Assembly: GCF_020523795.1 (NCBI RefSeq)
Contig: NZ_JAJALI010000009.1
Coordinates: 62,001-126,000, forward strand
Source of the DNA: Ancylobacter sp. Lp-2
Lineage (GTDB): Bacteria; Pseudomonadota; Alphaproteobacteria; Rhizobiales; Xanthobacteraceae
DNA length: 64,000 bases
Reading direction: 5' to 3'
The translations under genes and the position numbers were made by a program. A model generated the notes under the pieces. The model worked only from the letters and a program-made list of their open reading frames with translations, was not told the DNA's origin and did not search any database. Below are positions 1 to 64,000 of the stretch, piece by piece (position 1 is the stretch's first letter; the number at the start of each line of letters is the position of its first letter).

Positions 1-878
1 TCTGTCACCTGCTGGATGCGCACGCCGACCCAGCCGCGCCGCGTCTCGCCGAACTCCTTCAGCTGCGCGATCACCGGCACCGCGGTGTTGGCCGGCACGG
101 CGAAGCCGATGCCGATCGAGCCGCCCGAGGGCGAGATGATGGCGGTGTTGATGCCGATGACGTTGCCGTCCATGTCGAACAGCGGGCCGCCGGAATTGCC
201 GCGGTTGATGGCGGCGTCGGTCTGCAGGAAATTGTCGTAGGGGCCGGAATTGATGTCGCGGTTGCGCGCCGAGATGACGCCGACGGTCAGCGTGCCGCCG
301 AGGCCGAACGGGTTGCCGATCGCCATCACCCAGTCACCGACCCGCAGCACGTCGGAATCGCCGAACTTCACCGAGGTCAGCGTCTTGCCTTCCGGCGGGG
401 TGACCTTGAGCAGCGCGAGGTCGACCTTGGTGTCGCGCCCGACCAACTCGGCCTTCAGCTTCGAGCCGTCGGCGAAGTTGGCATAGATCTCGTCGGCGTC
501 GGCGATGACGTGGTTGTTGGTGACGATGAAGCCGGTCGGGTCGATGACGAAGCCCGAACCGAGCGAGGACACACGGCGCGGGCGTCCGCCACTATTATCG
601 TCGCCCTGCTGCTGGCGCCGCTTGAAGAACTCCTCGAAGAATTCCTCGAAAGGCGAGCCCGGCGGCAGTTCCGGGGTCGGCACGCTGCGCGAGGGCGCGA
701 CCGTCTGCGAAGTGGAGATGTTGACCACCGCGTCCATCACCCGTGCGGCGGTGTCGGCGACGGTGTCCGGACCCTTGGTGGCGGCGGCCATGGCAGGCGC
801 GCCGAACAGCAGGGAGAGGCCGAGCATCGCGGCGAGCGACAGGCTGGAGAGAGCGGCGCCTCGATGGGGTGCGGACAT
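1..878 (-). CDS. degP: DegP/DegQ (Do) family periplasmic serine protease, C-terminus beyond window
   Basis: Trypsin-like HtrA protease that degrades or refolds damaged envelope proteins. About 292 N-terminal residues are visible and the gene runs off the left edge, so the PDZ domains are mostly missing. A signal peptide ends near AMA (residues 29-31). The catalytic triad is complete: His123 in TNNHVI, Asp153 in VDLALL and Ser229 in RGNSGGP. A Glu/Phe/Arg-rich loop (about 75-90) precedes the protease core, as in DegP proteins. It lies 207 bp downstream of the hflKC-DUF2065 genes on the same strand, a common alphaproteobacterial order. The start is the ATG at 878, which gives a good signal peptide. 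Confidence 0.95.
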   Translation of the reverse strand, partial: MSAPHRGAALSSLSLAAMLGLSLLFGAPAMAAATKGPDTVADTAARVMDAVVNISTSQTVAPSRSVPTPELPPGSPFEEFFEEFFKRRQQQGDDNSGGRPRRVSSLGSGFVIDPTGFIVTNNHVIADADEIYANFADGSKLKAELVGRDTKVDLALLKVTPPEGKTLTSVKFGDSDVLRVGDWVMAIGNPFGLGGTLTVGVISARNRDINSGPYDNFLQTDAAINRGNSGGPLFDMDGNVIGINTAIISPSGGSIGIGFAVPANTAVPVIAQLKEFGETRRGWVGVRIQQVT

Positions 879-1085
879 GGTGCCTCCTTCGCGTCCCGAC
901 GGGGTCGCCCCTTTCCGCAGCGGTGCGGAACGGGGCTCCACCGGCGAACGCTTAACCGGGGGCGGGCGCGATGCAAGCCAAAAGCGCGCGAGCCGGGGTG
1001 CGGCACCGTCGCGAGATACCGCGCAGCGCGGAGCGCTGGCGGAAGACACGTTCCGCCGGATGCGCGGGGCACCCGGCGGACAGGG

Positions 1086-1271
1086 TCAGTGGCGGATGAG
1101 CCAGACCACCAGCAGGCCGATGAGGGCGCCGATGAGGCCGGCGATGCGCAAGGGCATGTCCGGCAGCTTTTCCATCGCCTCCATGGCCCGGCGCATAGCG
1201 CCGGGAGCCGCTGCCAGCATCAGGCCCTCGATGACCAGCACGAGGCCGAGCGCGACGATGAGGTCGGACAT
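1086..1271 (-). CDS. DUF2065 small membrane protein (YjeT-like)
   Basis: A 61-residue protein with two hydrophobic segments (about 4-22 and 40-59) joined by a short charged loop rich in Met, Glu and Arg. This size, topology and position right after hflC match the DUF2065/YjeT family, whose E. coli member also follows hflC. Function is unknown. The gap to hflC is 12 bp, so it is very likely co-transcribed with hflKC, and it may belong to the FtsH-HflKC membrane assembly (inference from position only). Confidence 0.85.
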   Translation of the reverse strand: MSDLIVALGLVLVIEGLMLAAAPGAMRRAMEAMEKLPDMPLRIAGLIGALIGLLVVWLIRH

Positions 1272-1283
1272 CGTCGCCCGAAC

Positions 1284-2189
1284 TCAGTTCGCCGGCTGCG
1301 CGGGCGCCGGGGCGGGGGCCGCCGCCGGGTTCGGCGCATTGAAGAAGCGGAAGAAGTCCGAGGTCGGGGAGACGACCATGCGGGTGTCGCTGTTCTTCAT
1401 GGCTTCCTCATAGGCCTGCATCGAGCGGTAGAAGTCGAAGAAGCCCTTATCCTGCCCATAGGCCTGCGCGAAGATCTCGTTGCGCTGGGCCTCGCCCTCG
1501 CCGCGCAGCTTGTCGCCGGCGGCGTTGGCCTCGGCGGTGATGATCGTCGAGTCGCGGTCGGCGCGGGCGCGGATGGTCTGCGCCTGCTCGCCGCCCTGGG
1601 CGCGGATCTCCGAGGCCTCGCGCTGGCGCTCGGTCTGCATACGCTGGAACACCGCCTGGCTGTTGGCCTCCGGCAGGTCGGCGCGGCGGATGCGCACGTC
1701 GATGACGTTGATGCCGAAATTCGCCGCCTCGCGGTTCACCTGGTCGCGGATGCGGGTCATCAGCGTCTCGCGCTCGTCGCGCACCACCTGGGTGAAGGTG
1801 CTCTCGCCGAGCACGCGGCGCAGCGACGAGTTGAGGAAGGTGGCGAGGCGGGAGTTGGCGCCTTCCACCGTGCCCACCGCCTGGTAGAAGCGCAGCGGGT
1901 TGGTGATGCGGTAGCGGGCGAAGGCGTCGACGACGAGGCGCTTCTGGTCGGCGGCGATCACTTCCTGCGAGGGGTTCTCGAGGTCGAGGATGCGCTTGTC
2001 GATGAGGATCACGCTGTCGACCAGCGGGATCTTGGCGTTGAGGCCGGGCGTTTCGATGACGCGGATGGGTTCGCCGAAGCGCAGCACCAGCGCCTGCTGG
2101 GTCTGGTAGACGGTGAACAGCGCCGAGAACAGCACGATGGCTGCAAGGGCGACGACGACGGCGAGGACGAGACCGAGGCTGTTTCTCAT
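1284..2189 (-). CDS. hflC: HflC, SPFH/band-7 modulator of FtsH protease
   Basis: Membrane-anchored SPFH protein of 301 residues that assembles with HflK into the cage around FtsH. One N-terminal transmembrane helix (about 5-26) is followed by the band-7 domain and a long Arg/Glu/Ala-rich helix (about 180-240). The C-terminal tail is Pro/Ala-rich. The ATG overlaps the hflK stop by 4 bp (ATGA), indicating translational coupling. Length and order hflK-hflC are standard. Confidence 0.96.
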   Translation of the reverse strand: MRNSLGLVLAVVVALAAIVLFSALFTVYQTQQALVLRFGEPIRVIETPGLNAKIPLVDSVILIDKRILDLENPSQEVIAADQKRLVVDAFARYRITNPLRFYQAVGTVEGANSRLATFLNSSLRRVLGESTFTQVVRDERETLMTRIRDQVNREAANFGINVIDVRIRRADLPEANSQAVFQRMQTERQREASEIRAQGGEQAQTIRARADRDSTIITAEANAAGDKLRGEGEAQRNEIFAQAYGQDKGFFDFYRSMQAYEEAMKNSDTRMVVSPTSDFFRFFNAPNPAAAPAPAPAQPAN

Positions 2190-3373
2190 TTCACGGCTCC
2201 CTGCACGGTCTGTCCCTGCGTGGCCTGGGTCGACGGGCGGGGCGGCGTCTGGCGCGGCTCGAGCGCGCTGAGCGGCAGATAGGGCACCACGCCCTGGCCG
2301 CCGGCGGCGCCGGCCTGCGTATCGAGGATCACCTTGTCCATACCGGCGAAGATGCGTTCCATGGTTTCGAGATAGAGACGCTGGCGGGTGACCTCCGGCG
2401 CCTTCTGGTATTCGGCGAGCACGCTGAGGAAGCGCGAGGCCTGGCCGCGTGCCTCGATGATGGCGCGCTCCTTGTAGCCCTGCGCGCCCTGGGTGATGCG
2501 GGAGGCATCGCCGCGCGCCTCGGGAACGACGCGGTTGGCATAGGCCTGCGCCTCGTTCTGCAGGCGCTCGGCGTCGGCGCGGGCGGCCTGCACGTCGCGG
2601 AAGGCATCGATGACCTGCTGCGGCGGGTCGACCTTCTGCAGCTGCACCTGGGTGACCAGGATGCCGGACTGGTACTCGTCCAGCGTCCGCTGCATCAGCT
2701 CGTGCACCGCCGTCTCGATGGTCTGGCGGGCGCCGGTGAGGATCGGCTGGATGTTGGTGCGGCCGACCACCTCGCGCATGGCGCTTTCCGCCACCGCCTT
2801 GATGGTGCCTTCCGGGTTCTGGACGTTGAACAGGAAGTTGGCGGCGCCGATGTCCTCGGTGGAACCGGGAGCCGCGGGCTTCACCATCCAGAACACCGCG
2901 AAATCGACGTCGACGATGTTCTCGTCGCCGGTGAGCATCAGGCTCTCTTCCGGCACGTCGCGCATGGCGACGCCGCGGCGCGGGTCGTCACCCGAGCGGA
3001 TGCCGATGTCGATGCGGTTGACGCGGGTGACCTGCGGGGTCAGCACCGTCTCGATGGGGTAGGGGAGATGGTAGTTCAGGCCGGGATTGGAGGTGGAGAC
3101 GAACTTGCCGAAGCGCAGCACCACGCCCTGCTCGTCGGGCTCGACCCGGTAGAAACCGGAGAGCAGCCAGACGATGACGGCGATCGCCACGATGGCGAGG
3201 ATGCCCTTGCCGCTGCCGAAGCCGCCGGGCACCACGGTGCGCAGCTTTTCCTGGCCGCGCCGGATCAGGTCTTCGAGATCGGGAGAGTTAGGGCCCGGCG
3301 ATTGCGGGCCATTGCCCCAGGGACCACGCGGACCACCACCCCATGGTCCGCCGCTCTGGTTCTTCCACGGCAT
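2186..3373 (-). CDS. hflK: HflK, SPFH/band-7 modulator of FtsH protease
   Basis: Partner of HflC, 395 residues from the chosen start. The N-terminus is Gly/Pro/Asn-rich (MPWKNQSGGPWGGG), as usual for HflK, followed by one transmembrane helix, the SPFH domain and an Ala/Glu/Arg helix. A longer reading frame upstream to 3418 exists, but the ATG at 3373 has a GGGAG ribosome site about 7 nt upstream and gives the family N-terminus. It is first in the hflK-hflC-DUF2065 operon. Confidence 0.95.
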   Translation of the reverse strand: MPWKNQSGGPWGGGPRGPWGNGPQSPGPNSPDLEDLIRRGQEKLRTVVPGGFGSGKGILAIVAIAVIVWLLSGFYRVEPDEQGVVLRFGKFVSTSNPGLNYHLPYPIETVLTPQVTRVNRIDIGIRSGDDPRRGVAMRDVPEESLMLTGDENIVDVDFAVFWMVKPAAPGSTEDIGAANFLFNVQNPEGTIKAVAESAMREVVGRTNIQPILTGARQTIETAVHELMQRTLDEYQSGILVTQVQLQKVDPPQQVIDAFRDVQAARADAERLQNEAQAYANRVVPEARGDASRITQGAQGYKERAIIEARGQASRFLSVLAEYQKAPEVTRQRLYLETMERIFAGMDKVILDTQAGAAGGQGVVPYLPLSALEPRQTPPRPSTQATQGQTVQGAVK

Positions 3374-3557
3374 ACGTGCCAACTCCCGTTTGCGTGCCCG
3401 ATGGGTCCAGGCTCGCAAACGCAGAACCGTCAGACGCTATCGTGCTGAAAAAGACCCGCGCCCCTGACAGGAGAAGACGCGACGACGGCGGTTATAGGTG
3501 ACGCTGCACCCGGATACAACGCGCCGTCGCGATCGCAGATATGGGATGGCGGGATTG

Positions 3558-3836
3558 TTACGCAACGTTAGGCCGGGAGATGGCGCTGCGCTCGGCGGCG
3601 TCCGGCGTCTCGCGCCGCGCGGGGGTCGCGCGGTAATGGGCGAGGACGAACAAACGGATCGCCGAGGACAAATTGCCTTGGTTCCGGCCGGAATCGATCG
3701 ACGCGACGATGTCGGACAGCGTGCTACGCTTCTCGGCGGCAATTTCCTTCAGCGCGTCCCAAAATTGGTCCTCGAGGCTGACGCTCGTCTTGTGTCCGGC
3801 AATGACGATCGACCGCTTGACCACGGGGCTCTTCAT
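3558..3836 (-). CDS. Ribbon-helix-helix domain protein
   Basis: 92 residues. The N-terminal part (KRSIVIAGHKTSVSLEDQFW) is typical of the short RHH DNA-binding family found in alphaproteobacteria, with a beta strand (SVSLE) followed by two helices (FWDALKEIAAEK and TLSDIVASID). The C-terminal 20 residues are Pro/Arg-rich and probably disordered. It overlaps the DUF4169 gene by 4 bp and is co-transcribed with it. A DNA-binding role is inferred from the fold; no target is visible. Confidence 0.85.
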   Translation of the reverse strand: MKSPVVKRSIVIAGHKTSVSLEDQFWDALKEIAAEKRSTLSDIVASIDSGRNQGNLSSAIRLFVLAHYRATPARRETPDAAERSAISRPNVA

Positions 3837-4021
3837 GTTTCGTCCTCTCGAATTCGCCTATGCCCATCCAAGGCCGCGTCGCTCTTGCGCTTGGCGGCGT
3901 CGTCGACGTTTTTCTGTGCCTTCGACACCCCAAACGCCAAACGTCGCTCCGCAGCGGTTTGTTCCGCTGTCTCGCGTGCTTTTTTCTTCCGGTAACGCCT
4001 CAGGTTGATGAGGTCGGCCAA
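3833..4021 (-). CDS. DUF4169 family protein
   Basis: A 62-residue, very basic protein starting MADLINLRRYRKKKARE and ending in the conserved LDGHRRIRED-type tail, which is the DUF4169 signature. Predicted to be largely helical. It overlaps the RHH gene by 4 bp downstream. The pair lies close to fumC, an arrangement I recall from other Hyphomicrobiales. Function is unknown. A toxin-antitoxin role was considered and not supported. Confidence 0.85.
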   Translation of the reverse strand: MADLINLRRYRKKKARETAEQTAAERRLAFGVSKAQKNVDDAAKRKSDAALDGHRRIREDET

Positions 4022-4453
4022 ATGGTCCTCCTGTCGCTCGGCAAAGGTCGTGAAAGCGGAAGGGAAGGGCAGGTCGGGCGCCCCGACCTGCCAGCGCGGT
4101 AGCCCACGCTGGCATGCAAAAATCGGGCGTCCATCACTTTTGGTCGATCAGGTGCCGGAAAGATATCGAAGGACAAACGGTGAGATGTCGATAGCGCCGT
4201 TCTGTGGCGGAACTCTGCCCATTTTCCCTTGCGTGCCCGGCGCGGAAACAGGCCGGGGCGGCCAAGGGCTTTTCTTGTCATCACGTCTTCGTGAATGGCT
4301 TGCATGATGCGCTGACGGCCCCGGATGCCGTGGTCTCGCCCGTCCGAGGGTCGCATTTGCCGGCCGGCGCCCGCGTGCTAAACCGGCGCCGCGCCGCCAA
4401 ACCGCCGCAATCTCCGGCCCGCGCCGTCCGCGCCCGATCCGAAAGGCTTCCCT
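4022..4453. other. Intergenic region, divergent DUF4169 and fumC
   Basis: 432 bp between two divergent genes. Reading frames exist on both strands but only as extensions of neighbours or low-complexity GC frames, and none resembles a protein family. Promoters for fumC and for the DUF4169-RHH pair must lie here, but I cannot place them with confidence. The 3' part is locally less GC-rich. Confidence 0.6.
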
Positions 4454-5845
4454 ATGACCACGACCCGCATCGAAACCGATACCTTCGGCCCCATCGAGGT
4501 CGAGAGCGACAAGTATTGGGGCGCGCAGGCGCAGCGCTCGCTGGGCAATTTCAAGATCGGCTGGGAGAAGCAGCCGCTGCCGGTCGTCCGCGCGCTCGGC
4601 ATCGTCAAGCGGGCGGCGGCGCAGACCAATCTCGAGCTCGGCCGGCTCGACCCGGCGCTGGCAAAGGTGGTCGTCGCCGCGGCGCAGGAGGTGATCGAGG
4701 GCAAGCTCGACGCGCATTTCCCGCTCGCGGTCTGGCAGACCGGCTCCGGCACCCAGTCGAACATGAACGCCAACGAGGTGATCTCGAACCGCGCTATCGA
4801 GATGTTGGGCGGCGAGATGGGCTCGAAGAAGCCGGTGCATCCCAACGACCACGTCAATATGAGCCAGTCGTCCAACGACACCTACCCGACGGCGATGCAC
4901 ATCGCCTGCGCGGAGGAGATCGTGCACCGGCTGCTCCCGGCACTGCAGCAGCTGCGCAACGCGCTGAACGACAAGGCGCAGCAGTGGGCGAACATCATCA
5001 AGATCGGCCGTACCCACACGCAGGACGCCACCCCGCTCACCCTCGGCCAGGAATTCTCCGGCTACACCGCGCAGGTTGAGAACGGCATCGGTCGCATCGA
5101 ATCCACCCTGCCGGCGCTGATGCAGCTCGCCCAGGGCGGCACGGCGGTCGGCACCGGGCTCAACGCGCCGATCGGCTTTGCCGAGAAGGTGGCCGAGCAC
5201 ATCGCCGCCATCACCGGCCTGCCCTTCACCTCGGCGCCGAACAAGTTCGAGGCGCTCGCCGCCCATGACGCCATGGTGTTCTCGCACGGGGCGATCAACA
5301 CGGTGGCGGCCTCGCTGTTCAAGATCGCCAACGACATCCGCCTGCTCGGTTCCGGCCCGCGCTCGGGCCTCGGCGAGCTCTCGCTGCCGGAGAACGAGCC
5401 GGGCTCCTCGATCATGCCGGGCAAGGTGAACCCCACCCAGTGCGAGGCGATGACCCAGGTCTGCGTGCAGATCTTCGGCAACAATGCCGCGCTCACCTTT
5501 GCCGGCAGCCAGGGTCATTTCGAGCTCAACGTCTACAACCCGGTGATGGCCTACAATTTCCTGCAGTCGGTGCGGCTGATGGCGGATGCGGCGGTGAGCT
5601 TCACCGAGAACTGCGTCGTCGGCATCGAGGCGCGCGAGGACAACATCAAGGCGGCGCTGGAACGCTCGCTGATGCTGGTCACCGCGCTCGCCCCGAAGAT
5701 CGGCTACGACAACGCCGCCAAGATCGCCAAGACCGCGCACAAGAACGGCACGACGCTGCGCGAGGAAGCGGTGGGCGGCGGCTACGTCACCAATGAGGAA
5801 TTCGACGCGGTGGTTCGTCCGGAGAAGATGATTTCGCCGGGCTGA
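4454..5845 (+). CDS. fumC: Class II fumarate hydratase
   Basis: TCA-cycle enzyme that interconverts fumarate and L-malate; the class II form is iron-free and tetrameric. 463 residues, the normal length. The three superfamily regions are present: [10 protein letters not shown] (about 97-106), the [14 protein letters not shown] region (129-142) with His188 in [10 protein letters not shown], and the signature loop [11 protein letters not shown] (about 316-326). It is transcribed alone and divergent from the DUF4169 gene. Confidence 0.98.
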
Positions 5846-5848
5846 TCC

Positions 5849-5887
5849 GTTCATCTGTCGTTCATCTTGGTGAACCGAGCGTTCAGC
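5849..5887 (+). promoter_or_regulatory. Phased GTTCATC repeats upstream of spy-like gene
   Basis: GTTCATC occurs at 5849 and 5860 (11-bp spacing) and GTTCAGC at 5881 (21 bp further, two helical turns). An inverted copy, GGTGAAC, sits at 5869. One-turn phased direct repeats are typical of OmpR/PhoB-type response regulator sites. They lie between fumC and the stress chaperone gene, so they probably control the latter (inference). Confidence 0.45.
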
Positions 5888-5987
5888 TAAGTAAACAAAT
5901 GTTTCTGAGGGCACATTACCGAAGTTTCATTTGAGATTTTCGGGTTTCGGCGCGAGCATCGGCCTCATCGAAATGGAGATGAGGCCG

Positions 5988-6743
5988 ATGAAACGCACCA
6001 TTCTCGCCGCTACCGCCGCCGCGCTGCTTGCCAGCGCCACTTTCGGCATCGCCGCGCCGAACTGGCGCGCCGAAGGACCCGGCCGTCCTTCCCCCGAACA
6101 GATGGCCGAGAACGCCGCCGCCCTGTCGGATGCCCGCATCGCCGGGCTGAAGGCCGGGCTGAAGCTCACCGCCGACCAGGAGAAGCTGTGGCCGGCGCTG
6201 GAGACGGCGCTGCACGACGCCGCCACCGCCCGCATCGAAGAGCGCAAGGAATGGCGCGAGAAGCGTGAGGCGCTGCGCGACCAGCGTGGCCCGCGTCCTG
6301 GCGCCCCCGGCCCGCAGGCCGGCGCCGGCGCGCCGCCTCCGCCGCCCGCCGGTGCTTCCGCGCCGCAGGCGGATGCCGGTGCGCCTCCGCAGGCTCCCGA
6401 TGCGGCCGGTCCCGGTGCTGGCCCCGGCGGGCCGGACCGTGACCTGATCGCCCGGCTGGAGCAGCGGGCGGACCGCATGGTGGAGCGTGGCACCGCGCTC
6501 AAGCAGATCGCCGCGGCCGCGGCGCCGCTCTATCAGAGCCTCGATGCCAACCAGAAGCACCGCTTCAACCTGCTGTTCCGCGAGGCGCAGGGCGAGCGCA
6601 TGGCCGACGGGCGGCGCGACCGTCACCACGGCCCGGAGCGGGGCGGTCGCCCGGACTTCGGTCGCCCGCCGCATGGTGGTCCCGCCGGTGGGCCCGGCAT
6701 GCCGCCTCCCGGCGGACCGGATGCCGGCCCGCAGCGCCTGTAG
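5988..6743 (+). CDS. Spy/CpxP family (LTXXQ) periplasmic refolding chaperone
   Basis: 251-residue secreted protein with a signal peptide cut near TFGIA-AP (about residue 20). The LTXXQ-type motif KLTADQEKLWPALE (about 60-75) is followed by a basic helix (EERKEWREKREALRDQ) and a second helical unit, as in Spy/CpxP proteins. It differs in having a Pro/Ala/Gly-rich insert (about 100-145) and a Gly/Pro/Arg-rich tail. The ATG at 5988 was chosen because the signal peptide begins there. It is probably induced by envelope stress, given the phased repeats upstream. Confidence 0.8.
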   Translation: MKRTILAATAAALLASATFGIAAPNWRAEGPGRPSPEQMAENAAALSDARIAGLKAGLKLTADQEKLWPALETALHDAATARIEERKEWREKREALRDQRGPRPGAPGPQAGAGAPPPPPAGASAPQADAGAPPQAPDAAGPGAGPGGPDRDLIARLEQRADRMVERGTALKQIAAAAAPLYQSLDANQKHRFNLLFREAQGERMADGRRDRHHGPERGGRPDFGRPPHGGPAGGPGMPPPGGPDAGPQRL

Positions 6744-6794
6744 GCGCGGCGCGTTCTTCCTCGATTGGACCCGGGGCGATGCCCCACCGACTTT

Positions 6795-6823
6795 GCCGCC
6801 GGCTTCGCGCCGGCGGCTTTTTT
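6795..6823 (+). terminator. Rho-independent terminator after spy-like gene
   Basis: Nine-base-pair stem GCCGCCGGC / GCCGGCGGC with loop TTCGC, followed by six T residues at 6818-6823. It also lies just past the end of the convergent GNAT gene. Confidence 0.85.
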
Positions 6824-6831
6824 GTGCGGGC

Positions 6832-7311
6832 TTAGGAGCCGGCGAGCTTGCGCAACGCCTCGCCGCTAACGCTTTGCAGTGTCCATTCGGATTTCGGCTC
6901 GGCGCCGAGCGCGCGGTAGACGCGGATGGCCGGCTCGTTCCAGTTCAGCACCGACCATTCGAAGCGGCCGAGATCCTCGTCGAGGCAACGCCGGGCGAGG
7001 TGCCGCATCAGCGCCGTGGCGATGCCGCGCCCGCGAAAGGCCGGCCGCACGAACAGGTCTTCCAGATAGATGCCGTGCCGGCCGGCGAAGCTGGAGAAAT
7101 TGTAGAACCACAGCGCGAAGCCGGCCGGCTCGCCGTCCCATTCCGCGATATCGCAGAAGGCGCGCGGATGGTCGCCGAACAGCGCGGCGGCGATGTCGGC
7201 CTGGGTCGCGGCCACCTCGTGCAGCAGCCGCTCATATTCGGCCAGCTCGCGCACGAAGGAAAACACCAGCGCGGCATCTTCCGGCCGCGCCGGGCGCAGG
7301 ACGAGGCTCAT
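6832..7311 (-). CDS. GNAT N-acetyltransferase, SSAT/thialysine-acetyltransferase-like
   Basis: 159 residues with the GNAT acetyl-CoA loop RGRGIATAL after the strand YLEDLFVRPAF, and the FEWSVLNWNEPAIRVYRALGA motif of the diamine (spermidine/thialysine) acetyltransferase group. Substrate is inferred only at subfamily level: a small amine. It starts 19 bp after the thyA stop on the same strand, so it is probably co-transcribed with thyA. Confidence 0.88.
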   Translation of the reverse strand: MSLVLRPARPEDAALVFSFVRELAEYERLLHEVAATQADIAAALFGDHPRAFCDIAEWDGEPAGFALWFYNFSSFAGRHGIYLEDLFVRPAFRGRGIATALMRHLARRCLDEDLGRFEWSVLNWNEPAIRVYRALGAEPKSEWTLQSVSGEALRKLAGS

Positions 7312-7330
7312 TTCGTCGACCCTCGCCGCG

Positions 7331-8125
7331 TCAGACCGCCACCGGCGCCTTGATGGCGGGATGGGGGTCGTAGCCCTCGATGGCGATGTCCTCGAAGCGG
7401 AAGCCGAACAGATCGGTGACCGCCGGGTTGAGCTTTAGCACCGGCAGCGGGCGCGGCGCGCGCGACAGCTGCTGATGCGCCTGCTCGACATGGTTGGAAT
7501 AGAGATGCAGGTCACCGAAGGAGTGCACGAAGTCGCCCGGCTTCAGGCCGGTCACCTGCGCCACCATGTGGGTGAGCAGCGCGTAGCTGGCGATGTTGAA
7601 CGGCACGCCGAGAAAGGCGTCGGCCGAGCGCTGGTAGAGCTGGCAGGACAGTTTGCCGTCCAGCACGTAGAACTGGAACAGGCAATGGCAGGGCGGCAGC
7701 GCCATTTGCGGCACGTCGGCGGGGTTCCAGGCCGAGACGATGAGGCGGCGCGAATCCGGATTGCGGCGGATATCGGCGACCACCTGGGCGATCTGGTCGA
7801 TCACCCCGCCCTTGCCGTCCGGCCAGGAGCGCCACTGATGGCCATAGACCGGGCCGAGATCGCCGTTCTCGTCCGCCCACTCGTCCCAGATCGAGACGCC
7901 GTTCGCCTTCAGATAGGCGATGTTGGTGTCGCCGGCGAGGAACCACAGCAATTCGTGGACGATCGACTTCAGGTGCAGCTTCTTGGTGGTGACGAGCGGA
8001 AAGCCCTCCGCCAGGTCGAAGCGCATCTGGTGACCGAACACCGAGAGCGTGCCGGTGCCGGTGCGGTCGTCCTTGCGCGTGCCTTCCGCGAGGAGGCGTT
8101 CCAGAAGCTCGTGATATTGCCGCAT
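7331..8125 (-). CDS. thyA: Thymidylate synthase
   Basis: Converts dUMP to dTMP using methylene-tetrahydrofolate and yields dihydrofolate, which FolA (at 11925) recycles. 264 residues, the standard short bacterial form. The active-site cysteine lies in [12 protein letters not shown], with conserved [10 protein letters not shown] upstream, [14 protein letters not shown] downstream and the C-terminal region [10 protein letters not shown]. It heads a two-gene unit with the GNAT gene. Confidence 0.98.
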
Positions 8126-8176
8126 GTCGCGCCACCATAGGCTGTCGATGTCGAGTGCCTACTAGATATAGCGCAT

Positions 8177-8204
8177 TAAAACGGGCGGCGCATGCGCCGC
8201 CCGT
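8177..8204 (-). terminator. Palindromic terminator on minus strand
   Basis: A perfect 24-bp palindrome spans 8181-8204 (arms ACGGGCGGCGCA / TGCGCCGCCCGT). Read on the minus strand it is followed by TTTTAATG, so it can end transcription of the secreted protein gene at 8261-8698 before thyA. Confidence 0.75.
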
Positions 8205-8260
8205 GGCTCGGGATGTGGAAAGCTGTGCGCCGTGCCGGCGGCCGGCGTCACAGCCGGGCC

Positions 8261-8698
8261 TCAGCGGCAATAGGTGTAGCTGCGCAGCAGGCCGCCGGTG
8301 CTGGTCTTCTCGACCGTGTAGCAGGGCTGGCCGTTGTAGCCGCTGCGCGTCAGGCTCGGCATCACCCGCAGCGGCTTGTTGCCATAGCCGTGGACGATCT
8401 CCGCCCCATACGGGTCGGCCGGCTCGACCACCATGTAGCGCTGGGTGGTGGTGACGTAGCGCTGCGGGGTGCGCACGATCACGCGCTCGCGGGGGTCGAC
8501 ATAGCCTGGCTGGACATAGCGGGGTTCGACATAACCGGGTTCGACATAATAGCCGGTGTCGTAGCTCGGGCCGGGAAGCTGCGGATAAGCCGAGCCGTAA
8601 TTGCGCATATAGGTCTGCGCCGCCGCCGGGGCGGCGAGGGCGGCGACGCCGAGAGCCGCGGCGAGCGCGCCGGCCGCGAGATGGGTGAGCTTCATCAT
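8261..8698 (-). CDS. Secreted Tyr/Pro-rich hypothetical protein
   Basis: 145 residues. The signal peptide (MMKLTHLAAGALAAALG...) ends at PAAAQ, near residue 28. A short tandem repeat follows at about 50-75, with four variants of Y-V-(E/Q/D)-P-G/R-Y (YVEPGYVEPRYVQPGYVDP). The C-terminal part contains two Cys (QPCYTVEK and the final YTYCR), which could form a disulfide. Start at 8698 is supported by AGGAG 5 nt upstream. I do not recognise a family; a periplasmic or outer-surface location is inferred. Confidence 0.7.
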   Translation of the reverse strand: MMKLTHLAAGALAAALGVAALAAPAAAQTYMRNYGSAYPQLPGPSYDTGYYVEPGYVEPRYVQPGYVDPRERVIVRTPQRYVTTTQRYMVVEPADPYGAEIVHGYGNKPLRVMPSLTRSGYNGQPCYTVEKTSTGGLLRSYTYCR

Positions 8699-8928
8699 GG
8701 TCACTCCTGATCTGTCCCCCAGGGGGCCCCAAGACTGCCAAGCAAACGGACGAGGACGCCGGTCGTTCCCCTCGGTCGAGCCTTTCCGCCCCCCGGTACC
8801 GACACTCCGGCGGATTTCGGTCGTGCAGCGGTATTCGGGGGAACCTCGCGGCGGACCAGTCGTTGTTGTGCAAAGCGCCCCCGGCCCGGCTGGGAGGGCC
8901 GGTGTCGCGACAGAAGGGGAGACGAGCG

Positions 8929-9246
8929 ATGACCATCCAGAGCCCGGAAGACATGAAGACCGCCCTCTATCGGGCACGCGTGCATCTGAGCCTGCTGGAG
9001 ACCGATGCGACGCATCCCCTCGATCTGTCGGTAGTGGGCGCGCGCTCGACGCCGATGCTGATCCTGCGCAGCCACGAGGAATTGCGCAGCGCCCATTCCG
9101 ACGCGACGCTCAGCTACGAGCTGATGCGCGACCTGATGATGGCGGCGTTGCAGGCACGCATCGACGAACTCACGGAACGGCTCGGCCTCGGCGCGGGCGA
9201 CGTGCCGCTCGACAAGCTGCAATATGGCGACCAGACCGAGGCGTGA
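8929..9246 (+). CDS. Hypothetical protein, 105 aa
   Basis: Cytoplasmic, helical, mildly acidic protein (MTIQSPEDMKTALYRARVHL...) with a central hydrophobic stretch MLILRSHEEL and a C-terminal coiled-coil-like helix (MRDLMMAALQARIDELTERL). AGGGGAG lies 6-7 nt before the ATG. No family recognised. It is divergent from the secreted protein gene and is followed by a short tandem repeat and the tmRNA gene. Confidence 0.65.
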   Translation: MTIQSPEDMKTALYRARVHLSLLETDATHPLDLSVVGARSTPMLILRSHEELRSAHSDATLSYELMRDLMMAALQARIDELTERLGLGAGDVPLDKLQYGDQTEA

Positions 9247-9269
9247 GGTCACGCTGCCGGCGCCGCACT

Positions 9270-9320
9270 GCCGGTGCAGCGACGCCGGTGCAGCGCTGCC
9301 GGTGCAGCGCTGCCGGTGCA
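9270..9320 (+). repeat. 14-bp tandem repeat, about 3.6 copies
   Basis: The unit GCCGGTGCAGCGCT starts at 9270, 9284, 9298 and 9312. The first spacer dinucleotide is AC instead of CT and the last copy stops after GCCGGTGCA. It lies between the 105-aa gene and the tmRNA promoter. Copy number is likely to vary between strains. Confidence 0.9.
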
Positions 9321-9348
9321 TGGCGCTCGGTAAAGCGGGCGGGCCCCC

Positions 9349-9377
9349 TTCCAACGGGGCGCGGGGGCGCCTATATT
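9349..9377 (+). promoter_or_regulatory. Predicted promoter of ssrA
   Basis: -10 TATATT at 9372-9377, with a weak -35 (TTCCAA, 9349-9354) 17 bp upstream. The same CTATATTCG string forms the -10 of trcR at 16851. The transcript would start at about 9385, just before the acceptor piece. Confidence 0.55.
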
Positions 9378-9387
9378 CGTTTTGCCG

Positions 9388-9755
9388 GCGCAAGCCGGCT
9401 ATGGCGATAAACGGCTATCGGAATAAACCCTTCGGACCCGGGGGCAGTACCCGGCGCCTCCACCAGAGCCCAGATGAATGCTGGGTTGCGGCGGGGGCGA
9501 AACAGGATCGACGAGGGCGTAAAGGGTGGACTTTCGCTCGGCATGGTACCGCCGTCATCGGACCAAACATATAGTTGCCAACGACAACTATGCTCCGGTT
9601 GCTCAGGCCGCGTGAGCGGTTTGATCTCTGGGAAATAAGTCCTTGCGGGTAGCACTGTAAGGCGGGGTTCGGAGGCACCTGGCAACAGAAGCCTCCACTT
9701 AAACTCTCGCCGATGTATTTTCTCGCCTCCGTGTCCGGCGCAGGCTGGCAACGAC
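9388..9755 (+). ncRNA. ssrA: Circularly permuted two-piece tmRNA
   Basis: tmRNA rescues stalled ribosomes and tags the nascent peptide. The gene is permuted as in alphaproteobacteria: the acceptor piece with the T-arm (GGACCCGGGGGCAGTACCC) and a 3' CCA (CGCCTCCACCA, ending at about 9471) comes first. A processed loop follows, then the coding piece beginning GGGGGCGAAACAGGATCGACG. The reading frame at 9577-9615 is GCC...TGA and encodes ANDNYAPVAQAA. Pairing of GCCGGCT (9394-9400) with GGCTGGC (9743-9749) closes the two pieces. Ends are approximate. No protein gene is present here despite open frames on both strands. Confidence 0.93.
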
Positions 9756-9780
9756 GGCCGGAATCGGGTTCATTGCCTTC

Positions 9781-10575
9781 ATGAGCGTCGACCTTATCCG
9801 CTACGATCTCCTGGTGCAGGATGCCCTGCGCGCCGTGGTCCGCCGCGTGCTGACCGATGTCGCCCGCGACGGGTTGCCGGGCGATCACCATCTCTATGTC
9901 TCCTTCGATACGCGGGCGCCGGGTGTGCGGCTGTCCAACCGGCTCAAGGAGCGGTACCCGGAGGAGATGACCATCGTCCTCCAGCACCAGTTCTGGGATT
10001 TGGTGGTCACCGAGCTGTTCTTCGAGGTCGGGCTGTCGTTCAACGGCATTCCCGAGCGGCTGCATGTGCCGTTCGACGCGCTGAAGGGCTTCTTCGACCC
10101 GTCGGTGAAATTCGGCCTACAGTTCGAGCCGCCCTCGGCCGAGGAAGCGGAGCCCGAGACGGACGCGCCCGGCGTTGCCGGCAACGGTACCGGTGGCGCC
10201 GAGGTGGCGAGCCTCGCCGATGCGCGCCCGGCGGCGCGTGAGCCGTCGAAAGCCCCGACCTCCGTTCCCACCGCTCCGGCGGCGCGGCCCCAGCCGGCTG
10301 CCGCTGCTGGCGAGCCGGCGCCGAAATCCGCCGCGCCCAAGCCCGCCACGACGAAGCCCGCCAAGGACGAGCCGGCCGCGATGGTCTCGAAGAGCGACGC
10401 CAAATCCGAGGCCGCCAAGTCTGAGGCCGCCAAACCCGAGGCCGCCAAGTCGGCCGCGGGCGCCAAGGCGGACAAGGCCAAGCCGGAAGAGAGCAAGTCG
10501 GGCGAGACCAAGTCCGACGAGGCCAAGGAAGGCGGGGCGCAGGTCGTCCGGCTCGACGCTTTCCGCAAGAAGTGA
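9781..10575 (+). CDS. sspB: SspB-type ClpXP adaptor
   Basis: The alphaproteobacterial SspB tethers ssrA-tagged proteins to ClpX. The N-terminal 115 residues are the substrate-binding domain (VDLIRYDLLVQDALRAVVRR..., HLYVSFDTRAPGVRLSNRL, IVLQHQFWDL, FNGIPERLHVPFDALKGFFDPSV). A long Ala/Lys/Pro/Glu-rich linker (about 120-250) contains repeats of the type KSEAAKPEAAK. The last residues, VVRLDAFRKK, are the conserved ClpX-docking tail. The linker is longer than I expect for the family. The gene begins about 25 bp after the tmRNA, the RNA that makes its substrate tag, so the two may share a transcript. Confidence 0.9.
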   Translation: MSVDLIRYDLLVQDALRAVVRRVLTDVARDGLPGDHHLYVSFDTRAPGVRLSNRLKERYPEEMTIVLQHQFWDLVVTELFFEVGLSFNGIPERLHVPFDALKGFFDPSVKFGLQFEPPSAEEAEPETDAPGVAGNGTGGAEVASLADARPAAREPSKAPTSVPTAPAARPQPAAAAGEPAPKSAAPKPATTKPAKDEPAAMVSKSDAKSEAAKSEAAKPEAAKSAAGAKADKAKPEESKSGETKSDEAKEGGAQVVRLDAFRKK

Positions 10576-10635
10576 GCATGCGCGCCACCGGCGGTCATCC
10601 CGCCGGGCGCCACCCGGCCGGGGAGCGGCGATTCC

Positions 10636-11928
10636 ATGAGTGACGATTACGACGTGCTGGTGGTCGGTGCCGGTGCTGCCGGACTCGCGGCCGGCGCGCG
10701 ACTGCATCAGGCCGGCGCCCGGGTGCGGGTGCTGGAGGCGGCGGCCCGCACCGGCGGACGCGCCTTCACCGACACCGCGACCTTCGGCGTCGCCTGGGAT
10801 CGCGGTTGCCACTGGCTGCATTCGGCCTCGGTCAATCCGCTGCACGCCGCCGCCGACGAGCTTGGCTTCGCCTATCTCGGCCCCGGCTCGCGGCAGGCCC
10901 GCCCCACCCATCTCGGTAGTCGCTGGGCTGATGAGGCCGAGCGCCGCGATATCTGGCGCGCCATCGACGCCGGTTTTTCGGCGGTGAAGGCGGCGGGCGA
11001 TGCTGGCCGCGATGTCGCGGCCTCGCTCTGCCTCGATACCGCTTCGCCCTGGCTGCGGCTGTCGCGTCACTGGTTCGGCGTGATGTCGGCCGCCGATCCC
11101 GAGCACGTGTCGACGCGCGACCTCGCCGCCTATTCCGACACGGCGGAGAACTGCCCGGTCGAGCGCGGCTACGGCGCGCTGGTGCAGGCGGTCGCGGCGC
11201 GCGCGGCGCCGGATCTCGACATCGTCACCGCCTGCCCGGTCGAGACGGTCGACTGGTCGGGCGCCGGTGTCACTGTGACGACGCCGCGTGGCACGCTGAC
11301 CGCCCGGCAGCTCATCCTCGCCGTGCCGACCAGCGTGATCGCCCGCGGCGCCATCCGCTTCACCCCCGGCCTGCCGGTCGAGCTGGAGGAGGCGTTCGCC
11401 GCCCTGCCGCTCGGGGCGGCGGAAAAGGTGGCGTTCCGGTTCGACCGGGAGGTGTTCGGCCTGCCGTCGAGCAGCCATGTCGACACGCTCGATCTCGGCA
11501 ATCCCGCGCGCCGGCCAGTCAATTTCGTCATCAACCCGTTCGGGGAGCCGATGGCGGTGGGGCTGCTCGGTGGGAGCAATGCCGCCGATCTGGTCGCCGC
11601 CGGGCCGCAGGCGATGGCGGATTTCGGCCTCGCTGCCCTTGTCGACGCCTTCGGGGCCGACATCCGCGCGCGGGTGAAAACCGCCGCCACCACCGCTTGG
11701 CTTGCCGACCCGCTGATCGGCGGCGCCTATAGCTGCGCGCTGCCGGGCCTCGCCCATATGCGCGCCCGGCTGGCGCCGGAGCATGCCGGCCCGCTGCTCG
11801 GCGGGCGCGTGCTGATCGCCGGCGAGGCGGTGTCCACCCACGCCTATTCGACCGCGCATGGCGCGCATCTGACCGGGCTCGCCGCCGCCGACGCGGCGCT
11901 CGCCCAGCTGCAGGGAGTGAGCGCGTGA
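10636..11928 (+). CDS. FAD-dependent amine-oxidase-like oxidoreductase
   Basis: 430 residues. The N-terminal Rossmann motif VVGAGAAGLAAGARLHQAG (about 8-26) continues to an acidic strand end (VLEA) and RTGGRAFTD. A C-terminal FAD segment, LIAGEAVSTHAYSTAHGAHL, is typical of flavin monoamine oxidase / phytoene-desaturase-like proteins. Substrate is unknown. There is no signal peptide, so it is cytoplasmic. It follows sspB and overlaps folA by 4 bp, so it is translationally coupled to dihydrofolate reductase. Confidence 0.85.
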   Translation: MSDDYDVLVVGAGAAGLAAGARLHQAGARVRVLEAAARTGGRAFTDTATFGVAWDRGCHWLHSASVNPLHAAADELGFAYLGPGSRQARPTHLGSRWADEAERRDIWRAIDAGFSAVKAAGDAGRDVAASLCLDTASPWLRLSRHWFGVMSAADPEHVSTRDLAAYSDTAENCPVERGYGALVQAVAARAAPDLDIVTACPVETVDWSGAGVTVTTPRGTLTARQLILAVPTSVIARGAIRFTPGLPVELEEAFAALPLGAAEKVAFRFDREVFGLPSSSHVDTLDLGNPARRPVNFVINPFGEPMAVGLLGGSNAADLVAAGPQAMADFGLAALVDAFGADIRARVKTAATTAWLADPLIGGAYSCALPGLAHMRARLAPEHAGPLLGGRVLIAGEAVSTHAYSTAHGAHLTGLAAADAALAQLQGVSA

Positions 11929-12440
11929 GCGTCGATCTGGTGCTGATCGCGGCGCTGGCCGCCAATGGGGTGATCGGGCGCGGCCCGGACCTGCCATGGC
12001 GGCTGTCCGGCGACCTGAAGCGTTTTCGCGCCATCACCTGGGGCAAGCCGATCCTGATGGGCCGGCGCACCTTCGATTCCATCGGCAAGCCGCTGCCCGG
12101 CCGCACCAGCATCGTCATCAGCCGCGACACCGCGTTCCTGCCGGCCTCGGAGATGGTGCGGGTGGTGCCCTCGCTGGAAGCGGCCCTCGACATGGGTGCG
12201 CGCGAGGCGGAGCGGATGGGCGTCGGCGAGATGGCGGTGATCGGCGGCGCGCAGATCTATGCGCAGGCGCTGCCGCTGGCGGTGCGGCTGCGGCTCACCG
12301 AGGTGCATGGCGAACCGGCGGGCGACGTGTTCTTCCCGGATTTCGACCGCGTGGCGTGGCGCGAGATCGGCCGGGAAGGCCCCTTCCAGACCGAGAAGGA
12401 CGAATTCGCCTTCAGCTTCGTGGATTACGAGCGGGCCTGA
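11925..12440 (+). CDS. folA: Dihydrofolate reductase
   Basis: Reduces dihydrofolate to tetrahydrofolate with NADPH. 171 residues with the usual landmarks: AALAANGVIGRGPDLPWRL at the N-terminus (catalytic acidic residue in the DLPW region), MGRRTFDSIGKPLPGRTSIVISR and VIGGAQIYAQALP. The start is GTG in a GTGA overlap with the preceding oxidoreductase stop. thyA, its metabolic partner, is 4 kb away on the other strand. Confidence 0.97.
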   Translation: MSVDLVLIAALAANGVIGRGPDLPWRLSGDLKRFRAITWGKPILMGRRTFDSIGKPLPGRTSIVISRDTAFLPASEMVRVVPSLEAALDMGAREAERMGVGEMAVIGGAQIYAQALPLAVRLRLTEVHGEPAGDVFFPDFDRVAWREIGREGPFQTEKDEFAFSFVDYERA

Positions 12441-12477
12441 GCACGGCCCGCATCGGCGGGAGCGGAGCGGCGACGGA

Positions 12478-13170
12478 TCAGATCGGCCGGCCCTCGACCG
12501 AGAGCGACAGCGTCTTCTCCATCTCCTCGGCCTGCTCGAATTGCGGGTAGATCTCGCGCGCCTTGCGCACCGCCTCCAGTGCGCGCTTCTCGTCGCCGAT
12601 ATCCTTGGCGATCAGCGCGATGCCCATCCACGCCGCATAGTGCCGCGGCTCGCGGGTGACCACCTGCCGGAGGTCGGCGAAGGCGTCGGCATAGTCTTCT
12701 TGCAGGTAGAACACCGTCGCCCGGCGATTCCAGGCGTCGAGATGGTCGGGGTCGACGGTCAGGATGCCGTCGAGCAGCGTAATGGCGAGATCGTAGTCCT
12801 TGGCCTGGGTGGCGGTCGCCGCCCGGCTCATCAGCAGATCGACGGTGTCGCTGCCGGAAGGGGTCAGGGCGATGTCGATGCGGTCGGCGATGCTCTTGGC
12901 CGATTCCTGCGTCGGCGCAGCTTTCAGTGCCGCGAACAGCGCGTCGAGCCGCTTGGCGCGGTCGGGTTCGGCATGCTCGGCAGCGGCCTGCGAATCCGCC
13001 GGCTTCGTCTCGCCCGCCTTGGGATCGTTGATCTTGGGCTCGACGAGCTTGGGTTCTCCCGGCACCGCGTCGCCCTTGGCGGCCGGCGGCGTCGCGCCCG
13101 GCGGCGCGGTCTGCGCCAGGGCGGCGAGCGGCAGGAGAGACAGGGTCAGGACAGCAAAAAAGGCGCGCAT
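12478..13170 (-). CDS. Secreted tetratricopeptide-repeat protein
   Basis: 230 residues. The signal peptide MRAFFAVLTLSLLPLAALAQ is cut after AQ. A Pro/Ala/Lys-rich spacer (about 22-60) precedes three to four TPR-like helical pairs (for example DYDLAITLLDGILTVDPDHLDAWNR and DYADAFADLRQVVTREPRHY). The start at 13170 was preferred over an upstream in-frame ATG because the signal peptide begins here. It is probably periplasmic; partner unknown. Confidence 0.85.
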   Translation of the reverse strand: MRAFFAVLTLSLLPLAALAQTAPPGATPPAAKGDAVPGEPKLVEPKINDPKAGETKPADSQAAAEHAEPDRAKRLDALFAALKAAPTQESAKSIADRIDIALTPSGSDTVDLLMSRAATATQAKDYDLAITLLDGILTVDPDHLDAWNRRATVFYLQEDYADAFADLRQVVTREPRHYAAWMGIALIAKDIGDEKRALEAVRKAREIYPQFEQAEEMEKTLSLSVEGRPI

Positions 13171-13279
13171 GCCCCGAGTGTCGGGAAACAAGGCGCCTTC
13201 GTCAATCGCTGGGGATGCGGCGCCGCGAAAACGTGATCGCGGCGGCATCGTCGCCGGGCATCCGTCCGGCGGGAAGGCC

Positions 13280-13405
13280 TCAGCCCTGGCGGGCCTTGAA
13301 GCGCTTCTGGGTCTTGTTGATGATGTAGACGCGGCCCTTGCGGCGCACCAGACGGTTGTCGCGGTGACGGCCGAGCAGCGACTTGAGCGAGTTGCGGATC
13401 TTCAT
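13280..13405 (-). CDS. rpmJ: 50S ribosomal protein L36
   Basis: 41 residues, [20 protein letters not shown] to FKARQG. This is the longer proteobacterial L36 without the zinc-binding Cys/His set of the 38-residue type. It is too short for ordinary ORF calling. It is transcribed alone, away from the ribosomal operons, 110 bp upstream of the TPR gene on the same strand. Confidence 0.96.
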
Positions 13406-13520
13406 AATACTTCACCTTCGGATCGAGTGCGCCTGCGCATGAGACGGCGCCTCCTTGGCCGCGCCCCGTCCGCCAGCTTGAATTCGAGGCCCGGCTGATA
13501 GCGGAGCCATGGGGGCTTTG

Positions 13521-14000
13521 TCAATCCGCCGCGCGGTCCATCCCCGGTTCGGCGTGCTCCATCCGGATGAGGCGGCGGGCGCGGGCGGAAAAGCCGAGAT
13601 GGGTGCGCCCGAAACTCTCCGGATATTTCAGCCCGTAGCCGAGCGCACGGTCGACGCCGATATGGGCCGCCCAGATCACCGCCACCGCCTCGCCGAGCGG
13701 TGCGGCGAAATGGAAGGCCGCCGCGCCGAGCGCCAGCGGCGCGAGATAGGTGTGGGTGGCATTGTAGCCGCTCGCTCCCGCCCGCCGACCGGCGAGGTAG
13801 AAGAGCATGCCGAGATCGGGCGCCAGGATGAGCAGGGCGAACAGCCACCAGCTGGCATCCAGCGCGGCATAGAGCGCCAGCGCGGCGAGGAACACGCCGG
13901 CTCCTTCCAGCCGCAGTAGAAGCAGCGGCACGCCGGTCGCCATTCCGGACGTTCCGGCTTCCAGCTCCCGCGCCATGGCGCGGCCCTCTTCATAGCTCAT
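13521..14000 (-). CDS. DUF4260 family membrane protein
   Basis: About 159 residues with four hydrophobic segments. DUF4260 landmarks are RLEGAGVFLAALALYA, the conserved LAPDLGMLFYLAGRRAGASGYN and HTYLAPLALGA, then a C-terminal RTHLGFSARAR. Function is unknown. The start at 14000 (ATG, with AAGGGG about 8 nt upstream) was chosen, but an internal ATG at 13980 is possible. The segment before it is hydrophilic. Confidence 0.75.
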   Translation of the reverse strand: MSYEEGRAMARELEAGTSGMATGVPLLLLRLEGAGVFLAALALYAALDASWWLFALLILAPDLGMLFYLAGRRAGASGYNATHTYLAPLALGAAAFHFAAPLGEAVAVIWAAHIGVDRALGYGLKYPESFGRTHLGFSARARRLIRMEHAEPGMDRAAD

Positions 14001-14056
14001 GACGCTGCCCCTTGCCGTGGCCTCTTGGCGTTGCCCCTGCTGCGCCGTCACGGATA

Positions 14057-14578
14057 TCAGGGCGTGGCGCCGCGTCCACCCTTGTAGGGCGCCATGCCGG
14101 CGCGGGCGAGTTCGTCGGCGCGCTCGTTCATCGGGTCGCCGGCATGGCCCTTCACCCAGTGCCAGCGAATCTGGTGGCGGCCGAGCGCCGCTTCCAGCCG
14201 CTCCCACAGGTCGACATTCTTCACCGGCTTCTTGTCGGCGGTACGCCAGCCGTTCTTCTTCCAGCCGGCGATCCATTTGGTGATGCCGTTGCGCAGATAT
14301 TCGCTGTCGGTGTGCAGGTCGACGGTGCAGGGGCGCTTCAGCGCCTCCAGCGCGGAGATCGCCGCCATCAGCTCCATGCGGTTATTGGTGGTCGGCGAAT
14401 CGCCGCCGGACAATTCGCGCTCGTGCTCGCCATAGCGCAGGATCGCGCCCCAGCCGCCGGGACCGGGATTGCCCGAGCAGGCGCCATCGGTCCACACGGC
14501 GACGCCGCCGGCCGGCTTCGTCGCTTCGCTGGTCTCGTCATCGGCGAAGATGCGGGCGGTCCCCGGCGCGGTCTTCAC
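14057..14578 (-). CDS. rnhA: Ribonuclease HI
   Basis: Cleaves RNA in RNA-DNA hybrids. 173 residues from the GTG at 14578, which overlaps the thrB stop (GTGA). The catalytic acidic residues are visible: Asp in [17 protein letters not shown], Glu in [13 protein letters not shown], Asp in [14 protein letters not shown], and Asp in [15 protein letters not shown]. The 23 residues before the domain are polar and may be partly untranslated if a later start is used. The order ispH-thrB-rnhA recurs in related genomes. Confidence 0.95.
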
Positions 14579-15543
14579 GCGTCCACCCCATAGTCGCGCA
14601 CGCTCTGCGCCGAGCGGTGGAAGCGCAGCTTGCGCAGATATTCCTTCGGGTCGTGCGGGCGCACCAGCGCGCCCGGGGGCACGTTCAGCCAGTCGACGAG
14701 GCGGGTGAGCAGGAAGCGCAGCGCCGCGCCGCGGCACAGTATCGGCAGGCTGGCGATCTCCGCCTCCGACAGCGGGCGCACCGCCTGATAGGCGGCGATG
14801 AGCGCCCGGCCCTTGGTCTGGTTGTAGGCGCCGTCCGTCTCGAAGCACCAGGCGTTGAGGCAGATGGCGACGTCATAGGCGAGCAGGTCGTTGCAGGCGA
14901 AATAGAAGTCGATCAGCCCGGTCAGCGTGTCGTCGGTGAAGAACACGTTGTCGGGGAAGAGATCGGCATGGATCACCCCGGCCGGCAGGTCCTGCGGCCA
15001 GTTCGGCTCCAGCACCGACAATTCGTCGGCGATCAGTGCTGCGAGGTTCGGGGCCACGCTATCCGCCCGCGCCTCGGCCTGCTCGTAGAGCGGCCGCCAG
15101 CCGGGGACGGAGAGGGCGTTGACGCGGGAGAAGGCGGTGAAGTCGGCGCCCGCCCGGTGCAGCCCGGCGAGCGCGGTGCCGAGCGCGGCGCAGTTGGCGA
15201 CGCTGGGGCGGCGCACCGAGGTGCCATAGAGGAAGGTGGCGATCAGCGCCGGCCGGCCGGCCAGCGTGCCGAGCGCCACGCCGTCGCGATTCTTCACCGG
15301 CTGCGGGCAGTCGATGCCACGCGCGGCGAGGTGCTGCATGAGCCCGATGAAGAACGGCAGGTCGGCCGGGTTCACCCGCTTCTCATACAGGGTGAGGATG
15401 AAGCTGCCGGCCTCGGTCTGCAGCAGGAAGTTGGAGTTCTCCACCCCCTCGGCGATGCCCTTGAAGGCGCGCAGCCGGCCGAGCTCATAGGTGGAGAGGA
15501 AGGCTTCGAGCTCTTCCGGCGAGACATCGGTATAGACGGCCAT
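14575..15543 (-). CDS. thrB: Homoserine kinase (ThrB type II, aminoglycoside phosphotransferase fold)
   Basis: Phosphorylates homoserine for threonine synthesis. 322 residues, family length. The kinase-fold catalytic loop is [14 protein letters not shown] and the metal-binding Asp is in [10 protein letters not shown]. The N-terminus [20 protein letters not shown] is typical of this class. The chosen ATG (15543) is supported by the family N-terminus. It lies 71 bp after ispH and overlaps rnhA by 4 bp, so ispH-thrB-rnhA is one unit. Confidence 0.95.
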
Positions 15544-15614
15544 GAGAAGGTGGACCTCGGCGGGCGGAGCGTGCGGGCGGAACTGGCGGAACGGAAGGGA
15601 ACGGAGGGCCGGGA

Positions 15615-16604
15615 CTATTCGGCGGCGGCGTTGGGGGCGTCCGGCCGGAGCTGGCGGGGCAGCGGGAAGAACACGTCCTCCTCCACCGTGTGCACCGTCT
15701 CGACCTTGACGTCGAAGCGCTCGGCGAAGGCGTCGATGATCTCCTCGACGAGGATTTCCGGCGCCGAGGCGCCGGCGGTCACCGCCAGCGATGCGATGGC
15801 GCCGAACACCGTCCAGTCGATCTCGCTCGCCCGCTGCACCAGCGCGGCGGTGCGACAGCCGGCGCGCTCGGCGGCCTCGCGCAGGCGCTGCGAGTTCGAC
15901 GAGTTCGGCGCGCCGACCACGATCATGGCGTCGACATGCGGCGCCACCTTCTTCACCGCCTCCTGGCGGTTGGTGGTGGCGTAGCAGATGTCTTCCTTGT
16001 GCGGCGCCGTCATCGAGGGGAAGCGGGCGCGCAATATGTCGACGATCGCGGCGGTGTCGTCGATGGAGAGGGTGGTCTGCGTCGTATAGGCGAGATTGTC
16101 CGGATCGCGCGGCACAAAGACACGCGCCTGCTCGGCGGTCTCGACCAGCGTCACCGCGCCCTCGGGCAGCTGGCCCATGGTGCCGATCACCTCGGGGTGG
16201 CCGGCATGGCCGATCAGCACCACCTCGCGGCCCCTCTTGAAATGAACTGTCGCCTCGCGATGCACCTTGGTCACCAGCGGGCAGGTGGCGTCGATGGCGT
16301 AGAAATTGCGCGCCGCGGCGTCCTCCGGCACCGATTTGGCCACGCCATGGGCGGAGAAGATCACCGGAGCGGTGGTGCCGGCGGGGATCTCGGCGAGTTC
16401 CTCGACGAAGATGGCGCCCTTCGCCTTCAGCCCCTCGACGACATATTTGTTGTGCACGATCTCGTGGCGCACATAGACCGGCGGCCCGTACAGCGCCAGC
16501 GCCCGCTCCACCGCGTCGATCGCCCGTACCACGCCGGCGCAGAAGCCGCGCGGCGCGCAGAGCAGGACGCGGAGGGCAGGCTTCTGGGTGTCGGTGGCGC
16601 TCAT
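15615..16604 (-). CDS. ispH: 4-hydroxy-3-methylbut-2-enyl diphosphate reductase
   Basis: Last step of the MEP isoprenoid pathway, making IPP and DMAPP; an iron-sulfur enzyme. 329 residues from the ATG at 16604. The first cluster cysteine is Cys22 in [13 protein letters not shown]. The second lies in [12 protein letters not shown] and the third in [10 protein letters not shown]. The substrate-binding [12 protein letters not shown] loop is intact. A further in-frame ATG at 16757 would add about 50 unrelated residues and was not used. Confidence 0.97.
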
Positions 16605-16828
16605 CGCGGGTCCCGTCGCGGCGCCCGGCGCCGGAGCGGGGCGGCCGCGAATGTCTGAAACGATCGTCGGAAAATCCCGACCTTCCCACCTCATGGGTGG
16701 AGCGATCCGCAGTGTCAAGCGCGGCGCCGCGAGGCTATCCGCGCATTGGGCCGGCAATCGGGCAGCAGTGACGGGCGGGCATGCGTCGGTCGTGCCTGAG
16801 CGCCGGCGACGCTGCGACGTCTTTGGGT

Positions 16829-16857
16829 TTGCACGCGCGGGCCGGCGGGCCTATATT
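16829..16857 (+). promoter_or_regulatory. Predicted sigma-70 promoter of trcR
   Basis: TTGCAC (16829-16834), a 17-bp spacer and TATATT (16852-16857), with CTATATTCG identical to the ssrA -10 region. It lies in the 388-bp divergent gap between ispH and trcR; the leader would be about 130 nt. I see nothing else recognisable in this gap. Confidence 0.6.
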
Positions 16858-16992
16858 CGCGCCATCCCGGTCATCGCGAGACGGTCCGAGGCTCCGCCCC
16901 CGAGGGGGTGGCGGAGCGAACGAACCCGCGTATGCGACGTTTACGGACCGCAAGGTTTACTGGCCGAAAGCCATTCACAGGAGACGCGCCCC

Positions 16993-17703
16993 ATGGCGAA
17001 CGCCCCTCTTATGCCGAAGGCCACCGCCGTGTGGCTGGTGGAGAACACCGCGCTGACGTTCGATCAGATCGCCGACTTCTGCAAGCTGCACGTGCTTGAG
17101 GTGAAGGGCATCGCCGACGGCGAAGTCGCGCAGGGCATCAAGGGCCTCGACCCGGTCTCCTCGGGCCAGCTGTCGCGCGAGGAGATCGAGCGCGCCGAGA
17201 AGAACCCGAACTACCGCCTGCGGCTGCTCGAATCCAAGGTGCGCCTGCCGGAGCCCAAGCGCCGCCGCGGCCCGCGCTACACCCCGGTGTCGAAGCGCCA
17301 GGACCGGCCGAACGCCATCCTCTGGCTGCTGCGCAACCACCCGGAGCTGAAGGACAGCCAGGTGATGCGCCTGGTCGGCACCACCAAGACCACCATCGAG
17401 TCGATCAAGGAGCGCACCCACTGGAATGCGCAGAACCTGACGCCGATGGACCCGGTGACGCTCGGCCTGTGCTCGCAGATCGACCTCGACATCGAGGTGC
17501 AGCGCTCGTCCAAGGACCGCCCGGCCGCGCTGGCCGAGGGCGGCGGCGCGACGCTGCTGCCGGCCGAGGTCACCACCTCGCACGCGTCGCTCGACGAGCC
17601 CTTCGTCGCGTCGCGCAAGCCGAAGGAAGAGACGCTCGACCTCGAGACGGTGTTCGCCAAGCTCGGCGGCTCGCGCAAGAGCGAGGCCGGCGAGGAGGAG
17701 TGA
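16993..17703 (+). CDS. trcR: TrcR/DUF1013 family cell-cycle transcriptional regulator
   Basis: 236 residues. The N-terminal half, MANAPLMPKATAVWLVENTA with the segment LTFDQIADFC, and the middle QDRPNAILWLLRNHPELKD ... RLVGTTKTTIESI look like two helix-turn-helix units and are the DUF1013 signature; the family is annotated as cell-cycle transcriptional regulator TrcR in alphaproteobacteria. The C-terminus is acidic (SEAGEEE). A strong promoter lies upstream and a strong terminator downstream, so it is monocistronic. Confidence 0.9.
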   Translation: MANAPLMPKATAVWLVENTALTFDQIADFCKLHVLEVKGIADGEVAQGIKGLDPVSSGQLSREEIERAEKNPNYRLRLLESKVRLPEPKRRRGPRYTPVSKRQDRPNAILWLLRNHPELKDSQVMRLVGTTKTTIESIKERTHWNAQNLTPMDPVTLGLCSQIDLDIEVQRSSKDRPAALAEGGGATLLPAEVTTSHASLDEPFVASRKPKEETLDLETVFAKLGGSRKSEAGEEE

Positions 17704-17741
17704 TCCTCCGCATCCGGCCGGTCCCAGCGGGCCGATACGAA

Positions 17742-17772
17742 AAAGGGGCGCCTTGGCGCCCCTTTGCTTTTT
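17742..17772 (+). terminator. Terminator between trcR and prpE
   Basis: An 11-bp stem (AAAGGGGCGCC / GGCGCCCCTTT) with a TT loop, followed by a T-rich stretch (TTTGCTTTTTGG). A-runs on the other side make it usable in both directions, serving the convergent prpE. Confidence 0.88.
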
Positions 17773-17797
17773 GGTGGGCCATTCTGGCCGTGTCGCC

Positions 17798-19720
17798 TCA
17801 GGCGGCGCTCGGCTTGGCGTAGCCGCGCTGCTTCAGCACGGTGGCGATCTCGTCCAGCACCGCCGGATCGTCGATGGTGGCCGGCATGTTCCACGCTTCG
17901 GCATCGGCGATCTTCTTCATGGTGCCGCGCAGGATCTTGCCGGAGCGGGTCTTGGGCAGTCGCGCCACGGTGATGGCGATGCGGAACGCCGCCACCGGGC
18001 CGATGCGCTCGCGCACCAGCGTGACGATTTCGCCTTCGATGACGTTGGGCGCGCGGTCGACTCCGGATTTCAGCACCACGAAGCCGCAGGGCACCTCGCC
18101 CTTCAACTCGTCATGCATGCCGATCACCGCGCATTCGGCGACATCGGGATGCGAGGCCAGCACCTCCTCCATGCCGCCGGTCGACAGGCGATGGCCGGCG
18201 ACATTGATGATGTCGTCGGTGCGCCCCATGATGAACAGATAGCCGTCGCTGTCGCGGAAGCCGGCATCCGCCGTCTTGTAGTAGCCGGGGAATTCCGAGA
18301 GGTAGCTCTCGATGAAGCGCTGGTCCTGCCGCCATAGCGTCGGCAGGCAGCCAGGCGGCAGCGGCAGCTTGATGGCGATCGAACCCATCTTGCCGTCGGC
18401 GACCGGGTGGCCGCCCTCGTCGAGTATGTCGATCCGATAGCCTGGCATCGGCACGCCGGTCGAGCCCGGCTTCACCGGCATCAGGCCGAGGCCGAGCGGG
18501 TTGCCGGCGATGGCCCAACCGGTCTCGGTCTGCCACCAATGGTCGATGACCGGTACGCGGAGCTTGTTCGCTGCCCACAGCACGGTGTCGGGATCGGCGC
18601 GCTCGCCGGCGAGGAACAGCGCCCTGAGGCTGCGGAGGTCGTAGTCGCCCATCAGCCGGCCGTTCGGGTCTTCCTTCTTGATGGCGCGCAGCGCGGTCGG
18701 CGCGGTGAACAGCACCGAGACCTTGTAGTCCTCGACCACCCGCCAGAAGGCGCCGGCATCGGGGGTGCCGACCGGCTTGCCTTCATAGAGAACGGTGGTG
18801 CAGCCGGTGAGCAGCGGCGCGTAGACGATGTAGGAATGGCCGACTACCCAGCCGATGTCGGAGGCCGACCAGAACACCTCGCCGGGCTTCACCCCGTAGA
18901 GGCCCTCCATCGACCAGCGCAGCGCCACCATGTAGCCGCCGGTGTCGCGCACCACGCCCTTGGGCTTTCCCGTGGTGCCGGAGGTGTAGAGGATATAGAG
19001 CGGATCGGTGGCGCCCATCGGCACGCAGTCGACGCCGCGCCCGCCGGCCGCGGCCTTCTCGCGCAGGCGCGCCCAGTCATGGTCGCGGCCGGCGAGCATC
19101 TGGGCTTCCAGCTGTGGGCGCTGCAGGATGATGCAGGCGTCCGGCTTGTGGGTCGCCATGGTGAGGGCGAGGTCGAGCAGCGGCTTGTAGGCCACGAAGC
19201 GGGTCGGCTCGATGCCGCAGGAGGCGGACAGCACCACTTTCGGCCGGGCATCGTCGATGCGGCCGGCCAGTTCCGCCGCCGCGAAGCCGCCGAACACCAC
19301 GGAATGCACCGCGCCGATGCGGGCGCAGGCGAGCATCGCGACCACCGCTTCCGGCACCATCGGCATGTAGATGACGACGCGGTCGCCCTTCTCGACGCCG
19401 AGGTCGCGCAGCATGGCGCCGAGCGTGCGGGTTTCCGCCTTCAGCTCGGCATAGGTCATGGCGCGCTGGGAGCCGCTGACCGGGCTGTCATAGAGGATGG
19501 CCGGCTGCAGCCCGCGCCCGGCGTCGACATGCCGGTCCACCGCATTGTGGCAGACATTGGTGAGGCCGCCGACGAACCAGCGCCCATAGGCGCCGAGGGC
19601 GGGATCGAACACCTGCCGCGGCGGGGCGATCCAGTCGATCGCCTTGGCCGCGTTGCTCCAGAACCGCTCGGGGTCGTCGGTCGCGGCAGCCTGGACGGCG
19701 CTGTAGCCGGAGGTGGTCAT
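17798..19720 (-). CDS. prpE: Propionyl-CoA synthetase (propionate-CoA ligase)
   Basis: AMP-forming acyl-CoA synthetase, 640 residues. The ATP motif YTSGTTGKPKGVVRDTGGYM has the PrpE form (VVRD) rather than the Acs form (VLHT). ACS N-terminal features (ERFWSNAAKAIDWIAPP) and the C-terminal catalytic lysine in LPKTRSGKILRGTMKKIAD (the site of regulatory acetylation in the family) are present. Propionate is the likely substrate, but acetate or other short acids cannot be excluded. It is transcribed alone. Confidence 0.88.
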   Translation of the reverse strand: MTTSGYSAVQAAATDDPERFWSNAAKAIDWIAPPRQVFDPALGAYGRWFVGGLTNVCHNAVDRHVDAGRGLQPAILYDSPVSGSQRAMTYAELKAETRTLGAMLRDLGVEKGDRVVIYMPMVPEAVVAMLACARIGAVHSVVFGGFAAAELAGRIDDARPKVVLSASCGIEPTRFVAYKPLLDLALTMATHKPDACIILQRPQLEAQMLAGRDHDWARLREKAAAGGRGVDCVPMGATDPLYILYTSGTTGKPKGVVRDTGGYMVALRWSMEGLYGVKPGEVFWSASDIGWVVGHSYIVYAPLLTGCTTVLYEGKPVGTPDAGAFWRVVEDYKVSVLFTAPTALRAIKKEDPNGRLMGDYDLRSLRALFLAGERADPDTVLWAANKLRVPVIDHWWQTETGWAIAGNPLGLGLMPVKPGSTGVPMPGYRIDILDEGGHPVADGKMGSIAIKLPLPPGCLPTLWRQDQRFIESYLSEFPGYYKTADAGFRDSDGYLFIMGRTDDIINVAGHRLSTGGMEEVLASHPDVAECAVIGMHDELKGEVPCGFVVLKSGVDRAPNVIEGEIVTLVRERIGPVAAFRIAITVARLPKTRSGKILRGTMKKIADAEAWNMPATIDDPAVLDEIATVLKQRGYAKPSAA

Positions 19721-19981
19721 GTTTTGGCGTCTCCCTGAACCCGATGATATTTTTCTTCAAGGAAACCAATGGCGGGTTTCGCCTGCAAGAACGCTGAAAT
19801 GCTTACGACCTTGGTCGTGCCCGCCGGCCTGCGACGAGGCCGGGAAACGCGAACCGCCGGCCCGAGGGCCGGCGGCGAAAGACGCTGTACCTTCCACGTA
19901 TCGATCCACAGCGCTTAGGCCTGCGGTAGCTGGGTCCTTGCGCGGATCCCGCGCTGCCTGGCCTGGAGTGCTCGAATCCCG

Positions 19982-20152
19982 CTAATGCACCGTCTTCAAC
20001 CGGTTGATTTCGTCCTTCAGGTGCAGCTTTCGCCGCTTCAGTTCCGCTATTCTCATTTCGCTGGATGCCGGATGGGCCATTTCGGCCTTCAGTTCCTTGT
20101 CGAGCGCCTGGTGGCGCCTTTCGAGTTCCGCGACATGCGCCTGCATGGACAT
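19982..20152 (-). CDS. DUF465 (YdcH-like) protein, 56 aa
   Basis: Short coiled-coil protein MSMQAHVAELERRHQALDKE... ending AELKRRKLHLKDEINRLKTVH, which carries the DUF465 signature LKRRKLxLKDEI. It is below usual ORF length limits. GGGAG lies about 10 nt before the ATG at 20152; a second ATG two codons on is possible. A second, divergent DUF465 gene begins 235 bp away. Confidence 0.9.
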   Translation of the reverse strand: MSMQAHVAELERRHQALDKELKAEMAHPASSEMRIAELKRRKLHLKDEINRLKTVH

Positions 20153-20387
20153 GGACTGTGATCTCCCTGTCTGGATAGGAACGTCATCAGTCTGTCACCG
20201 AAGAACGCGGCTGTCGACGAAACGATACGCTGCGCCGCAGCATCCTCGTGCGCTGCAAAAGTGCCGCCGGCGCCGGGGAGGAAGACCGCTGGCATATTGC
20301 GGCGAGCCTCGCGGGCAGTGATAATCGCATCGCACGCCATAGTGCGGTGTGCGGCGAATCGAGTTGCGGGTCGGCGTTTTGGCAGAG

Positions 20388-20594
20388 ATGACGGCGGATG
20401 AGGAACGCGAGCTGAAGGCGCTCCTCGAGCGTCTGCGGCAGGAACATCGCGATCTGGACAGTGCGATCGAGGCGTTGCAGGCGATTCCCGGCTGCGACCA
20501 GCTTCAGCTCGCCCGATTGAAGAAACGCAAGCTGTCGCTCAAGGACCGCATCGGCTTCGTCGAGGACCAAATCCTCCCCGACATCATCGCCTGA
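20388..20594 (+). CDS. DUF465 (YdcH-like) protein, 68 aa
   Basis: Begins MTADEERELKALLERLRQEH and ends RLKKRKLSLKDRIGFVEDQI then LPDIIA. It has the DUF465 core (EHRDLDSAI and RLKKRKLxLKD) with the PDIIA tail seen in one alphaproteobacterial branch. Probably a helical hairpin; function unknown. The start at 20388 is preferred, although the ribosome site is weak. It is divergent from its paralogue at 19982-20152. Confidence 0.88.
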   Translation: MTADEERELKALLERLRQEHRDLDSAIEALQAIPGCDQLQLARLKKRKLSLKDRIGFVEDQILPDIIA

Positions 20595-20671
20595 ACCGCC
20601 AGCGCTTGAATCGCTTCATTACCCGAGGCGGGTCCCCGGCAGCGTCGCCGCCGGGGCCGTGAGCGGCCGGA

Positions 20672-21157
20672 TCAGAACTGCGTGAGCAGCACGTCGGCAT
20701 TGGTGGTGTCGGCCTTGCTCGGCACCGGCTCGACATTGAGGATCAGCACCTCGCCGTCGTCGACCAGCATCGAATAGCGCTTGGAGCGCAGGCCGAGGCC
20801 GGCGGCGGAGGCGTCGAAGTCGAGGCCGAGCGCCTTGGCGAAATCGCCATTGCCGTCGGAGAGGAACAGGATCTTGCCGCCGGCGTTGGAGGCCTTTTCC
20901 CAGGCTTCCAGCACGAAGGGATCGTTCACCGCCGTCACGGCGATGGTGCTCACGCCCTTGGCGAAGATCTCGTCGGCGCGGGCGATGAAGCTCGGCAGGT
21001 GGTTCTTGTGGCAGGTCGGGGTGAAGGCGCCCGGCACGGCGAACAGCACGACCTTCTTGTTCTTGAAGATTTCCTCGGTGGACTTCGGCACGGGGCCGTC
21101 CGCGGTCGCGACGCGGAAGGTGGCGCTCGGCAGGGTGTCGCCGACCTTGATCGTCAT
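20672..21157 (-). CDS. Prx5-like atypical peroxiredoxin
   Basis: Thiol peroxidase of 161 residues. The peroxidatic site is PGAFTPTCH with Cys49, the Thr and Arg of the active site being Thr46 and a later Arg. Cys49 is the only cysteine in the protein, so it must use an external thiol (glutathione, glutaredoxin or thioredoxin) for resolution. There is no signal peptide, so it is cytoplasmic. It stands alone between a DUF465 gene and a DsbD-like gene. Confidence 0.92.
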   Translation of the reverse strand: MTIKVGDTLPSATFRVATADGPVPKSTEEIFKNKKVVLFAVPGAFTPTCHKNHLPSFIARADEIFAKGVSTIAVTAVNDPFVLEAWEKASNAGGKILFLSDGNGDFAKALGLDFDASAAGLGLRSKRYSMLVDDGEVLILNVEPVPSKADTTNADVLLTQF

Positions 21158-21274
21158 GGGAAATTCCTTTCAACGGGCATCAAATGACATTGGCTGCGCC
21201 GCGCGGAGCCATTCTGGCGCGGCCCCGGCGCGACGCCGGTAGCATAATCGGTTCCCGTCCGACGGAAAGGGTTT

Positions 21275-22156
21275 TCAGGGCGTGGAAAGCCGCGCCGTCA
21301 CTTCGACCGCCCGCGCCGCGTCGCCATTCGTGCCGGTGCCATTCCCCTTGCCGTCGACCAGGGTGAAGCGCAGCGGGTTGTCGGCGAGGCTGGCGCCCTT
21401 CGGCACGCCGTCGACCGGCAGCACGAAGACGGTGCGCCCGTCGGCAGCCGGCTGGCGCGCGGGCAGGGGCAGCGCCCAGTCCTCGTTGGGGCCCTCGACG
21501 AACAGGTCGCCGGCATCGGGGGTGGCGAGGCGGGCGACCACCCGGATGCGGGCCTTGTCGCCGGTCCCTTCGAGCCGCACCTCCTCGATGCCCGGCGTGC
21601 CGGGCGCTCCCAGCGCGGCGGGTTGCGGCACCCGCGTCGCTGCTGTCTCCAGCATCGGCGGGGTGGGGCCGGCGCCCTCGGCGGGGATGGCGAGCCCGAC
21701 GCTGGCGCTCGCCGGCTGGCAGATGGTCGAGCACACCGCGAAATCGAGCGTGAGGTCGAGCCGCACCGGCTGGGCCGGGTCCTTGGGCACCACCTTCAAC
21801 GGCAGCGTGACGTCGTGCTTGTAGCCGATGGAGGTCGAGCCGCCTTCGTCGAAGCGGATCGGCGCCGGCCAGGCGATCTCCACCCGCTCGACATTGTCGG
21901 AGCCGCTCCAGTCGAAATGCGGCGGGATGCCGGCATCGCCGGGATAGCGCCAATAGGTCTTCCAGCCCGGCGACAGCCGGATCTCGACGCCGGCGCGGTG
22001 GGCATCGCCCTCGCGGGCGCCGGCGATCAGCCGCACCGCTGTGCCGTCGGGGGCCGACCAGGGCGATTCGATCCCCGCTTCGGCGGGCGACAGCGACAGC
22101 GCCACCACGAAGGGGGCGGCAAGAAGCGGGGCGACGAAACGGACATTGGCGATCAT
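21275..22156 (-). CDS. DsbD N-terminal-like periplasmic protein
   Basis: 293 residues with a signal peptide (about 1-27, ending SPAEAG). The N-terminal half has the immunoglobulin-like DsbD-alpha features: [33 protein letters not shown], and a CxxxC-type pair [11 protein letters not shown] (about 140) that could receive electrons from a DsbD/CcdA partner. No membrane or thioredoxin domain follows, so it is a stand-alone alpha-like module. Homologues are annotated as protein-disulfide reductase DsbD domain proteins; the redox role is inferred. Confidence 0.85.
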
Positions 22157-22291
22157 GTCCAGCCGATAGCCGGTTGTGCGGCCGGCGGAAAGCCGGCGGG
22201 GCCGCAATTTCGTGTGAGGGGGCCGGGGACGCAGGCCGGCGGCTGGCGCAGCGGACTTGAAAAAGTGCGAGTGGGGTTTACGCTTTCCCCC

Positions 22292-22918
22292 ATGTGGATC
22301 GGACAGAAGGACACAGGCGGCGACGACCGCCTTCCGGGCTCCAGCTTCCTCGACGGGCAGCTGCTGGTGGCCATGCCCGGCATGCGCGACGAGCGTTTCG
22401 CCCGCGCGGTGATCTATATGTGCGCCCATTCGCCGGAGGGCGCGATGGGCATCATCGTCAACCAGCCCGCCAGCCATGTCAGCTTCCGCGACCTGCTGGT
22501 GCAGCTCGACGTGGTGCCGGAGGAGGAGCGCATTCACCTGCCGCGCGTCGCCGGCGAGGTGGCGGTGCTGAAGGGCGGGCCGGTGGAGACCGGGCGAGGC
22601 TTCGTGCTGCATTCGTCGGATTTCTTCATCCAGGATTCGACGCTGCCCATCGACAGCGGCATCTGCCTCACCGCGACGCTCGATATACTGAAGGCGATCG
22701 CCGCCGGTGGCGGGCCGCACAGCGCGGTGCTGGCGCTCGGCTATGCCGGCTGGGCGCCGGGGCAGCTGGAAAACGAGATCCAGCAGAATGGCTGGCTCAA
22801 TTGCCCGGCCGACGCCTCGCTGGTGTTCGGCGCCGACGCCGCCGGCAAATATGACCGGGCGCTGCGCAAGCTCGGCATCGATCCCGGCATGCTCTCCACC
22901 GAGGCCGGCCACGCCTGA
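22292..22918 (+). CDS. YqgE/AlgH (DUF179) family protein
   Basis: 208 residues. Landmarks are [20 protein letters not shown], the [11 protein letters not shown] strand, [18 protein letters not shown] and [16 protein letters not shown]. The family is widespread and sometimes called a putative transcriptional regulator, but its biochemistry is not settled. It is divergent from the DsbD-like gene by 135 bp and convergent with the GGDEF-EAL gene. Confidence 0.93.
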
Positions 22919-23014
22919 AGCGTCGGCCGCTGCTGCATCCGCGTCATTGATGGTTGATCGCCTGCGGTCGCGAGACCGCGCGGCCGCCGGGCGTCGCGGT
23001 GGCCGCGTCCCGGT

Positions 23015-26000
23015 TCAGGACGCCTTGGCAGGAGCCTCGCCGGAGGGATCGGCCGGGCGCGCCGGGGCGGCGGGGGCCGCCGCCGGGCGAGTGGGCGCCG
23101 GGCGGGGCAGGGGAGCGGGACGGTTGGCGGCGTCGCCAGTGCCGGCGGGTTTCGCCTCGGACTTGGCCTCCGGCTTCGGCTCGGACCTGCCGCCGCGGCG
23201 CAGCAGCCGGCCGCGTTCCAGCAGCGAGGTCGGCGAGGCGTCGGGCTGCAGCAGCCGGCGCGCCTCTTCCGCCGTCATGGTCTCGCCGAACAGCGGCCCC
23301 TGGCCGTAGCGGCAGCCGAGCTTGGCGAGCGCGGCGGCGGACGGCTCGGATTCGACGCCCTCGGCGACGATCTCCATGCCGAGATCGTGCGCCATGGTGA
23401 CGATGGTGCGCAGGATGACCGGCCGTTGCGCCTTGTTGCCGTTGCGGCCCAGCGCTTTGACGAAGGTGCGGTCGACCTTGATGGTGTCGAAGGGGAAACG
23501 CTGGAGATAGGCCAGCGAGGAATAGCCGGTGCCGAAATCGTCCAGCGTCAGCCCGGCGCCGAGTTCGCGCATGCGCAGCAGGATCTGCGCGGCGTATTCC
23601 GGGTTCTCCATCGCCAGCGTCTCGGAGAGCTCCAGCTTCAGCGTGCCGGGCGCCACCACGTTGCGGGCGAGGATGGCCTTGAGGTCCTGCAACAAGTCGT
23701 GCCGCAGCATCTGTCGCGAGGAGATGTCGACGGTGACGAAGATCGGCTCGCCGCGCATCGCCCGCTGCCAGGCGCCGAGCTGGCGGGCGCTCGCATCGAG
23801 CACGAACAGGCCGATATCGACGACGAGGCCGGAATCCTCCGCCAGCGTCATGAAGTCGTCCGGCGCCAGCGTGCCCAAGGTGGGGTGCTGCCAGCGCGTC
23901 GAGGCCTCGAAGCCGGCGATCGCTCGGGTGGAGAGGTCCATGATCGGCCGGTAGACGACGCCGATCTCGCCCTTTTCCAGCGCGGTGCGCAGGTCCTGCT
24001 CCAGCGTCAGCCGGTCGAGCTTCTGGGTGCGCATCGAGGGGCGGAACACCTCGATGCGGTCGCCGCCGACCCGTTTGGCGAAGTACATGGCCAGCTCGGC
24101 GTCCTTCAGCATCTCCTGCGGCGTGCGCTTCTGGCCGTCGGCGAGCAGCAGGCCGATCGAGGCGGTGATGAAGATCTCGCGGTCGCCGAAGGTGATCGGC
24201 GCGCGCAGGGTGCGGCGTAGGGTGTCGGCGAAGGCGGTGATGCGCTCGGGGTCGCGCTCGGACATCAGGATCAGCGCGAAATGGTCGCCGCCGAGCCGGG
24301 CGAGCGTGTCCTGCTGCTTGGCGAGGCGCATCAGCCGGCGCGCCACGGTGAGCAGGATGGAATCGCCCGCGGGCATGCCGAGGCTGGCGTTCACCTGTTT
24401 GAAGCGGTCGAGGTCGACCAGCATGATGGTCGGCTTCAGCGTGTCGTCGCTGTGGGCGAAGCCGTTCGCCGAGGCCAGCCGATCGAGGAACAGTTCGCGG
24501 TTGGGAAGGCCGGTGAGGTTGTCGTGCACCGCGTCGTGCAGCATGCGCTCCTCGGCGGTGCGGCTGTCGGTGACGTCGGAGAGCGTGCCGATGCAGCGCA
24601 CCACCTCGCCGTCGGTGCCCACCACCGGCCGGGCGCGCAGGTTGAACCACAGATAATGGCCGTCCTTGGTGCGCAGGCGGAAATCCTGGTCGATGCGGCC
24701 GCGCCGCTGGTCGAGCAGCCCGTCGAGGGTGGCGCGGAAGCGGTCGCGGTCGGCGGGGTGGATGATCTCCAGCCAGCCGGTCGCCTCGGTGTCGAGCGCG
24801 CCGGCCTTGAGCCCCAGCAGCTGCTCGGCCTCCGGGCTGACATGGATGCGGTCGGCGTCGACGTCCCAGTCCCACACGATGTCGCCCGAGCCGGCGACCG
24901 CCAGCGCGCGGCGCTCCAGCTCCTGCGCGCTGCCGGCGACCGAGCCGATGCCGGCGAAGGCGTGCTGCATCACGGTAAAGCCGATCAGCATGACGATCAG
25001 CACCAGCCCGCCGAGCAACGCCGGGGCGACGAGGTCGTTGCCGATGCGGCCGGAGACCGCCAGGCCGGCGGTGATCACCCACACCAGCAGCAGGAACAGC
25101 GTCGGGATGATCAGCACCGCGCGGTCGTAGCGGTGCAGCGACAGCCACATCACCACGGCGAAGCCCATCACCGAGACCACCAGCAGCGAGGGACGGGCGA
25201 TGCCGGCCGCCGCCGAGGGGTCGAGCAAGGCGAGGCCGACCAGCGCGACCAGGAACACCAGCCAGCCGGCGGTGATGTGCATGTAGCGCACATGCCAGCG
25301 GTTCAGGTTGAGATAGGCGAACAGGAACACCACCAGCGTGGCGGCGAGGATGGCCTCGCCGGCGGCGCGCCAGAATTGCTGGGCGAGTGGCGAGATGCCG
25401 AACACCTTCGACCAGAAGCCGAAATCGAGGCCGATATAGCCGAGCACCGCCCAGGCCAGCAGCGCCGCAGCCGGGAACATCGCGCTGCCCTTCACCACGA
25501 ACAGGATGGTGAGGAACAGCGCCAGCAGGCCGGCAATGCCGATCACGATGCCGTTATAGAGGGTGAAGGAGTTGACCTTGTCCTTGAAGGTCTCCGGCTC
25601 CCACAGCTGCAACTGCGGCAGGTTGCCGTCGGCGAGCTCGGCCACCAGCGTCACCGTGGTGCCGGGGTCGAGCGTGACGAGATAGACATCGGCGTCCGAG
25701 GCGCTCTGCAGTTCCGGGCGAAAACCCTGGCTGGGCGTCAGGTTGAGGATGCGTCGGTTGCCGAGGTCCGGCCAGAACACGCCGGAGCCCACCATGCGGT
25801 AATGTGGCGCGACGATCAGCCGGTCGACCTGTTCGTCGGTGTTGTTGGCCAGCGCGAACACCGCCCATTTGCTGCCCTTCGGCGTCGGGGCGACGGCGCG
25901 CACCTCGAAGCGGCGCACGATGCCGTCGGCGCCCGGCACGGTGGAGACCGGGATGCTGTCGCCCTCGGTATCGTGCCGCTCGATCGCCGGAGCGAGGTCG

Positions 26001-26146
26001 ATCACCGGCGCGTCGAGCCGGATCGCCACCGCATCGAGCGCCCGCGCCGGTGCCGGCGCCAGCGTCATCGCCGAGGCCAGCGCCAGGGCGAACGCGACGA
26101 GCGTGTGGAGGAGGGCGCGGGGCACCAGTCGACGGGCTATGGCCAA
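23015..26146 (-). CDS. Membrane protein with 7TMR-DISM-like sensor, PAS, degenerate GGDEF and EAL domains
   Basis: About 1043 residues. A signal sequence (to about residue 36) and a periplasmic beta domain with YLVTLDPGTTVTLVAEL precede six to seven helices (about 190-420), a PAS/PAC module (DIVWDWDVDADRIHVS), then GGDEF and EAL. The GGDEF motif reads GGDHF, and the EAL motif reads EAS with the metal-binding Asn changed to Asp (VTVDISSRQ). Other EAL residues (ELSE, DDFGTGYSS, AEGVES, YGQG) are kept. It is therefore probably a receptor or weak enzyme for c-di-GMP. No good ATG lies near the signal sequence; a TTG at 26146 with AGGAG 9 nt upstream was chosen, and a GTG 8 codons on is possible. 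A Pro/Ala-rich tail ends it. Confidence 0.85.
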   Translation of the reverse strand: MAIARRLVPRALLHTLVAFALALASAMTLAPAPARALDAVAIRLDAPVIDLAPAIERHDTEGDSIPVSTVPGADGIVRRFEVRAVAPTPKGSKWAVFALANNTDEQVDRLIVAPHYRMVGSGVFWPDLGNRRILNLTPSQGFRPELQSASDADVYLVTLDPGTTVTLVAELADGNLPQLQLWEPETFKDKVNSFTLYNGIVIGIAGLLALFLTILFVVKGSAMFPAAALLAWAVLGYIGLDFGFWSKVFGISPLAQQFWRAAGEAILAATLVVFLFAYLNLNRWHVRYMHITAGWLVFLVALVGLALLDPSAAAGIARPSLLVVSVMGFAVVMWLSLHRYDRAVLIIPTLFLLLVWVITAGLAVSGRIGNDLVAPALLGGLVLIVMLIGFTVMQHAFAGIGSVAGSAQELERRALAVAGSGDIVWDWDVDADRIHVSPEAEQLLGLKAGALDTEATGWLEIIHPADRDRFRATLDGLLDQRRGRIDQDFRLRTKDGHYLWFNLRARPVVGTDGEVVRCIGTLSDVTDSRTAEERMLHDAVHDNLTGLPNRELFLDRLASANGFAHSDDTLKPTIMLVDLDRFKQVNASLGMPAGDSILLTVARRLMRLAKQQDTLARLGGDHFALILMSERDPERITAFADTLRRTLRAPITFGDREIFITASIGLLLADGQKRTPQEMLKDAELAMYFAKRVGGDRIEVFRPSMRTQKLDRLTLEQDLRTALEKGEIGVVYRPIMDLSTRAIAGFEASTRWQHPTLGTLAPDDFMTLAEDSGLVVDIGLFVLDASARQLGAWQRAMRGEPIFVTVDISSRQMLRHDLLQDLKAILARNVVAPGTLKLELSETLAMENPEYAAQILLRMRELGAGLTLDDFGTGYSSLAYLQRFPFDTIKVDRTFVKALGRNGNKAQRPVILRTIVTMAHDLGMEIVAEGVESEPSAAALAKLGCRYGQGPLFGETMTAEEARRLLQPDASPTSLLERGRLLRRGGRSEPKPEAKSEAKPAGTGDAANRPAPLPRPAPTRPAAAPAAPARPADPSGEAPAKAS

Positions 26147-26229
26147 AAACAGGGTCTCCTGAGGCTGCGCGCCGCGCCCAGAAGCGCGATGCGCCACGAT
26201 GAGTAGCGGCGTGCGGCGGCGGGAGCAAG

Positions 26230-26249
26230 GCACGCCCGGCCGGGCGTGC
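26230..26249. repeat. 20-bp perfect palindrome downstream of the Sel1 gene
   Basis: GCACGCCCGG joined directly to CCGGGCGTGC. It lies 40 bp past the stop of the Sel1-repeat gene and before the GGDEF-EAL gene on the same strand. It has no T-tract, so a terminator role is uncertain. Confidence 0.6.
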
Positions 26250-26289
26250 TGGGGAAACCGCGCTGGCTGGCGTTCCGCGGAGCGCCGGG

Positions 26290-27291
26290 TCAGCCTGCGG
26301 TACCGCCCGCCCATTTGCGCAGGATCGCCTCCGCCTTCGCCCGCTCGGGGGGCGTGAGGGTGGTAACCATCTTGTCGAGTTCGGCATCCTTCGCGCCGCC
26401 CTGCGACTGCGCCACCTTGTACCAGGCGGCGGCCAGCGGCTTGTCCTGCGGCACGCCGCGCCCGGACGAGAGGATCTTGGCATAGCGGTTCTGGGCGATG
26501 GCGTTGCCGGCCAGCGCCGCCTTGCGGAACAGCCCGGCGGCGCGCTCCTCGTCCCTGGGCATGCCGACGCCGTTGAACACCGCAATGGCATATTCGGTGG
26601 TGGCGACGACATGGCCGACCTCGGCGGCACGTTGCAGCAGCCGCGCCGCCTCGATCGGGTCGCGCGGCACGCCGCGTCCTTCCTTGTAGAGGATGGCGAG
26701 CGCGTAGAGCGCATCCGGCTCGTCCTGGTCGGCCGCCTTGCGGAACCAGTCGGCGGCGGTCGCCGGGTCCTTCGGCGCCGCCTCGCCCTCGAGATAGAGC
26801 AGGCCGAGATTATAGGCCGCGAGCGTGTTGCCCTTGGCGGCGGCATCGCGCAGCAGCGGCACCGCCTCGCCCTTGATCTGGGCGTTGTTGCCGGCTTCCT
26901 TGAGCTTCAGCGAGGCGAGGGCGAACAGCGCGTCGGCATTGCCCTTGGCGGCGGCGGCCTCGTACCACTGGCGGGCGGCGGCCTTGTCCTCGAACACGCC
27001 GTAGCCCTGCGAGAGGATTTCCCCCGCCAGCACCATGGCGACGGGATCATGGGCACTGTTCGCCCGCTCGACCGCCAGCTTCAGCGCGGTGGCATAGTCG
27101 CCGCGCTGAAAGGCGCCATAGGCGGCGTCGAGCGCCGCGTGGTCCTTGTCCGGGGCGGCAGGCGTCGCGGTGGCAGGCGTGGTAGCAGCAGGCGCGGTGG
27201 CGTCGGGCGCGTTCTGCGCCCGCGACGAGCCGGTGGCGGCGGCGAACAGCACGGTCGCCGCGACGGCGAGGGCGGCAGGCCGCGCCCGCAT
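26290..27291 (-). CDS. Secreted Sel1-like repeat protein
   Basis: 333 residues with a signal peptide (ends SRAQ, about residue 26), an Ala/Thr/Pro linker and about six Sel1/TPR-like repeats of 36 residues. Each carries the (A)xxxLGxLYxxGxGVPxDPxxAxxWxxKAAxxGx pattern (for example NLGLLYLEGEAAPKDPATAA, then DWFRKAADQDE). Periplasmic scaffold role inferred. The ATG shares one base with the preceding ThiE-like stop (TGATG), so the two are coupled. Confidence 0.9.
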   Translation of the reverse strand: MRARPAALAVAATVLFAAATGSSRAQNAPDATAPAATTPATATPAAPDKDHAALDAAYGAFQRGDYATALKLAVERANSAHDPVAMVLAGEILSQGYGVFEDKAAARQWYEAAAAKGNADALFALASLKLKEAGNNAQIKGEAVPLLRDAAAKGNTLAAYNLGLLYLEGEAAPKDPATAADWFRKAADQDEPDALYALAILYKEGRGVPRDPIEAARLLQRAAEVGHVVATTEYAIAVFNGVGMPRDEERAAGLFRKAALAGNAIAQNRYAKILSSGRGVPQDKPLAAAWYKVAQSQGGAKDAELDKMVTTLTPPERAKAEAILRKWAGGTAG

Positions 27292-27926
27292 CAGGCCGCT
27301 CCCGCCGGCACCAGCCGGCTGGCAAGGGCCCGCCCGCCTTCCGCCGGCGCCTCGATGAGCAGGTTGTCGACGGCGATGAAATCCGCGCCGGCGGCGACGA
27401 GGATATCTACCTCTTCCAGCGTGCGGGCATAGGCGACGCAGGGGATCTCGAAGATGTCCGACCACCACTGCACGCGTTCGCGCGTGGCCTCGAAGGGCGG
27501 GCGGCGTCCCTGCGCGTCCGGCTCGCCGAACATCACATAGTCGGTGCCGCTCTCGCCGGCGGTCATCGCGTCGTGCTTGGTGCGCAGGTCGCCGACGCCG
27601 GCGATGCCGTCCGGCCGCACGGCGGTGAGCGCGGCCTTCAGTGCCGCGAGGCCGGCGGCATGCACGCCGTCGGCCTGGGTGGCGGCGGCGAAGGCGGCGT
27701 TGCCGTCGATCAGGCAGGCGGCGCCGGCCTGCTGGCAGGCGGCGACGAGCTCGCGCAGCGCGGCGGCGCTGGCTTCGCCGGGGCGTACCAGCACGGCGGC
27801 GAGGTCGCTCGCGGCGACGATGTCGCGCAGGAGTGTCACCAGCCGGCCGGCATCGCCATCGGGCGGCGGCAGCAGCAGATAGAGGCGCGGGGCGGGCGGG
27901 GCGGGAATCGTGTCGGATTTGGCCAT
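27291..27926 (-). CDS. ThiE/TenI-fold protein (thiamine phosphate synthase-like)
   Basis: 211 residues. The TIM-barrel order is visible: RLYLLLPPP, VLVRPGEASAAALRELVAAC, GAACLIDGNAAFAAATQADG, VHAAGLAALKAAL, GTDYVMFGEP and a final VDNLLIEAP strand. The Gln and phosphate-loop motifs of true ThiE (VHLGQxD and the late Gly loop) are not evident, so the activity may differ. The start at 27926 (MAKSDT) is the first good ATG. It is first in a two-gene unit with the Sel1 protein; no thiamine genes or TPP riboswitch are nearby. Confidence 0.7.
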   Translation of the reverse strand: MAKSDTIPAPPAPRLYLLLPPPDGDAGRLVTLLRDIVAASDLAAVLVRPGEASAAALRELVAACQQAGAACLIDGNAAFAAATQADGVHAAGLAALKAALTAVRPDGIAGVGDLRTKHDAMTAGESGTDYVMFGEPDAQGRRPPFEATRERVQWWSDIFEIPCVAYARTLEEVDILVAAGADFIAVDNLLIEAPAEGGRALASRLVPAGAA

Positions 27927-28228
27927 GTTCGAGCCATGTCGCAGGATGGCGGCGAAAGCACGGCCGAAGCGCATGCGCCGACCGGATCCAACTCCTAGAA
28001 CAAGTTTCCGGCAATTTGAAACGATTTCGCCGGCCCCCCGCTGCCGGGAGGCGCCGGCGGGTCGGGACAATGGGGGATTCCCCAATGCGTACACAGACTT
28101 GTCATGTGGTGCTTTTCAATCGCCGGTCCGCGCGCGCGGTGCTAAGCAGGATAGAGCCGCAGCTCGCCGCACGGGTGCCCGCTTCCGGGGAGGTCCGTGG
28201 TCTCGGCCAAAATGCCGGTGGAGGAAAC

Positions 28229-30706
28229 ATGTCCGCCCGTTCGATCCGTGCCTTTGGCGTCCGTCCGGCCGCGCTCCTGGCGCTCGCCGGCAGCCTCGTC
28301 GCCCTGCCGCCCGCCGTGTGGGCGCAGGCCGCGTCCACCCCGGCCGCCCCGACCTCGTCGCCCACCGCCGCCGCCGGCCTGTCCTGGCCGCGCAGCGTGA
28401 CGATCGGCGACGACGCGCTGTCGATCTACCAGCCGCTCGTCGAGAGCTGGGACGGCGACCGCATCGCCGGCCGCGCCGCCGTCGCCTATGGCCCCGCGAA
28501 GGGGCAGCCGACCTACGGCATCGCGCATTTCACCGCCCGCGTCGCGGTCGACAAGCCGGCGCGGCTGGCGCAGCTGTCCAACATCGCGATCACCAGCGTC
28601 GACGTGCCCACCAAGCCGGATCTCGACACCAAGATCCTCTCGACGCTGCAGGCGCGCATTCCGGCCGAGGGCTTCACGGTGGCGCTCGACCACCTGCTCA
28701 CCAGCTACGCCGCCAACAAGCAGCTGACCAAGGACATGGAGCAGCCGGTCGAGAACACGCCGCCCAAGCTGCTGTTCGTCGACAAGCCGACGCTGCTGGT
28801 GCAGATCGCCGGCACGCCGGTGCTGCGGCCGGTGGACGGCGCCCAGGGCTTCCAGCGCGTCGTCAACACCCATCCGCTGGTGCTCGCCTCCGCCGGCACC
28901 TTCTACCTCCAGGCGGCGGACTACTGGTACGAGGCCAAGGCGATCGACGGGCCGTGGAACCTGCTGACGCAGTCCAACCCCACGGTGGAAGCCGCCGGCT
29001 CGATGGCGAACTACGCCCAGCAGGCGGAAACCCTGCTGCCGGCCGATGGCAAGAAGCCGGCGCAGGCCCCGGCCGTCATCGTCTCCACCGTGCCGGCCGA
29101 GCTCGTCGTCACCGCCGGCGCCGCGACGATGGAGCCGGTGGGTGGCACCTCGCTGCTGCGCATGTCGAATGCCGACCATGCGGTGATCATGGACCCGTCC
29201 AACAACGCCTATTACGTGCTGGTGTCCGGCCGCTGGTTCCGCGCCGCCGCCCTCGCGGGACCGTGGAGCTACGTGGCCGGCGACCAGCTGCCGGCGCAGT
29301 TCAAGAGCATCTCGGCGACCGATCCGGTGGCCAATGCCCTCGTCGCGGTTCCCGGCACGCCGCAGGCCAAGGAGGCGGTGATCTCCACTTTGGTGCCGCA
29401 GACCGCCAGCGTCGCCCGCTCGACCCAGCTCACCATCCAGTATGATGGCGGCTCGCCGAAATTCGTGCCGATCAAGAGCACGCTGCTGAACTATGCCGAG
29501 AACACCCGCACCCCGGTGATCCAGCTCGACGCCAGCCGCTACTACGCGCTGTTCCAGGGCGCCTGGTTCGTGTCGGCGACCCCGACCGGCCCGTGGGTGA
29601 TCGCCGACACCGTGCCGGCGGCGATCTACACCATCCCGCCGTCCTCGCCGCTGCACTACGTCACCTATGTTTATGTCTACGCCTCCAGCGCCGACGCGGT
29701 GACGGTCGGCTACACGCCGGGCTATCTCGGCGTGGTGGTGGCGCCGGGCGGCACGGTGGTCTACGGCACCGGCTATTCCTGCGTCGGCTATGTCGGCACC
29801 TACTGGTATGGCTGCCCGGACACCTATGGCTACAACGCCGCCTTCGCCTGGACCGAGGGCTTCGCCTTCGGCTTCGCCGCCGGCTATGCATGGGGCGCGA
29901 TGTCGCCCTGGTGGGGACCTTATTGGGGCGTTGGTCCGTGGGGCGGGCCGTGGGCGGGCGTGAACGTCAACCAGACCAACATCTATGGCCGCTGGGGCGG
30001 CAACGCCACCGTCAACCATGCCTTCGGCTACAACCCGTGGACCGGCAATGAGTGGGCGGCGAACTCGGTCAACGGCGTCACCGGTCGCGGTACCGAATTC
30101 GCCGGCCGCTCCGCCGGCGGGTTCAATCCGTGGAACGGCAATTTCGCCGGCGGCCGCGAGGGCGGCTACTACAATCCCTCGACCGGCGCCTGGGGCGGCG
30201 CCCGCGCCGGCGCGGTGGGCAACAGCTACACCGGCAATTTCGCCGCCGGCCGCCAGTCGGCGAACTACAACCCGTCGACCGGCTTCGGCCATGCCTCGGA
30301 GACCGGCGTCACCCGCGACAACGGCCAGGTGAACGTCGACAGCCGCGGCGTCGCCGGCAATGTCCATTCCGGCAATGCGGTGGCGTGGAACAACGGCAAT
30401 GTCTACACCGACCATGACGGCTCCATCCATCAGTACAATGCGGATGGCAGCTGGCAGCATCAGGTAAACGACGGCAGCTGGCAGCGCGACGCCGATGCCG
30501 GCCAGGTCGACCGCCTGAACACCCAGCGCCAGTTCCAGGGCTGGGGCGACCAGCGCGCCGACGACTTCGCCCGCTCCGGCGGCTGGAGCGGCGGCGGTGG
30601 CGGCTTCGATCGCGGCGGTTTCGGGGGGGGCGGTTTCGACCGGGGCGGCTTCGGTGGTGGCGGCGGCTTCGGTGGCTTCCATGGCGGCGGCGGCTTCCGC
30701 CGCTGA
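28229..30706 (+). CDS. Large secreted modular protein with Tyr/Trp-rich repeats and Gly-rich tail
   Basis: 825 residues. The signal peptide (28-33 residues) ends near VWAQA, and the start has GGAGG 3-4 nt before the ATG. The N-terminal half has at least three copies of a short module shaped YYxLxxGxWFxAxxxxGPW (at about 225, 325 and 430). A Gly/Tyr/Trp-rich hydrophobic segment follows (about 480-570), then repeats of NPWTGN/NPSTG-type turns (about 590-690) and a C-terminal Gly-Gly-Phe-Asp-Arg array. Related proteins are sometimes labelled carbohydrate-binding family V/XII; I cannot verify that. Probably envelope- or surface-associated. A terminator follows. Confidence 0.75.
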   Translation: MSARSIRAFGVRPAALLALAGSLVALPPAVWAQAASTPAAPTSSPTAAAGLSWPRSVTIGDDALSIYQPLVESWDGDRIAGRAAVAYGPAKGQPTYGIAHFTARVAVDKPARLAQLSNIAITSVDVPTKPDLDTKILSTLQARIPAEGFTVALDHLLTSYAANKQLTKDMEQPVENTPPKLLFVDKPTLLVQIAGTPVLRPVDGAQGFQRVVNTHPLVLASAGTFYLQAADYWYEAKAIDGPWNLLTQSNPTVEAAGSMANYAQQAETLLPADGKKPAQAPAVIVSTVPAELVVTAGAATMEPVGGTSLLRMSNADHAVIMDPSNNAYYVLVSGRWFRAAALAGPWSYVAGDQLPAQFKSISATDPVANALVAVPGTPQAKEAVISTLVPQTASVARSTQLTIQYDGGSPKFVPIKSTLLNYAENTRTPVIQLDASRYYALFQGAWFVSATPTGPWVIADTVPAAIYTIPPSSPLHYVTYVYVYASSADAVTVGYTPGYLGVVVAPGGTVVYGTGYSCVGYVGTYWYGCPDTYGYNAAFAWTEGFAFGFAAGYAWGAMSPWWGPYWGVGPWGGPWAGVNVNQTNIYGRWGGNATVNHAFGYNPWTGNEWAANSVNGVTGRGTEFAGRSAGGFNPWNGNFAGGREGGYYNPSTGAWGGARAGAVGNSYTGNFAAGRQSANYNPSTGFGHASETGVTRDNGQVNVDSRGVAGNVHSGNAVAWNNGNVYTDHDGSIHQYNADGSWQHQVNDGSWQRDADAGQVDRLNTQRQFQGWGDQRADDFARSGGWSGGGGGFDRGGFGGGGFDRGGFGGGGGFGGFHGGGGFRR

Positions 30707-30731
30707 GCCTGCTTCCCGCTCTATGATCGAG

Positions 30732-30763
30732 GGGCGCCGTCCGCCGGGACGGCGCCCTTTTTC
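30732..30763 (+). terminator. Rho-independent terminator
   Basis: Eleven-base-pair stem GGGCGCCGTCC / GGACGGCGCCC followed by a T-run. It closes the large secreted protein gene and lies before the convergent pstB. Confidence 0.88.
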
Positions 30764-30801
30764 GTGATGAGGGGAGCGGCGGCACACCCGCCGTCCCGTT
30801 G

Positions 30802-31629
30802 CTATCCCATCTGGCCGGTGACGTAGCGCGTGGTGCGGGTGTCGCGCGGGCTGTCGAACAGGCGGGCGGTCGAGCCGAATTCGACGAGCTCGCCGAGATA
30901 GAGGAAGGCGGTGTCGTCGGCGATCCGCATGGCCTGCTGCAGATTATGGGTGACGATGATGATGGTGCAGTCGGGTTTCAGCGCCTCGAGGGTAGCCTCG
31001 ATCTTGGCGGTGGAGATCGGGTCCAGCGCCGAGCACGGCTCGTCGAGCAGGATCACCTCCGGCCGGACCGCCATGGTGCGGGCGAGGCACAGCCGTTGCT
31101 GCTGGCCGCCGGAGAGCCCGAGCGCGCTGCGGCCGAGATTGTCGCGCACCTCGCCCCACAGCGCGGCGCGCATAAGCGCCTCCTCGACGCGCTCGCGCAG
31201 TTCAGCGGCGGTGAGCGTCTCGTTGAGCCGCAGGCCAAAGGCGACATTGTCGTAGATCGACATCGGGAAGGGCGAGGGCTTCTGCGTCACCATGCCGACG
31301 CGCTGGCGCAGCGTCAGTACGTCGATGCCGGGGGCGAGAATGTTCACGCCGTCGAGGCATACCTCTCCCTCGACGCGCTGGTCGGCATAAAGATCCGGCA
31401 TGCGGTTGAAGATGCGCAGCAAGGTGGACTTGCCGCAGCCGGACGGCCCGATCAGCGCCGTCACCCGATTGGCGTGGATCGGCAGCGAGACGTCGCTCAG
31501 GGCGAGATGTGCGCCATAGCGGAAGCTGACGTGGAGCACATCGAGCTTCACATCCAGCCTCGGCGGCGGGCCGGTCGGCGCGTCGGAAGACTGGCTGCTG
31601 CTGGCGACGCCCTTGGGGTCCTGCCGCAC
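30802..31629 (-). CDS. pstB: PstB-like phosphate ABC transporter ATPase, without pst neighbours
   Basis: 275 residues from a GTG at 31629 that has GGGAG about 9 nt upstream. Walker A is GPSGCGKSTLLRIFNRMPDL (the FNRMxDL run is PstB-specific), followed by QKPSPFPMSIYDNVAFGLRL, the signature LSGGQQQRLCLART and Walker B VILLDEPCSALDPIST. No pstS, pstC, pstA or phoU is within reach, so it must work with a transporter encoded elsewhere or be a paralogue. The first 25 residues are a Ser/Pro-rich extension. Confidence 0.9.
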   Translation of the reverse strand: MRQDPKGVASSSQSSDAPTGPPPRLDVKLDVLHVSFRYGAHLALSDVSLPIHANRVTALIGPSGCGKSTLLRIFNRMPDLYADQRVEGEVCLDGVNILAPGIDVLTLRQRVGMVTQKPSPFPMSIYDNVAFGLRLNETLTAAELRERVEEALMRAALWGEVRDNLGRSALGLSGGQQQRLCLARTMAVRPEVILLDEPCSALDPISTAKIEATLEALKPDCTIIIVTHNLQQAMRIADDTAFLYLGELVEFGSTARLFDSPRDTRTTRYVTGQMG

Positions 31630-31739
31630 GGTCCCGCTCTCCCCGTTATCCTAAGGGAAGCTAGGCCGCGATGGTCGCGCGAACCTCGCGCAAGATCAAG
31701 CGGCATGCGCGGTGGGCTGGCGGAAGATATGAGCCGGCA

Positions 31740-31770
31740 AAACGAAAACGCCGCCCCGAGGGGCGGCGTC
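31740..31770 (-). terminator. Terminator of fba
   Basis: On the minus strand a stem of about 10 bp (GACGCCGCCCC / GGGGCGGCGT) is followed by TTTTCGTTTT. It lies 57 bp after the fba stop. Confidence 0.85.
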
Positions 31771-31826
31771 CGATGGTGTCGACGAGAGGCGTGGCGCCGA
31801 GGCTTGCCTCTCGCGCCCGGCGGCGA

Positions 31827-32849
31827 TCAGGCCGCCTTCTTTTCCTCGTCGGCGGCCCACTTACCCAGCGCGGCGAGGTAGTTCATCTTGGCGCGGTGGG
31901 TGAAGGCGGCCTGGCCGGCGCCCCAGTTCTCGTCCTTGCCCGACCACGCCTTCTGCGGCGCCGCCTGCAGGGCGCGGCCATAGGAGAAGGTGAGGTTCCA
32001 CGGCAGGTTGCCGATCTTGATCATCGCGTCGAGATGGCCGGTGGCCGCCTCGTCCGACTGGCCGCCGGAGAGGAAGGCGATGCCCGGCACCGCCGGCGGC
32101 ACGCAGTTCTTCAGGCAGCGGATGGTCTTCTCCGCCACTTCCTCATAGGAGACCTGCTTGGGCGACTTCATGCCCGGCACGGCCATGTTCGGCTTCAGCA
32201 CCATGCCTTCGAGGCGGATGCGGGCATAGAACAGCTGCTGGAAGACTTCCTTCAGCACCCATTCGGTGACGTCGTAGCAGCGGTCGATGTCGTGGTCGCC
32301 GTCCATCAGCACTTCCGGCTCGACGATCGGCACGATGTTGGCTTCCTGGCACAGCGCCGCGTAGCGGGCGAGCGCCTGGGCGTTGGCGATCAGCGAGGTA
32401 TAGCTGGGAATGCCGGCGCCGATGTCGATCACCGCGCGCCACTTCGCGAAGCGGGCGCCGAGGTCGTAATATTCCTTCAGCCGGCCGCCGAGGCCGTCGA
32501 GGCCCTCGGTGATAGTCTCGCCGGGAGCGCCCGGCTGCGGCTTGGCGCCGGCATCGACCTTGATGCCGGGGATGGAGCCGGCCTTCTGGATCAGCTCGAC
32601 CAGCGGCGTGCCATCTTTGGCCTTCTGCCGGATGGTCTCGTCGAACAGGATGACGCCGGAGATGTACTTGGTCATCGCTTCGTCGGAGCGGAACAGCATC
32701 TCGCGATAGTCGCGACGGTTGTCGAAGGTGGATTCGACACCGATGGCGTCGAAACGCTTCTTGATGGTGCTGGAGCTTTCGTCCGCGGCGAGGATACCCT
32801 TGCCGCCCGCACACATTTTATACGCTACCTCGTCGAGGCTGGTCGTCAT
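31827..32849 (-). CDS. fbaB: Class I fructose-bisphosphate aldolase
   Basis: Schiff-base aldolase, 340 residues, interconverting fructose 1,6-bisphosphate and the two triose phosphates. The N-terminal GKGILAADESSSTIKKRFDA is class I. The Schiff-base lysine is Lys219 in LEGMVLKPNMAVPG, with a metal-independent active site. The start at 32849 matches family N-termini. It is last in the tkt-gap-pgk-fba series but has a 329-bp gap before it, so it may have its own promoter. Confidence 0.95.
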   Translation of the reverse strand: MTTSLDEVAYKMCAGGKGILAADESSSTIKKRFDAIGVESTFDNRRDYREMLFRSDEAMTKYISGVILFDETIRQKAKDGTPLVELIQKAGSIPGIKVDAGAKPQPGAPGETITEGLDGLGGRLKEYYDLGARFAKWRAVIDIGAGIPSYTSLIANAQALARYAALCQEANIVPIVEPEVLMDGDHDIDRCYDVTEWVLKEVFQQLFYARIRLEGMVLKPNMAVPGMKSPKQVSYEEVAEKTIRCLKNCVPPAVPGIAFLSGGQSDEAATGHLDAMIKIGNLPWNLTFSYGRALQAAPQKAWSGKDENWGAGQAAFTHRAKMNYLAALGKWAADEEKKAA

Positions 32850-33178
32850 TCGTCTGTCTCCCGCAAAACGAACCGATGAAAATATCGCCGACCGAAACCC
32901 GCGCGGCCGATCGGCGACCCTTATAGCATCGGCCTCCGGCCTGTCCGTGCCTTGTCGCACGCGACCGACTGCCGATGCGGCAGTTGGGGCAAGTTCCGCA
33001 GGGTCGAACGAACCTTGCGACGCGAACCTGCCCCAGCATCTTGAAACTAGGCCGCTTTCTTGTCGATCAACGGTCTTGATCGCAGGGGCTCTAGTAGAAT
33101 TTCAGGCCGGGTGTCGCCACCCGACCTGAATCATACGCCAAAACAATGCGCCGGCGTGGTTAATGATGGTCCGCCGCC
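32850..33178. other. Intergenic region between pgk and fba
   Basis: 329 bp, both neighbours on the minus strand. No convincing gene or hairpin was found. The A+T content is higher around 32870-32910 and 33090-33150, where the fba promoter could lie. Confidence 0.6.
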
Positions 33179-34378
33179 CTAGCGGCGCAGCGCCTCGACG
33201 CCGGGAAGCGGCTTGCCTTCCAGCCATTCGAGGAAGGCGCCGCCGGCGGTCGAGACATAGGTGAAGCCCTCGGCCGCGCCGGCATGGTTGAGCGCCGCCA
33301 CCGTGTCGCCGCCGCCGGCGACCGAGAGCAGCTTGCCTTCGCCGGTCAGCGCCGCCGCCGCCTTGGCCACCGCCACGGTGGCGGCATCGAAGGGGGCGAG
33401 CTCGAAGGCGCCGAACGGGCCGTTCCACACCACGGTCTTGGCGGTCTTCAGCTTGGCGACGACGTTCGCCACCGAGGCCGGGCCGGCATCGAGGATCATC
33501 TCGTCGGCCGCCACGCCGTCCACGCCGACGGTGCGGTTGTCGGCATGCGCCTTGAATTCCCTGGCCACCACCGCGTCGACCGGCAGCACGATCTCGCAGC
33601 CGGCGGCGGCCGCCTTGCCGACGATCTCGCGCGCGGTGTCGGCGAGGTCGTGTTCGCACAGCGACTTGCCGACATCCTTGCCCTCAGCGGCCAGGAAAGT
33701 GTTGGCCATGCCGCCGCCGATCACCAGCAGGTCGACCTTGGCGACGAGATTGCCGAGCAGTTCCAGCTTGGAGGACACCTTGGCGCCGCCGACCACCGCC
33801 ATCACCGGGCGCTCGGGAGCTTCCAGCGCCTTGGCCAGCGCCTCGATCTCCACCTGCATGCAACGGCCCGCATAGGCCGGCAGGTGATGCGCCAGCCCTT
33901 CGGTCGAGGCATGGGCGCGGTGCGCGGTGGCGAAGGCGTCGTTGACATAGAGGTCGCCGAGCTTGGCCAGCGCCGCGACGAAATCCGGGTCGTTCTTTTC
34001 CTCGCGCGGGTCGAAGCGGGTGTTCTCCAGCAGCAGCACCTCGCCGGGCTGGAGCTTGGCGACCGCCGCCTCGGCGACCTCGCCGATGGTGGCGGGGGCG
34101 AAGGCGACCGGCTTGCCGAGACGCGAGGCCACCTCGCCGGCGATCGGCGCCAGCGAGAGCTTGGGATCGACGCCCTTCGGCCGGCCGAAATGGGCGAGCA
34201 GGATCACCTTGCCGCCCTTCTCGCTGATTTCGCGGATGGTGGGCAGCACGGCCTGGATACGGGTGTCGTCGGTGATGCGGCCGGCATCGGTCGGCACGTT
34301 GAGGTCGACACGCACCAGCACGCGCTTATTGGCGACATCGGCATCGTCGAGGGTACGGAAGGCGGAGGGAGCGGTCAT
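33179..34378 (-). CDS. pgk: Phosphoglycerate kinase
   Basis: 399 residues, family length. N-terminal [19 protein letters not shown] and [11 protein letters not shown] are the 3-phosphoglycerate site, [14 protein letters not shown] is the hinge helix, and the C-terminal nucleotide motif is [12 protein letters not shown]. It acts in glycolysis and gluconeogenesis next to GAPDH and follows gap by 150 bp, with a terminator-like hairpin between. Confidence 0.98.
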
Positions 34379-34481
34379 TGGCGTTCTGTCCGGCTCTGGC
34401 GCTTCGGCCTGGTTGCTGGCTCCCGGCGGGGCGCCGGGTTGTGGTGCCGCAAGGGCAATCGAGAGGCGCCCGCGCGCGCCC

Positions 34482-34520
34482 GGAAACGAAACGGCCGGGC
34501 GTCTTGCGACGGCCCGGCCG
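34482..34520 (-). terminator. Terminator after gap
   Basis: On the minus strand the stem CGGCCGGGC / GCCCGGCCG (about 11-nt loop) is followed by TTTCGTTT. It sits 9 bp after the gap stop and could attenuate read-through into pgk. Confidence 0.75.
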
Positions 34521-34528
34521 GTTTGGCG

Positions 34529-35536
34529 TCAGATCAGCTTGCCGAGGGCAACCGCCGTGTCGGACATGCGGTTCGAGAAGCCCCACTCATTGTCGTACCA
34601 GGACAGCACCCGGACGAAATTGCCTTCCAGCACCTTGGTCTGGTCGAGGTGGAAGATCGAGGAGTGCGGGTCGTGGTTGAAGTCGGAGGAGACGTTCGGC
34701 TGGTCGGTGTAGCCGAGGATCCCCTTCAGTGGGCCATCGGCGGCCGCCTTGATCGCCGCGTTGATCTCGTCCTTGGTCACCTTCTTCTTGGCGACGAACT
34801 TGAAGTCGACCACGGAGACGTTCGGGGTCGGCACGCGGATCGAGGTGCCGTCGAGCTTGCCGGCGAGGTCGGGCAGCACCAGGCCCACCGCCTTGGCGGC
34901 GCCGGTGGTGGTCGGGATCATCGACAGCGCCGCGGCGCGGGCGCGGTAGAGATCCTTGTGCATGGTGTCCAGCGTCGGCTGGTCGCCGGTATAGGAGTGG
35001 ATGGTGGTCATGAAGCCGTGGTCGATGCCGACGGCGTCGTTGAGCACCTTGGCGACCGGCGCCAGGCAGTTGGTGGTGCACGAGGCGTTGGAGACGACCA
35101 GGTGGTCCTTGGTCAGCTTGTCGTGGTTCACGCCGTAGACCACGGTGAGGTCGGCGCCGTCGGCGGGAGCCGAGACCACCACGCGCTTGGCGCCGGCGGT
35201 CAGGTGGGCGGCGGCCTTGTCGCGGGCGGTGAAGATGCCGGTGCATTCCAGTGCCACGTCGACGCCGAGCGCGGCGTGCGGCAGCTCGGCCGGGTTGCGC
35301 ACGGCGGTGACCTTGATCGGGCCGCGGCCGACATCGATGGTGTCGCCGTCGACCGTCACCGTGCCGGGGAAGCGGCCATGCACGCTGTCGAAGCGCATCA
35401 GGTGGGCGTTGGTCTCGACCGGGCCGAGATCGTTGATGGCGACCACCTCGATATCGGTGCGGCCCGATTCGATGATGGCGCGCAGAACGTTGCGGCCGAT
35501 ACGTCCGAAGCCGTTGATGGCTACCTTGAGCGTCAT
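34529..35536 (-). CDS. gap: Glyceraldehyde-3-phosphate dehydrogenase, type I
   Basis: 335 residues from ATG 35536 ([20 protein letters not shown], the NAD-binding start). Catalytic Cys153 lies in [12 protein letters not shown] and the His in the following HSYTGDQ region. An in-frame ATG 11 codons upstream adds only a basic stretch. It is second in the tkt-gap-pgk-fba cluster. A long palindrome lies about 130 bp upstream, between tkt and gap. Confidence 0.98.
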
Positions 35537-35664
35537 GCGTCTACCCCCGGGTAATTGCTTCCTATTCAATACGAGCAGGAAGGCTCATAGCGCGCCCAAC
35601 CTTACGACACCAGACGCCTCCGCCGTCGATATGGCTTGAGCGCAGGGCTCGCGACCGCCGCATG

Positions 35665-35698
35665 CGTCAAAGTCATGACTTCACTCATGACTTTGACG
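35665..35698. promoter_or_regulatory. Long palindromic operator-like site between tkt and gap
   Basis: Perfect inverted repeat: CGTCAAAGTCATGA (35665-35678), a 6-nt loop CTTCAC, then TCATGACTTTGACG (35685-35698). It also contains the 12-bp palindrome AAGTCATGACTT and a direct repeat TCATGACTT at 35673 and 35685. No T-tract follows on either strand. It is probably a binding site for a sugar-responsive regulator controlling gap. Confidence 0.6.
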
Positions 35699-35736
35699 TG
35701 CGGCTAATCGTCGAGACGGGGCGTTTGGCCCCCGCA

Positions 35737-37731
35737 TCAGCCCTTCTTGAGGCGGGCCTTGGCGGTGGCGGCGACGTTCTCGGCGGTGATGCCGAACTGC
35801 GCGAACACCTTGGGCGCCGGGCCGGAGGCGCCGAAGCCGTGCATGCCCACGAAGGCGGCGTCGGAGCCGACGATGGCGTCCCAGCCCTGGCGGATCGCCG
35901 CCTCGATGGCGACCTTCACCGGCGCGGTGCCGATGACCTGCTTGCGGGTCTCTTCCGGCTGGTTGAGGAACAGCTCGAAGCTCGGCACCGAGACCACACG
36001 GGTCGGGATGCCCTCGGCCTCGAGCAGGTCGCGGGCGGCGGCGGCGAGCGACACTTCCGAGCCGGTGGCGAACAGCGACACCTCGGCGTCGTCGGAGGCG
36101 GCGACGATCTCATAGGCGCCGCGCGCGGTGAGGCAGCGCTCATTGGCGTCGGTGCGCATTAGCGGCAGGTTCTGCCGGGTCAGCGCCAGCACGCTCGGGC
36201 CGTTCTTGCGCTCGAGGGCGATCTTCCACGCCTCGGCGGTCTCCACCGTGTCGCAGGGGCGGAACACCAGGAGGTTCGGGATGGCGCGCAGGGCGGCGAT
36301 CTGCTCCACCGGCTGGTGGGTCGGGCCGTCCTCGCCGACGCCGATCGAATCGTGGGTGAACACGTAGACGACGCGCACGCCCATCAGCGCCGCGAGGCGG
36401 ATCGAGGGGCGGCAATAGTCGGAGAACACCAGGAAGGTGCCGGCATAGGGGATGAAGCCGCCATGCAGGGCGATGCCGTTCAGCGCGGCGGCCATGCCGT
36501 GCTCGCGGATGCCCCAGTTGATGTAGCGGCCGTCATATTTCGGCGGCTCGACATAGACCGAGGTGGCCTTGGTCTTGGTGTTGTTGGAGTGGGTGAGGTC
36601 GGCCGAGCCGCCCACCATCTCCGGCAGCGCCGCGGTCAGCGCTTCCAGCACGATCTCGGAGGACTTGCGGGTGGCGACCGGGGTCTTGTCGGCCTGCGCC
36701 TTGGCGACGATGCCGGCGGTGACCTCGGCGAACTTGGACGGCAGCTCGCCGCGCACCCGGCGCTCGAACTCGCCGCGCTTGTCGTGGTCGGTGCCCTTCA
36801 GCCGCTCGTTCCAGCTCTTGTGCGCCTGGCGCGAACGCAGCCCGGCGAGGCGCCAGGCGTCGAGCACGTCGGTCGGCACCACGAAGGGCGGGGCTTCCCA
36901 GCCGAGCGCGGCGCGGGTGCCCGCGATCTCCTCGGCGCCGAGCGGGGCGCCGTGCACGCCGTTCGAGCCGGCCTTGGTGGGCGCGCCGAAGCCGATGGTG
37001 GTGCGGCAGGCGATCAGCGAGGGCTTCTCGGTGGTCTTGGCGCGCTCGAGGGCGGCGAGGATGGCCTCGGGGTCGTGGCCGTCGACGCGGGTGGCTTCCC
37101 AGCCGGAGGCTTCGAAGCGGGCGAGCTGGTCGGTCGCCACCGAGAGCGAGGTCGGGCCGTCGATGGTGATGTGGTTGTCGTCCCACAGCACGATCAGCTT
37201 GCCGAGCTTCTGGCGGCCGGCGATCTCGATCGCCTCCTCCGAGATGCCTTCCATCAGGCAGCCGTCGCCGGCGATGACATAGGTGTGGTGGTCGACGAGG
37301 TCGGAGCCGAACTGGGCGGCCAGCATGCGCTCGGCGAGCGCGAAGCCCACCGCGTTGGCGAGGCCCTGGCCGAGCGGGCCGGTGGTGGTCTCCACCCCGA
37401 CGGTGTGGCCGTATTCCGGGTGGCCGGGGGTCTTGGAGCCGAGCTGGCGGAAATTCTTGATGTCCTCGATGCTCATGCCCTCATAGCCGGTGAGGTAGAG
37501 CAGCGAGTAGATCAGCATCGAGCCGTGGCCGGCCGAGAGGATGAAACGGTCGCGATCCGGCCAGTGCGGGTCGGTGGGATCGTATTTCAGCACCTTGCCG
37601 AACAGCACGGTCGCGGCGTCGGCCATGCCCATCGGCATGCCGGGATGACCGGATTTGGCGGCCTCGACGGCGTCCATCGAGAGGAACCGGATGGCGTTGG
37701 CCATGCGATCGTGCTTTTCGCGGGTCGACAT
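35737..37731 (-). CDS. tkt: Transketolase
   Basis: 664 residues, ThDP-dependent, pentose phosphate pathway. Motifs are [14 protein letters not shown] at the N-terminus, [15 protein letters not shown] and [14 protein letters not shown] for ThDP binding, and the C-terminal domain [13 protein letters not shown]. The start at 37731 ([10 protein letters not shown]) is the family start. It is the first gene of the cluster and faces the DUF4164 gene across a 307-bp gap. Confidence 0.97.
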
Positions 37732-38038
37732 GAGGTCTGGTGACTCCCAGGGGCGCGTGTTCGGCGCGTGTGCGTTCGGGGGCAAAGGCGGGCGTAGAAT
37801 CGGCGGGCTTACGGGCGTGCCGCGTCGGGGCGGCCGTCGGCGCGCCGCATGTGGCCGCCCCGACGTCATCGGGGCCTGCCGCAGTGCGGCATCGACGGGC
37901 GCGAGTGATAGCATCACGGGTCGGCCTGTCAAAGGGCGCGACGGCCGGCGAGGGGCGGTTTGCGCCGGTTGACGCCCGGCGCCGGGCGAGCCCAATCTAG
38001 TCGAATCACGCCTTACGTTACCCATGGAGCGCGCCCGC
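37732..38038. other. Divergent intergenic region tkt / DUF4164, with inverted repeat
   Basis: 307 bp. A 13-bp perfect inverted repeat (CGTCGGGGCGGCC, 37823-37835; GGCCGCCCCGACG, 37853-37865) encloses a palindrome CGGCGCGCCG. No gene found. It presumably holds promoters for both genes. The repeat could be a cruciform or a regulator site. Confidence 0.55.
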
Positions 38039-38320
38039 ATGACCGATACGGCCCCGGTGGACGCCGCCGCGCGGCGCTTCAACGCCGCCATGGAGGCGCT
38101 GGAGGCGGCGGTGGAGCGCCGGCTCGACGTCGAGCGGCAGGAGGCGGCGCTCGCCGAGCAGGTCCATGTGCTCGGCGCCGATCGCTCCCGTCTCGCCGCC
38201 CAGCTCGACGGCGCGCAGGCGCAGGCCGAGCGGCTGATGGGGGCGAGCGACGAGGTCGCCCGCCGGCTCGGCGGCGCCATGGAAACCATCCGCGCGGTCC
38301 TCGCCGCGCACGAGCGGTGA
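38039..38320 (+). CDS. DUF4164 family coiled-coil protein
   Basis: 93 residues, Ala/Arg/Glu-rich helix: the core [20 protein letters not shown] leads to [15 protein letters not shown] and a last helix [12 protein letters not shown]. It is DUF4164-like. It precedes zapA by 9 bp, so the two are co-transcribed; a division-related role is inferred from this conserved neighbour. The alternative ATG at 38024 would add 5 residues; 38039 was chosen because GGAG lies 9 nt before. Confidence 0.85.
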
Positions 38321-38329
38321 GATCCTGAT

Positions 38330-38713
38330 ATGGCCCATGTCACCGTCACCATTGCCGGGCGCGCCTACCGCATGGCCTGCGACGACGGCCAGGAGGAGCA
38401 CCTCTCCCGCCTCGGCCAGGAGGTCGACGCCCGCATCGACGATTTGCGCAAGGCGTTCGGCGAGATCGGCGACCAGCGGCTCAGCGTGATGGCGGCGATC
38501 ACGCTGGCCGACGAACTCAGCGAGCTGCGCCGTCGCCACCGCGTGCTGGAGCAGGAATTGCAATCCGAGCGTGTGCGCCTCGCCGTCGCCACCCAGCGCT
38601 CCGAGCTCGCCGAGCGCACCGTCTCCGACGCCTTCACCAAGGCCGCCGAACGCATGGAGCGCCTCGCCCGCGAGCTCGGCACCAGCCCGTCTTCCGACGT
38701 GGGAATGGGCTAG
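38330..38713 (+). CDS. zapA: Cell division protein ZapA
   Basis: 127 residues. ZapA promotes FtsZ ring assembly. The N-terminal beta domain [20 protein letters not shown] is followed by the long dimer helix ([38 protein letters not shown]). This is the short alphaproteobacterial form with an extended, less conserved C-terminus. It follows DUF4164 directly. Confidence 0.93.
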
Positions 38714-38790
38714 GGTTGCGCACTTCTTAACTTGCTCGCAATGGTTGTGTGATCTAGTTTCCGCACCGGGGATGAATTCCGGGGGGAATC

Positions 38791-40043
38791 ATGGATCGCG
38801 TGTTCGTTCGTCTGCCGACGAAGCAGCTGAAGCTCGATCTGCTGCAGGGGGTGGCGCTCGATCTGAAGGGGCATGTGCCGCGCACCTCGGTTTCAAATCC
38901 CGATACGCTGGTGATGCAGGTCGGGGACGAGGAGCGCTGCCGCCTCGAGTCGCTGGGCGCCACCATTTTCGAGAACGTCACCTTCACGGTGCTGCCGGAT
39001 GCCGACGACGACCATGGCGATTTCGACCGCCCGCAGGAGTCGCGCCTGCAGGCCTGGCAGGGCCTGCTCGGCGACGCGGCCGACGGCGATCTCGGCCAGG
39101 TGATGCAGCAGATCCGCGCACCGCAGGCCTGGCGTCATAGCCGGGGCCGGGGCGTCACCATCGCGGTCGTCGACACCGGCATCTCGGACGGGTTGCTGGA
39201 GATCGGCCGGCGCCGTCGCTCCCCGGTCAATCTCGCCTTGGCGCATCGCGCGACGCCGTGGGAGGACACGATGGGGCACGGCTCGATGTGCGCGGCGATC
39301 GCCGCCGGCTCGTCGCTCACCGGCCGCTATGACGGCGTCGCGCCGGAGGCCACGGTGATCGCGGCGCGCTGCAACCTGTGTTCCGACGACGTTCTCGCCG
39401 TCTACGACAATCTTATCGAGGCGCGGGACGCCGGCCTCATCGAGGGGCCGGTCGTCGCGACGAATTCCTATGGCGTCCGGATCTGCCAGTCGCCGGGCTA
39501 CATGCCGGGCGACCACCCTTTCATGAGGGCCATCGAGGCGGCGGTAGCGCGCGGTATCTTCGTCTGCTTCGCCGCCGGCAACTATCATGCGGGCGCCCTG
39601 TGCCAGTTCCAGCCGGACGACTGTGGCCCCAATTCCATCTGGGGCCGAATTCGCACGATCTGGTCATGAGCGTCGGCACGGTGAACCGGGAGCTCAGCAA
39701 TTGCGACAGGTCGACCCCGCACTGCAATTCCAGCCGCGGGCCGGGCGAATGGGCGGCCCTGCATCCCAAGCCGGACTGCGTGGCGCCCACCTATGGCGAA
39801 GTGTCGTGGGGGGCGAGCTATCGGCGTGGACGATGGTGGGGCACGTCGGGGGCCTGTCCGCAGGTCGCCGGCCTCGCCGCCCTCATCCTGTCGCTCGCGC
39901 CCGCGGCCACACCCGCGCAGGTTGCCGACATCATCCGCAAAACTTGCTCTTTGCTGGAGGAGGGACCACACTGCGTGGGCAGGGGACTGATCGACTGCGA
40001 GGCCGCGGTCGAGAGGGCCCGCCACGAGTGGGGCGTGGTTTAG
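38791..40043 (+). pseudogene. Subtilisin-like (S8) serine protease, frameshifted
   Basis: The frame from 38791 reaches a stop at 39669 (292 residues) with Asp128 in VVDTGISD, His163 in MGHGSMCAAI and the oxyanion Asn in FAAGNYHAG. The catalytic Ser segment (WGTSGACPQVAGLAALIL) lies downstream in the -1 frame, ending at 40043. One missing base in the G run at 39641-39644 would restore a continuous protein of about 417 residues reading IWGPNSHDLVMSVG. The N-terminal 100 residues (KLDLLQGVALDLKG ... LESLGATIFENVTFTVLP) may be a pro- or regulatory domain. It is either a recent pseudogene or a base-calling error. Confidence 0.85.
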
Positions 40044-40134
40044 CTGGGCGGGTTTGGCACAACCGCAGGTGCTGCCTGCCTCGTTATCCTTGAGAGCGTG
40101 GGCGCGGGGTCGCCCCGGCCGTCGGAGGATACAG

Positions 40135-40365
40135 GTGCTGCTTCGTTTTGAAACTCAGAATGAGAGAAGCAATTTTTTCACGCGCGTCCGGCAATTGGAG
40201 CCGAAGCTCGAGGGGTTTCTGCGCGCCTCCTATTCGCAGCCGACCGTGGTGACGGTGAGGGTCGACGACCAGCGCGACCAGCAGCGGCTGCTGTCGATCG
40301 CCCGCCAGGGCGCCACCGTGAAGATCTTCGACGACGTGCCGTTCACGCCCCTCGGCGCGCGCTGA
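40135..40365 (+). CDS. Small protein resembling the subtilase N-terminal domain
   Basis: 76 residues from a GTG with GGAGG 6 nt upstream (40124-40128). The C-terminal half (VVTVRVDDQRDQQRLLSIAR then QGATVKIFDDVPFTPLG) resembles the N-terminal segment of the subtilase just upstream (V-x-V-x-D-E, then LESLGATIFENVTFTVLP): both have a GAT-(I/V) strand followed by V-x-FT-x-L. It could therefore be a stand-alone inhibitor or pro-domain for the protease. Local base composition is lower in GC than neighbours. Confidence 0.55.
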   Translation: MLLRFETQNERSNFFTRVRQLEPKLEGFLRASYSQPTVVTVRVDDQRDQQRLLSIARQGATVKIFDDVPFTPLGAR

Positions 40366-40462
40366 GCGCCTGGAATGGCCGACTGAGCCCTTGACGGTGA
40401 GCGCCGCGGGCGGCACAGGGTCTCCATCGCACTTGTCCGTTCAGCTCGCCGGAACCGTCCCC

Positions 40463-41251
40463 ATGATCCGCTCCCCCCTGATGACCGTCATGGTCGCTGC
40501 CGTGCGCAAGGCCGGCCGCTCCCTCGTCCGCGACTTCGGCGAGGTCGAGAACCTGCAGGTCTCGCTCAAGGGGCCGGCCAATTTCGTCTCCAACGCCGAC
40601 CGCAAGGCCGAGCGCATCCTGCATGAGGAACTCTCCAAGGCGCGGCCGAATTTCGGCTTCATCATGGAGGAGAGCGGCGAGCGCGAGGGCAGCGATGAAT
40701 CGCATCGCTGGATCGTCGATCCGCTCGACGGCACTACCAATTTCCTGCACGGCATCCCGCTGTTCTGCATCTCGGTGGCGCTGGTGCGCGACGGGGTGCC
40801 GGTCGCCGGGGTGATCTTCAATCCCGTGACCGACGAGATGTTCATCGCCGAGAAGGGCGCCGGCGCCTTCATGAACGACCGGCGCATCCGCGTCGCCGCC
40901 CGCTCGGCGCTGGCCGACAGCGTCATCTGCTGCGGCCTGCCGCATATGGGGCGCGGCGACCTCGCCGGCTTCGGGCGCGAATATGCCGCGCTCGCCCCGC
41001 GCGTCGCCGGCCTGCGCCGCACCGGCACCGCGGCGCTCGACCTCGCCTGGGTGGCGGCCGGGCGTTTCGACGGCTTCTGGGAGCGCAACCTGTCGTCCTG
41101 GGACATGGCGGCCGGCATCATCCTGGTGCGCGAGGCCGGCGGCTACGTCTCCGATCTCGCCGATGGCGACAAGATGCTGGCCAAGGGCGAGATCATCGCC
41201 GGCAATGAAGGCATCCGCCGCGACCTTCTCAACCTGCTGCGCAAGGCCTGA
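40463..41251 (+). CDS. Inositol monophosphatase family protein (SuhB-like)
   Basis: 262 residues with the metal-binding motifs EESGE (Glu), DPLDGTTNFLHG and WDMAAGIILVREAGG. Length fits SuhB. Upstream in-frame ATG exists (40391) but the family N-terminus MIRSPLMTVMVAAVRKAGRS starts at 40463. Substrate, inositol phosphate or another sugar phosphate, is unresolved. The gene ends just before a 10-bp inverted repeat. Confidence 0.92.
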   Translation: MIRSPLMTVMVAAVRKAGRSLVRDFGEVENLQVSLKGPANFVSNADRKAERILHEELSKARPNFGFIMEESGEREGSDESHRWIVDPLDGTTNFLHGIPLFCISVALVRDGVPVAGVIFNPVTDEMFIAEKGAGAFMNDRRIRVAARSALADSVICCGLPHMGRGDLAGFGREYAALAPRVAGLRRTGTAALDLAWVAAGRFDGFWERNLSSWDMAAGIILVREAGGYVSDLADGDKMLAKGEIIAGNEGIRRDLLNLLRKA

Positions 41252-41278
41252 GAATTCCGCGCATATTCCGCGGAATTC
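41252..41278 (+). terminator. Inverted repeat after IMPase gene
   Basis: GAATTCCGCG (41252-41261) and CGCGGAATTC (41269-41278) with a 7-nt loop. No T-tract follows, so it may be a weak terminator or an operator. Confidence 0.5.
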
Positions 41279-41383
41279 CGCTGGTGCGCGTTTCATTTCG
41301 AACGCGCTGTGGCATAGTCCGGCCTTGATTTCGGTGGCCGCTGTCCTAACGCGGTTGCCGCGTGCAGGAGACGGCCACCGGCA

Positions 41384-42472
41384 ATGGACGCGAACGACCC
41401 CTTTCACAAGCTGTCTTCGCCCCGCATCTTCCTGGTGCGGATGTTCGTGTTCCTTCTGCTGTGCGCGGCGCTCGGCTCCGTGCTGCACGAGCAGATCTGG
41501 CGGGCGTTCCTCTACAATCCCGGGCTGAACGGCGTCATCTTCGGCGTGCTCGCCATCGGCATCCTGTTCGCCTTCCGCCAGGTGTTCCGCCTGCTGCCGG
41601 AAGTCGAGTGGGTGAACGCGTTCCGCCTGGTCGATCCCGGCATCGAGGTGCGGCGCAACCCGGTGCTGCTGGCGCCGATGGCGGCGCTGCTCGGCGACCG
41701 CGTCGGTCGCATGACCATCTCGCAGATGACCATGCGCAGCATCATGGAGTCGATCGGCACCCGCCTCGACGAGGGCCGGGACCTGCTGCGCTACCTCACC
41801 GGCCTGCTGGTGTTCCTCGGCCTGCTCGGCACGTTCTGGGGCCTGATCGAGACCGTCGGCTCCATTGGCGGGGTGATCGCCTCGCTCGATGTCGGGCCGA
41901 ATTCCGGCTCGGTGTTCGACGCCATGAAGACCGGCCTCGCCGCGCCGCTGTCGGGCATGGGCATCTCGTTCTCGTCCTCGCTGTTCGGCCTCGCCGGCTC
42001 GCTGATCCTCGGCTTCCTCGATTTGCAGGCCGGGCAGGCGCAGAACCGCTTCTACACCGATCTTGAGGACTGGCTCGCCACCACGGTGGAGGATCTCGGC
42101 GTCGAGAAGGTGACGAAGCCGGTGCCGGCGCCGCTGCCGGTCGCCCTGCCGGCGACGCCGGTCACCCCGGCCGGCCCGGCGCCGCTGCCGTCGCCCTCGG
42201 CCTTCCTGCCGCCGCCCGGCCTCAGCCAGCTCGACCTCAACCACCTCACCGACGCCGTCGCCCGGCTCGACCGCACCATGACCGAGGCCGGCTCGCAGCG
42301 TGTCACCACCGCGATGGCGCATCTCGCCGAAAGCCTGCAGGGCCTGGTGCAGCATATGCGCTCGGAGCAGCAGATGGTGCGCGACTGGGTGGAGGCGCAG
42401 GCCGAGCAGCAGAAGGACATCAAGAAGCTGCTCGAGCGGCTCGCCCGCGAGAGCGACCGCGAGCGGGCCTGA
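41384..42472 (+). CDS. MotA/TolQ/ExbB-type proton channel subunit
   Basis: 362 residues. Helices at about 15-35 and 45-65 are followed by a cytoplasmic loop. Two C-terminal helices follow (LTGLLVFLGLLGTFWGLIET and GMGISFSSSLFGLAGSLILG), which match the MotA/ExbB signature. A Pro-rich and helical cytoplasmic tail (about 245-362) ends it. It precedes an OmpA/MotB-like gene by 13 bp. The pair is probably an ion-driven, peptidoglycan-anchored complex, but its role is unknown. Flagellar genes are absent. Confidence 0.88.
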   Translation: MDANDPFHKLSSPRIFLVRMFVFLLLCAALGSVLHEQIWRAFLYNPGLNGVIFGVLAIGILFAFRQVFRLLPEVEWVNAFRLVDPGIEVRRNPVLLAPMAALLGDRVGRMTISQMTMRSIMESIGTRLDEGRDLLRYLTGLLVFLGLLGTFWGLIETVGSIGGVIASLDVGPNSGSVFDAMKTGLAAPLSGMGISFSSSLFGLAGSLILGFLDLQAGQAQNRFYTDLEDWLATTVEDLGVEKVTKPVPAPLPVALPATPVTPAGPAPLPSPSAFLPPPGLSQLDLNHLTDAVARLDRTMTEAGSQRVTTAMAHLAESLQGLVQHMRSEQQMVRDWVEAQAEQQKDIKKLLERLARESDRERA

Positions 42473-42485
42473 GGAGGGCGGGTCC

Positions 42486-43523
42486 ATGGCGCTGGGACGC
42501 TCCCGCGGTCGCGAACGTACGATCGATTACTGGCCCGGCTTCGTCGACGCGCTGTCGACGCTGCTGATGGTCTTCATCTTCCTGTTGTCGGTGTTCGTGC
42601 TGGCGCAGTTCTTCCTGACCCAGGAGATGACCGGCAAGGACGACGCAATGTCGCGGCTGCAGGCGCAGATCCGCGCGCTCACCGACCAGCTGGCGCTGGA
42701 GCGCGCCGGCCAGGACGAGAGCTCCTCCGAGATCGGCAATCTGCGCGCCAGCCTGCTGGCGCTGGAGAAGGAGCGCACCGATCTGCTCGACGCCGCCGAG
42801 GCCGCCGCCTCGGTGCCGGCCGACCTGTCGGCCGCGCAGGGCCAGAACGCCGAGCTCGGCCGCCAGCTGGCGCAGCAGAAGGACGCCACCACCGACGCCG
42901 CCCAGCAGATCGCGCTGCTCAACCAGCAGATCGCCGCGCTGCGCAAGCAGGTGGCGGCGCTGGACGAGGCGCTGAACATCGCCGAGAAGAAGGACAGCGA
43001 GAGTCAGGCCCGCCTCACCGATCTCGGCCGCCGGCTCAATGTCGCGCTGGCGCAGCGTGTGCAGGAGCTCACCCGCTACCGCTCGGAGTTCTTCGGCCGG
43101 CTGAACGCCATTCTCGGCAACCGGCCGGGCATCCGCGTGGTCGGCGACCGCTTCGTGTTCCAGTCGGAGATCTTCTTCGACCGCGCCTCTTCCAATCTGC
43201 GCCCGGAATCGATGCCGGCGCTGGACCAGATCGCCGCGGCGCTGATCCAGCTGGAGAAGGAGATCCCCTCCGACCTCGCCTGGGTGCTGCGCGTCGACGG
43301 CCATACCGACGACCGGCCGATCCAGACGCCGCAATTCCCCTCCAACTGGGAACTGTCGGCGGCGCGCGCCATCGCGGTGGTGCAGTATCTGGCGGGCAAG
43401 GGCGTGTCGCCGCAGCATCTGGTCGCCGCCGGCTTCGGCGAGTACCAGCCGCTCGACGGCAGCGACAGCGACGAGGCGCGCAACCGCAACCGCCGTATCG
43501 AGCTGAAGCTCACCGAGCGCTAG
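42486..43523 (+). CDS. MotB/OmpA-type peptidoglycan-binding partner
   Basis: 345 residues with one N-terminal helix (FVDALSTLLMVFIFLLSVFV, about 20-40, with the Asp expected in MotB-type partners in WPGFVDAL). A long Gln/Ala/Glu coiled coil (about 45-190) follows. The C-terminal OmpA domain has VDGHTDDRPIQTPQFPSNWE, LSAARAIAVVQYL and NRNRRIELKLTER. The start at 42486 was chosen for this N-terminus. It is co-transcribed with the MotA-like gene. Confidence 0.88.
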   Translation: MALGRSRGRERTIDYWPGFVDALSTLLMVFIFLLSVFVLAQFFLTQEMTGKDDAMSRLQAQIRALTDQLALERAGQDESSSEIGNLRASLLALEKERTDLLDAAEAAASVPADLSAAQGQNAELGRQLAQQKDATTDAAQQIALLNQQIAALRKQVAALDEALNIAEKKDSESQARLTDLGRRLNVALAQRVQELTRYRSEFFGRLNAILGNRPGIRVVGDRFVFQSEIFFDRASSNLRPESMPALDQIAAALIQLEKEIPSDLAWVLRVDGHTDDRPIQTPQFPSNWELSAARAIAVVQYLAGKGVSPQHLVAAGFGEYQPLDGSDSDEARNRNRRIELKLTER

Positions 43524-43566
43524 GAGCGGGCGATGGAGCGGCCGGCGACGAAAGGCGGACGCTGAG

Positions 43567-44049
43567 ATGATCCCTCCCGGTTCGCCCCTGCTGCGCGGCT
43601 TCGGCTGGGAGCAGATGCCGGCTCTGGCCGATCTGTGGGTCGAGAGCTGGCAGGAAGCCATGCCGGAGATCGATTTCGAGGCGCGACGCGGCTGGCTGTG
43701 CCGGCGCATCGGCGTGCTGATCGACGCCGGCACGCGGGTGGAGACGGCGGTGGACGACGCCGGCCGGGCGCTGGGCTTCGTCACCGTGGATCCGTCGACC
43801 GGCTATGTCGACCAGCTGGTGGTGCATCCCGACCATTGGGGGCGCGGCATCGCGCGGGCGCTGATCGAGGCGGCCGCGACGGCCTCGCCGACCAGCCTGA
43901 CGCTGGACGTCAACGAGGAGAACGACCGTGCGGTGCGCTTCTACGCGACGCTGGGCTTCGTGGTGACGGCGCACGGCACCAACCCGACCTCCGGCCGCCC
44001 GACGCTCAGGATGGAGCGGCGCGCCGCGCCGGCGCCGTCCGCCGGCTGA
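43567..44049 (+). CDS. GNAT N-acetyltransferase
   Basis: 160 residues with the acetyl-CoA loop VDQLVVHPDHWGRGIARALI and a C-terminal LDVNEENDRAVRFYATLGFV motif. Substrate is unknown. It is 43 bp after the MotB-like gene and convergent with the ABC exporter. Confidence 0.88.
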   Translation: MIPPGSPLLRGFGWEQMPALADLWVESWQEAMPEIDFEARRGWLCRRIGVLIDAGTRVETAVDDAGRALGFVTVDPSTGYVDQLVVHPDHWGRGIARALIEAAATASPTSLTLDVNEENDRAVRFYATLGFVVTAHGTNPTSGRPTLRMERRAAPAPSAG

Positions 44050-44083
44050 GCCGTCGCCGCGCTGGCGGAACCGGGGCGACCGT

Positions 44084-45937
<1,854 letters not shown>

Positions 45938-46020
45938 GGATTTCCGGCAGGATCGTTTTTGAAGATCGCCGCGTGGCTCCCTCGGAAGGGGCCGGCCCCG
46001 CGGCGGCGAGGATGCAACCC

Positions 46021-46245
46021 ATGAAGAGCAACATCCATCCCGACTACCACTTTGTGAAAGTGGTGATGACGGACGGCACCGAGTACACGACCCGGTCGAC
46101 CTACGGCAAGGAGGGCGACACCCTTCAGCTCGACATCGACCCCAAGGTTCACCCGGCCTGGACCGGCGGTTCGACGCAGCTGCTCGACCGCGGCGGCCGC
46201 GTGTCCCGCTTCCAGAAGAAGTTCGCCGGCTTCCTCAAGGCCTGA
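46021..46245 (+). CDS. rpmE: 50S ribosomal protein L31
   Basis: 74 residues, [23 protein letters not shown]..., with no CxxC motif, i.e. the zinc-independent type. Conserved [19 protein letters not shown] and [12 protein letters not shown]. Start at 46021 (ATG AAG) with a purine-rich site upstream; an ATG three codons earlier is unlikely. A hairpin terminator follows. Confidence 0.97.
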
Positions 46246-46287
46246 TCGGGCCTCGAAGCCGTCGCGCTTCGCGACGACGACTACCCG

Positions 46288-46316
46288 AAACCCCCGTGCC
46301 GCGCGCGGGGGTTTTC
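46288..46316 (+). terminator. Terminator after rpmE
   Basis: Stem CCCCCG / CGGGGG with flanking AAA and TTTT (AAACCCCCG ... CGGGGGTTTTCG). A second hairpin GTCGCGCTTCGCGAC lies just before it. Confidence 0.8.
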
Positions 46317-46420
46317 GTTTGTCGTCATGGCTTTAGACAATGGGGCTTCAGGCAATTGGCCTCGCGCCCGGCGCCCCGCCGCGTCCGCGCGGGGTTTTCC
46401 CGTGCCGGCCGCGCGTCGCC

Positions 46421-47008
46421 TCACGGGCGTTCGAAGGCGGAACGCAGCCGACCGATCTGGCCGGCCACCGCATTGACCGGGCGCTCGCCGGGCCGGCGCG
46501 CCCGTAGCGCCGCGTCGAGCTGCCGCACCCGCCGTTCGAGGTCGAGGCTGCGCAGGATCAGCGCCGCCAGCGGTGCCGGCAGCCGCGGATCCGGCTCGGG
46601 CGTGGGCGCCTCGGCGCCGAGATCGACCTTGTCGGCCTCGCGGCGGGCGGTCTCGGCGCTCATGTCGCCCTCGCTCACCGCCTTCTGCAGCAGCAGCCAG
46701 GAGGTGAGGTTCATCAGCCGCGTCGACAGAAGGCGGCTCTCCTCGGCATAGGCGGCCTGCGCGCGGCGCTCCAGCGCGGCGCAATCGGCCCGACCGGGCC
46801 CGTCGAGATAGTCGGCGCTGGCGTCGATCAGCGCGATGCCCTCGGCGTACAGCGCCGCGAAGGCCGGGGAGGCGACCCGCCGCGCGGCAAGGTTCACCAG
46901 TCGCCCGTCAGCGGCGTCCGCCGGCGCGGTCGGCCCGTGCCCGCCGAGACCCGCCCCGTCCGAGCTCGATCCGCCGAAACCCCGCCTGTCGGGTGTCCGC
47001 TTCGCCAT
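46421..47008 (-). CDS. DUF1465 family protein
   Basis: 195 residues from ATG 47008 (MAKRTPDRRGFGG). The conserved core runs from RVASPAFAALYAEGIALIDA through ERRAQAAYAEESRLLSTRLM to NLTSWLLLQKAVSEG. No known biochemical function. A longer frame upstream exists but the family N-terminal core begins after the chosen ATG. The upstream 335 bp carry a predicted sRNA and CtrA site. Confidence 0.88.
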   Translation of the reverse strand: MAKRTPDRRGFGGSSSDGAGLGGHGPTAPADAADGRLVNLAARRVASPAFAALYAEGIALIDASADYLDGPGRADCAALERRAQAAYAEESRLLSTRLMNLTSWLLLQKAVSEGDMSAETARREADKVDLGAEAPTPEPDPRLPAPLAALILRSLDLERRVRQLDAALRARRPGERPVNAVAGQIGRLRSAFERP

Positions 47009-47164
47009 CTCCGTCACTCCGCGCCGGCACGGCGGCTTCGCCACGCCCGATTCGCCCGCCCCGCCCGCAATCCCGAGCATGATGTCGCGCGCGCCGGGCC
47101 GGCTGTCCAGTCGCACGCGACGGACGGCGCCAATGTCCCCGCAACCCACCATCCGGGTGCAGGG

Positions 47165-47258
47165 CCAAAAAAGAGCCGCCCGCAGGCGGCTCGATAGGTG
47201 AAGACAGGGAGGCGTCAAACAGAGTGACAGGCGCCACTCGCGTCCAGATGCTGGACTG
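47165..47258 (-). ncRNA. Predicted CtrA-controlled small RNA with intrinsic terminator
   Basis: No protein gene lies between DUF1465 and DUF1192 (47009-47343). On the minus strand, a -10-like CATTAT (47270-47265) is followed by a segment of about 94 nt: hairpin GTCCAG-CAT-CTGGAC (47256-47242), an unstructured CCTCCCTGTCTTCACCT stretch, then terminator GAGCCGCC / GGCGGCTC (47192-47173) and six T residues. The pyrimidine-rich CCTCCC segment could pair with ribosome-binding sites. Family not recognised; the 5' end is inferred from the -10. Confidence 0.5.
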
Positions 47259-47264
47259 TCCCCG

Positions 47265-47297
47265 ATAATGCTTCGGAAAGCTTAACGCGCCGTTAAC
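47265..47297 (-). promoter_or_regulatory. Perfect CtrA box overlapping a -35 region
   Basis: TTAA (47282-47285), CGCGCCG (7 nt), TTAAC (47293-47297) is an exact TTAA-N7-TTAAC CtrA site. On the minus strand it covers the position of a -35 element (ACGGCG, a poor match) 17 bp from CATTAT at 47265-47270. This is the usual layout of a CtrA-activated promoter, here pointing to the predicted sRNA. Confidence 0.65.
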
Positions 47298-47343
47298 CCA
47301 TTGGACGGCGCGGCGGGCGGGCGGGGGGAGGCGGGTGCCGGTC

Positions 47344-47544
47344 TCATCGCTTGAAGAAAGCGTCCGCCGCCGCCCGCGAGGAACGCTTGCCGCTGAGCGT
47401 GGCGCGCAGCCGCGCGATCTCGGCTTCCAGCAGCGTGATGCGTTCCTCCAGCTCGGCCTCCGACAGGGTGGAGAGGTCGGCGCCGATCTCATGGGCCGCC
47501 GGCAGCTTAGCCGGGCGGATGCTGAACGGATCGTCCTCGATCAT
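47344..47544 (-). CDS. DUF1192 family protein
   Basis: 66 residues: EDDPFSIRPAKLPAAHEIGA followed by a coiled coil (LSEAELEERITLLEAEIARL) and a basic tail (SSRAAADAFFKR). This is the DUF1192 pattern of alphaproteobacteria, usually found near DUF1465. Probably a short coiled-coil protein; function unknown. Its own promoter must lie toward 47545-47732. Confidence 0.9.
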   Translation of the reverse strand: MIEDDPFSIRPAKLPAAHEIGADLSTLSEAELEERITLLEAEIARLRATLSGKRSSRAAADAFFKR

Positions 47545-47732
47545 CTCGGTCTCCTTGCTGGCGATGGCAGAACCATCTCTTCGGCGGCCATCTCTCCCAG
47601 GGCTATCTATTGCGCGCCGGGGTCGGTTGCCAGTGTGGGCGCCATGACTTAACCAATCGCCTTGACCTGACGGTTCAACCGTTTGCCTGCCCGCTGCCGC
47701 GCTTCCGGCCCTGAAACTGCGAGGATATCCCC

Positions 47733-48731
47733 GTGACCGAGCTTCCCGCCACCATGACCGCCATCGGCCTGCCGACGCCCGGCGGCCCCGAAGCCCTGGT
47801 GCCGGAGACGCGGCCGGTTCCGGTGCCGCGCGCCGGCGAGATCCTGGTCAAGGTGGCGGCCGCCGGCGTCAACCGGCCGGACGTCATGCAGCGCAAGGGG
47901 CTCTATCCGCCGCCGCCCGGCGCGCCGGACATTCCGGGCCTCGAGATCGCCGGCGAAGTGGTGGCGCTCGGCGAGGGCGTGACCGGCTGGAAGCTCGGCG
48001 ACAAGGCCTGCGCCCTCGTCTCCGGCGGCGGCTACGCCCAGTACTGCCTCGCGCAGGCGGATGCGGCGCTCCCGGTGCCGGCCGGCCTGTCGATGGTCGA
48101 GGCGGCGGCGCTGCCCGAGACCTTCTTCACCGTCTGGACCAATGTGTTCGACCTCGCCGGGCTGAAGGCGGGCGAGACCTTCCTGGTGCATGGCGGCACC
48201 TCGGGCATCGGCACCACGGCGATCCAGCTCGCCAAGGCCCATGGCGCCACGGTGTTCGCCACCGCCGGAAGCGCCGAGAAGTGCAAGGTCTGCCTCGATC
48301 TCGGCGCCGATGTCGCCATCGACTACAAGACCGAGGACTTCGTCGCCGTCATCAAGGAGAAGACCGGGGGCAAGGGCATCAACGTCATCCTCGACATGGT
48401 GGGCGGCTCCTACATTGCCCGCAATTACGAGGTGGCGGCGCCGCTCGGGCGCATCGTGCAGATCGCCTTCATGGAAGGCTCGAAGGTGCAGATCGACTAT
48501 ATGCGGCTGATGCTGAAGCGGCTGTCGCATATGGGCTCGACGCTGCGCTCGCGCCCCAATGCCGAGAAGGCCGCCATCGCCGCCTCGCTGCGCGCCAAGG
48601 TGTGGCCGCTGATCGAGGCCGGCAAGGTGAAGCCGGTGCTCGACCAGACCTTCCCGTTGGAAAACGCCGCCGCCGCCCATGCCCGCATGGAGACCAGCCT
48701 GCACATCGGCAAGATCATGCTGGAGGTGTGA
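47733..48731 (+). CDS. NAD(P)H-quinone oxidoreductase, zinc-independent MDR (PIG3-like)
   Basis: 332 residues from a GTG with GAGG about 8 nt upstream. The MDR fold is seen in VKVAAAGVNRPDVMQRKGLY, PPPPGAPDIPGLEIAGEVVA and the nucleotide-binding LVHGGTSGIGTTAIQLAKAH. No catalytic zinc Cys/His set. It probably reduces quinones with NADPH; the substrate is inferred from family. It is transcribed alone, divergent from DUF1192. Confidence 0.92.
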   Translation: MTELPATMTAIGLPTPGGPEALVPETRPVPVPRAGEILVKVAAAGVNRPDVMQRKGLYPPPPGAPDIPGLEIAGEVVALGEGVTGWKLGDKACALVSGGGYAQYCLAQADAALPVPAGLSMVEAAALPETFFTVWTNVFDLAGLKAGETFLVHGGTSGIGTTAIQLAKAHGATVFATAGSAEKCKVCLDLGADVAIDYKTEDFVAVIKEKTGGKGINVILDMVGGSYIARNYEVAAPLGRIVQIAFMEGSKVQIDYMRLMLKRLSHMGSTLRSRPNAEKAAIAASLRAKVWPLIEAGKVKPVLDQTFPLENAAAAHARMETSLHIGKIMLEV

Positions 48732-49302
48732 GGGCGGGAGACGGCGGAGGAGCGACCCGGGAGAAGGTGCGAGCGTGCTGTATTCCGGAAGGGTGGCTTG
48801 CCGAGCTGGAATGACCGGCATCACCGGAGCCGTTCGGGCCCGTCTCCCTGCAGGTAACTCGGCTGTTGCCGAGTTACCTGCAGGGAGCGGTCGACGTCGG
48901 ATCCATTCGATGTCGACGGAGAGGTGGGGTGAGGGGGACGACGCTTCAGGGCTCCACAGCCGCGCACCCGCACCGACCCGCTGCGTGCGCCGCGTTTCCG
49001 TCGAAGCCGGATGTTTCCGGCTTCGGCTTTGCCGGACCCGAACTCGGCGACAGCGGGGTGCGGGTGGGAAGAGGGAAGAAAGCAGCCGCGTTCCGCCGCA
49101 CCTCCTGCCTCCGTGCCGCTCGCCCGCCACGTGCCTTCCCCGTTTCCCGGACCGGCCGAGGCGAAGCCGAAGCGCCGATCCGGGATGGACCCCTTTGCCT
49201 GTCCCCTTCAAAACCTGCCCGCCGCCCGCCATCTCACCGTCATCGGCGGATAACCGGCGCCCCCCTCTTTAAATCCGGGCGGCATCGTCCTAGATTTGTC
49301 AT
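48732..49302. other. Gene-free region between qor and the 6S RNA gene
   Basis: 571 bp. Frames exist but none looks like a protein. It is rich in inverted repeats: the 44-bp palindrome at 48844-48887 and a second hairpin GAAGCCGGA / TCCGGCTTC at 49003-49024. A predicted -10 (TAGATT, 49291-49296) for the 6S RNA closes it. It may be decayed repeat DNA. Confidence 0.7.
48844..48887. repeat. Perfect inverted repeat, 20-bp arms
   Basis: CTCCCTGCAGGTAACTCGGC (48844-48863), loop TGTT, then its exact reverse complement (48868-48887). No T-run follows on either strand. Confidence 0.9.
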
Positions 49303-49457
49303 GCGGGGCTGCGAGGTTCGTCAGGAGAACATATTCCCCGGGGCCTTATCGATCTCAAAGGGAGCTGTCCCTGACCAGACCCCTGGGTCTGGACACACGG
49401 CGCCCACCTACGCTGTAGGTTCCCGGGATCGATTTCCAACGGCCATCGCGGCTCCGC
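49303..49457 (+). ncRNA. ssrS: 6S RNA
   Basis: RNA-polymerase-binding regulatory RNA, about 155 nt, placed directly before fthC as in other proteobacteria. A closing stem of 12 bp pairs GCGGGGCTGCGA (49303-49314) with TCGCGGCTCCGC (49446-49457). A large central bubble with CATATTCCCCGGGG and GTAGGTTCCCGGGATCG and a distal hairpin CCAGACCCCTGGGTCTGG match the open-complex-mimic shape. Promoter -10 TAGATT lies 7 bp upstream. Ends are inferred from the closing stem. Confidence 0.85.
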
Positions 49458-49467
49458 GCTGATCATC

Positions 49468-50073
49468 ATGACCGCTGCTTCGACACACCTCGACAAACCC
49501 TCGCTCCGCGCCGCCGCCTTGGCCCGCCGCGCCGAGTTGGATGCGCCCGCCCGTGCTGCCGCCTCTGCGCGCGCGGCTGCGCATGCGCTCGCCTGGCTCG
49601 GCGACGTCGAGGGCGAGGTGGTGGCACTGTTCGCCCCCATCGGTACCGAGATCGACACCGGCCCGCTGGCCGCCGGCCTGCGCGCCGCCGGGGCGAACCT
49701 TGCCTTGCCGGTGGTGGTGGACATGAAGGCGCCGCTGCTGTTCCGGCTGTGGAGCGCCGGCGTGCCGTTGGTCGAAGTGCCCGGTCCCGGCCGTTTGAGC
49801 ATTCCGGTGCCGCCGGAGAGCGCGCCGCTGGTGATACCCGACGTGCTGGTCGTGCCGCTTGCCGCCTTCGATCCGGGCGGGCACCGGCTCGGCTATGGCG
49901 GCGGCTATTACGACCGCACGCTGGCGGCACTGCGGCGGGCGAAGCGGGTCGAGGCGGTCGGCTATGCCTTCGCGGTGCAGGAGCTTCCCTGTCTCCCCGC
50001 CGAGTCGCATGATGAGCGGCTCGACGCCGTCGTCACCGACGCCGGCATCATCACGGTGACGGCGGAGGACTGA
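49468..50073 (+). CDS. fthC: 5-formyltetrahydrofolate cyclo-ligase
   Basis: ATP-dependent conversion of 5-formyl-THF to 5,10-methenyl-THF. 201 residues. The substrate and ATP motifs are visible in VVDMKAPLLFRLW, and PLAAFDPGGHRLGYGGGYYDR is the family signature. The link to 6S RNA immediately upstream is conserved (E. coli ssrS-ygfA). The ATG at 49468 is 10 bp after the RNA stem. Confidence 0.95.
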   Translation: MTAASTHLDKPSLRAAALARRAELDAPARAAASARAAAHALAWLGDVEGEVVALFAPIGTEIDTGPLAAGLRAAGANLALPVVVDMKAPLLFRLWSAGVPLVEVPGPGRLSIPVPPESAPLVIPDVLVVPLAAFDPGGHRLGYGGGYYDRTLAALRRAKRVEAVGYAFAVQELPCLPAESHDERLDAVVTDAGIITVTAED

Positions 50074-50076
50074 CGT

Positions 50077-50553
50077 TTGGCGGACGGGCTGCCATACTGG
50101 CTGGAAGTTGTGAAGGCGTCAGGTCCGACAATCGTGGCATTAGTGATTGGCGGCATTGCCACCATGATCGCGTATCGCCAGTGGCGTACTGCCAAAGACA
50201 AGCTTCGCCTCGACCTTTTTGAGAGACGATTGGCTGTCTACGATTTGATTGAGAGATACCGAGCTCGGGTTCTGCAGAACGGCAGCGCAGATACCGAGGA
50301 CATAAGGTCTTTGCACGAGATGGCGAGCCGGTCCGAGTTTTTGTTTGGCCGCGATGTGACTGAATTTATTGAAAAATTGAAGCGTGAATGGCAGGTATTG
50401 GTTTTGCCCGCCGGGAAGGTCGCGAAAGACGAAGCGAGTCGGCGGGAGCACCTAGATAGGCAGTATGAAATTAAAAAAGCCTATCTGAACCAAGACGTTG
50501 AACTACGTAAGCTGTTCACGAAATATCTGTCTTTCGGAAAATTGAAGAGCTGA
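50077..50553 (+). CDS. Low-GC orphan with one transmembrane helix
   Basis: 158 residues from a TTG (GGAGG about 9 nt upstream). One N-terminal helix (about 12-32, TIVALVIGGIATMIAYRQW) is followed by a charged coiled coil (KDKLRLDLFERRLAVYDLIE, EIKKAYLNQDVELRK). Local GC is clearly lower than neighbours (about 40-48% in the stretches I counted, against 65-70% nearby). It separates fthC from ymdB, so it looks like an acquired gene. No family recognised. Confidence 0.7.
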   Translation: MADGLPYWLEVVKASGPTIVALVIGGIATMIAYRQWRTAKDKLRLDLFERRLAVYDLIERYRARVLQNGSADTEDIRSLHEMASRSEFLFGRDVTEFIEKLKREWQVLVLPAGKVAKDEASRREHLDRQYEIKKAYLNQDVELRKLFTKYLSFGKLKS

Positions 50554-50555
50554 TC

Positions 50556-51371
50556 ATGCGCATACTCTTTCTCGGCGACGTGGTGGGCCGCGTCGGGCGG
50601 CAGGTCGTGCTCGACGAGCTTCCCGGCCTGCGCAAGGCGTGGTCGCTCGACTGTGTGGTGGTGAACGGCGAGAACGCCGCGGGCGGCTTCGGCATCACCG
50701 AGAGCATCTATGAGGAGTTCCTCGCCGCCGGGGCGGATGCGGTCACGCTCGGCAACCACGCCTTCGACCAGCGCGAGGCGCTCGTCTTCATCGAGCGCGC
50801 CCCGCGCCTGGTGCGCCCCGCCAATTATCCCGCCGGCACGCCGGGGCGCGGCGCCGCGCTGGTGGAGACCCAGTCCGGCGTCCGCGTGCTGGTGGTCAAC
50901 GTCATGGGCCGCACCTTCATGGATCCGATGGACGACCCCTTCGCCGCCATCGACCGCGAGCTCGACGCCGCGCCGCTCGGCCTGGTCTGCGACGCGGCGC
51001 TGGTCGATTTCCATGCCGAGACCACCAGCGAGAAGCAGGCCTTCGGCCATTGGTGCGACGGCCGGGCCAGCCTCGTCATCGGCACCCACACCCATGTGCC
51101 GACCGCCGATCACCGCATCCTGCCCGGGGGCACCGCCTACATGACCGATGTCGGCATGTGCGGTGCCTATGACGGGGTGATCGGCATGGACAAGGAAGAG
51201 CCGCTGCGCCGCTTCACCCGCAAGATCGGCTCCTCGCGCTTCGAGCCGGCGACCGGGCCGGGCACGCTGTCCGGCCTCGCGGTGGAGACCGATGCCAACG
51301 GCCGGGCGGTGAAGGTCGCCCCGGTGCGCATCGGCGGGCTGCTGGAGCCGGTGCTGCCGGCGTTCTGGTAG
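50556..51371 (+). CDS. ymdB: YmdB family metallophosphoesterase
   Basis: 271 residues. It starts MRILFLGDVVGRVGRQVVLD, with metal ligands Asp and Asn in VVVNGENAAGGFG, LGNHAFDQ, VIGTHTHVPTAD and DVGMCGAYDG. The family hydrolyses 2',3'-cyclic nucleotides; its cellular role is open. It starts 2 bp after the TTG-started orphan. Confidence 0.93.
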   Translation: MRILFLGDVVGRVGRQVVLDELPGLRKAWSLDCVVVNGENAAGGFGITESIYEEFLAAGADAVTLGNHAFDQREALVFIERAPRLVRPANYPAGTPGRGAALVETQSGVRVLVVNVMGRTFMDPMDDPFAAIDRELDAAPLGLVCDAALVDFHAETTSEKQAFGHWCDGRASLVIGTHTHVPTADHRILPGGTAYMTDVGMCGAYDGVIGMDKEEPLRRFTRKIGSSRFEPATGPGTLSGLAVETDANGRAVKVAPVRIGGLLEPVLPAFW

Positions 51372-51528
51372 TTTTCCGCCTGCTGCGGCCGGCGTTCGGC
51401 GCGCGCGGCGATGAAGGCCCCCGCTTTACGCGCGGCCCTGCTCTCGCCTATAAGCCGGCCACACGAATTTTCTTGGAATTTCTGACGCAGGGCCGCGTCC
51501 GTCTGGCCCGCGCGAAGTGGAGGCGGCC

Positions 51529-52275
51529 ATGGCCGGGCATTCGCAGTTCAAGAACATCATGCACCGCAAGGGCAAGCAGGACGCGGTGCGCTCCAAGCTG
51601 TTCTCCAAGCTGGCGCGCGAAATCACCGTCTCCGCCAAGCTCGGCATGCCCGATCCCAACATGAACCCGCGCCTGCGCGCCGCCATCCTCGCGGCCCGCG
51701 CGGAAAACATGCCGAAGGACAATATCGACCGCGCCATCAAGAAGGCGGCCGGTGGCGATGCGGAGAACTATGACGAGATCCGCTATGAGGGCTACGGCCC
51801 CGGCGGCGTCGCCGTCATCGTCGAGGCGCTCACCGACAACCGCAACCGCACCGCCTCGGAAGTGCGCTCCTACTTCACCAAGTCGGGCGGCGCGCTGGCC
51901 GAGACCGGCGCGGTGTCGTTCATGTTCGACCGCATCGGCGTCGTCGAGTTCGACGCCGCCAAGGCGTCCGAGGACGCGATGATGGAAGCCGCCATCGAGG
52001 CCGGCGCCGACGACGTCTCCTCCTCCGAGGACGGCCACGAGGTGGTCTGCTCGATGGAGAACCTGCACGAGGTGGCGGCGGCGCTGGAAGCCAAGTTCGG
52101 CGAGCCGCGCAAGTCGGGCCTGGTCTGGCGCCCGCAGAACACCATCGCGGTGGACGACGAGGTGGCGGAGAAGCTGATCCGTCTCGTCGACACGCTGAAC
52201 GACAATGACGACGTGCAGAACGTCTACGCCAATTTCGAGATCTCCGAGGCGATGATCGCCAAGATGAGCGCGTGA
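51529..52275 (+). CDS. YebC/PmpR family transcriptional regulator
   Basis: 248 residues. The start [20 protein letters not shown] is the family start; an ATG 4 codons upstream is not needed. Conserved RAEN and [17 protein letters not shown] and the C-terminal [19 protein letters not shown]. In other proteobacteria it lies near ruvC, as here, about 2.8 kb away. The last codons overlap the first copy of a 35-bp tandem repeat. Confidence 0.95.
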
Positions 52276-52384
52276 GCGCTCATCTTCACTAGGAGCCCCT
52301 GAGCGCGTGAGCGCTTATCGTCACGAGGACGCCCTGAGCGCGTGAGCGCTCATCTTCACGAAGACCCTCTGAGCGCGTGAGCGC
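52265..52384 (+). repeat. 35-bp tandem repeat overlapping the yebC 3' end
   Basis: The unit begins TGAGCGCGTGAGCGCT at 52265, 52300, 52335 and 52370 (period 35; the last copy is cut after 15 bp). Inside each unit TGAGCGC and GCGCTCA form a 7-bp hairpin with loop GTGA. Copies 1 and 3 share TCATCTTCAC and differ from copy 2 by a few bases. The first copy includes the last codons and stop of yebC. Confidence 0.92.
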
Positions 52385-52387
52385 AGG

Positions 52388-52413
52388 ATGCCCGGCTCCG
52401 GCCGGGCATTTTT
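52388..52413 (+). terminator. Terminator after yebC and its repeats
   Basis: Stem ATGCCCGGC / GCCGGGCAT with a short loop, then TTTTTG. It lies 13 bp before the end of the convergent TauE/SafE gene. Confidence 0.85.
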
Positions 52414-52426
52414 GTTGCGGCGCCCC

Positions 52427-53173
52427 TCAGGGCCGCAGCAGCGGATCGAGCAGCGGTATGCTGGCCACCGCCGCCAGCGCGATGATCGCATAGGCGATCA
52501 GCCGGAACTGCCGGTCGCTGGCCAGCCGGAAGCCGCGCGCGCCGGCGACGAGGCCGAGCGCATAGGTCGGGCCGAGCACCAGCGACAGTTTCAGCACCTC
52601 GCCGTCGATCAGTCCGTGGCTGAAATAGGCGGTGGCGGAGGCCACCGTCACCAGCGCGAAGAAGGCAAACAGGTTCGCCCGCACCAGCGCCGCGTTCTGG
52701 CCGGTGCCGAGCCAGTACACCACCACCGGCGGGCCGGAGAGCTGCGCGGCGCCGCCGAGCACGCCGGCCAGCGCGCCGATGCCGAGCCGGGCGGCCAGCG
52801 AATGCGGTGCCTTCAGGCCCCGGCCGAAGATCAGCAGCATCAGCAGCGCCACCGCCAGCGCGGCGATCGCCCAGCGCAGCGTCACCGGGTCGACCCGTTC
52901 CAGCAGCCACACGCCGAACGGCACCGCCACCACCGCGCCGATGGCGAGCGGCGCCACCTGCCGCCAGATGCAGGCGCGCAGCGCCCGGAACACCATGGGC
53001 AGGGTCAGCACGGTGTCGATGATCAGCAAGGTCGGCGCCGCCAGCTTCGGCCCGAATACCGCGCCGACCAGCGGCATGAAGATCAGCGCGCCGCCGAAGC
53101 CGGAAAAGCCGCGCGTGGCGCCGGCGAGGAGGGCGGTGGCGATGGCCCAGATCAGGGCCGCGTCGAAGGACAT
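52427..53173 (-). CDS. TauE/SafE family sulfite exporter-like transporter
   Basis: 248 residues, about 8 hydrophobic helices. The N-terminus ATALLAGATRGFSGFGGALI has the Gly-rich TSUP (TauE/SafE) motif, and a second repeat (AGVLGGAAQLSGPPVVVYWL) mirrors it. Substrate unknown; sulfite, sulfonate or organic acid possible. Start at 53173. Confidence 0.88.
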   Translation of the reverse strand: MSFDAALIWAIATALLAGATRGFSGFGGALIFMPLVGAVFGPKLAAPTLLIIDTVLTLPMVFRALRACIWRQVAPLAIGAVVAVPFGVWLLERVDPVTLRWAIAALAVALLMLLIFGRGLKAPHSLAARLGIGALAGVLGGAAQLSGPPVVVYWLGTGQNAALVRANLFAFFALVTVASATAYFSHGLIDGEVLKLSLVLGPTYALGLVAGARGFRLASDRQFRLIAYAIIALAAVASIPLLDPLLRP

Positions 53174-53524
53174 GAACGCACCTGCGCCAAGGGGGCTCGC
53201 GGCGAACCGCAAGAAGCGAGCCGTAAGAAACGGACCGCGAGGAATGCACCGTGAGGGACGGGCCGCGGCGGAACCGGAAGCGAGATTGGCGGAAAGCGAG
53301 GGCGGCCGAAAGTGAAACGGCACGCGCGGCACCGTGGCCATCTTGCTAGCCCTCGGCCCCGTGCCGGTCAATCGCCGTTTCTTGTCAATTCGCCGCTTCC
53401 ATCACATTTGGTGAAACACCCTATCGGCAAAACTCATTTGTCGCCGGGCCGCGGCACCCCCACATTGGCGCCAACAAATAGGCGCGCCATCGGGAATCGT
53501 GGCGGTGCCACTCGGGATAGTGCC
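53174..53524. other. Divergent intergenic region TauE / EamA genes
   Basis: 351 bp between two transporter genes. Open frames are extensions of the neighbours. A relatively AT-rich stretch (53380-53440) could hold the promoters. No repeat or RNA was recognised. Confidence 0.55.
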
Positions 53525-54475
53525 ATGAGCGTTTCAGAAATCTGCGCCGCGGCGGAGGCCGACGCCGCTGCGGCCCGCGCCGCCGCCGAGCGGACCGACC
53601 GGCTGGTGGGCGGTGCGCTCGCCTTGTTCGCCGTTGCCATATGGGGCGGCTGGATCGTCTCCACCCGTCACGCCGTGGCCGGTCATGTCACCCCTTCGGC
53701 GGTCGGCTGGCTGCGCTTCGTGGTGCCGGCGCTGGTGCTGGCGCCCTGGTGGCTGAAGATCGGGTTGTGGCCGCGCGGCCGGGTGGTGCCGTTCCTGTTC
53801 TGCTTCATGGGTTCAGGGGCGATCTTCTTCCTGGTGGTCGCCAACGCCATGCGCTTCGTGCCGGCCGCCGATGTCGGGCCGCTGCTGCCCGGCACCATGC
53901 CGCTGATCGTGGCGGTGATCTCGGTGCTGGCGTTCAAGGAGCGGCTTGGCTGGCTGCGTGCTGCCGGCTTCGTCTGCATCGCGCTGGGCGTCGTCACCCT
54001 CGGCGGGCGCGGGCTGATCAATTCGGCTGATGGTGCCTGGCGCGGCCATTTGCTGCTGCTCACCGGCGCCAGTCTGTGGGCCGGCTACACGCTCGCCTTC
54101 CGCCGCACCGGTATGGACGCCAGGGAACTGGTGGGGCTGATCGGCCTGTGGTCGGCGATCATCCTCACCCCGGTCGGCCTGCCCGGCGTCGTCTCGGCGC
54201 TGCAGGCGGGCTATGGCGCCGAGGTGCTGCAGCTGGTGCTGGTGCAGGGCGTCGGCTCGGGCGTGGTGGCGCTGGTCGCCTTCGGCATGGCGATCGAGAA
54301 GCTCGGCTCGTCGCGCGCTGCCGCCTTCACCGGCCTGGTGCCGGCGCTGGCCGCCGGGCTGGCGGTGCCGCTCCTCGGTGAGCACCCGGACACGGCGGCG
54401 ATCATCGGCATCGCCGCCACCGGCGTCGGCGTGGTGCTGGCCAGCGGGGCGCTGACGCCGGCACGCCGGAACTGA
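53525..54475 (+). CDS. EamA family (DMT) transporter
   Basis: 316 residues with ten predicted helices in two EamA repeats: LFAVAIWGGWIVSTRH followed by SAVGWLRFVVPALVLAPWW, and GASLWAGYTLAFRR ending LVPALAAGLAVPLLGEHPD. The N-terminal 40 residues are an Ala/Glu-rich polar extension. Substrate unknown. Start at 53525. Confidence 0.88.
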   Translation: MSVSEICAAAEADAAAARAAAERTDRLVGGALALFAVAIWGGWIVSTRHAVAGHVTPSAVGWLRFVVPALVLAPWWLKIGLWPRGRVVPFLFCFMGSGAIFFLVVANAMRFVPAADVGPLLPGTMPLIVAVISVLAFKERLGWLRAAGFVCIALGVVTLGGRGLINSADGAWRGHLLLLTGASLWAGYTLAFRRTGMDARELVGLIGLWSAIILTPVGLPGVVSALQAGYGAEVLQLVLVQGVGSGVVALVAFGMAIEKLGSSRAAAFTGLVPALAAGLAVPLLGEHPDTAAIIGIAATGVGVVLASGALTPARRN

Positions 54476-54487
54476 CAGCTCAACCTT

Positions 54488-54516
54488 CCCATGGCCGGAC
54501 GTCATCCGGCCATGGG
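54488..54516. terminator. Convergent hairpin between EamA and COG4315 genes
   Basis: CCCATGGCCGGA (54488-54499), 5-nt loop, TCCGGCCATGGG (54505-54516): 12-bp perfect stem. Without a T-run, but placed where both convergent transcripts end. Confidence 0.6.
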
Positions 54517-54542
54517 CGGGAAGGCCGCGTGGCTGCGGCGAC

Positions 54543-54896
54543 CTAGTCGTTCACGACGTGCCAGACGCCGTTGCGCCCGTCGCCCGCCTTTTCGCCGGCC
54601 TTCTTGTCGCCGGCGAAGTAGTAGAGCGGCTTGCCGTCATAGGCCCATTGCATGGCGCCGTCCTTGCGCGGCACCAGCGTCCAGCCGGTCTTCATCGCGT
54701 CGCCGGTCTTGCCGAGATAGGGCGGCCAGTTGGTGGCGCAGGCGTCGTAGCAAGCCGACATGCCGCCGGTGTCCTTGTCGAACACATAGAGCGTCTTGCC
54801 GCCGGCGCCGGTCAGCATGCCGGCGGCGAGTGCCGGGCCGGCAAGCAGCAGGGTACCGGCCGCGAGGCCGGCAAAGCGGGTAAAGCTGTGGGTCAT
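54543..54896 (-). CDS. COG4315-type secreted repeat protein
   Basis: 117 residues: signal peptide (ends ALAAG, about 26), then GGKTLYVFDKDTGGMSACYD and a second copy-like KDGAMQWAYDGKPLYYFAGD, the pattern of the lipoprotein-repeat family of unknown function. It has one CxxxC (SACYDACATNW). A CtrA site lies in the upstream gap. Function unknown. Confidence 0.88.
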   Translation of the reverse strand: MTHSFTRFAGLAAGTLLLAGPALAAGMLTGAGGKTLYVFDKDTGGMSACYDACATNWPPYLGKTGDAMKTGWTLVPRKDGAMQWAYDGKPLYYFAGDKKAGEKAGDGRNGVWHVVND

Positions 54897-54932
54897 GGCG
54901 TTCCTCCGGGTGTCTGGGGTCTGTGCCGCCCC

Positions 54933-54949
54933 TTAATCCCGCGTTAACC
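54933..54949. promoter_or_regulatory. Perfect CtrA box upstream of ruvC and the COG4315 gene
   Basis: TTAA (54933-54936), 7 nt TCCCGCG, TTAACC (54944-54949). It lies 37 bp before the minus-strand gene and 86 bp before ruvC. No clear -10 was found on either side, so direction is open. Confidence 0.65.
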
Positions 54950-55034
54950 ATGCGCCTCGCCTGTGGCGAAATCACGGGCTTTCTGATCTCCCGCATACTG
55001 GCCGTTCGTCGTTTGTTCGGGTACCTCCTAAGGT

Positions 55035-55583
55035 ATGGCGTCCGCTCCGATTCGCATTCTCGGCCTCGACCCCGGCCTCCGCCGCACCGGCTGGGGGGTG
55101 ATCGAGGCCGCCGGGACCAAGCTCTCCTTCATCGCCTGCGGCACGGTGCTGCCCCCGGAGGAAGGCACGCTCGCCGAGCGCCTCGCCGTGCTGCATCGCG
55201 AGCTCGCCGCTGTCATCGCCGCCTTCGCGCCCGACGAGGCGGCGGTCGAGGAGACCTTCGTCAACGTCAATCCCGCCTCGACGCTGAAGCTCGGCCAGGC
55301 GCGCGGGGTGGTGCTGCTCACTCCCGCCCTTGCCGGGGTGCCGGTGGCCGAATATGCGGCGCTGCTGGTGAAGAAGACCGTGGTCGGCGCCGGGCGGGCG
55401 GAGAAGGCGCAGATCCGCATGATGATGAAGGTGCTGCTGCCGCAGGCGGATTTCGAGACCGACGACGCGGCCGACGCGCTTGCGGTCGCCGTCACCCATG
55501 TCCAGCATAGGGGCGCGGCGGCGCTGCGCGCCTCGTTCGAGAAGCGGGTGACGGCCAAGGTGGCCAAGGCGGCGGCACGATGA
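55035..55583 (+). CDS. ruvC: Crossover junction endodeoxyribonuclease RuvC
   Basis: 182 residues. Resolves Holliday junctions. Catalytic acidic residues are Asp12 in [14 protein letters not shown], Glu in [11 protein letters not shown] and two Asp near [13 protein letters not shown]. First of ruvC-ruvA-ruvB; the start ATG at 55035. A CtrA box lies 86 bp upstream. Confidence 0.97.
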
Positions 55584-55596
55584 TCGGCAGGCTCAG

Positions 55597-56214
55597 ATGA
55601 TCGGCAAGCTCAAGGGCCTGGTGGATTCCTCCGACGAGGACCACGTCATCCTCGACGTGCAGGGGGTCGGCTATCTCGTCCACTGCTCGGGGCGCACCCT
55701 GCAGGCGCTGCCCTCGCCCGGCGAGGCGGCGACGTTGTTCATCGAGACCTTCGTGCGCGAGGACATGATCCGGCTCTACGGCTTCGTCTCGCAGGCGGAG
55801 AAGGCGTGGTTCCTGCTGTTGCAGAACGTGCAGGGCGTCGGCGCCAAGGTGGCGCTGAACGTGCTCTCGGTGCTGTCGCCCTCCGAACTCGCCAATGCGG
55901 TGGCGCTCGGCGACCGGGCGATGGTGGCGCGGGCCAACGGAGTGGGCCCGAAGGTCGCCGCGCGCATCGTTGCCGAGCTGAAGGACAAGGCGCCGGGTTT
56001 CGCCGATGTCGACCCGGCGGTCGCCAGCCTCGCCGGGCAGGTGGCGGCCCGCTCCGCCCCGGCGCCGGTGGCGGACGCCGTCTCGGCGCTGGTCAATCTC
56101 GGCTATGCGCAGGTGCAGGCCAGCGCGGCGGTGGCCGCGGCGCTGCGCGAGGCGGGGGAGGGGGCGGATACCGCCCGGCTGATCCGGCTCGGGCTGAAGG
56201 AGCTGGCGCGATGA
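55597..56214 (+). CDS. ruvA: Holliday junction branch migration protein RuvA
   Basis: 205 residues. N-terminal OB domain [20 protein letters not shown], helix-hairpin-helix regions [20 protein letters not shown] and [16 protein letters not shown], and the C-terminal domain [20 protein letters not shown]. Starts 13 bp after ruvC. Confidence 0.97.
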
Positions 56215-56302
56215 GTGGCCTCGACTGCACTCACAGTACATCCATGCCCGGCAATCGGCCGCATCGCACACCTCACTGCACTGACCGGCGGCGGGGCGGA
56301 CG

Positions 56303-57343
56303 ATGAACGCCAAGCGGCTGGTTGCCCCCGACAAGCGTGAGGAAGACCTCGCGGAAGCCACCTTGCGTCCGCAGATGCTGGCCGAGTTCGTCGGCCAGGA
56401 GCAGGCGCGCGCCAATCTCGATATCTTCATCAAGGCGGCCAAGGCGCGCGGCGAGGCGCTTGACCACGTCCTGTTCGTCGGGCCGCCCGGATTGGGAAAA
56501 ACCACGCTGGCGCAGATAGTTGCGCGCGAGTTGGGCGTCGGCTTCCGCTCGACCTCCGGCCCGGTGATCGCCAAGGCCGGCGACCTCGCGGCGCTGCTGA
56601 CCAATCTCGAAGAGCGCGACGTGCTGTTCATCGACGAGATTCACCGGCTGAATCCGGCGGTGGAGGAAATCCTCTACCCGGCGATGGAAGATTACGAGCT
56701 CGATCTGATCATCGGCGAAGGGCCGGCGGCACGTTCCGTCAAGATTTCGCTGTCGAAGTTTACGCTGGTTGGAGCCACCACCCGTTCGGGTCTGCTGACG
56801 ACACCTTTGCGTGATCGCTTCGGTATTCCGATCCGGCTGAATTTCTACACGATCGGCGAGCTTGAGCTTGTTGTGTCCCGCGGCGCGCGGGTGCTCGGCA
56901 TCCCGATTTCGAAGGACGGCGCCCGTGAGATCGCCCGCCGCGCCCGTGGCACGCCGCGTATCGCCGGGCGGCTGCTGCGCCGGGTTCGCGATTTCGCGCT
57001 GGTGGCCGGCAAGGAGATCATCGACCGCGCGGCCGCCGACCACGCGCTCGGCCATCTGGAGGTCGACGCGCTGGGGTTGGACCAGATGGATCGCCGCTAT
57101 CTCACTGTAGTTGCAGTTAATTATGGCGGTGGCCCGGTTGGCGTCGAGACCATAGCAGCGGCCTTGTCGGAGCCGCGCGACGCCATCGAGGAGATCATCG
57201 AGCCCTATCTGGTGCAGCAGGGCTTCGTGCAGCGCACCCCGCGCGGGCGGGTGCTGACGGCGCATGCCTTCAAGCATATGGGGCTGGCGATACCTACCTC
57301 GGTCAACCAGATGCCGCTGTTCGACGACAGCGAAGATGCGTGA
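56303..57343 (+). CDS. ruvB: Holliday junction branch migration ATPase RuvB
   Basis: 346 residues, AAA+ motor. Walker [20 protein letters not shown], Walker [17 protein letters not shown], sensor [20 protein letters not shown] and the C-terminal winged helix. Separated from ruvA by 88 bp without a gene. Confidence 0.98.
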
Positions 57344-57358
57344 CGCCGCCGTCGCGCT

Positions 57359-57373
57359 AATGTAATTCACATT
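57359..57373. promoter_or_regulatory. TetR operator-like palindrome, copy 1
   Basis: AATGT-AATTC-ACATT, 3 bp before the TetR gene ATG. The same AATGT-N5-ACATT pattern recurs at 58054. No Shine-Dalgarno lies before this ATG, so a leaderless transcript starting inside or just after the box is likely. Confidence 0.65.
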
Positions 57374-57376
57374 CAC

Positions 57377-58003
57377 ATGAGCTGGACCGGAAAAGGCGAG
57401 ACGCGTTCCTACCATCACGGCAACCTGCGGGAAGCCCTGATGCAGGCGACGCTTGAGCTGATCGCCGAGAAGGGCATCGCCGGCGTCACCTTCGCCGAGG
57501 CGGCGCGCCGTGCGGGCGTGAGCGCGGCGGCGCCCTACCGGCATTTCCGTGATCGCGACGAACTGATCGCCGCCGTAGCCACCACCGGCTTCGATCGCTT
57601 CGCCGAGGTGCTGAAGGCGGCGTGGCAGGAGGGACGCCCGTCGCCGGCCGCCGCCTATGAGCGCATGGGCCGCGCCTATCTCGATTTCGCCCGGCAGCAA
57701 CCGTCCTATTACATCGCCATGTTCGAATCCGGCGTGCCGCTGGAAGCGCATGAGGGCCTGCAGCAGGCCGGCGCCCGTGCCTTCGCCGTGCTGCGCGAGG
57801 CGGCGGAAGTGTTGGTCTCTCACATGCCGGCCCGGCCGCCGGCACTGATGGTGGCGCTGCACACCTGGTCGCTGGCGCATGGCGTCGCCTCGCTGTTCGC
57901 CCGCGCCGACGGCGCCCGGCGCAAGCTGCCGATGACCCCGGACGAGCTGCTGGAAGCTGGATTTCTCGTCTATCTGAAGGGGCTCGGCGGACCTTCCGCC
58001 TGA
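57377..58003 (+). CDS. TetR/AcrR family transcriptional regulator
   Basis: 208 residues. N-terminal helix-turn-helix: YHHGNLREALMQATLELIAE then GVTFAEAARRAGVSAAAPYR and HFRDRDELIAAV. The C-terminal domain (RQQPSYYIAMFESGVPLEAH) is of the WHG/TetR_C_13 type. It is followed by a DUF2852 gene. A matching palindrome in front of both genes suggests it represses itself and its neighbour; ligand unknown. Confidence 0.93.
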   Translation: MSWTGKGETRSYHHGNLREALMQATLELIAEKGIAGVTFAEAARRAGVSAAAPYRHFRDRDELIAAVATTGFDRFAEVLKAAWQEGRPSPAAAYERMGRAYLDFARQQPSYYIAMFESGVPLEAHEGLQQAGARAFAVLREAAEVLVSHMPARPPALMVALHTWSLAHGVASLFARADGARRKLPMTPDELLEAGFLVYLKGLGGPSA

Positions 58004-58020
58004 TCCGCGACGCTGCGGCA

Positions 58021-58068
58021 TTGACAACCGGCCGTGCCGTGTCCATATATGTAAATGTATTTAACATT
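58021..58068 (+). promoter_or_regulatory. Sigma-70 promoter and TetR operator-like palindrome, copy 2
   Basis: TTGACA at 58021-58026 is an exact -35. CATATA (58044-58049, 17-bp spacing) serves as -10. AATGT-ATTTA-ACATT at 58054-58068 overlaps the transcription start region. Compared with copy 1, the two half-sites are identical and only the 5-nt centre differs. The downstream gene starts at 58085. Confidence 0.7.
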
Positions 58069-58084
58069 AACCGGGACGGCAGCC

Positions 58085-58507
58085 ATGGAGCTCGCATACA
58101 AGCTCGACAGTTACGGCAAACCGGCCTGGATCGCGCTGACGGTGCTGGGCTTCATGGCTTGGTGGCCGCTCGGTTTGGCGATCCTCGCCTTTACAATCGG
58201 GAGTGGACGTATGGGTTGCGGTGGACGGCGCGGCTTCGCGCGGTGGCAGGAAGAAGGCAGCGAGGCGTTCCGTAACGCGTTCGGCCGCTGGGGACGCGGC
58301 ATGCCCCCCAGCGGTAACCGCGCCTTCGACGAGTATCGCCAGGAGACGCTGCGTCGCCTCGAGGAAGAGCAGAGCGATTTCCGCGGCTTCCTCGATCGCC
58401 TGCGCCAGGCCAAGGACAAGGCGGAGTTCGACCAGTTCATGGCCGAGCGTCGCCGCCCGGCCCCGCAGGCGCCCGAGGCCCCGGCGGACGGTGCCACCGG
58501 CAACTGA
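58085..58507 (+). CDS. DUF2852 family membrane protein
   Basis: 140 residues. One hydrophobic segment (about 14-36, ALTVLGFMAWWPLGLAILAF) follows a short N-terminal tail. The rest is polar: GRMGCGGRRGFARWQ and helix NRAFDEYRQETLRRLEEEQS ... DFRGFLDRLRQAKDKAEFDQ. This is the DUF2852 pattern. Function unknown; probably controlled by the TetR protein (copy 2 operator). Confidence 0.85.
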   Translation: MELAYKLDSYGKPAWIALTVLGFMAWWPLGLAILAFTIGSGRMGCGGRRGFARWQEEGSEAFRNAFGRWGRGMPPSGNRAFDEYRQETLRRLEEEQSDFRGFLDRLRQAKDKAEFDQFMAERRRPAPQAPEAPADGATGN

Positions 58508-58536
58508 TCACGCCTTCGCATCTGCGTGAAGTTTGG

Positions 58537-58564
58537 CCGCGCCCTTTGTTCACAAGGGGCGCGG
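58537..58564 (+). terminator. Hairpin after DUF2852 gene
   Basis: CCGCGCCCTTTG, loop TTCA, CAAGGGGCGCGG: 12-bp stem with one G-U pair. The following GTCTCGTTT is only weakly T-rich. It may lower read-through into ybgC. Confidence 0.6.
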
Positions 58565-58583
58565 TCTCGTTTATGAGGGCGGC

Positions 58584-59117
58584 ATGAGTGGACAGGAACC
58601 CCGCGTGCAAGATCCCCGTGCGCCCCATCTCGATCCCCGCGAGCTCGCGGCCGATCCGTTTCTCCATCTCGCCGGGCGGCTGGTGCCGGGCGGCCATGTG
58701 CTCCCCGTTCGGATCTATTACGAGGACACCGATTTCTCCGGCATCGTCTACCACGCCAATTATCTGCGGTTCATGGAGCGGGCGCGGTCCGACCATCTGC
58801 GCCTCATCGGCGTGGTGCAGGGCGAATTGTTCGGCGAGGCGCTGGCGGAGGCGCCCGGCTTCGCCTTCGTGGTGCGCTCCATGCAGCTCGATTTCGTGCG
58901 CCCGGCCCGCATCGACGACGTGCTGGAAATCCACACCAGCCCCATCGAGGTGGCCGGCGCCTCGATCACTTTGCTGCAAAAAGTGATGCGTCGCGGCGAG
59001 CTGCTGGTCGAGGGGCGGGTGAAGGTCGCCTTCGTCTCGCAAGGGCGTGCCCGTCGCATCCCGGACGCCTTGCGTGCCGCCATGCGCGCGGCGCAGGACG
59101 AGGCACCACAGGTCTGA
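58584..59117 (+). CDS. ybgC: YbgC-type acyl-CoA thioesterase, tol-pal associated
   Basis: 177 residues. Hotdog fold: VRIYYEDTDFSGIVYHANYL carries the catalytic Asp and Tyr/His pattern of YbgC. MQLDFVRPARIDDVLEIHTS follows. Start at 58584 (MSGQEPR) is chosen; the first 45 residues are a polar extension. It precedes tolQRAB-pal, as in most proteobacteria. Confidence 0.95.
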   Translation: MSGQEPRVQDPRAPHLDPRELAADPFLHLAGRLVPGGHVLPVRIYYEDTDFSGIVYHANYLRFMERARSDHLRLIGVVQGELFGEALAEAPGFAFVVRSMQLDFVRPARIDDVLEIHTSPIEVAGASITLLQKVMRRGELLVEGRVKVAFVSQGRARRIPDALRAAMRAAQDEAPQV

Positions 59118-59144
59118 AGAGATCGGTGTTGCGGTGCCGCAACG

Positions 59145-59161
59145 CTAACGTGGCATTAACC
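59145..59161. promoter_or_regulatory. CtrA-like box upstream of tolQ
   Basis: CTAA (59145-59148), 7 nt, TTAACC (59156-59161): one mismatch to TTAA-N7-TTAAC. It lies in the 257-bp gap between ybgC and tolQ, 214 bp before the tolQ start. Confidence 0.4.
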
Positions 59162-59374
59162 CTAGCAAGTGCTTAATCAGCGTGGCGTGAGGCGTCGCAC
59201 GCCCAAGTTTCGTCGGATTCACCGACGAACAGGGGTGAACGAATGGATGCAAGGACCCGGCTTCCGTCGGGGGAACGTCCATTTGTGTCGATTAAACCGC
59301 CGTGGCGTCCGCGCGTTATGCGTGCCGTCCGTCCGAGTGGGCGGGCGGGCTCTGGTGCTTGAGGTTGAGATCAC

Positions 59375-60088
59375 ATGAATCCTGCTGACGTGGCGCAAAC
59401 GGCCATGGCCGCCCCGAGCGCCGATCTTTCGCTGATCGGGCTGTTCCTTCAGGCACATTTCATCGTCAAAGTGGTGATGGCGGGTCTGGTGCTCGCCTCG
59501 GTCTGGGTCTGGGCGATCATCATCGACAAGACCATCCTGTTCGGCCGGATGAAGCGGCAGATGGACCGTTTCGAGCAGACCTTCTGGTCCGGCCAGAGCC
59601 TCGAAGAGCTGTATCGCTCGCTGTCCTCGCGCCCCAATCATGCGATGGCGGCGATCTTCGTGGCGGCGATGCGGGAGTGGAAGCGCTCCTATGAGGGCGG
59701 TGCGCGTTCCTTCGCGGGCCTGACCCAGCGGCTCGACAAGGTGATGGACGTCACCGTCGCCCGCGAGGTCGAGCGGCTGGAGGCACGGCTCCTGGTGCTG
59801 GCGACCGTCGGTTCGGCCGGCCCGTTCATCGGCCTGTTCGGCACGGTGTGGGGCATCATGACCTCGTTCCAGTCGATTGCCGCCTCGAAGAACACCAGCC
59901 TCGCGGTTGTGGCGCCGGGCATCGCGGAAGCCCTTTTCGCAACGGCAATCGGCCTTATCGCCGCCATCCCGGCGACGATTTTCTACAACAAGTTCGTGTC
60001 ACAAGTGAACCGGCTGGCGCTGCGGCTGGAGGGCTTTGCGGATGAGTTCTCCGCGATCCTGTCGCGCCAGATCGATGAACGGGGCTGA
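59375..60088 (+). CDS. tolQ: TolQ, Tol-Pal inner membrane motor subunit
   Basis: 237 residues with three helices (about 23-48, 145-165, 178-200). VGSAGPFIGLFGTVWGIMTS is the family signature. With TolR it uses the proton gradient to energise TolA. Start with GAGG about 11 nt upstream. Confidence 0.96.
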   Translation: MNPADVAQTAMAAPSADLSLIGLFLQAHFIVKVVMAGLVLASVWVWAIIIDKTILFGRMKRQMDRFEQTFWSGQSLEELYRSLSSRPNHAMAAIFVAAMREWKRSYEGGARSFAGLTQRLDKVMDVTVAREVERLEARLLVLATVGSAGPFIGLFGTVWGIMTSFQSIAASKNTSLAVVAPGIAEALFATAIGLIAAIPATIFYNKFVSQVNRLALRLEGFADEFSAILSRQIDERG

Positions 60089-60093
60089 CGCGC

Positions 60094-60549
60094 ATGGGTA
60101 TGTCGGGAGGCGGGGGCGGAGGCTGGCAGTCGCGGCGTTCACGTCGTCGCGGCGGCGGTGGCGCCGTCATGTCCGAAATCAACGTCACGCCGATGGTCGA
60201 CGTGATGCTGGTGCTGCTCATCATCTTCATGGTCGCCGCGCCGATGCTGACCGTCGGCGTGCCGCTCGACCTGCCGCAGACCCAGGCGCAGGCGGTCTCG
60301 CAGGACCGCGAACCGCTGGTGGTCTCCATCAACAATGAAGGCAAGGTCTTCCTGCAGGACAGTGAGATTTCCGTCGACGAACTGGTGCCGAAGCTGCAGG
60401 CGATCGCCAAGGCCGGCTATGACGAGCGCATCTTCGTGCGCGGCGACAAGACCGTCGACTATGGCGCGGTGATGAAGGTCATGGGCCGCCTGTCGGGCGC
60501 CGGGTTCAAGCGCGTTGCGCTGGTCTCGGAAGTCGAGCAGGGGAACTGA
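60094..60549 (+). CDS. tolR: TolR, Tol-Pal inner membrane subunit
   Basis: 151 residues. A Gly/Arg-rich cytoplasmic tail (1-24) is followed by EINVTPMVDVMLVLLIIFMV, which holds the proton-carrying Asp of the helix, and a periplasmic domain (VSINNEGKVFLQDSEISVDE). Starts 5 bp after tolQ. Confidence 0.96.
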   Translation: MGMSGGGGGGWQSRRSRRRGGGGAVMSEINVTPMVDVMLVLLIIFMVAAPMLTVGVPLDLPQTQAQAVSQDREPLVVSINNEGKVFLQDSEISVDELVPKLQAIAKAGYDERIFVRGDKTVDYGAVMKVMGRLSGAGFKRVALVSEVEQGN

Positions 60550-60554
60550 GCTTC

Positions 60555-61574
60555 ATGCGCGCGGGTCTCGTCTCTTCGGCTGTCCTTCATATCGGCATCA
60601 TCGGCTTCATGGCCATCTCCTTCGCGTCTCCGAACCCTTACGAGATCGTGCAGGAATCCATGCCGATCGACATCGTCTCCGATTCGGAGCTGTCGAAGAT
60701 GATGTCCGGCAAGAAGGACGCCCCGAAGGCCGAGGCGCCCAAGCCGGTGGTCGAGAAGATCGACAAGCCGAAGCAGGCGGAAAATCTCGACGCCAAGGTT
60801 TCGGAGAAGCCGGAGGTCAAGGCGGCGAAGGAAGCCGCGGCCCCGCCGCCGCCTCCGCCGCCCGAGGCGAAGCCCGAGCCCGCCCCGCAGCAGCAGGCCG
60901 AGGCCAAGCCCCCGGAGCCGAAGCCGGCCCCGCCGCAGCCTCAGGCGAAGCCCGAGCCGGCGCCGCCGAAGGATGCCGAATCGATGGCGGCCAAGCCGCC
61001 GGAGCCGAAGAAGGACGAGCCGAAGCCGGCGCAGGCCGCGCAGGCGGCTCCCCCGCCACCGCCGGCTCCGCCCAAGAAGCCGAAGGACATTCCGCCCAAG
61101 GTGGTGCAGGCACCGCCGAAGGAGCAGCGCGACTTCAATCCCAACCAGATCGCGGCGCTGCTGAACAAGCAGGATCCGCGGCGGCAGGCGGCGCTCGGCG
61201 ACACGATGAATTCGATGACGTCGCTGGGAGCCACCCGAGGCGACGCGAATTCGCTCTCGCAGACCGAGATCGACGCACTGCGCGCCTATATCCGTCAGTT
61301 CTGGTCGCTGCCGGCTGGCGGCGTGGATGTCGAGCGGATCACCGTCTCGATCCGCTTCATCCTCGGGCCTGATCGTCGGCTCCAGGGCGTTCCGCAACTG
61401 GTGGAAGTACAGGGCGCGGGGAACCCCTATGCCAAGGTGGTGCAGGAGACGGCGATGCGCGCCGTCAACCTCGCCGCCCATCAGGACAACCCGTTCCCGA
61501 TGCTACGCCCCGAGAAATATGACACCTGGCGGGACCTGACGGTCGACTTCAATCCGTCCATGCTGAACTACTGA
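60555..61574 (+). CDS. tolA: TolA-like cell envelope integrity protein
   Basis: 339 residues. N-terminal helix [18 protein letters not shown], then a long Pro/Lys/Ala/Glu-rich domain (about 50-190) and a C-terminal globular domain ([40 protein letters not shown]). Less Ala-repeat-like and richer in Pro-Lys than E. coli TolA. It starts 5 bp after tolR and its stop is near the possible tolB start. Confidence 0.9.
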
Positions 61575-61603
61575 TGGGACCGTTCGTCCGAGGTCGAGAT
61601 TTA

Positions 61604-62959
61604 ATGATGACGTACAAGAATACGGAAGGTTACGGTCTCATCGGTCGGCGGTCCGTGGTGACCGGCATGGCCGCGCTCGGAGGAGGGCTGCTGCTGCCCA
61701 GCCGCAGCCAGGCGGCACTGCGTCTCGACGTCACCTCCGGCTCCGTGCAGCCGCTGCCGATCGCCATCACCGAGTTCGTCGGCGGCGGCAGTCCGCAGGA
61801 CGCCGAGGCGGGCAAGGGCGTCACCCAGATCATCACTGCCGATCTGCGCCGTTCCGGCCTGTTCGCGCCGCTCGATCCGGCCGCCTTCGTCGAGAAGATC
61901 ACCAACCCGGACGCCTCGCCGCGCTTCCAGGACTGGCGGGTGATCAACGCGCAGGCGCTGGTGACCGGGCGCATGACGCGCCAGCCCGACGGGCGGGTGA
62001 AGGCCGAATTCCGCCTGTGGGACGTGTTCGCCGGCCAGCAGCTGATCGGCCAGCAATATTTCACCCAGCCGGAGAACTGGCGCCGCGTCGCCCATATCAT
62101 CGCCGACGCCATTTATGAGCGGCTGACCGGCGAGAAGGGCTATTTCGACACCCGCATCGTCTTCGTCGACGAAAGCGGCGCGAAGGAAAAGCGCATCAAG
62201 CGCCTCGCCATCATGGACCAGGACGGCGCCAACGTGACCTATCTCACGCGCGGCGACGACCTCGTGCTGACGCCGCGTTTCTCGCCGACCAGCCAGGAAA
62301 TCACCTATATGAGCTATGGCCGCGCCGAGCCGCGCGTCTATCTGCTCAACATCGAGAACGGCCAGCGCGAGGTGGTCGGAAACTTCCCGAATATGAGCTT
62401 CTCGCCGCGCTTCGCGCCGGATGGGCAGCGGGTGATCCTGTCGCTTCAGCAGGGCGGCAACTCCAACATCTTCGTCATGGATCTGCGTTCCAAGGCGACG
62501 ACGCGGCTCACCGACACCTCGGCGATCGATACCGCTCCGTGCTACTCGCCGGACGGCTCGCAGATCTGCTTCGAGAGCGATCGGGGCGGCACGTCGCAGA
62601 TCTACATCATGAACCCGGATGGCTCGAACCAGCACCGGATTTCGTTCGGCGAGGGACGTTACTCGACGCCGGTGTGGTCGCCGCGCGGCGACGTGATCGC
62701 TTTCACCAAGCAGGGCGGTGGCCATTTCGCCATCGGCGTGATGCGTCCCGACGGGTCGGGCGAGCGTATCCTGACCGAGGGCTATCACAATGAGGGGCCG
62801 ACCTTCGCGCCCAACGGGCGGGTGATCATGTTCTTCCGCGATCCCGCTGGGGCGGCGGGTCCGCAGCTCTATTCGGTCGACATCACCGGCTATAACGAGC
62901 AGCGCATTCCCACCCCGAGCTATGCGTCCGACCCCGCGTGGTCGCCGCTGCGTTCGTGA
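61604..62959 (+). CDS. tolB: TolB, periplasmic beta-propeller of Tol-Pal
   Basis: 451 residues from ATG 61604 (GAGG about 8 nt upstream); an ATG at 61574 overlapping the tolA stop would add 10 residues. The signal peptide has a twin-arginine-like [20 protein letters not shown] stretch, which may mean Tat export. The N-terminal domain is followed by five to six WD-like strands ([40 protein letters not shown]). Confidence 0.95.
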
Positions 62960-62985
62960 GCGGGTGCCGGCAGCTGGCTGCGGCG

Positions 62986-63001
62986 TTAAGGCGTGATTTA
63001 C
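62986..63001. promoter_or_regulatory. CtrA-like box upstream of pal
   Basis: TTAA (62986-62989), 7 nt, TTTAC (62997-63001): one mismatch. A second half-site, GATTAACC, lies at about 63079-63086 before the pal start (63140). Confidence 0.35.
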
Positions 63002-63139
63002 GATAATGGACGGTTTCGATGATCCGTCCGATTTTGCCGTTTCCCGCAAGGTTTCGTAAAGGTTGACGGAACCTTCGATTAACCAGATGAGTGCTAGATC
63101 GGGTTCGCCCCGGTCGTGGGGATTGAGGAGTTGAGCGGA

Positions 63140-63646
63140 ATGATCCGTATGTTGCGCCATATCGGCGGGGCGCGTCTCGCCCTTGTCGTCGGTCTCGCTA
63201 TGCTTGCGGCCGCCTGCGCCAAGAACCCGATGGACGGGCAGGGTGGCCCCGGCATGGGCCAGCTCGGCTCCGCGCCGGCCGGCAGCCCGCAGGAGTTCAT
63301 CGTGTCGGTCGGCGATCGCGTGTTCTTCGAGAGCGACCAGACCGATCTGACGCCGCAGGCGCGCGCCACGCTGGACAAGCAGGCCCAGTGGCTGCAGGCC
63401 TATGGCCGCTATACCTTCACCATCGAAGGCCATGCCGACGAGCGCGGCACCCGCGAATACAACATCGCGCTCGGCGCCCGCCGCGCCCAGAGCGTGCGCG
63501 ACTATCTCGCGAGCCGTGGCATCGACGGCAACCGCATGCGCACCATCTCCTACGGCAAGGAGCGCCCGGTGGCGGTATGCAACGACATTTCCTGCTGGTC
63601 GCAGAACCGGCGCGCCGTCACCGTGCTGAACGCCACGGGTTCGTGA
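63140..63646 (+). CDS. pal: Pal, peptidoglycan-associated lipoprotein
   Basis: 168 residues. The lipoprotein signal ends in LAAAC (Cys about 25). OmpA-like C-terminal domain: FTIEGHADERGTREYNIALG, RRAQSVRDYLASRGI and YGKERPVAVCNDISCWSQNR. Start at 63140 with GGAG 9 nt upstream. Confidence 0.96.
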   Translation: MIRMLRHIGGARLALVVGLAMLAAACAKNPMDGQGGPGMGQLGSAPAGSPQEFIVSVGDRVFFESDQTDLTPQARATLDKQAQWLQAYGRYTFTIEGHADERGTREYNIALGARRAQSVRDYLASRGIDGNRMRTISYGKERPVAVCNDISCWSQNRRAVTVLNATGS

Positions 63647-63668
63647 TCCGCGCATTTCTCGGCTGTTT

Positions 63669-63705
63669 CAAACCCGGCCGGCGCACTGCTCCGGCCGGGT
63701 TTTGT
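63669..63705 (+). terminator. Terminator after pal
   Basis: AAACCCGGCCGG / CCGGCCGGGTTT stem (about 12 bp, 9-nt loop) followed by TTTTGTTTTG. Confidence 0.9.
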
Positions 63706-63826
63706 TTTGCGTTCAAGGGCTGGCGACAGGTCAAACTTTGGACGCGATCGAGCCGGTATGTTCAAATGGTATGACGCGGTGCTTCCCGGCCCGCGCCGCG
63801 TGACATTGAGGCCTGTACCGTTCGCC

Positions 63827-64000
63827 ATGAATCCGTTCGCCGCGCGCTTGTCCGTCGCCCTCACCTGTGTCGCTCTGATCTCGGCGGTTCCGGCTGCCGA
63901 TACCGCCTTCGCACAGGCGGATAACAATTTCTTCGGGAACATCTTCCGGCCGCCGGGACAGGTGCGCCCGAACAACCAGCAGGCCGCGCCGGCGGAGGCG
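63827..64000 (+). CDS. cpoB: Secreted protein, probably CpoB/YbgF, cut by window end
   Basis: 58 codons visible: signal peptide MNPFAARLSVALTCVALISA to about residue 33 (ADTAFAQA), then NNFFGNIFRPPGQVRPNNQQ. CpoB/YbgF follows pal in most tol-pal loci. The coiled-coil and TPR parts lie outside the window, so the call rests on position and signal peptide. Confidence 0.6.
   Translation, partial: MNPFAARLSVALTCVALISAVPAADTAFAQADNNFFGNIFRPPGQVRPNNQQAAPAEA

Follow-up and report, generated by a model that had tools for sequence, protein, structure and literature searches.

The RNA family BjrC1505 (Rfam RF02356) was reportedly founded in a 2012 paper by Madhugiri, to judge from reference lists. Our literature search, mainly of openly available papers, returned no report tying BjrC1505 to CtrA or rcdA and no description of its function.

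Two described RNAs resemble the one considered here in other respects. CcnA of Caulobacter crescentus is a cell-cycle non-coding RNA that is expressed after CtrA accumulates (PMC8959179), and for its own C-rich loop a pairing with ribosome-binding sites has been proposed (PMC8959179). EcpR1 (SmelC291) of Sinorhizobium meliloti is a rhizobial sRNA, conserved in the order, that acts on cell-cycle mRNAs (PMC4414408). The circuit around CtrA also includes RcdA, a protease adaptor that furthers the proteolytic breakdown of CtrA in both S. meliloti and Caulobacter (PMC4433202). In Caulobacter, rcdA is reported to be activated by CtrA (PMC4433202), and CtrA control of this gene has been predicted for one group of alphaproteobacteria (PMC2877005). 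In each of the three lineages of agrobacteria rcdA has multiple start sites, and a CtrA site may lie farther upstream than that of Caulobacter (PMC10469942). CtrA motifs precede rcdA in S. meliloti (PMC3616915), where, according to Pini et al., CtrA ChIP sites lie upstream of the gene and its expression is unaltered by CtrA depletion (PMC4433202).

A BjrC1505-family RNA between DUF1192 and an rcdA-like gene

A preliminary description had proposed a CtrA-driven small RNA between a DUF1465 and a DUF1192 gene in a 64-kb window (the whole stretch of DNA that was analysed) of the Ancylobacter sp. Lp-2 genome. What it observed was confirmed, and its interpretation is supported by the comparisons given below and largely holds. 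It had missed that the RNA is already registered as RF02356 and that DUF1465 is the RcdA family. The features of the locus, all on the minus strand, are as follows.

46421–47008, minus strand: rcdA-like gene (DUF1465, PF07323); predicted start codon
47167–47258, minus strand: predicted sRNA of about 92 nt, RF02356 BjrC1505 (cmscan), with a putative 5' end near 47258
47167–47192, minus strand: intrinsic terminator, an 8-pair stem (47192–47173) followed by TTTTTT; two-sided changes in 6 of 8 pairs
47204–47219, minus strand: conserved single strand UUUGACGCCUCCCUGU, the proposed seed (conservation, alignment)
47222–47239, minus strand: stem-loop 2 (fold; two-sided changes in 3 of 5 pairs)
47242–47256, minus strand: stem-loop 1 (fold; two-sided changes in 5 of 6 pairs)
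47265–47270, minus strand: putative –10 hexamer CATTAT (sequence), 11 nt from the box edge
47282–47297, minus strand: CtrA-type box TTAA-N7-TTAA in the –35 position, palindromic, with the exact TTAAC form on the plus strand
47344–47544, minus strand: DUF1192 gene (PF06698, E 3.8e-22), upstream of the RNA

The match to RF02356 covers the full model (1–140) over 47166–47308 of the minus strand with 82 bits against a cut-off of 50 (E 6.8e-14), so the candidate belongs to a known family; it is the single copy in this genome. The same window carries a 6S RNA (RF00013, 49303–49458, 90.9 bits) just upstream of an ORF (49468–50073, plus strand) that by eye resembles 5-formyltetrahydrofolate cyclo-ligase, and an alphaproteobacterial two-piece (permuted) tmRNA (RF01849, 9345–9699, 311 bits).

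The family is widespread in the order. Matches at E ≤ 0.001 were found in 166 of the 199 genomes sampled from it (139 above the cut-off), and at E ≤ 0.01 in 106/121 genomes of another of its families. A sample of the class gave matches in 40/385 genomes, 17 of them above the cut-off and 4 of the 40 from this order, while none of 14 control genomes, Caulobacter vibrioides among them, was matched. An exact scan of named genomes with the 18-nt seed returned at least 118 stretches; those listed include Bradyrhizobium, Mesorhizobium, Devosia, Bosea and Roseibium, and also Sneathiella chinensis (order Sneathiellales). Two of the stretches lack both the box and rcdA and may be chance matches, and in a Bradyrhizobium MAG the seed is oriented opposite to rcdA and DUF1192, perhaps through an assembly error. 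A DNA similarity search of plasmid records gave no match. In another family, a fuzzy search for the core at 20 weak loci landed for the most part in unrelated places and recovered two clear copies of the S. meliloti type; all of these are excluded from our counts. The 33 order genomes of 199 that gave no Rfam match count against the explanation we prefer.

Of 131 loci fetched, 128 have a placeable core; two had none and one was out of range. The preliminary description of a structured segment and of a minus-strand terminator with six T residues proved correct: the predicted fold of the 94 nt has an energy of –39.1 kcal/mol (z –3.9; 0/200 shuffles equally low), and a terminator search found one site against 0.4 expected from shuffles. 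In 124/128 loci the core is followed by five T in a row. The covariance that had been suggested as a check is present. In an alignment of 97 sequences, picked from 124 with coordinates after thinning of near-duplicates, the three helices have 94.4% of their cells paired and two-sided changes in 14/19 pairs; none of 500 shuffles reaches any of five measures, and slid structures drop to 34–53% paired. The position of helix 1 was set by eye from the alignment, and RNAalifold alone returns stem 2 and the terminator, with compensatory changes in 9 of 13 pairs. The 5' hairpin that the Rfam model draws over the box was rejected, having 4–5 of its 5 pairs in 44/122 loci against 24% in shuffles. The model starts at 47308, so that the family as registered takes in the box region; were the RNA itself to start there, the box would lie inside the transcript, a point against the explanation we prefer.

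The gene downstream encodes a protein that scores 137.6 bits against PF07323 (cut-off 25) and matches the NCBIfam RcdA model NF051867 over nearly its full length (E 4.2e-40), its 137.3 bits lying under that model's cut-off of 170; we take the product to be RcdA-like, uncertified as an equivalog. ORFs do cross the RNA segment; the flanking genes with Pfam support, those of DUF1465 and DUF1192, both lie outside. This arrangement is conserved. By tblastn, which diverged copies may escape, rcdA follows the RNA on the same strand in 113/129 loci (102/109 inside the order) and DUF1192 precedes it in 94/129 (80/109). In the set of named genomes, among the matches listed and in stretches with room, the figures are 91/96 and 70/106. 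Comparison thus establishes that the RNA belongs to the family and that it has the box, the structure, the seed and the synteny; the conserved CtrA box and the linkage to rcdA are what the analysis adds, the RNA family itself being already known.

The CtrA-type box and the rcdA neighbourhood

The sequence TTAACGCGCCGTTAAC lies at 47282–47297, exactly as had been described, and reads TTAA-N7-TTAAC on the plus strand; in the direction of the RNA it is GTTAACGGCGCGTTAAG, a near-palindrome. Exact TTAA-N7-TTAAC occurs twice in the window and in none of 100 dinucleotide shuffles. The other occurrence (54933–54948) lies between two ORFs, one resembling a small secreted protein (54543–54896, minus strand) and one that is ruvC by eye (55035–55583, plus strand).

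Upstream of the RNA, TTAA-N7-TTAA with at most one mismatch was found in 123/128 loci, against 6.7% of mononucleotide shuffles. The best box per locus has 0 mismatches in 55, one in 68, two in 3 and three in 2, the search region being the 75 nt preceding the RNA, where a few loci have their best match off the usual distance. The stretches found by the seed alone tell the same: among the matches listed, 109 of the 113 of testable length have the box with 0–1 mismatch, species overlap between these and the fetched loci being possible. The preliminary description had paired the box with CATTAT, and this hexamer is in place at 47270–47265 of the minus strand; its 17-bp spacing depends on where counting starts, the distance from the box edge being 11 nt, which is also the commonest among relatives (43 of the 122 loci with the box at the expected distance). 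Conservation in relatives, proposed earlier as a check, is borne out for the box and the T run and is weak for the –10: a TATAAT-like hexamer with at most two mismatches occurs in 94/122 loci against 51.8% of shuffles. The conserved promoter element is the box, not the –10. A sigma-70 consensus scan of 46900–47500 found no promoter, as expected if the box replaces the –35, though this result and the weak –10 also count against the explanation we prefer. A conserved TTAA-N7-TTAA at –35 is what CtrA-activated promoters have, and this locus has it.

We consider it probable that the sRNA gene is real and that its promoter responds to CtrA; we are less certain of its mode of action. The gene would be an independent member of the BjrC1505 family, about 92 nt long on the minus strand and with its own terminator before rcdA, and the CtrA box would form the –35 region of its promoter. 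Phosphorylated CtrA would bind TTAA-N7-TTAA and turn the RNA on during the CtrA-active phase of the cell cycle. Both transcription and CtrA dependence we infer from conservation; since the box is kept in most relatives examined, the cell cycle probably controls an sRNA beside rcdA.

The box might instead serve another regulator, or be a plain A+T-rich promoter element of a real sRNA that CtrA does not control. Its near-palindromic form would suit this, and CtrA binding is shown just for the S. meliloti region, which has two boxes (PMC4433202). The seven-nucleotide spacing and both TTAA halves are nevertheless kept in 123/128 loci while the flanks vary, and TTAA-N7-TTAA is a published CtrA motif (PMC12403871). 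We hold such a promoter improbable.

A different doubt concerns the gene downstream. The segment could be the 5' leader of rcdA, with the box driving that gene and the terminator acting as an attenuator or stopping transcription in part, in which case the short RNA would be mainly a by-product or a switch controlling rcdA within a negative-feedback loop of CtrA. The usual presence of rcdA on the same strand looks leader-like and counts against an independent gene, and the CtrA motifs before the S. meliloti gene, the control predicted for a group of alphaproteobacteria and the activation by CtrA in Caulobacter, all cited above, agree with it. The locus is not always built this way, however. In four loci from other orders of the class (L116–L119) an O-acetylhomoserine sulfhydrylase (by eye) stands in place of rcdA, with box, seed and terminator intact, and in L046 a response regulator (by eye) does so, with the box (one mismatch), seed and terminator kept. 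As box and RNA persist where another gene replaces rcdA, the RNA is more than a leader of rcdA. In the main set, 6/113 loci have a further exact box in the interval from the terminator to rcdA, against 0.2 expected, and so do Sinorhizobium and Shinella (2794–2808 in L539; also in L540 and L543). Conservation is as strong in the single-stranded seed as in the terminator, and the reported insensitivity of S. meliloti rcdA to CtrA depletion likewise speaks against a leader. On balance a leader seems unlikely to us, and we return to the independent sRNA gene.

S. meliloti offers a diverged version of this gene. In strain Ak57 the order is DUF1192, TTAA-CCGCAAA-TTAA, an RNA that contains CTCCCTGTTTTA and ends in a GAGCCGC terminator, a second exact box TTAA-CCCTTTC-TTAA, and DUF1465; the RNA copy scores 27.2 bits against RF02356, under the cut-off, yet is syntenic. 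The 3.7-Mb record used (CP090106.1, L539) is named as plasmid pSymB of S. meliloti Ak57; since both rcdA and rpmE are on it, it may be a mislabelled chromosome. Shinella has the same layout, Methylobacterium bullatum has a variant with TTAG-N7-TTAA, and no comparable layout was seen by eye at the Sphingomonas locus. We hypothesize that an sRNA promoter could explain part of the CtrA binding before S. meliloti rcdA; this stays a hypothesis because two boxes lie in the region.

The proposed seed and its possible targets

The RNA would act in trans, its two hairpins and terminator exposing the single-stranded UUUGACGCCUCCCUGU, which would pair with purine-rich ribosome-binding sites and so block translation. 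UUUGACGCCUCCCUGU is exact in 110/128 loci and CTCCCTGT in 123/128, and the former is retained in L108, L109, L116 and L119 despite a different sequence of stem 2. In the window sequence taken alone, some of UUUGACGCCUCCCUGU can fold into a weak hairpin. A single strand so conserved is what a pairing seed might be expected to look like. The CCTCCC segment, pointed out earlier as possibly complementary to ribosome-binding sites, is present at 47212–47207 of the minus strand, inside the most conserved stretch; the search established no pairing target for it.

Against 30 shuffled seeds, pairing to the leaders of ctrA and gcrA (30 each) ranked 12.6 and 12.3 on average, which is no specific signal. 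Control leaders behaved similarly (DUF1192, 91 leaders, mean rank 11.2; rcdA, 113 leaders, 10.3), with a slight general pairing bias across all four sets. The long complement of the seed, with up to three mismatches, has 11 sites in the bacterium's own genome (two for the reversed control); one is the sRNA gene itself, and none resembled a gene start by eye.

A more suggestive pattern emerged when 41 genomes of the order were searched for starts with ACAGGGAGG, a fully complementary Shine-Dalgarno sequence 2–9 nt before ATG. In a sample of 86 sites from 90 fetched stretches, with 57 ORFs of at least 80 residues, about 19/57 ORFs encode substrate-binding proteins (SBPs) by eye, and SBP families head the Pfam matches listed. 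This could mean that the CCUCCCUGU seed silences mRNAs of transporter SBPs in the manner of AbcR, tying nutrient uptake to the cell cycle, a special case of our preferred explanation, so that the chances of the two overlap. Two other strong sites gave SBPs in 3/27 ORFs (Fisher p 0.035), and the shorter site CAGGGAGG in the bacterium's own genome gave three among 20 ORFs by eye. The ORFs are, however, a sample of the matches listed. Moreover, in 36 genomes of the class taken as lacking RF02356 (seven listed without a match, 29 presumed so from their absence among the 40 listed matches) the proportion is 6/24, not different from 19/57 (p 0.60). The link is thus unspecific to bearers of the RNA and cannot be credited to it. 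We rejected transporter mRNAs as RNA-specific targets, keep them as a lead, and regard the AbcR-like role as a long shot.

The ribosome-binding site ACAGGGAGG often precedes SBP genes in alphaproteobacteria, whether the sRNA is present or absent.

Implications and comparison with described small RNAs

Our broadest proposal is a tentative one, about which we are rather more doubtful than confident: BjrC1505 may be an ancient output of the CtrA circuit throughout the order, an sRNA timed by the cell cycle and kept beside rcdA that, in parallel to CcnA, represses mRNAs by means of a nearly invariant seed against ribosome-binding sites. In rhizobia it would take at least some of the CtrA binding now ascribed to rcdA. 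If so, CtrA binding without control of rcdA in rhizobia would follow, because the binding would belong partly to the sRNA promoter. The Rfam family gains a testable regulator, a logic of its locus and a seed. If CtrA drives BjrC1505, the alphaproteobacterial cell-cycle circuit would have a conserved RNA branch beyond Caulobacter, and the rhizobial CtrA site before rcdA may need reinterpretation as an sRNA promoter.

The likeness to CcnA and EcpR1 is one of kind, and identity with either is ruled out by locus. CcnA lies at the replication origin (PMC8959179) and EcpR1 between divK-pleD and rpmG (PMC4414408), whereas the window RNA has DUF1192 and DUF1465 as its neighbours. The reported targets of CcnA are ctrA and gcrA, and the window RNA's seed gave no specific pairing signal with the leaders of either. 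MmgR/suhB (RF00519) and SorX (RF02784) have a 3' layout of UCUCCCU followed by a terminator, as does the S. meliloti locus, which scores below threshold against both models (21.3 versus 41 and 17.7 versus 46.6); the similarity is likely confined to the 3' part, and the window RNA matches neither model in Rfam. With BjrC1505 it shares sequence, stems, seed and terminator, and at the family level the two are alike.
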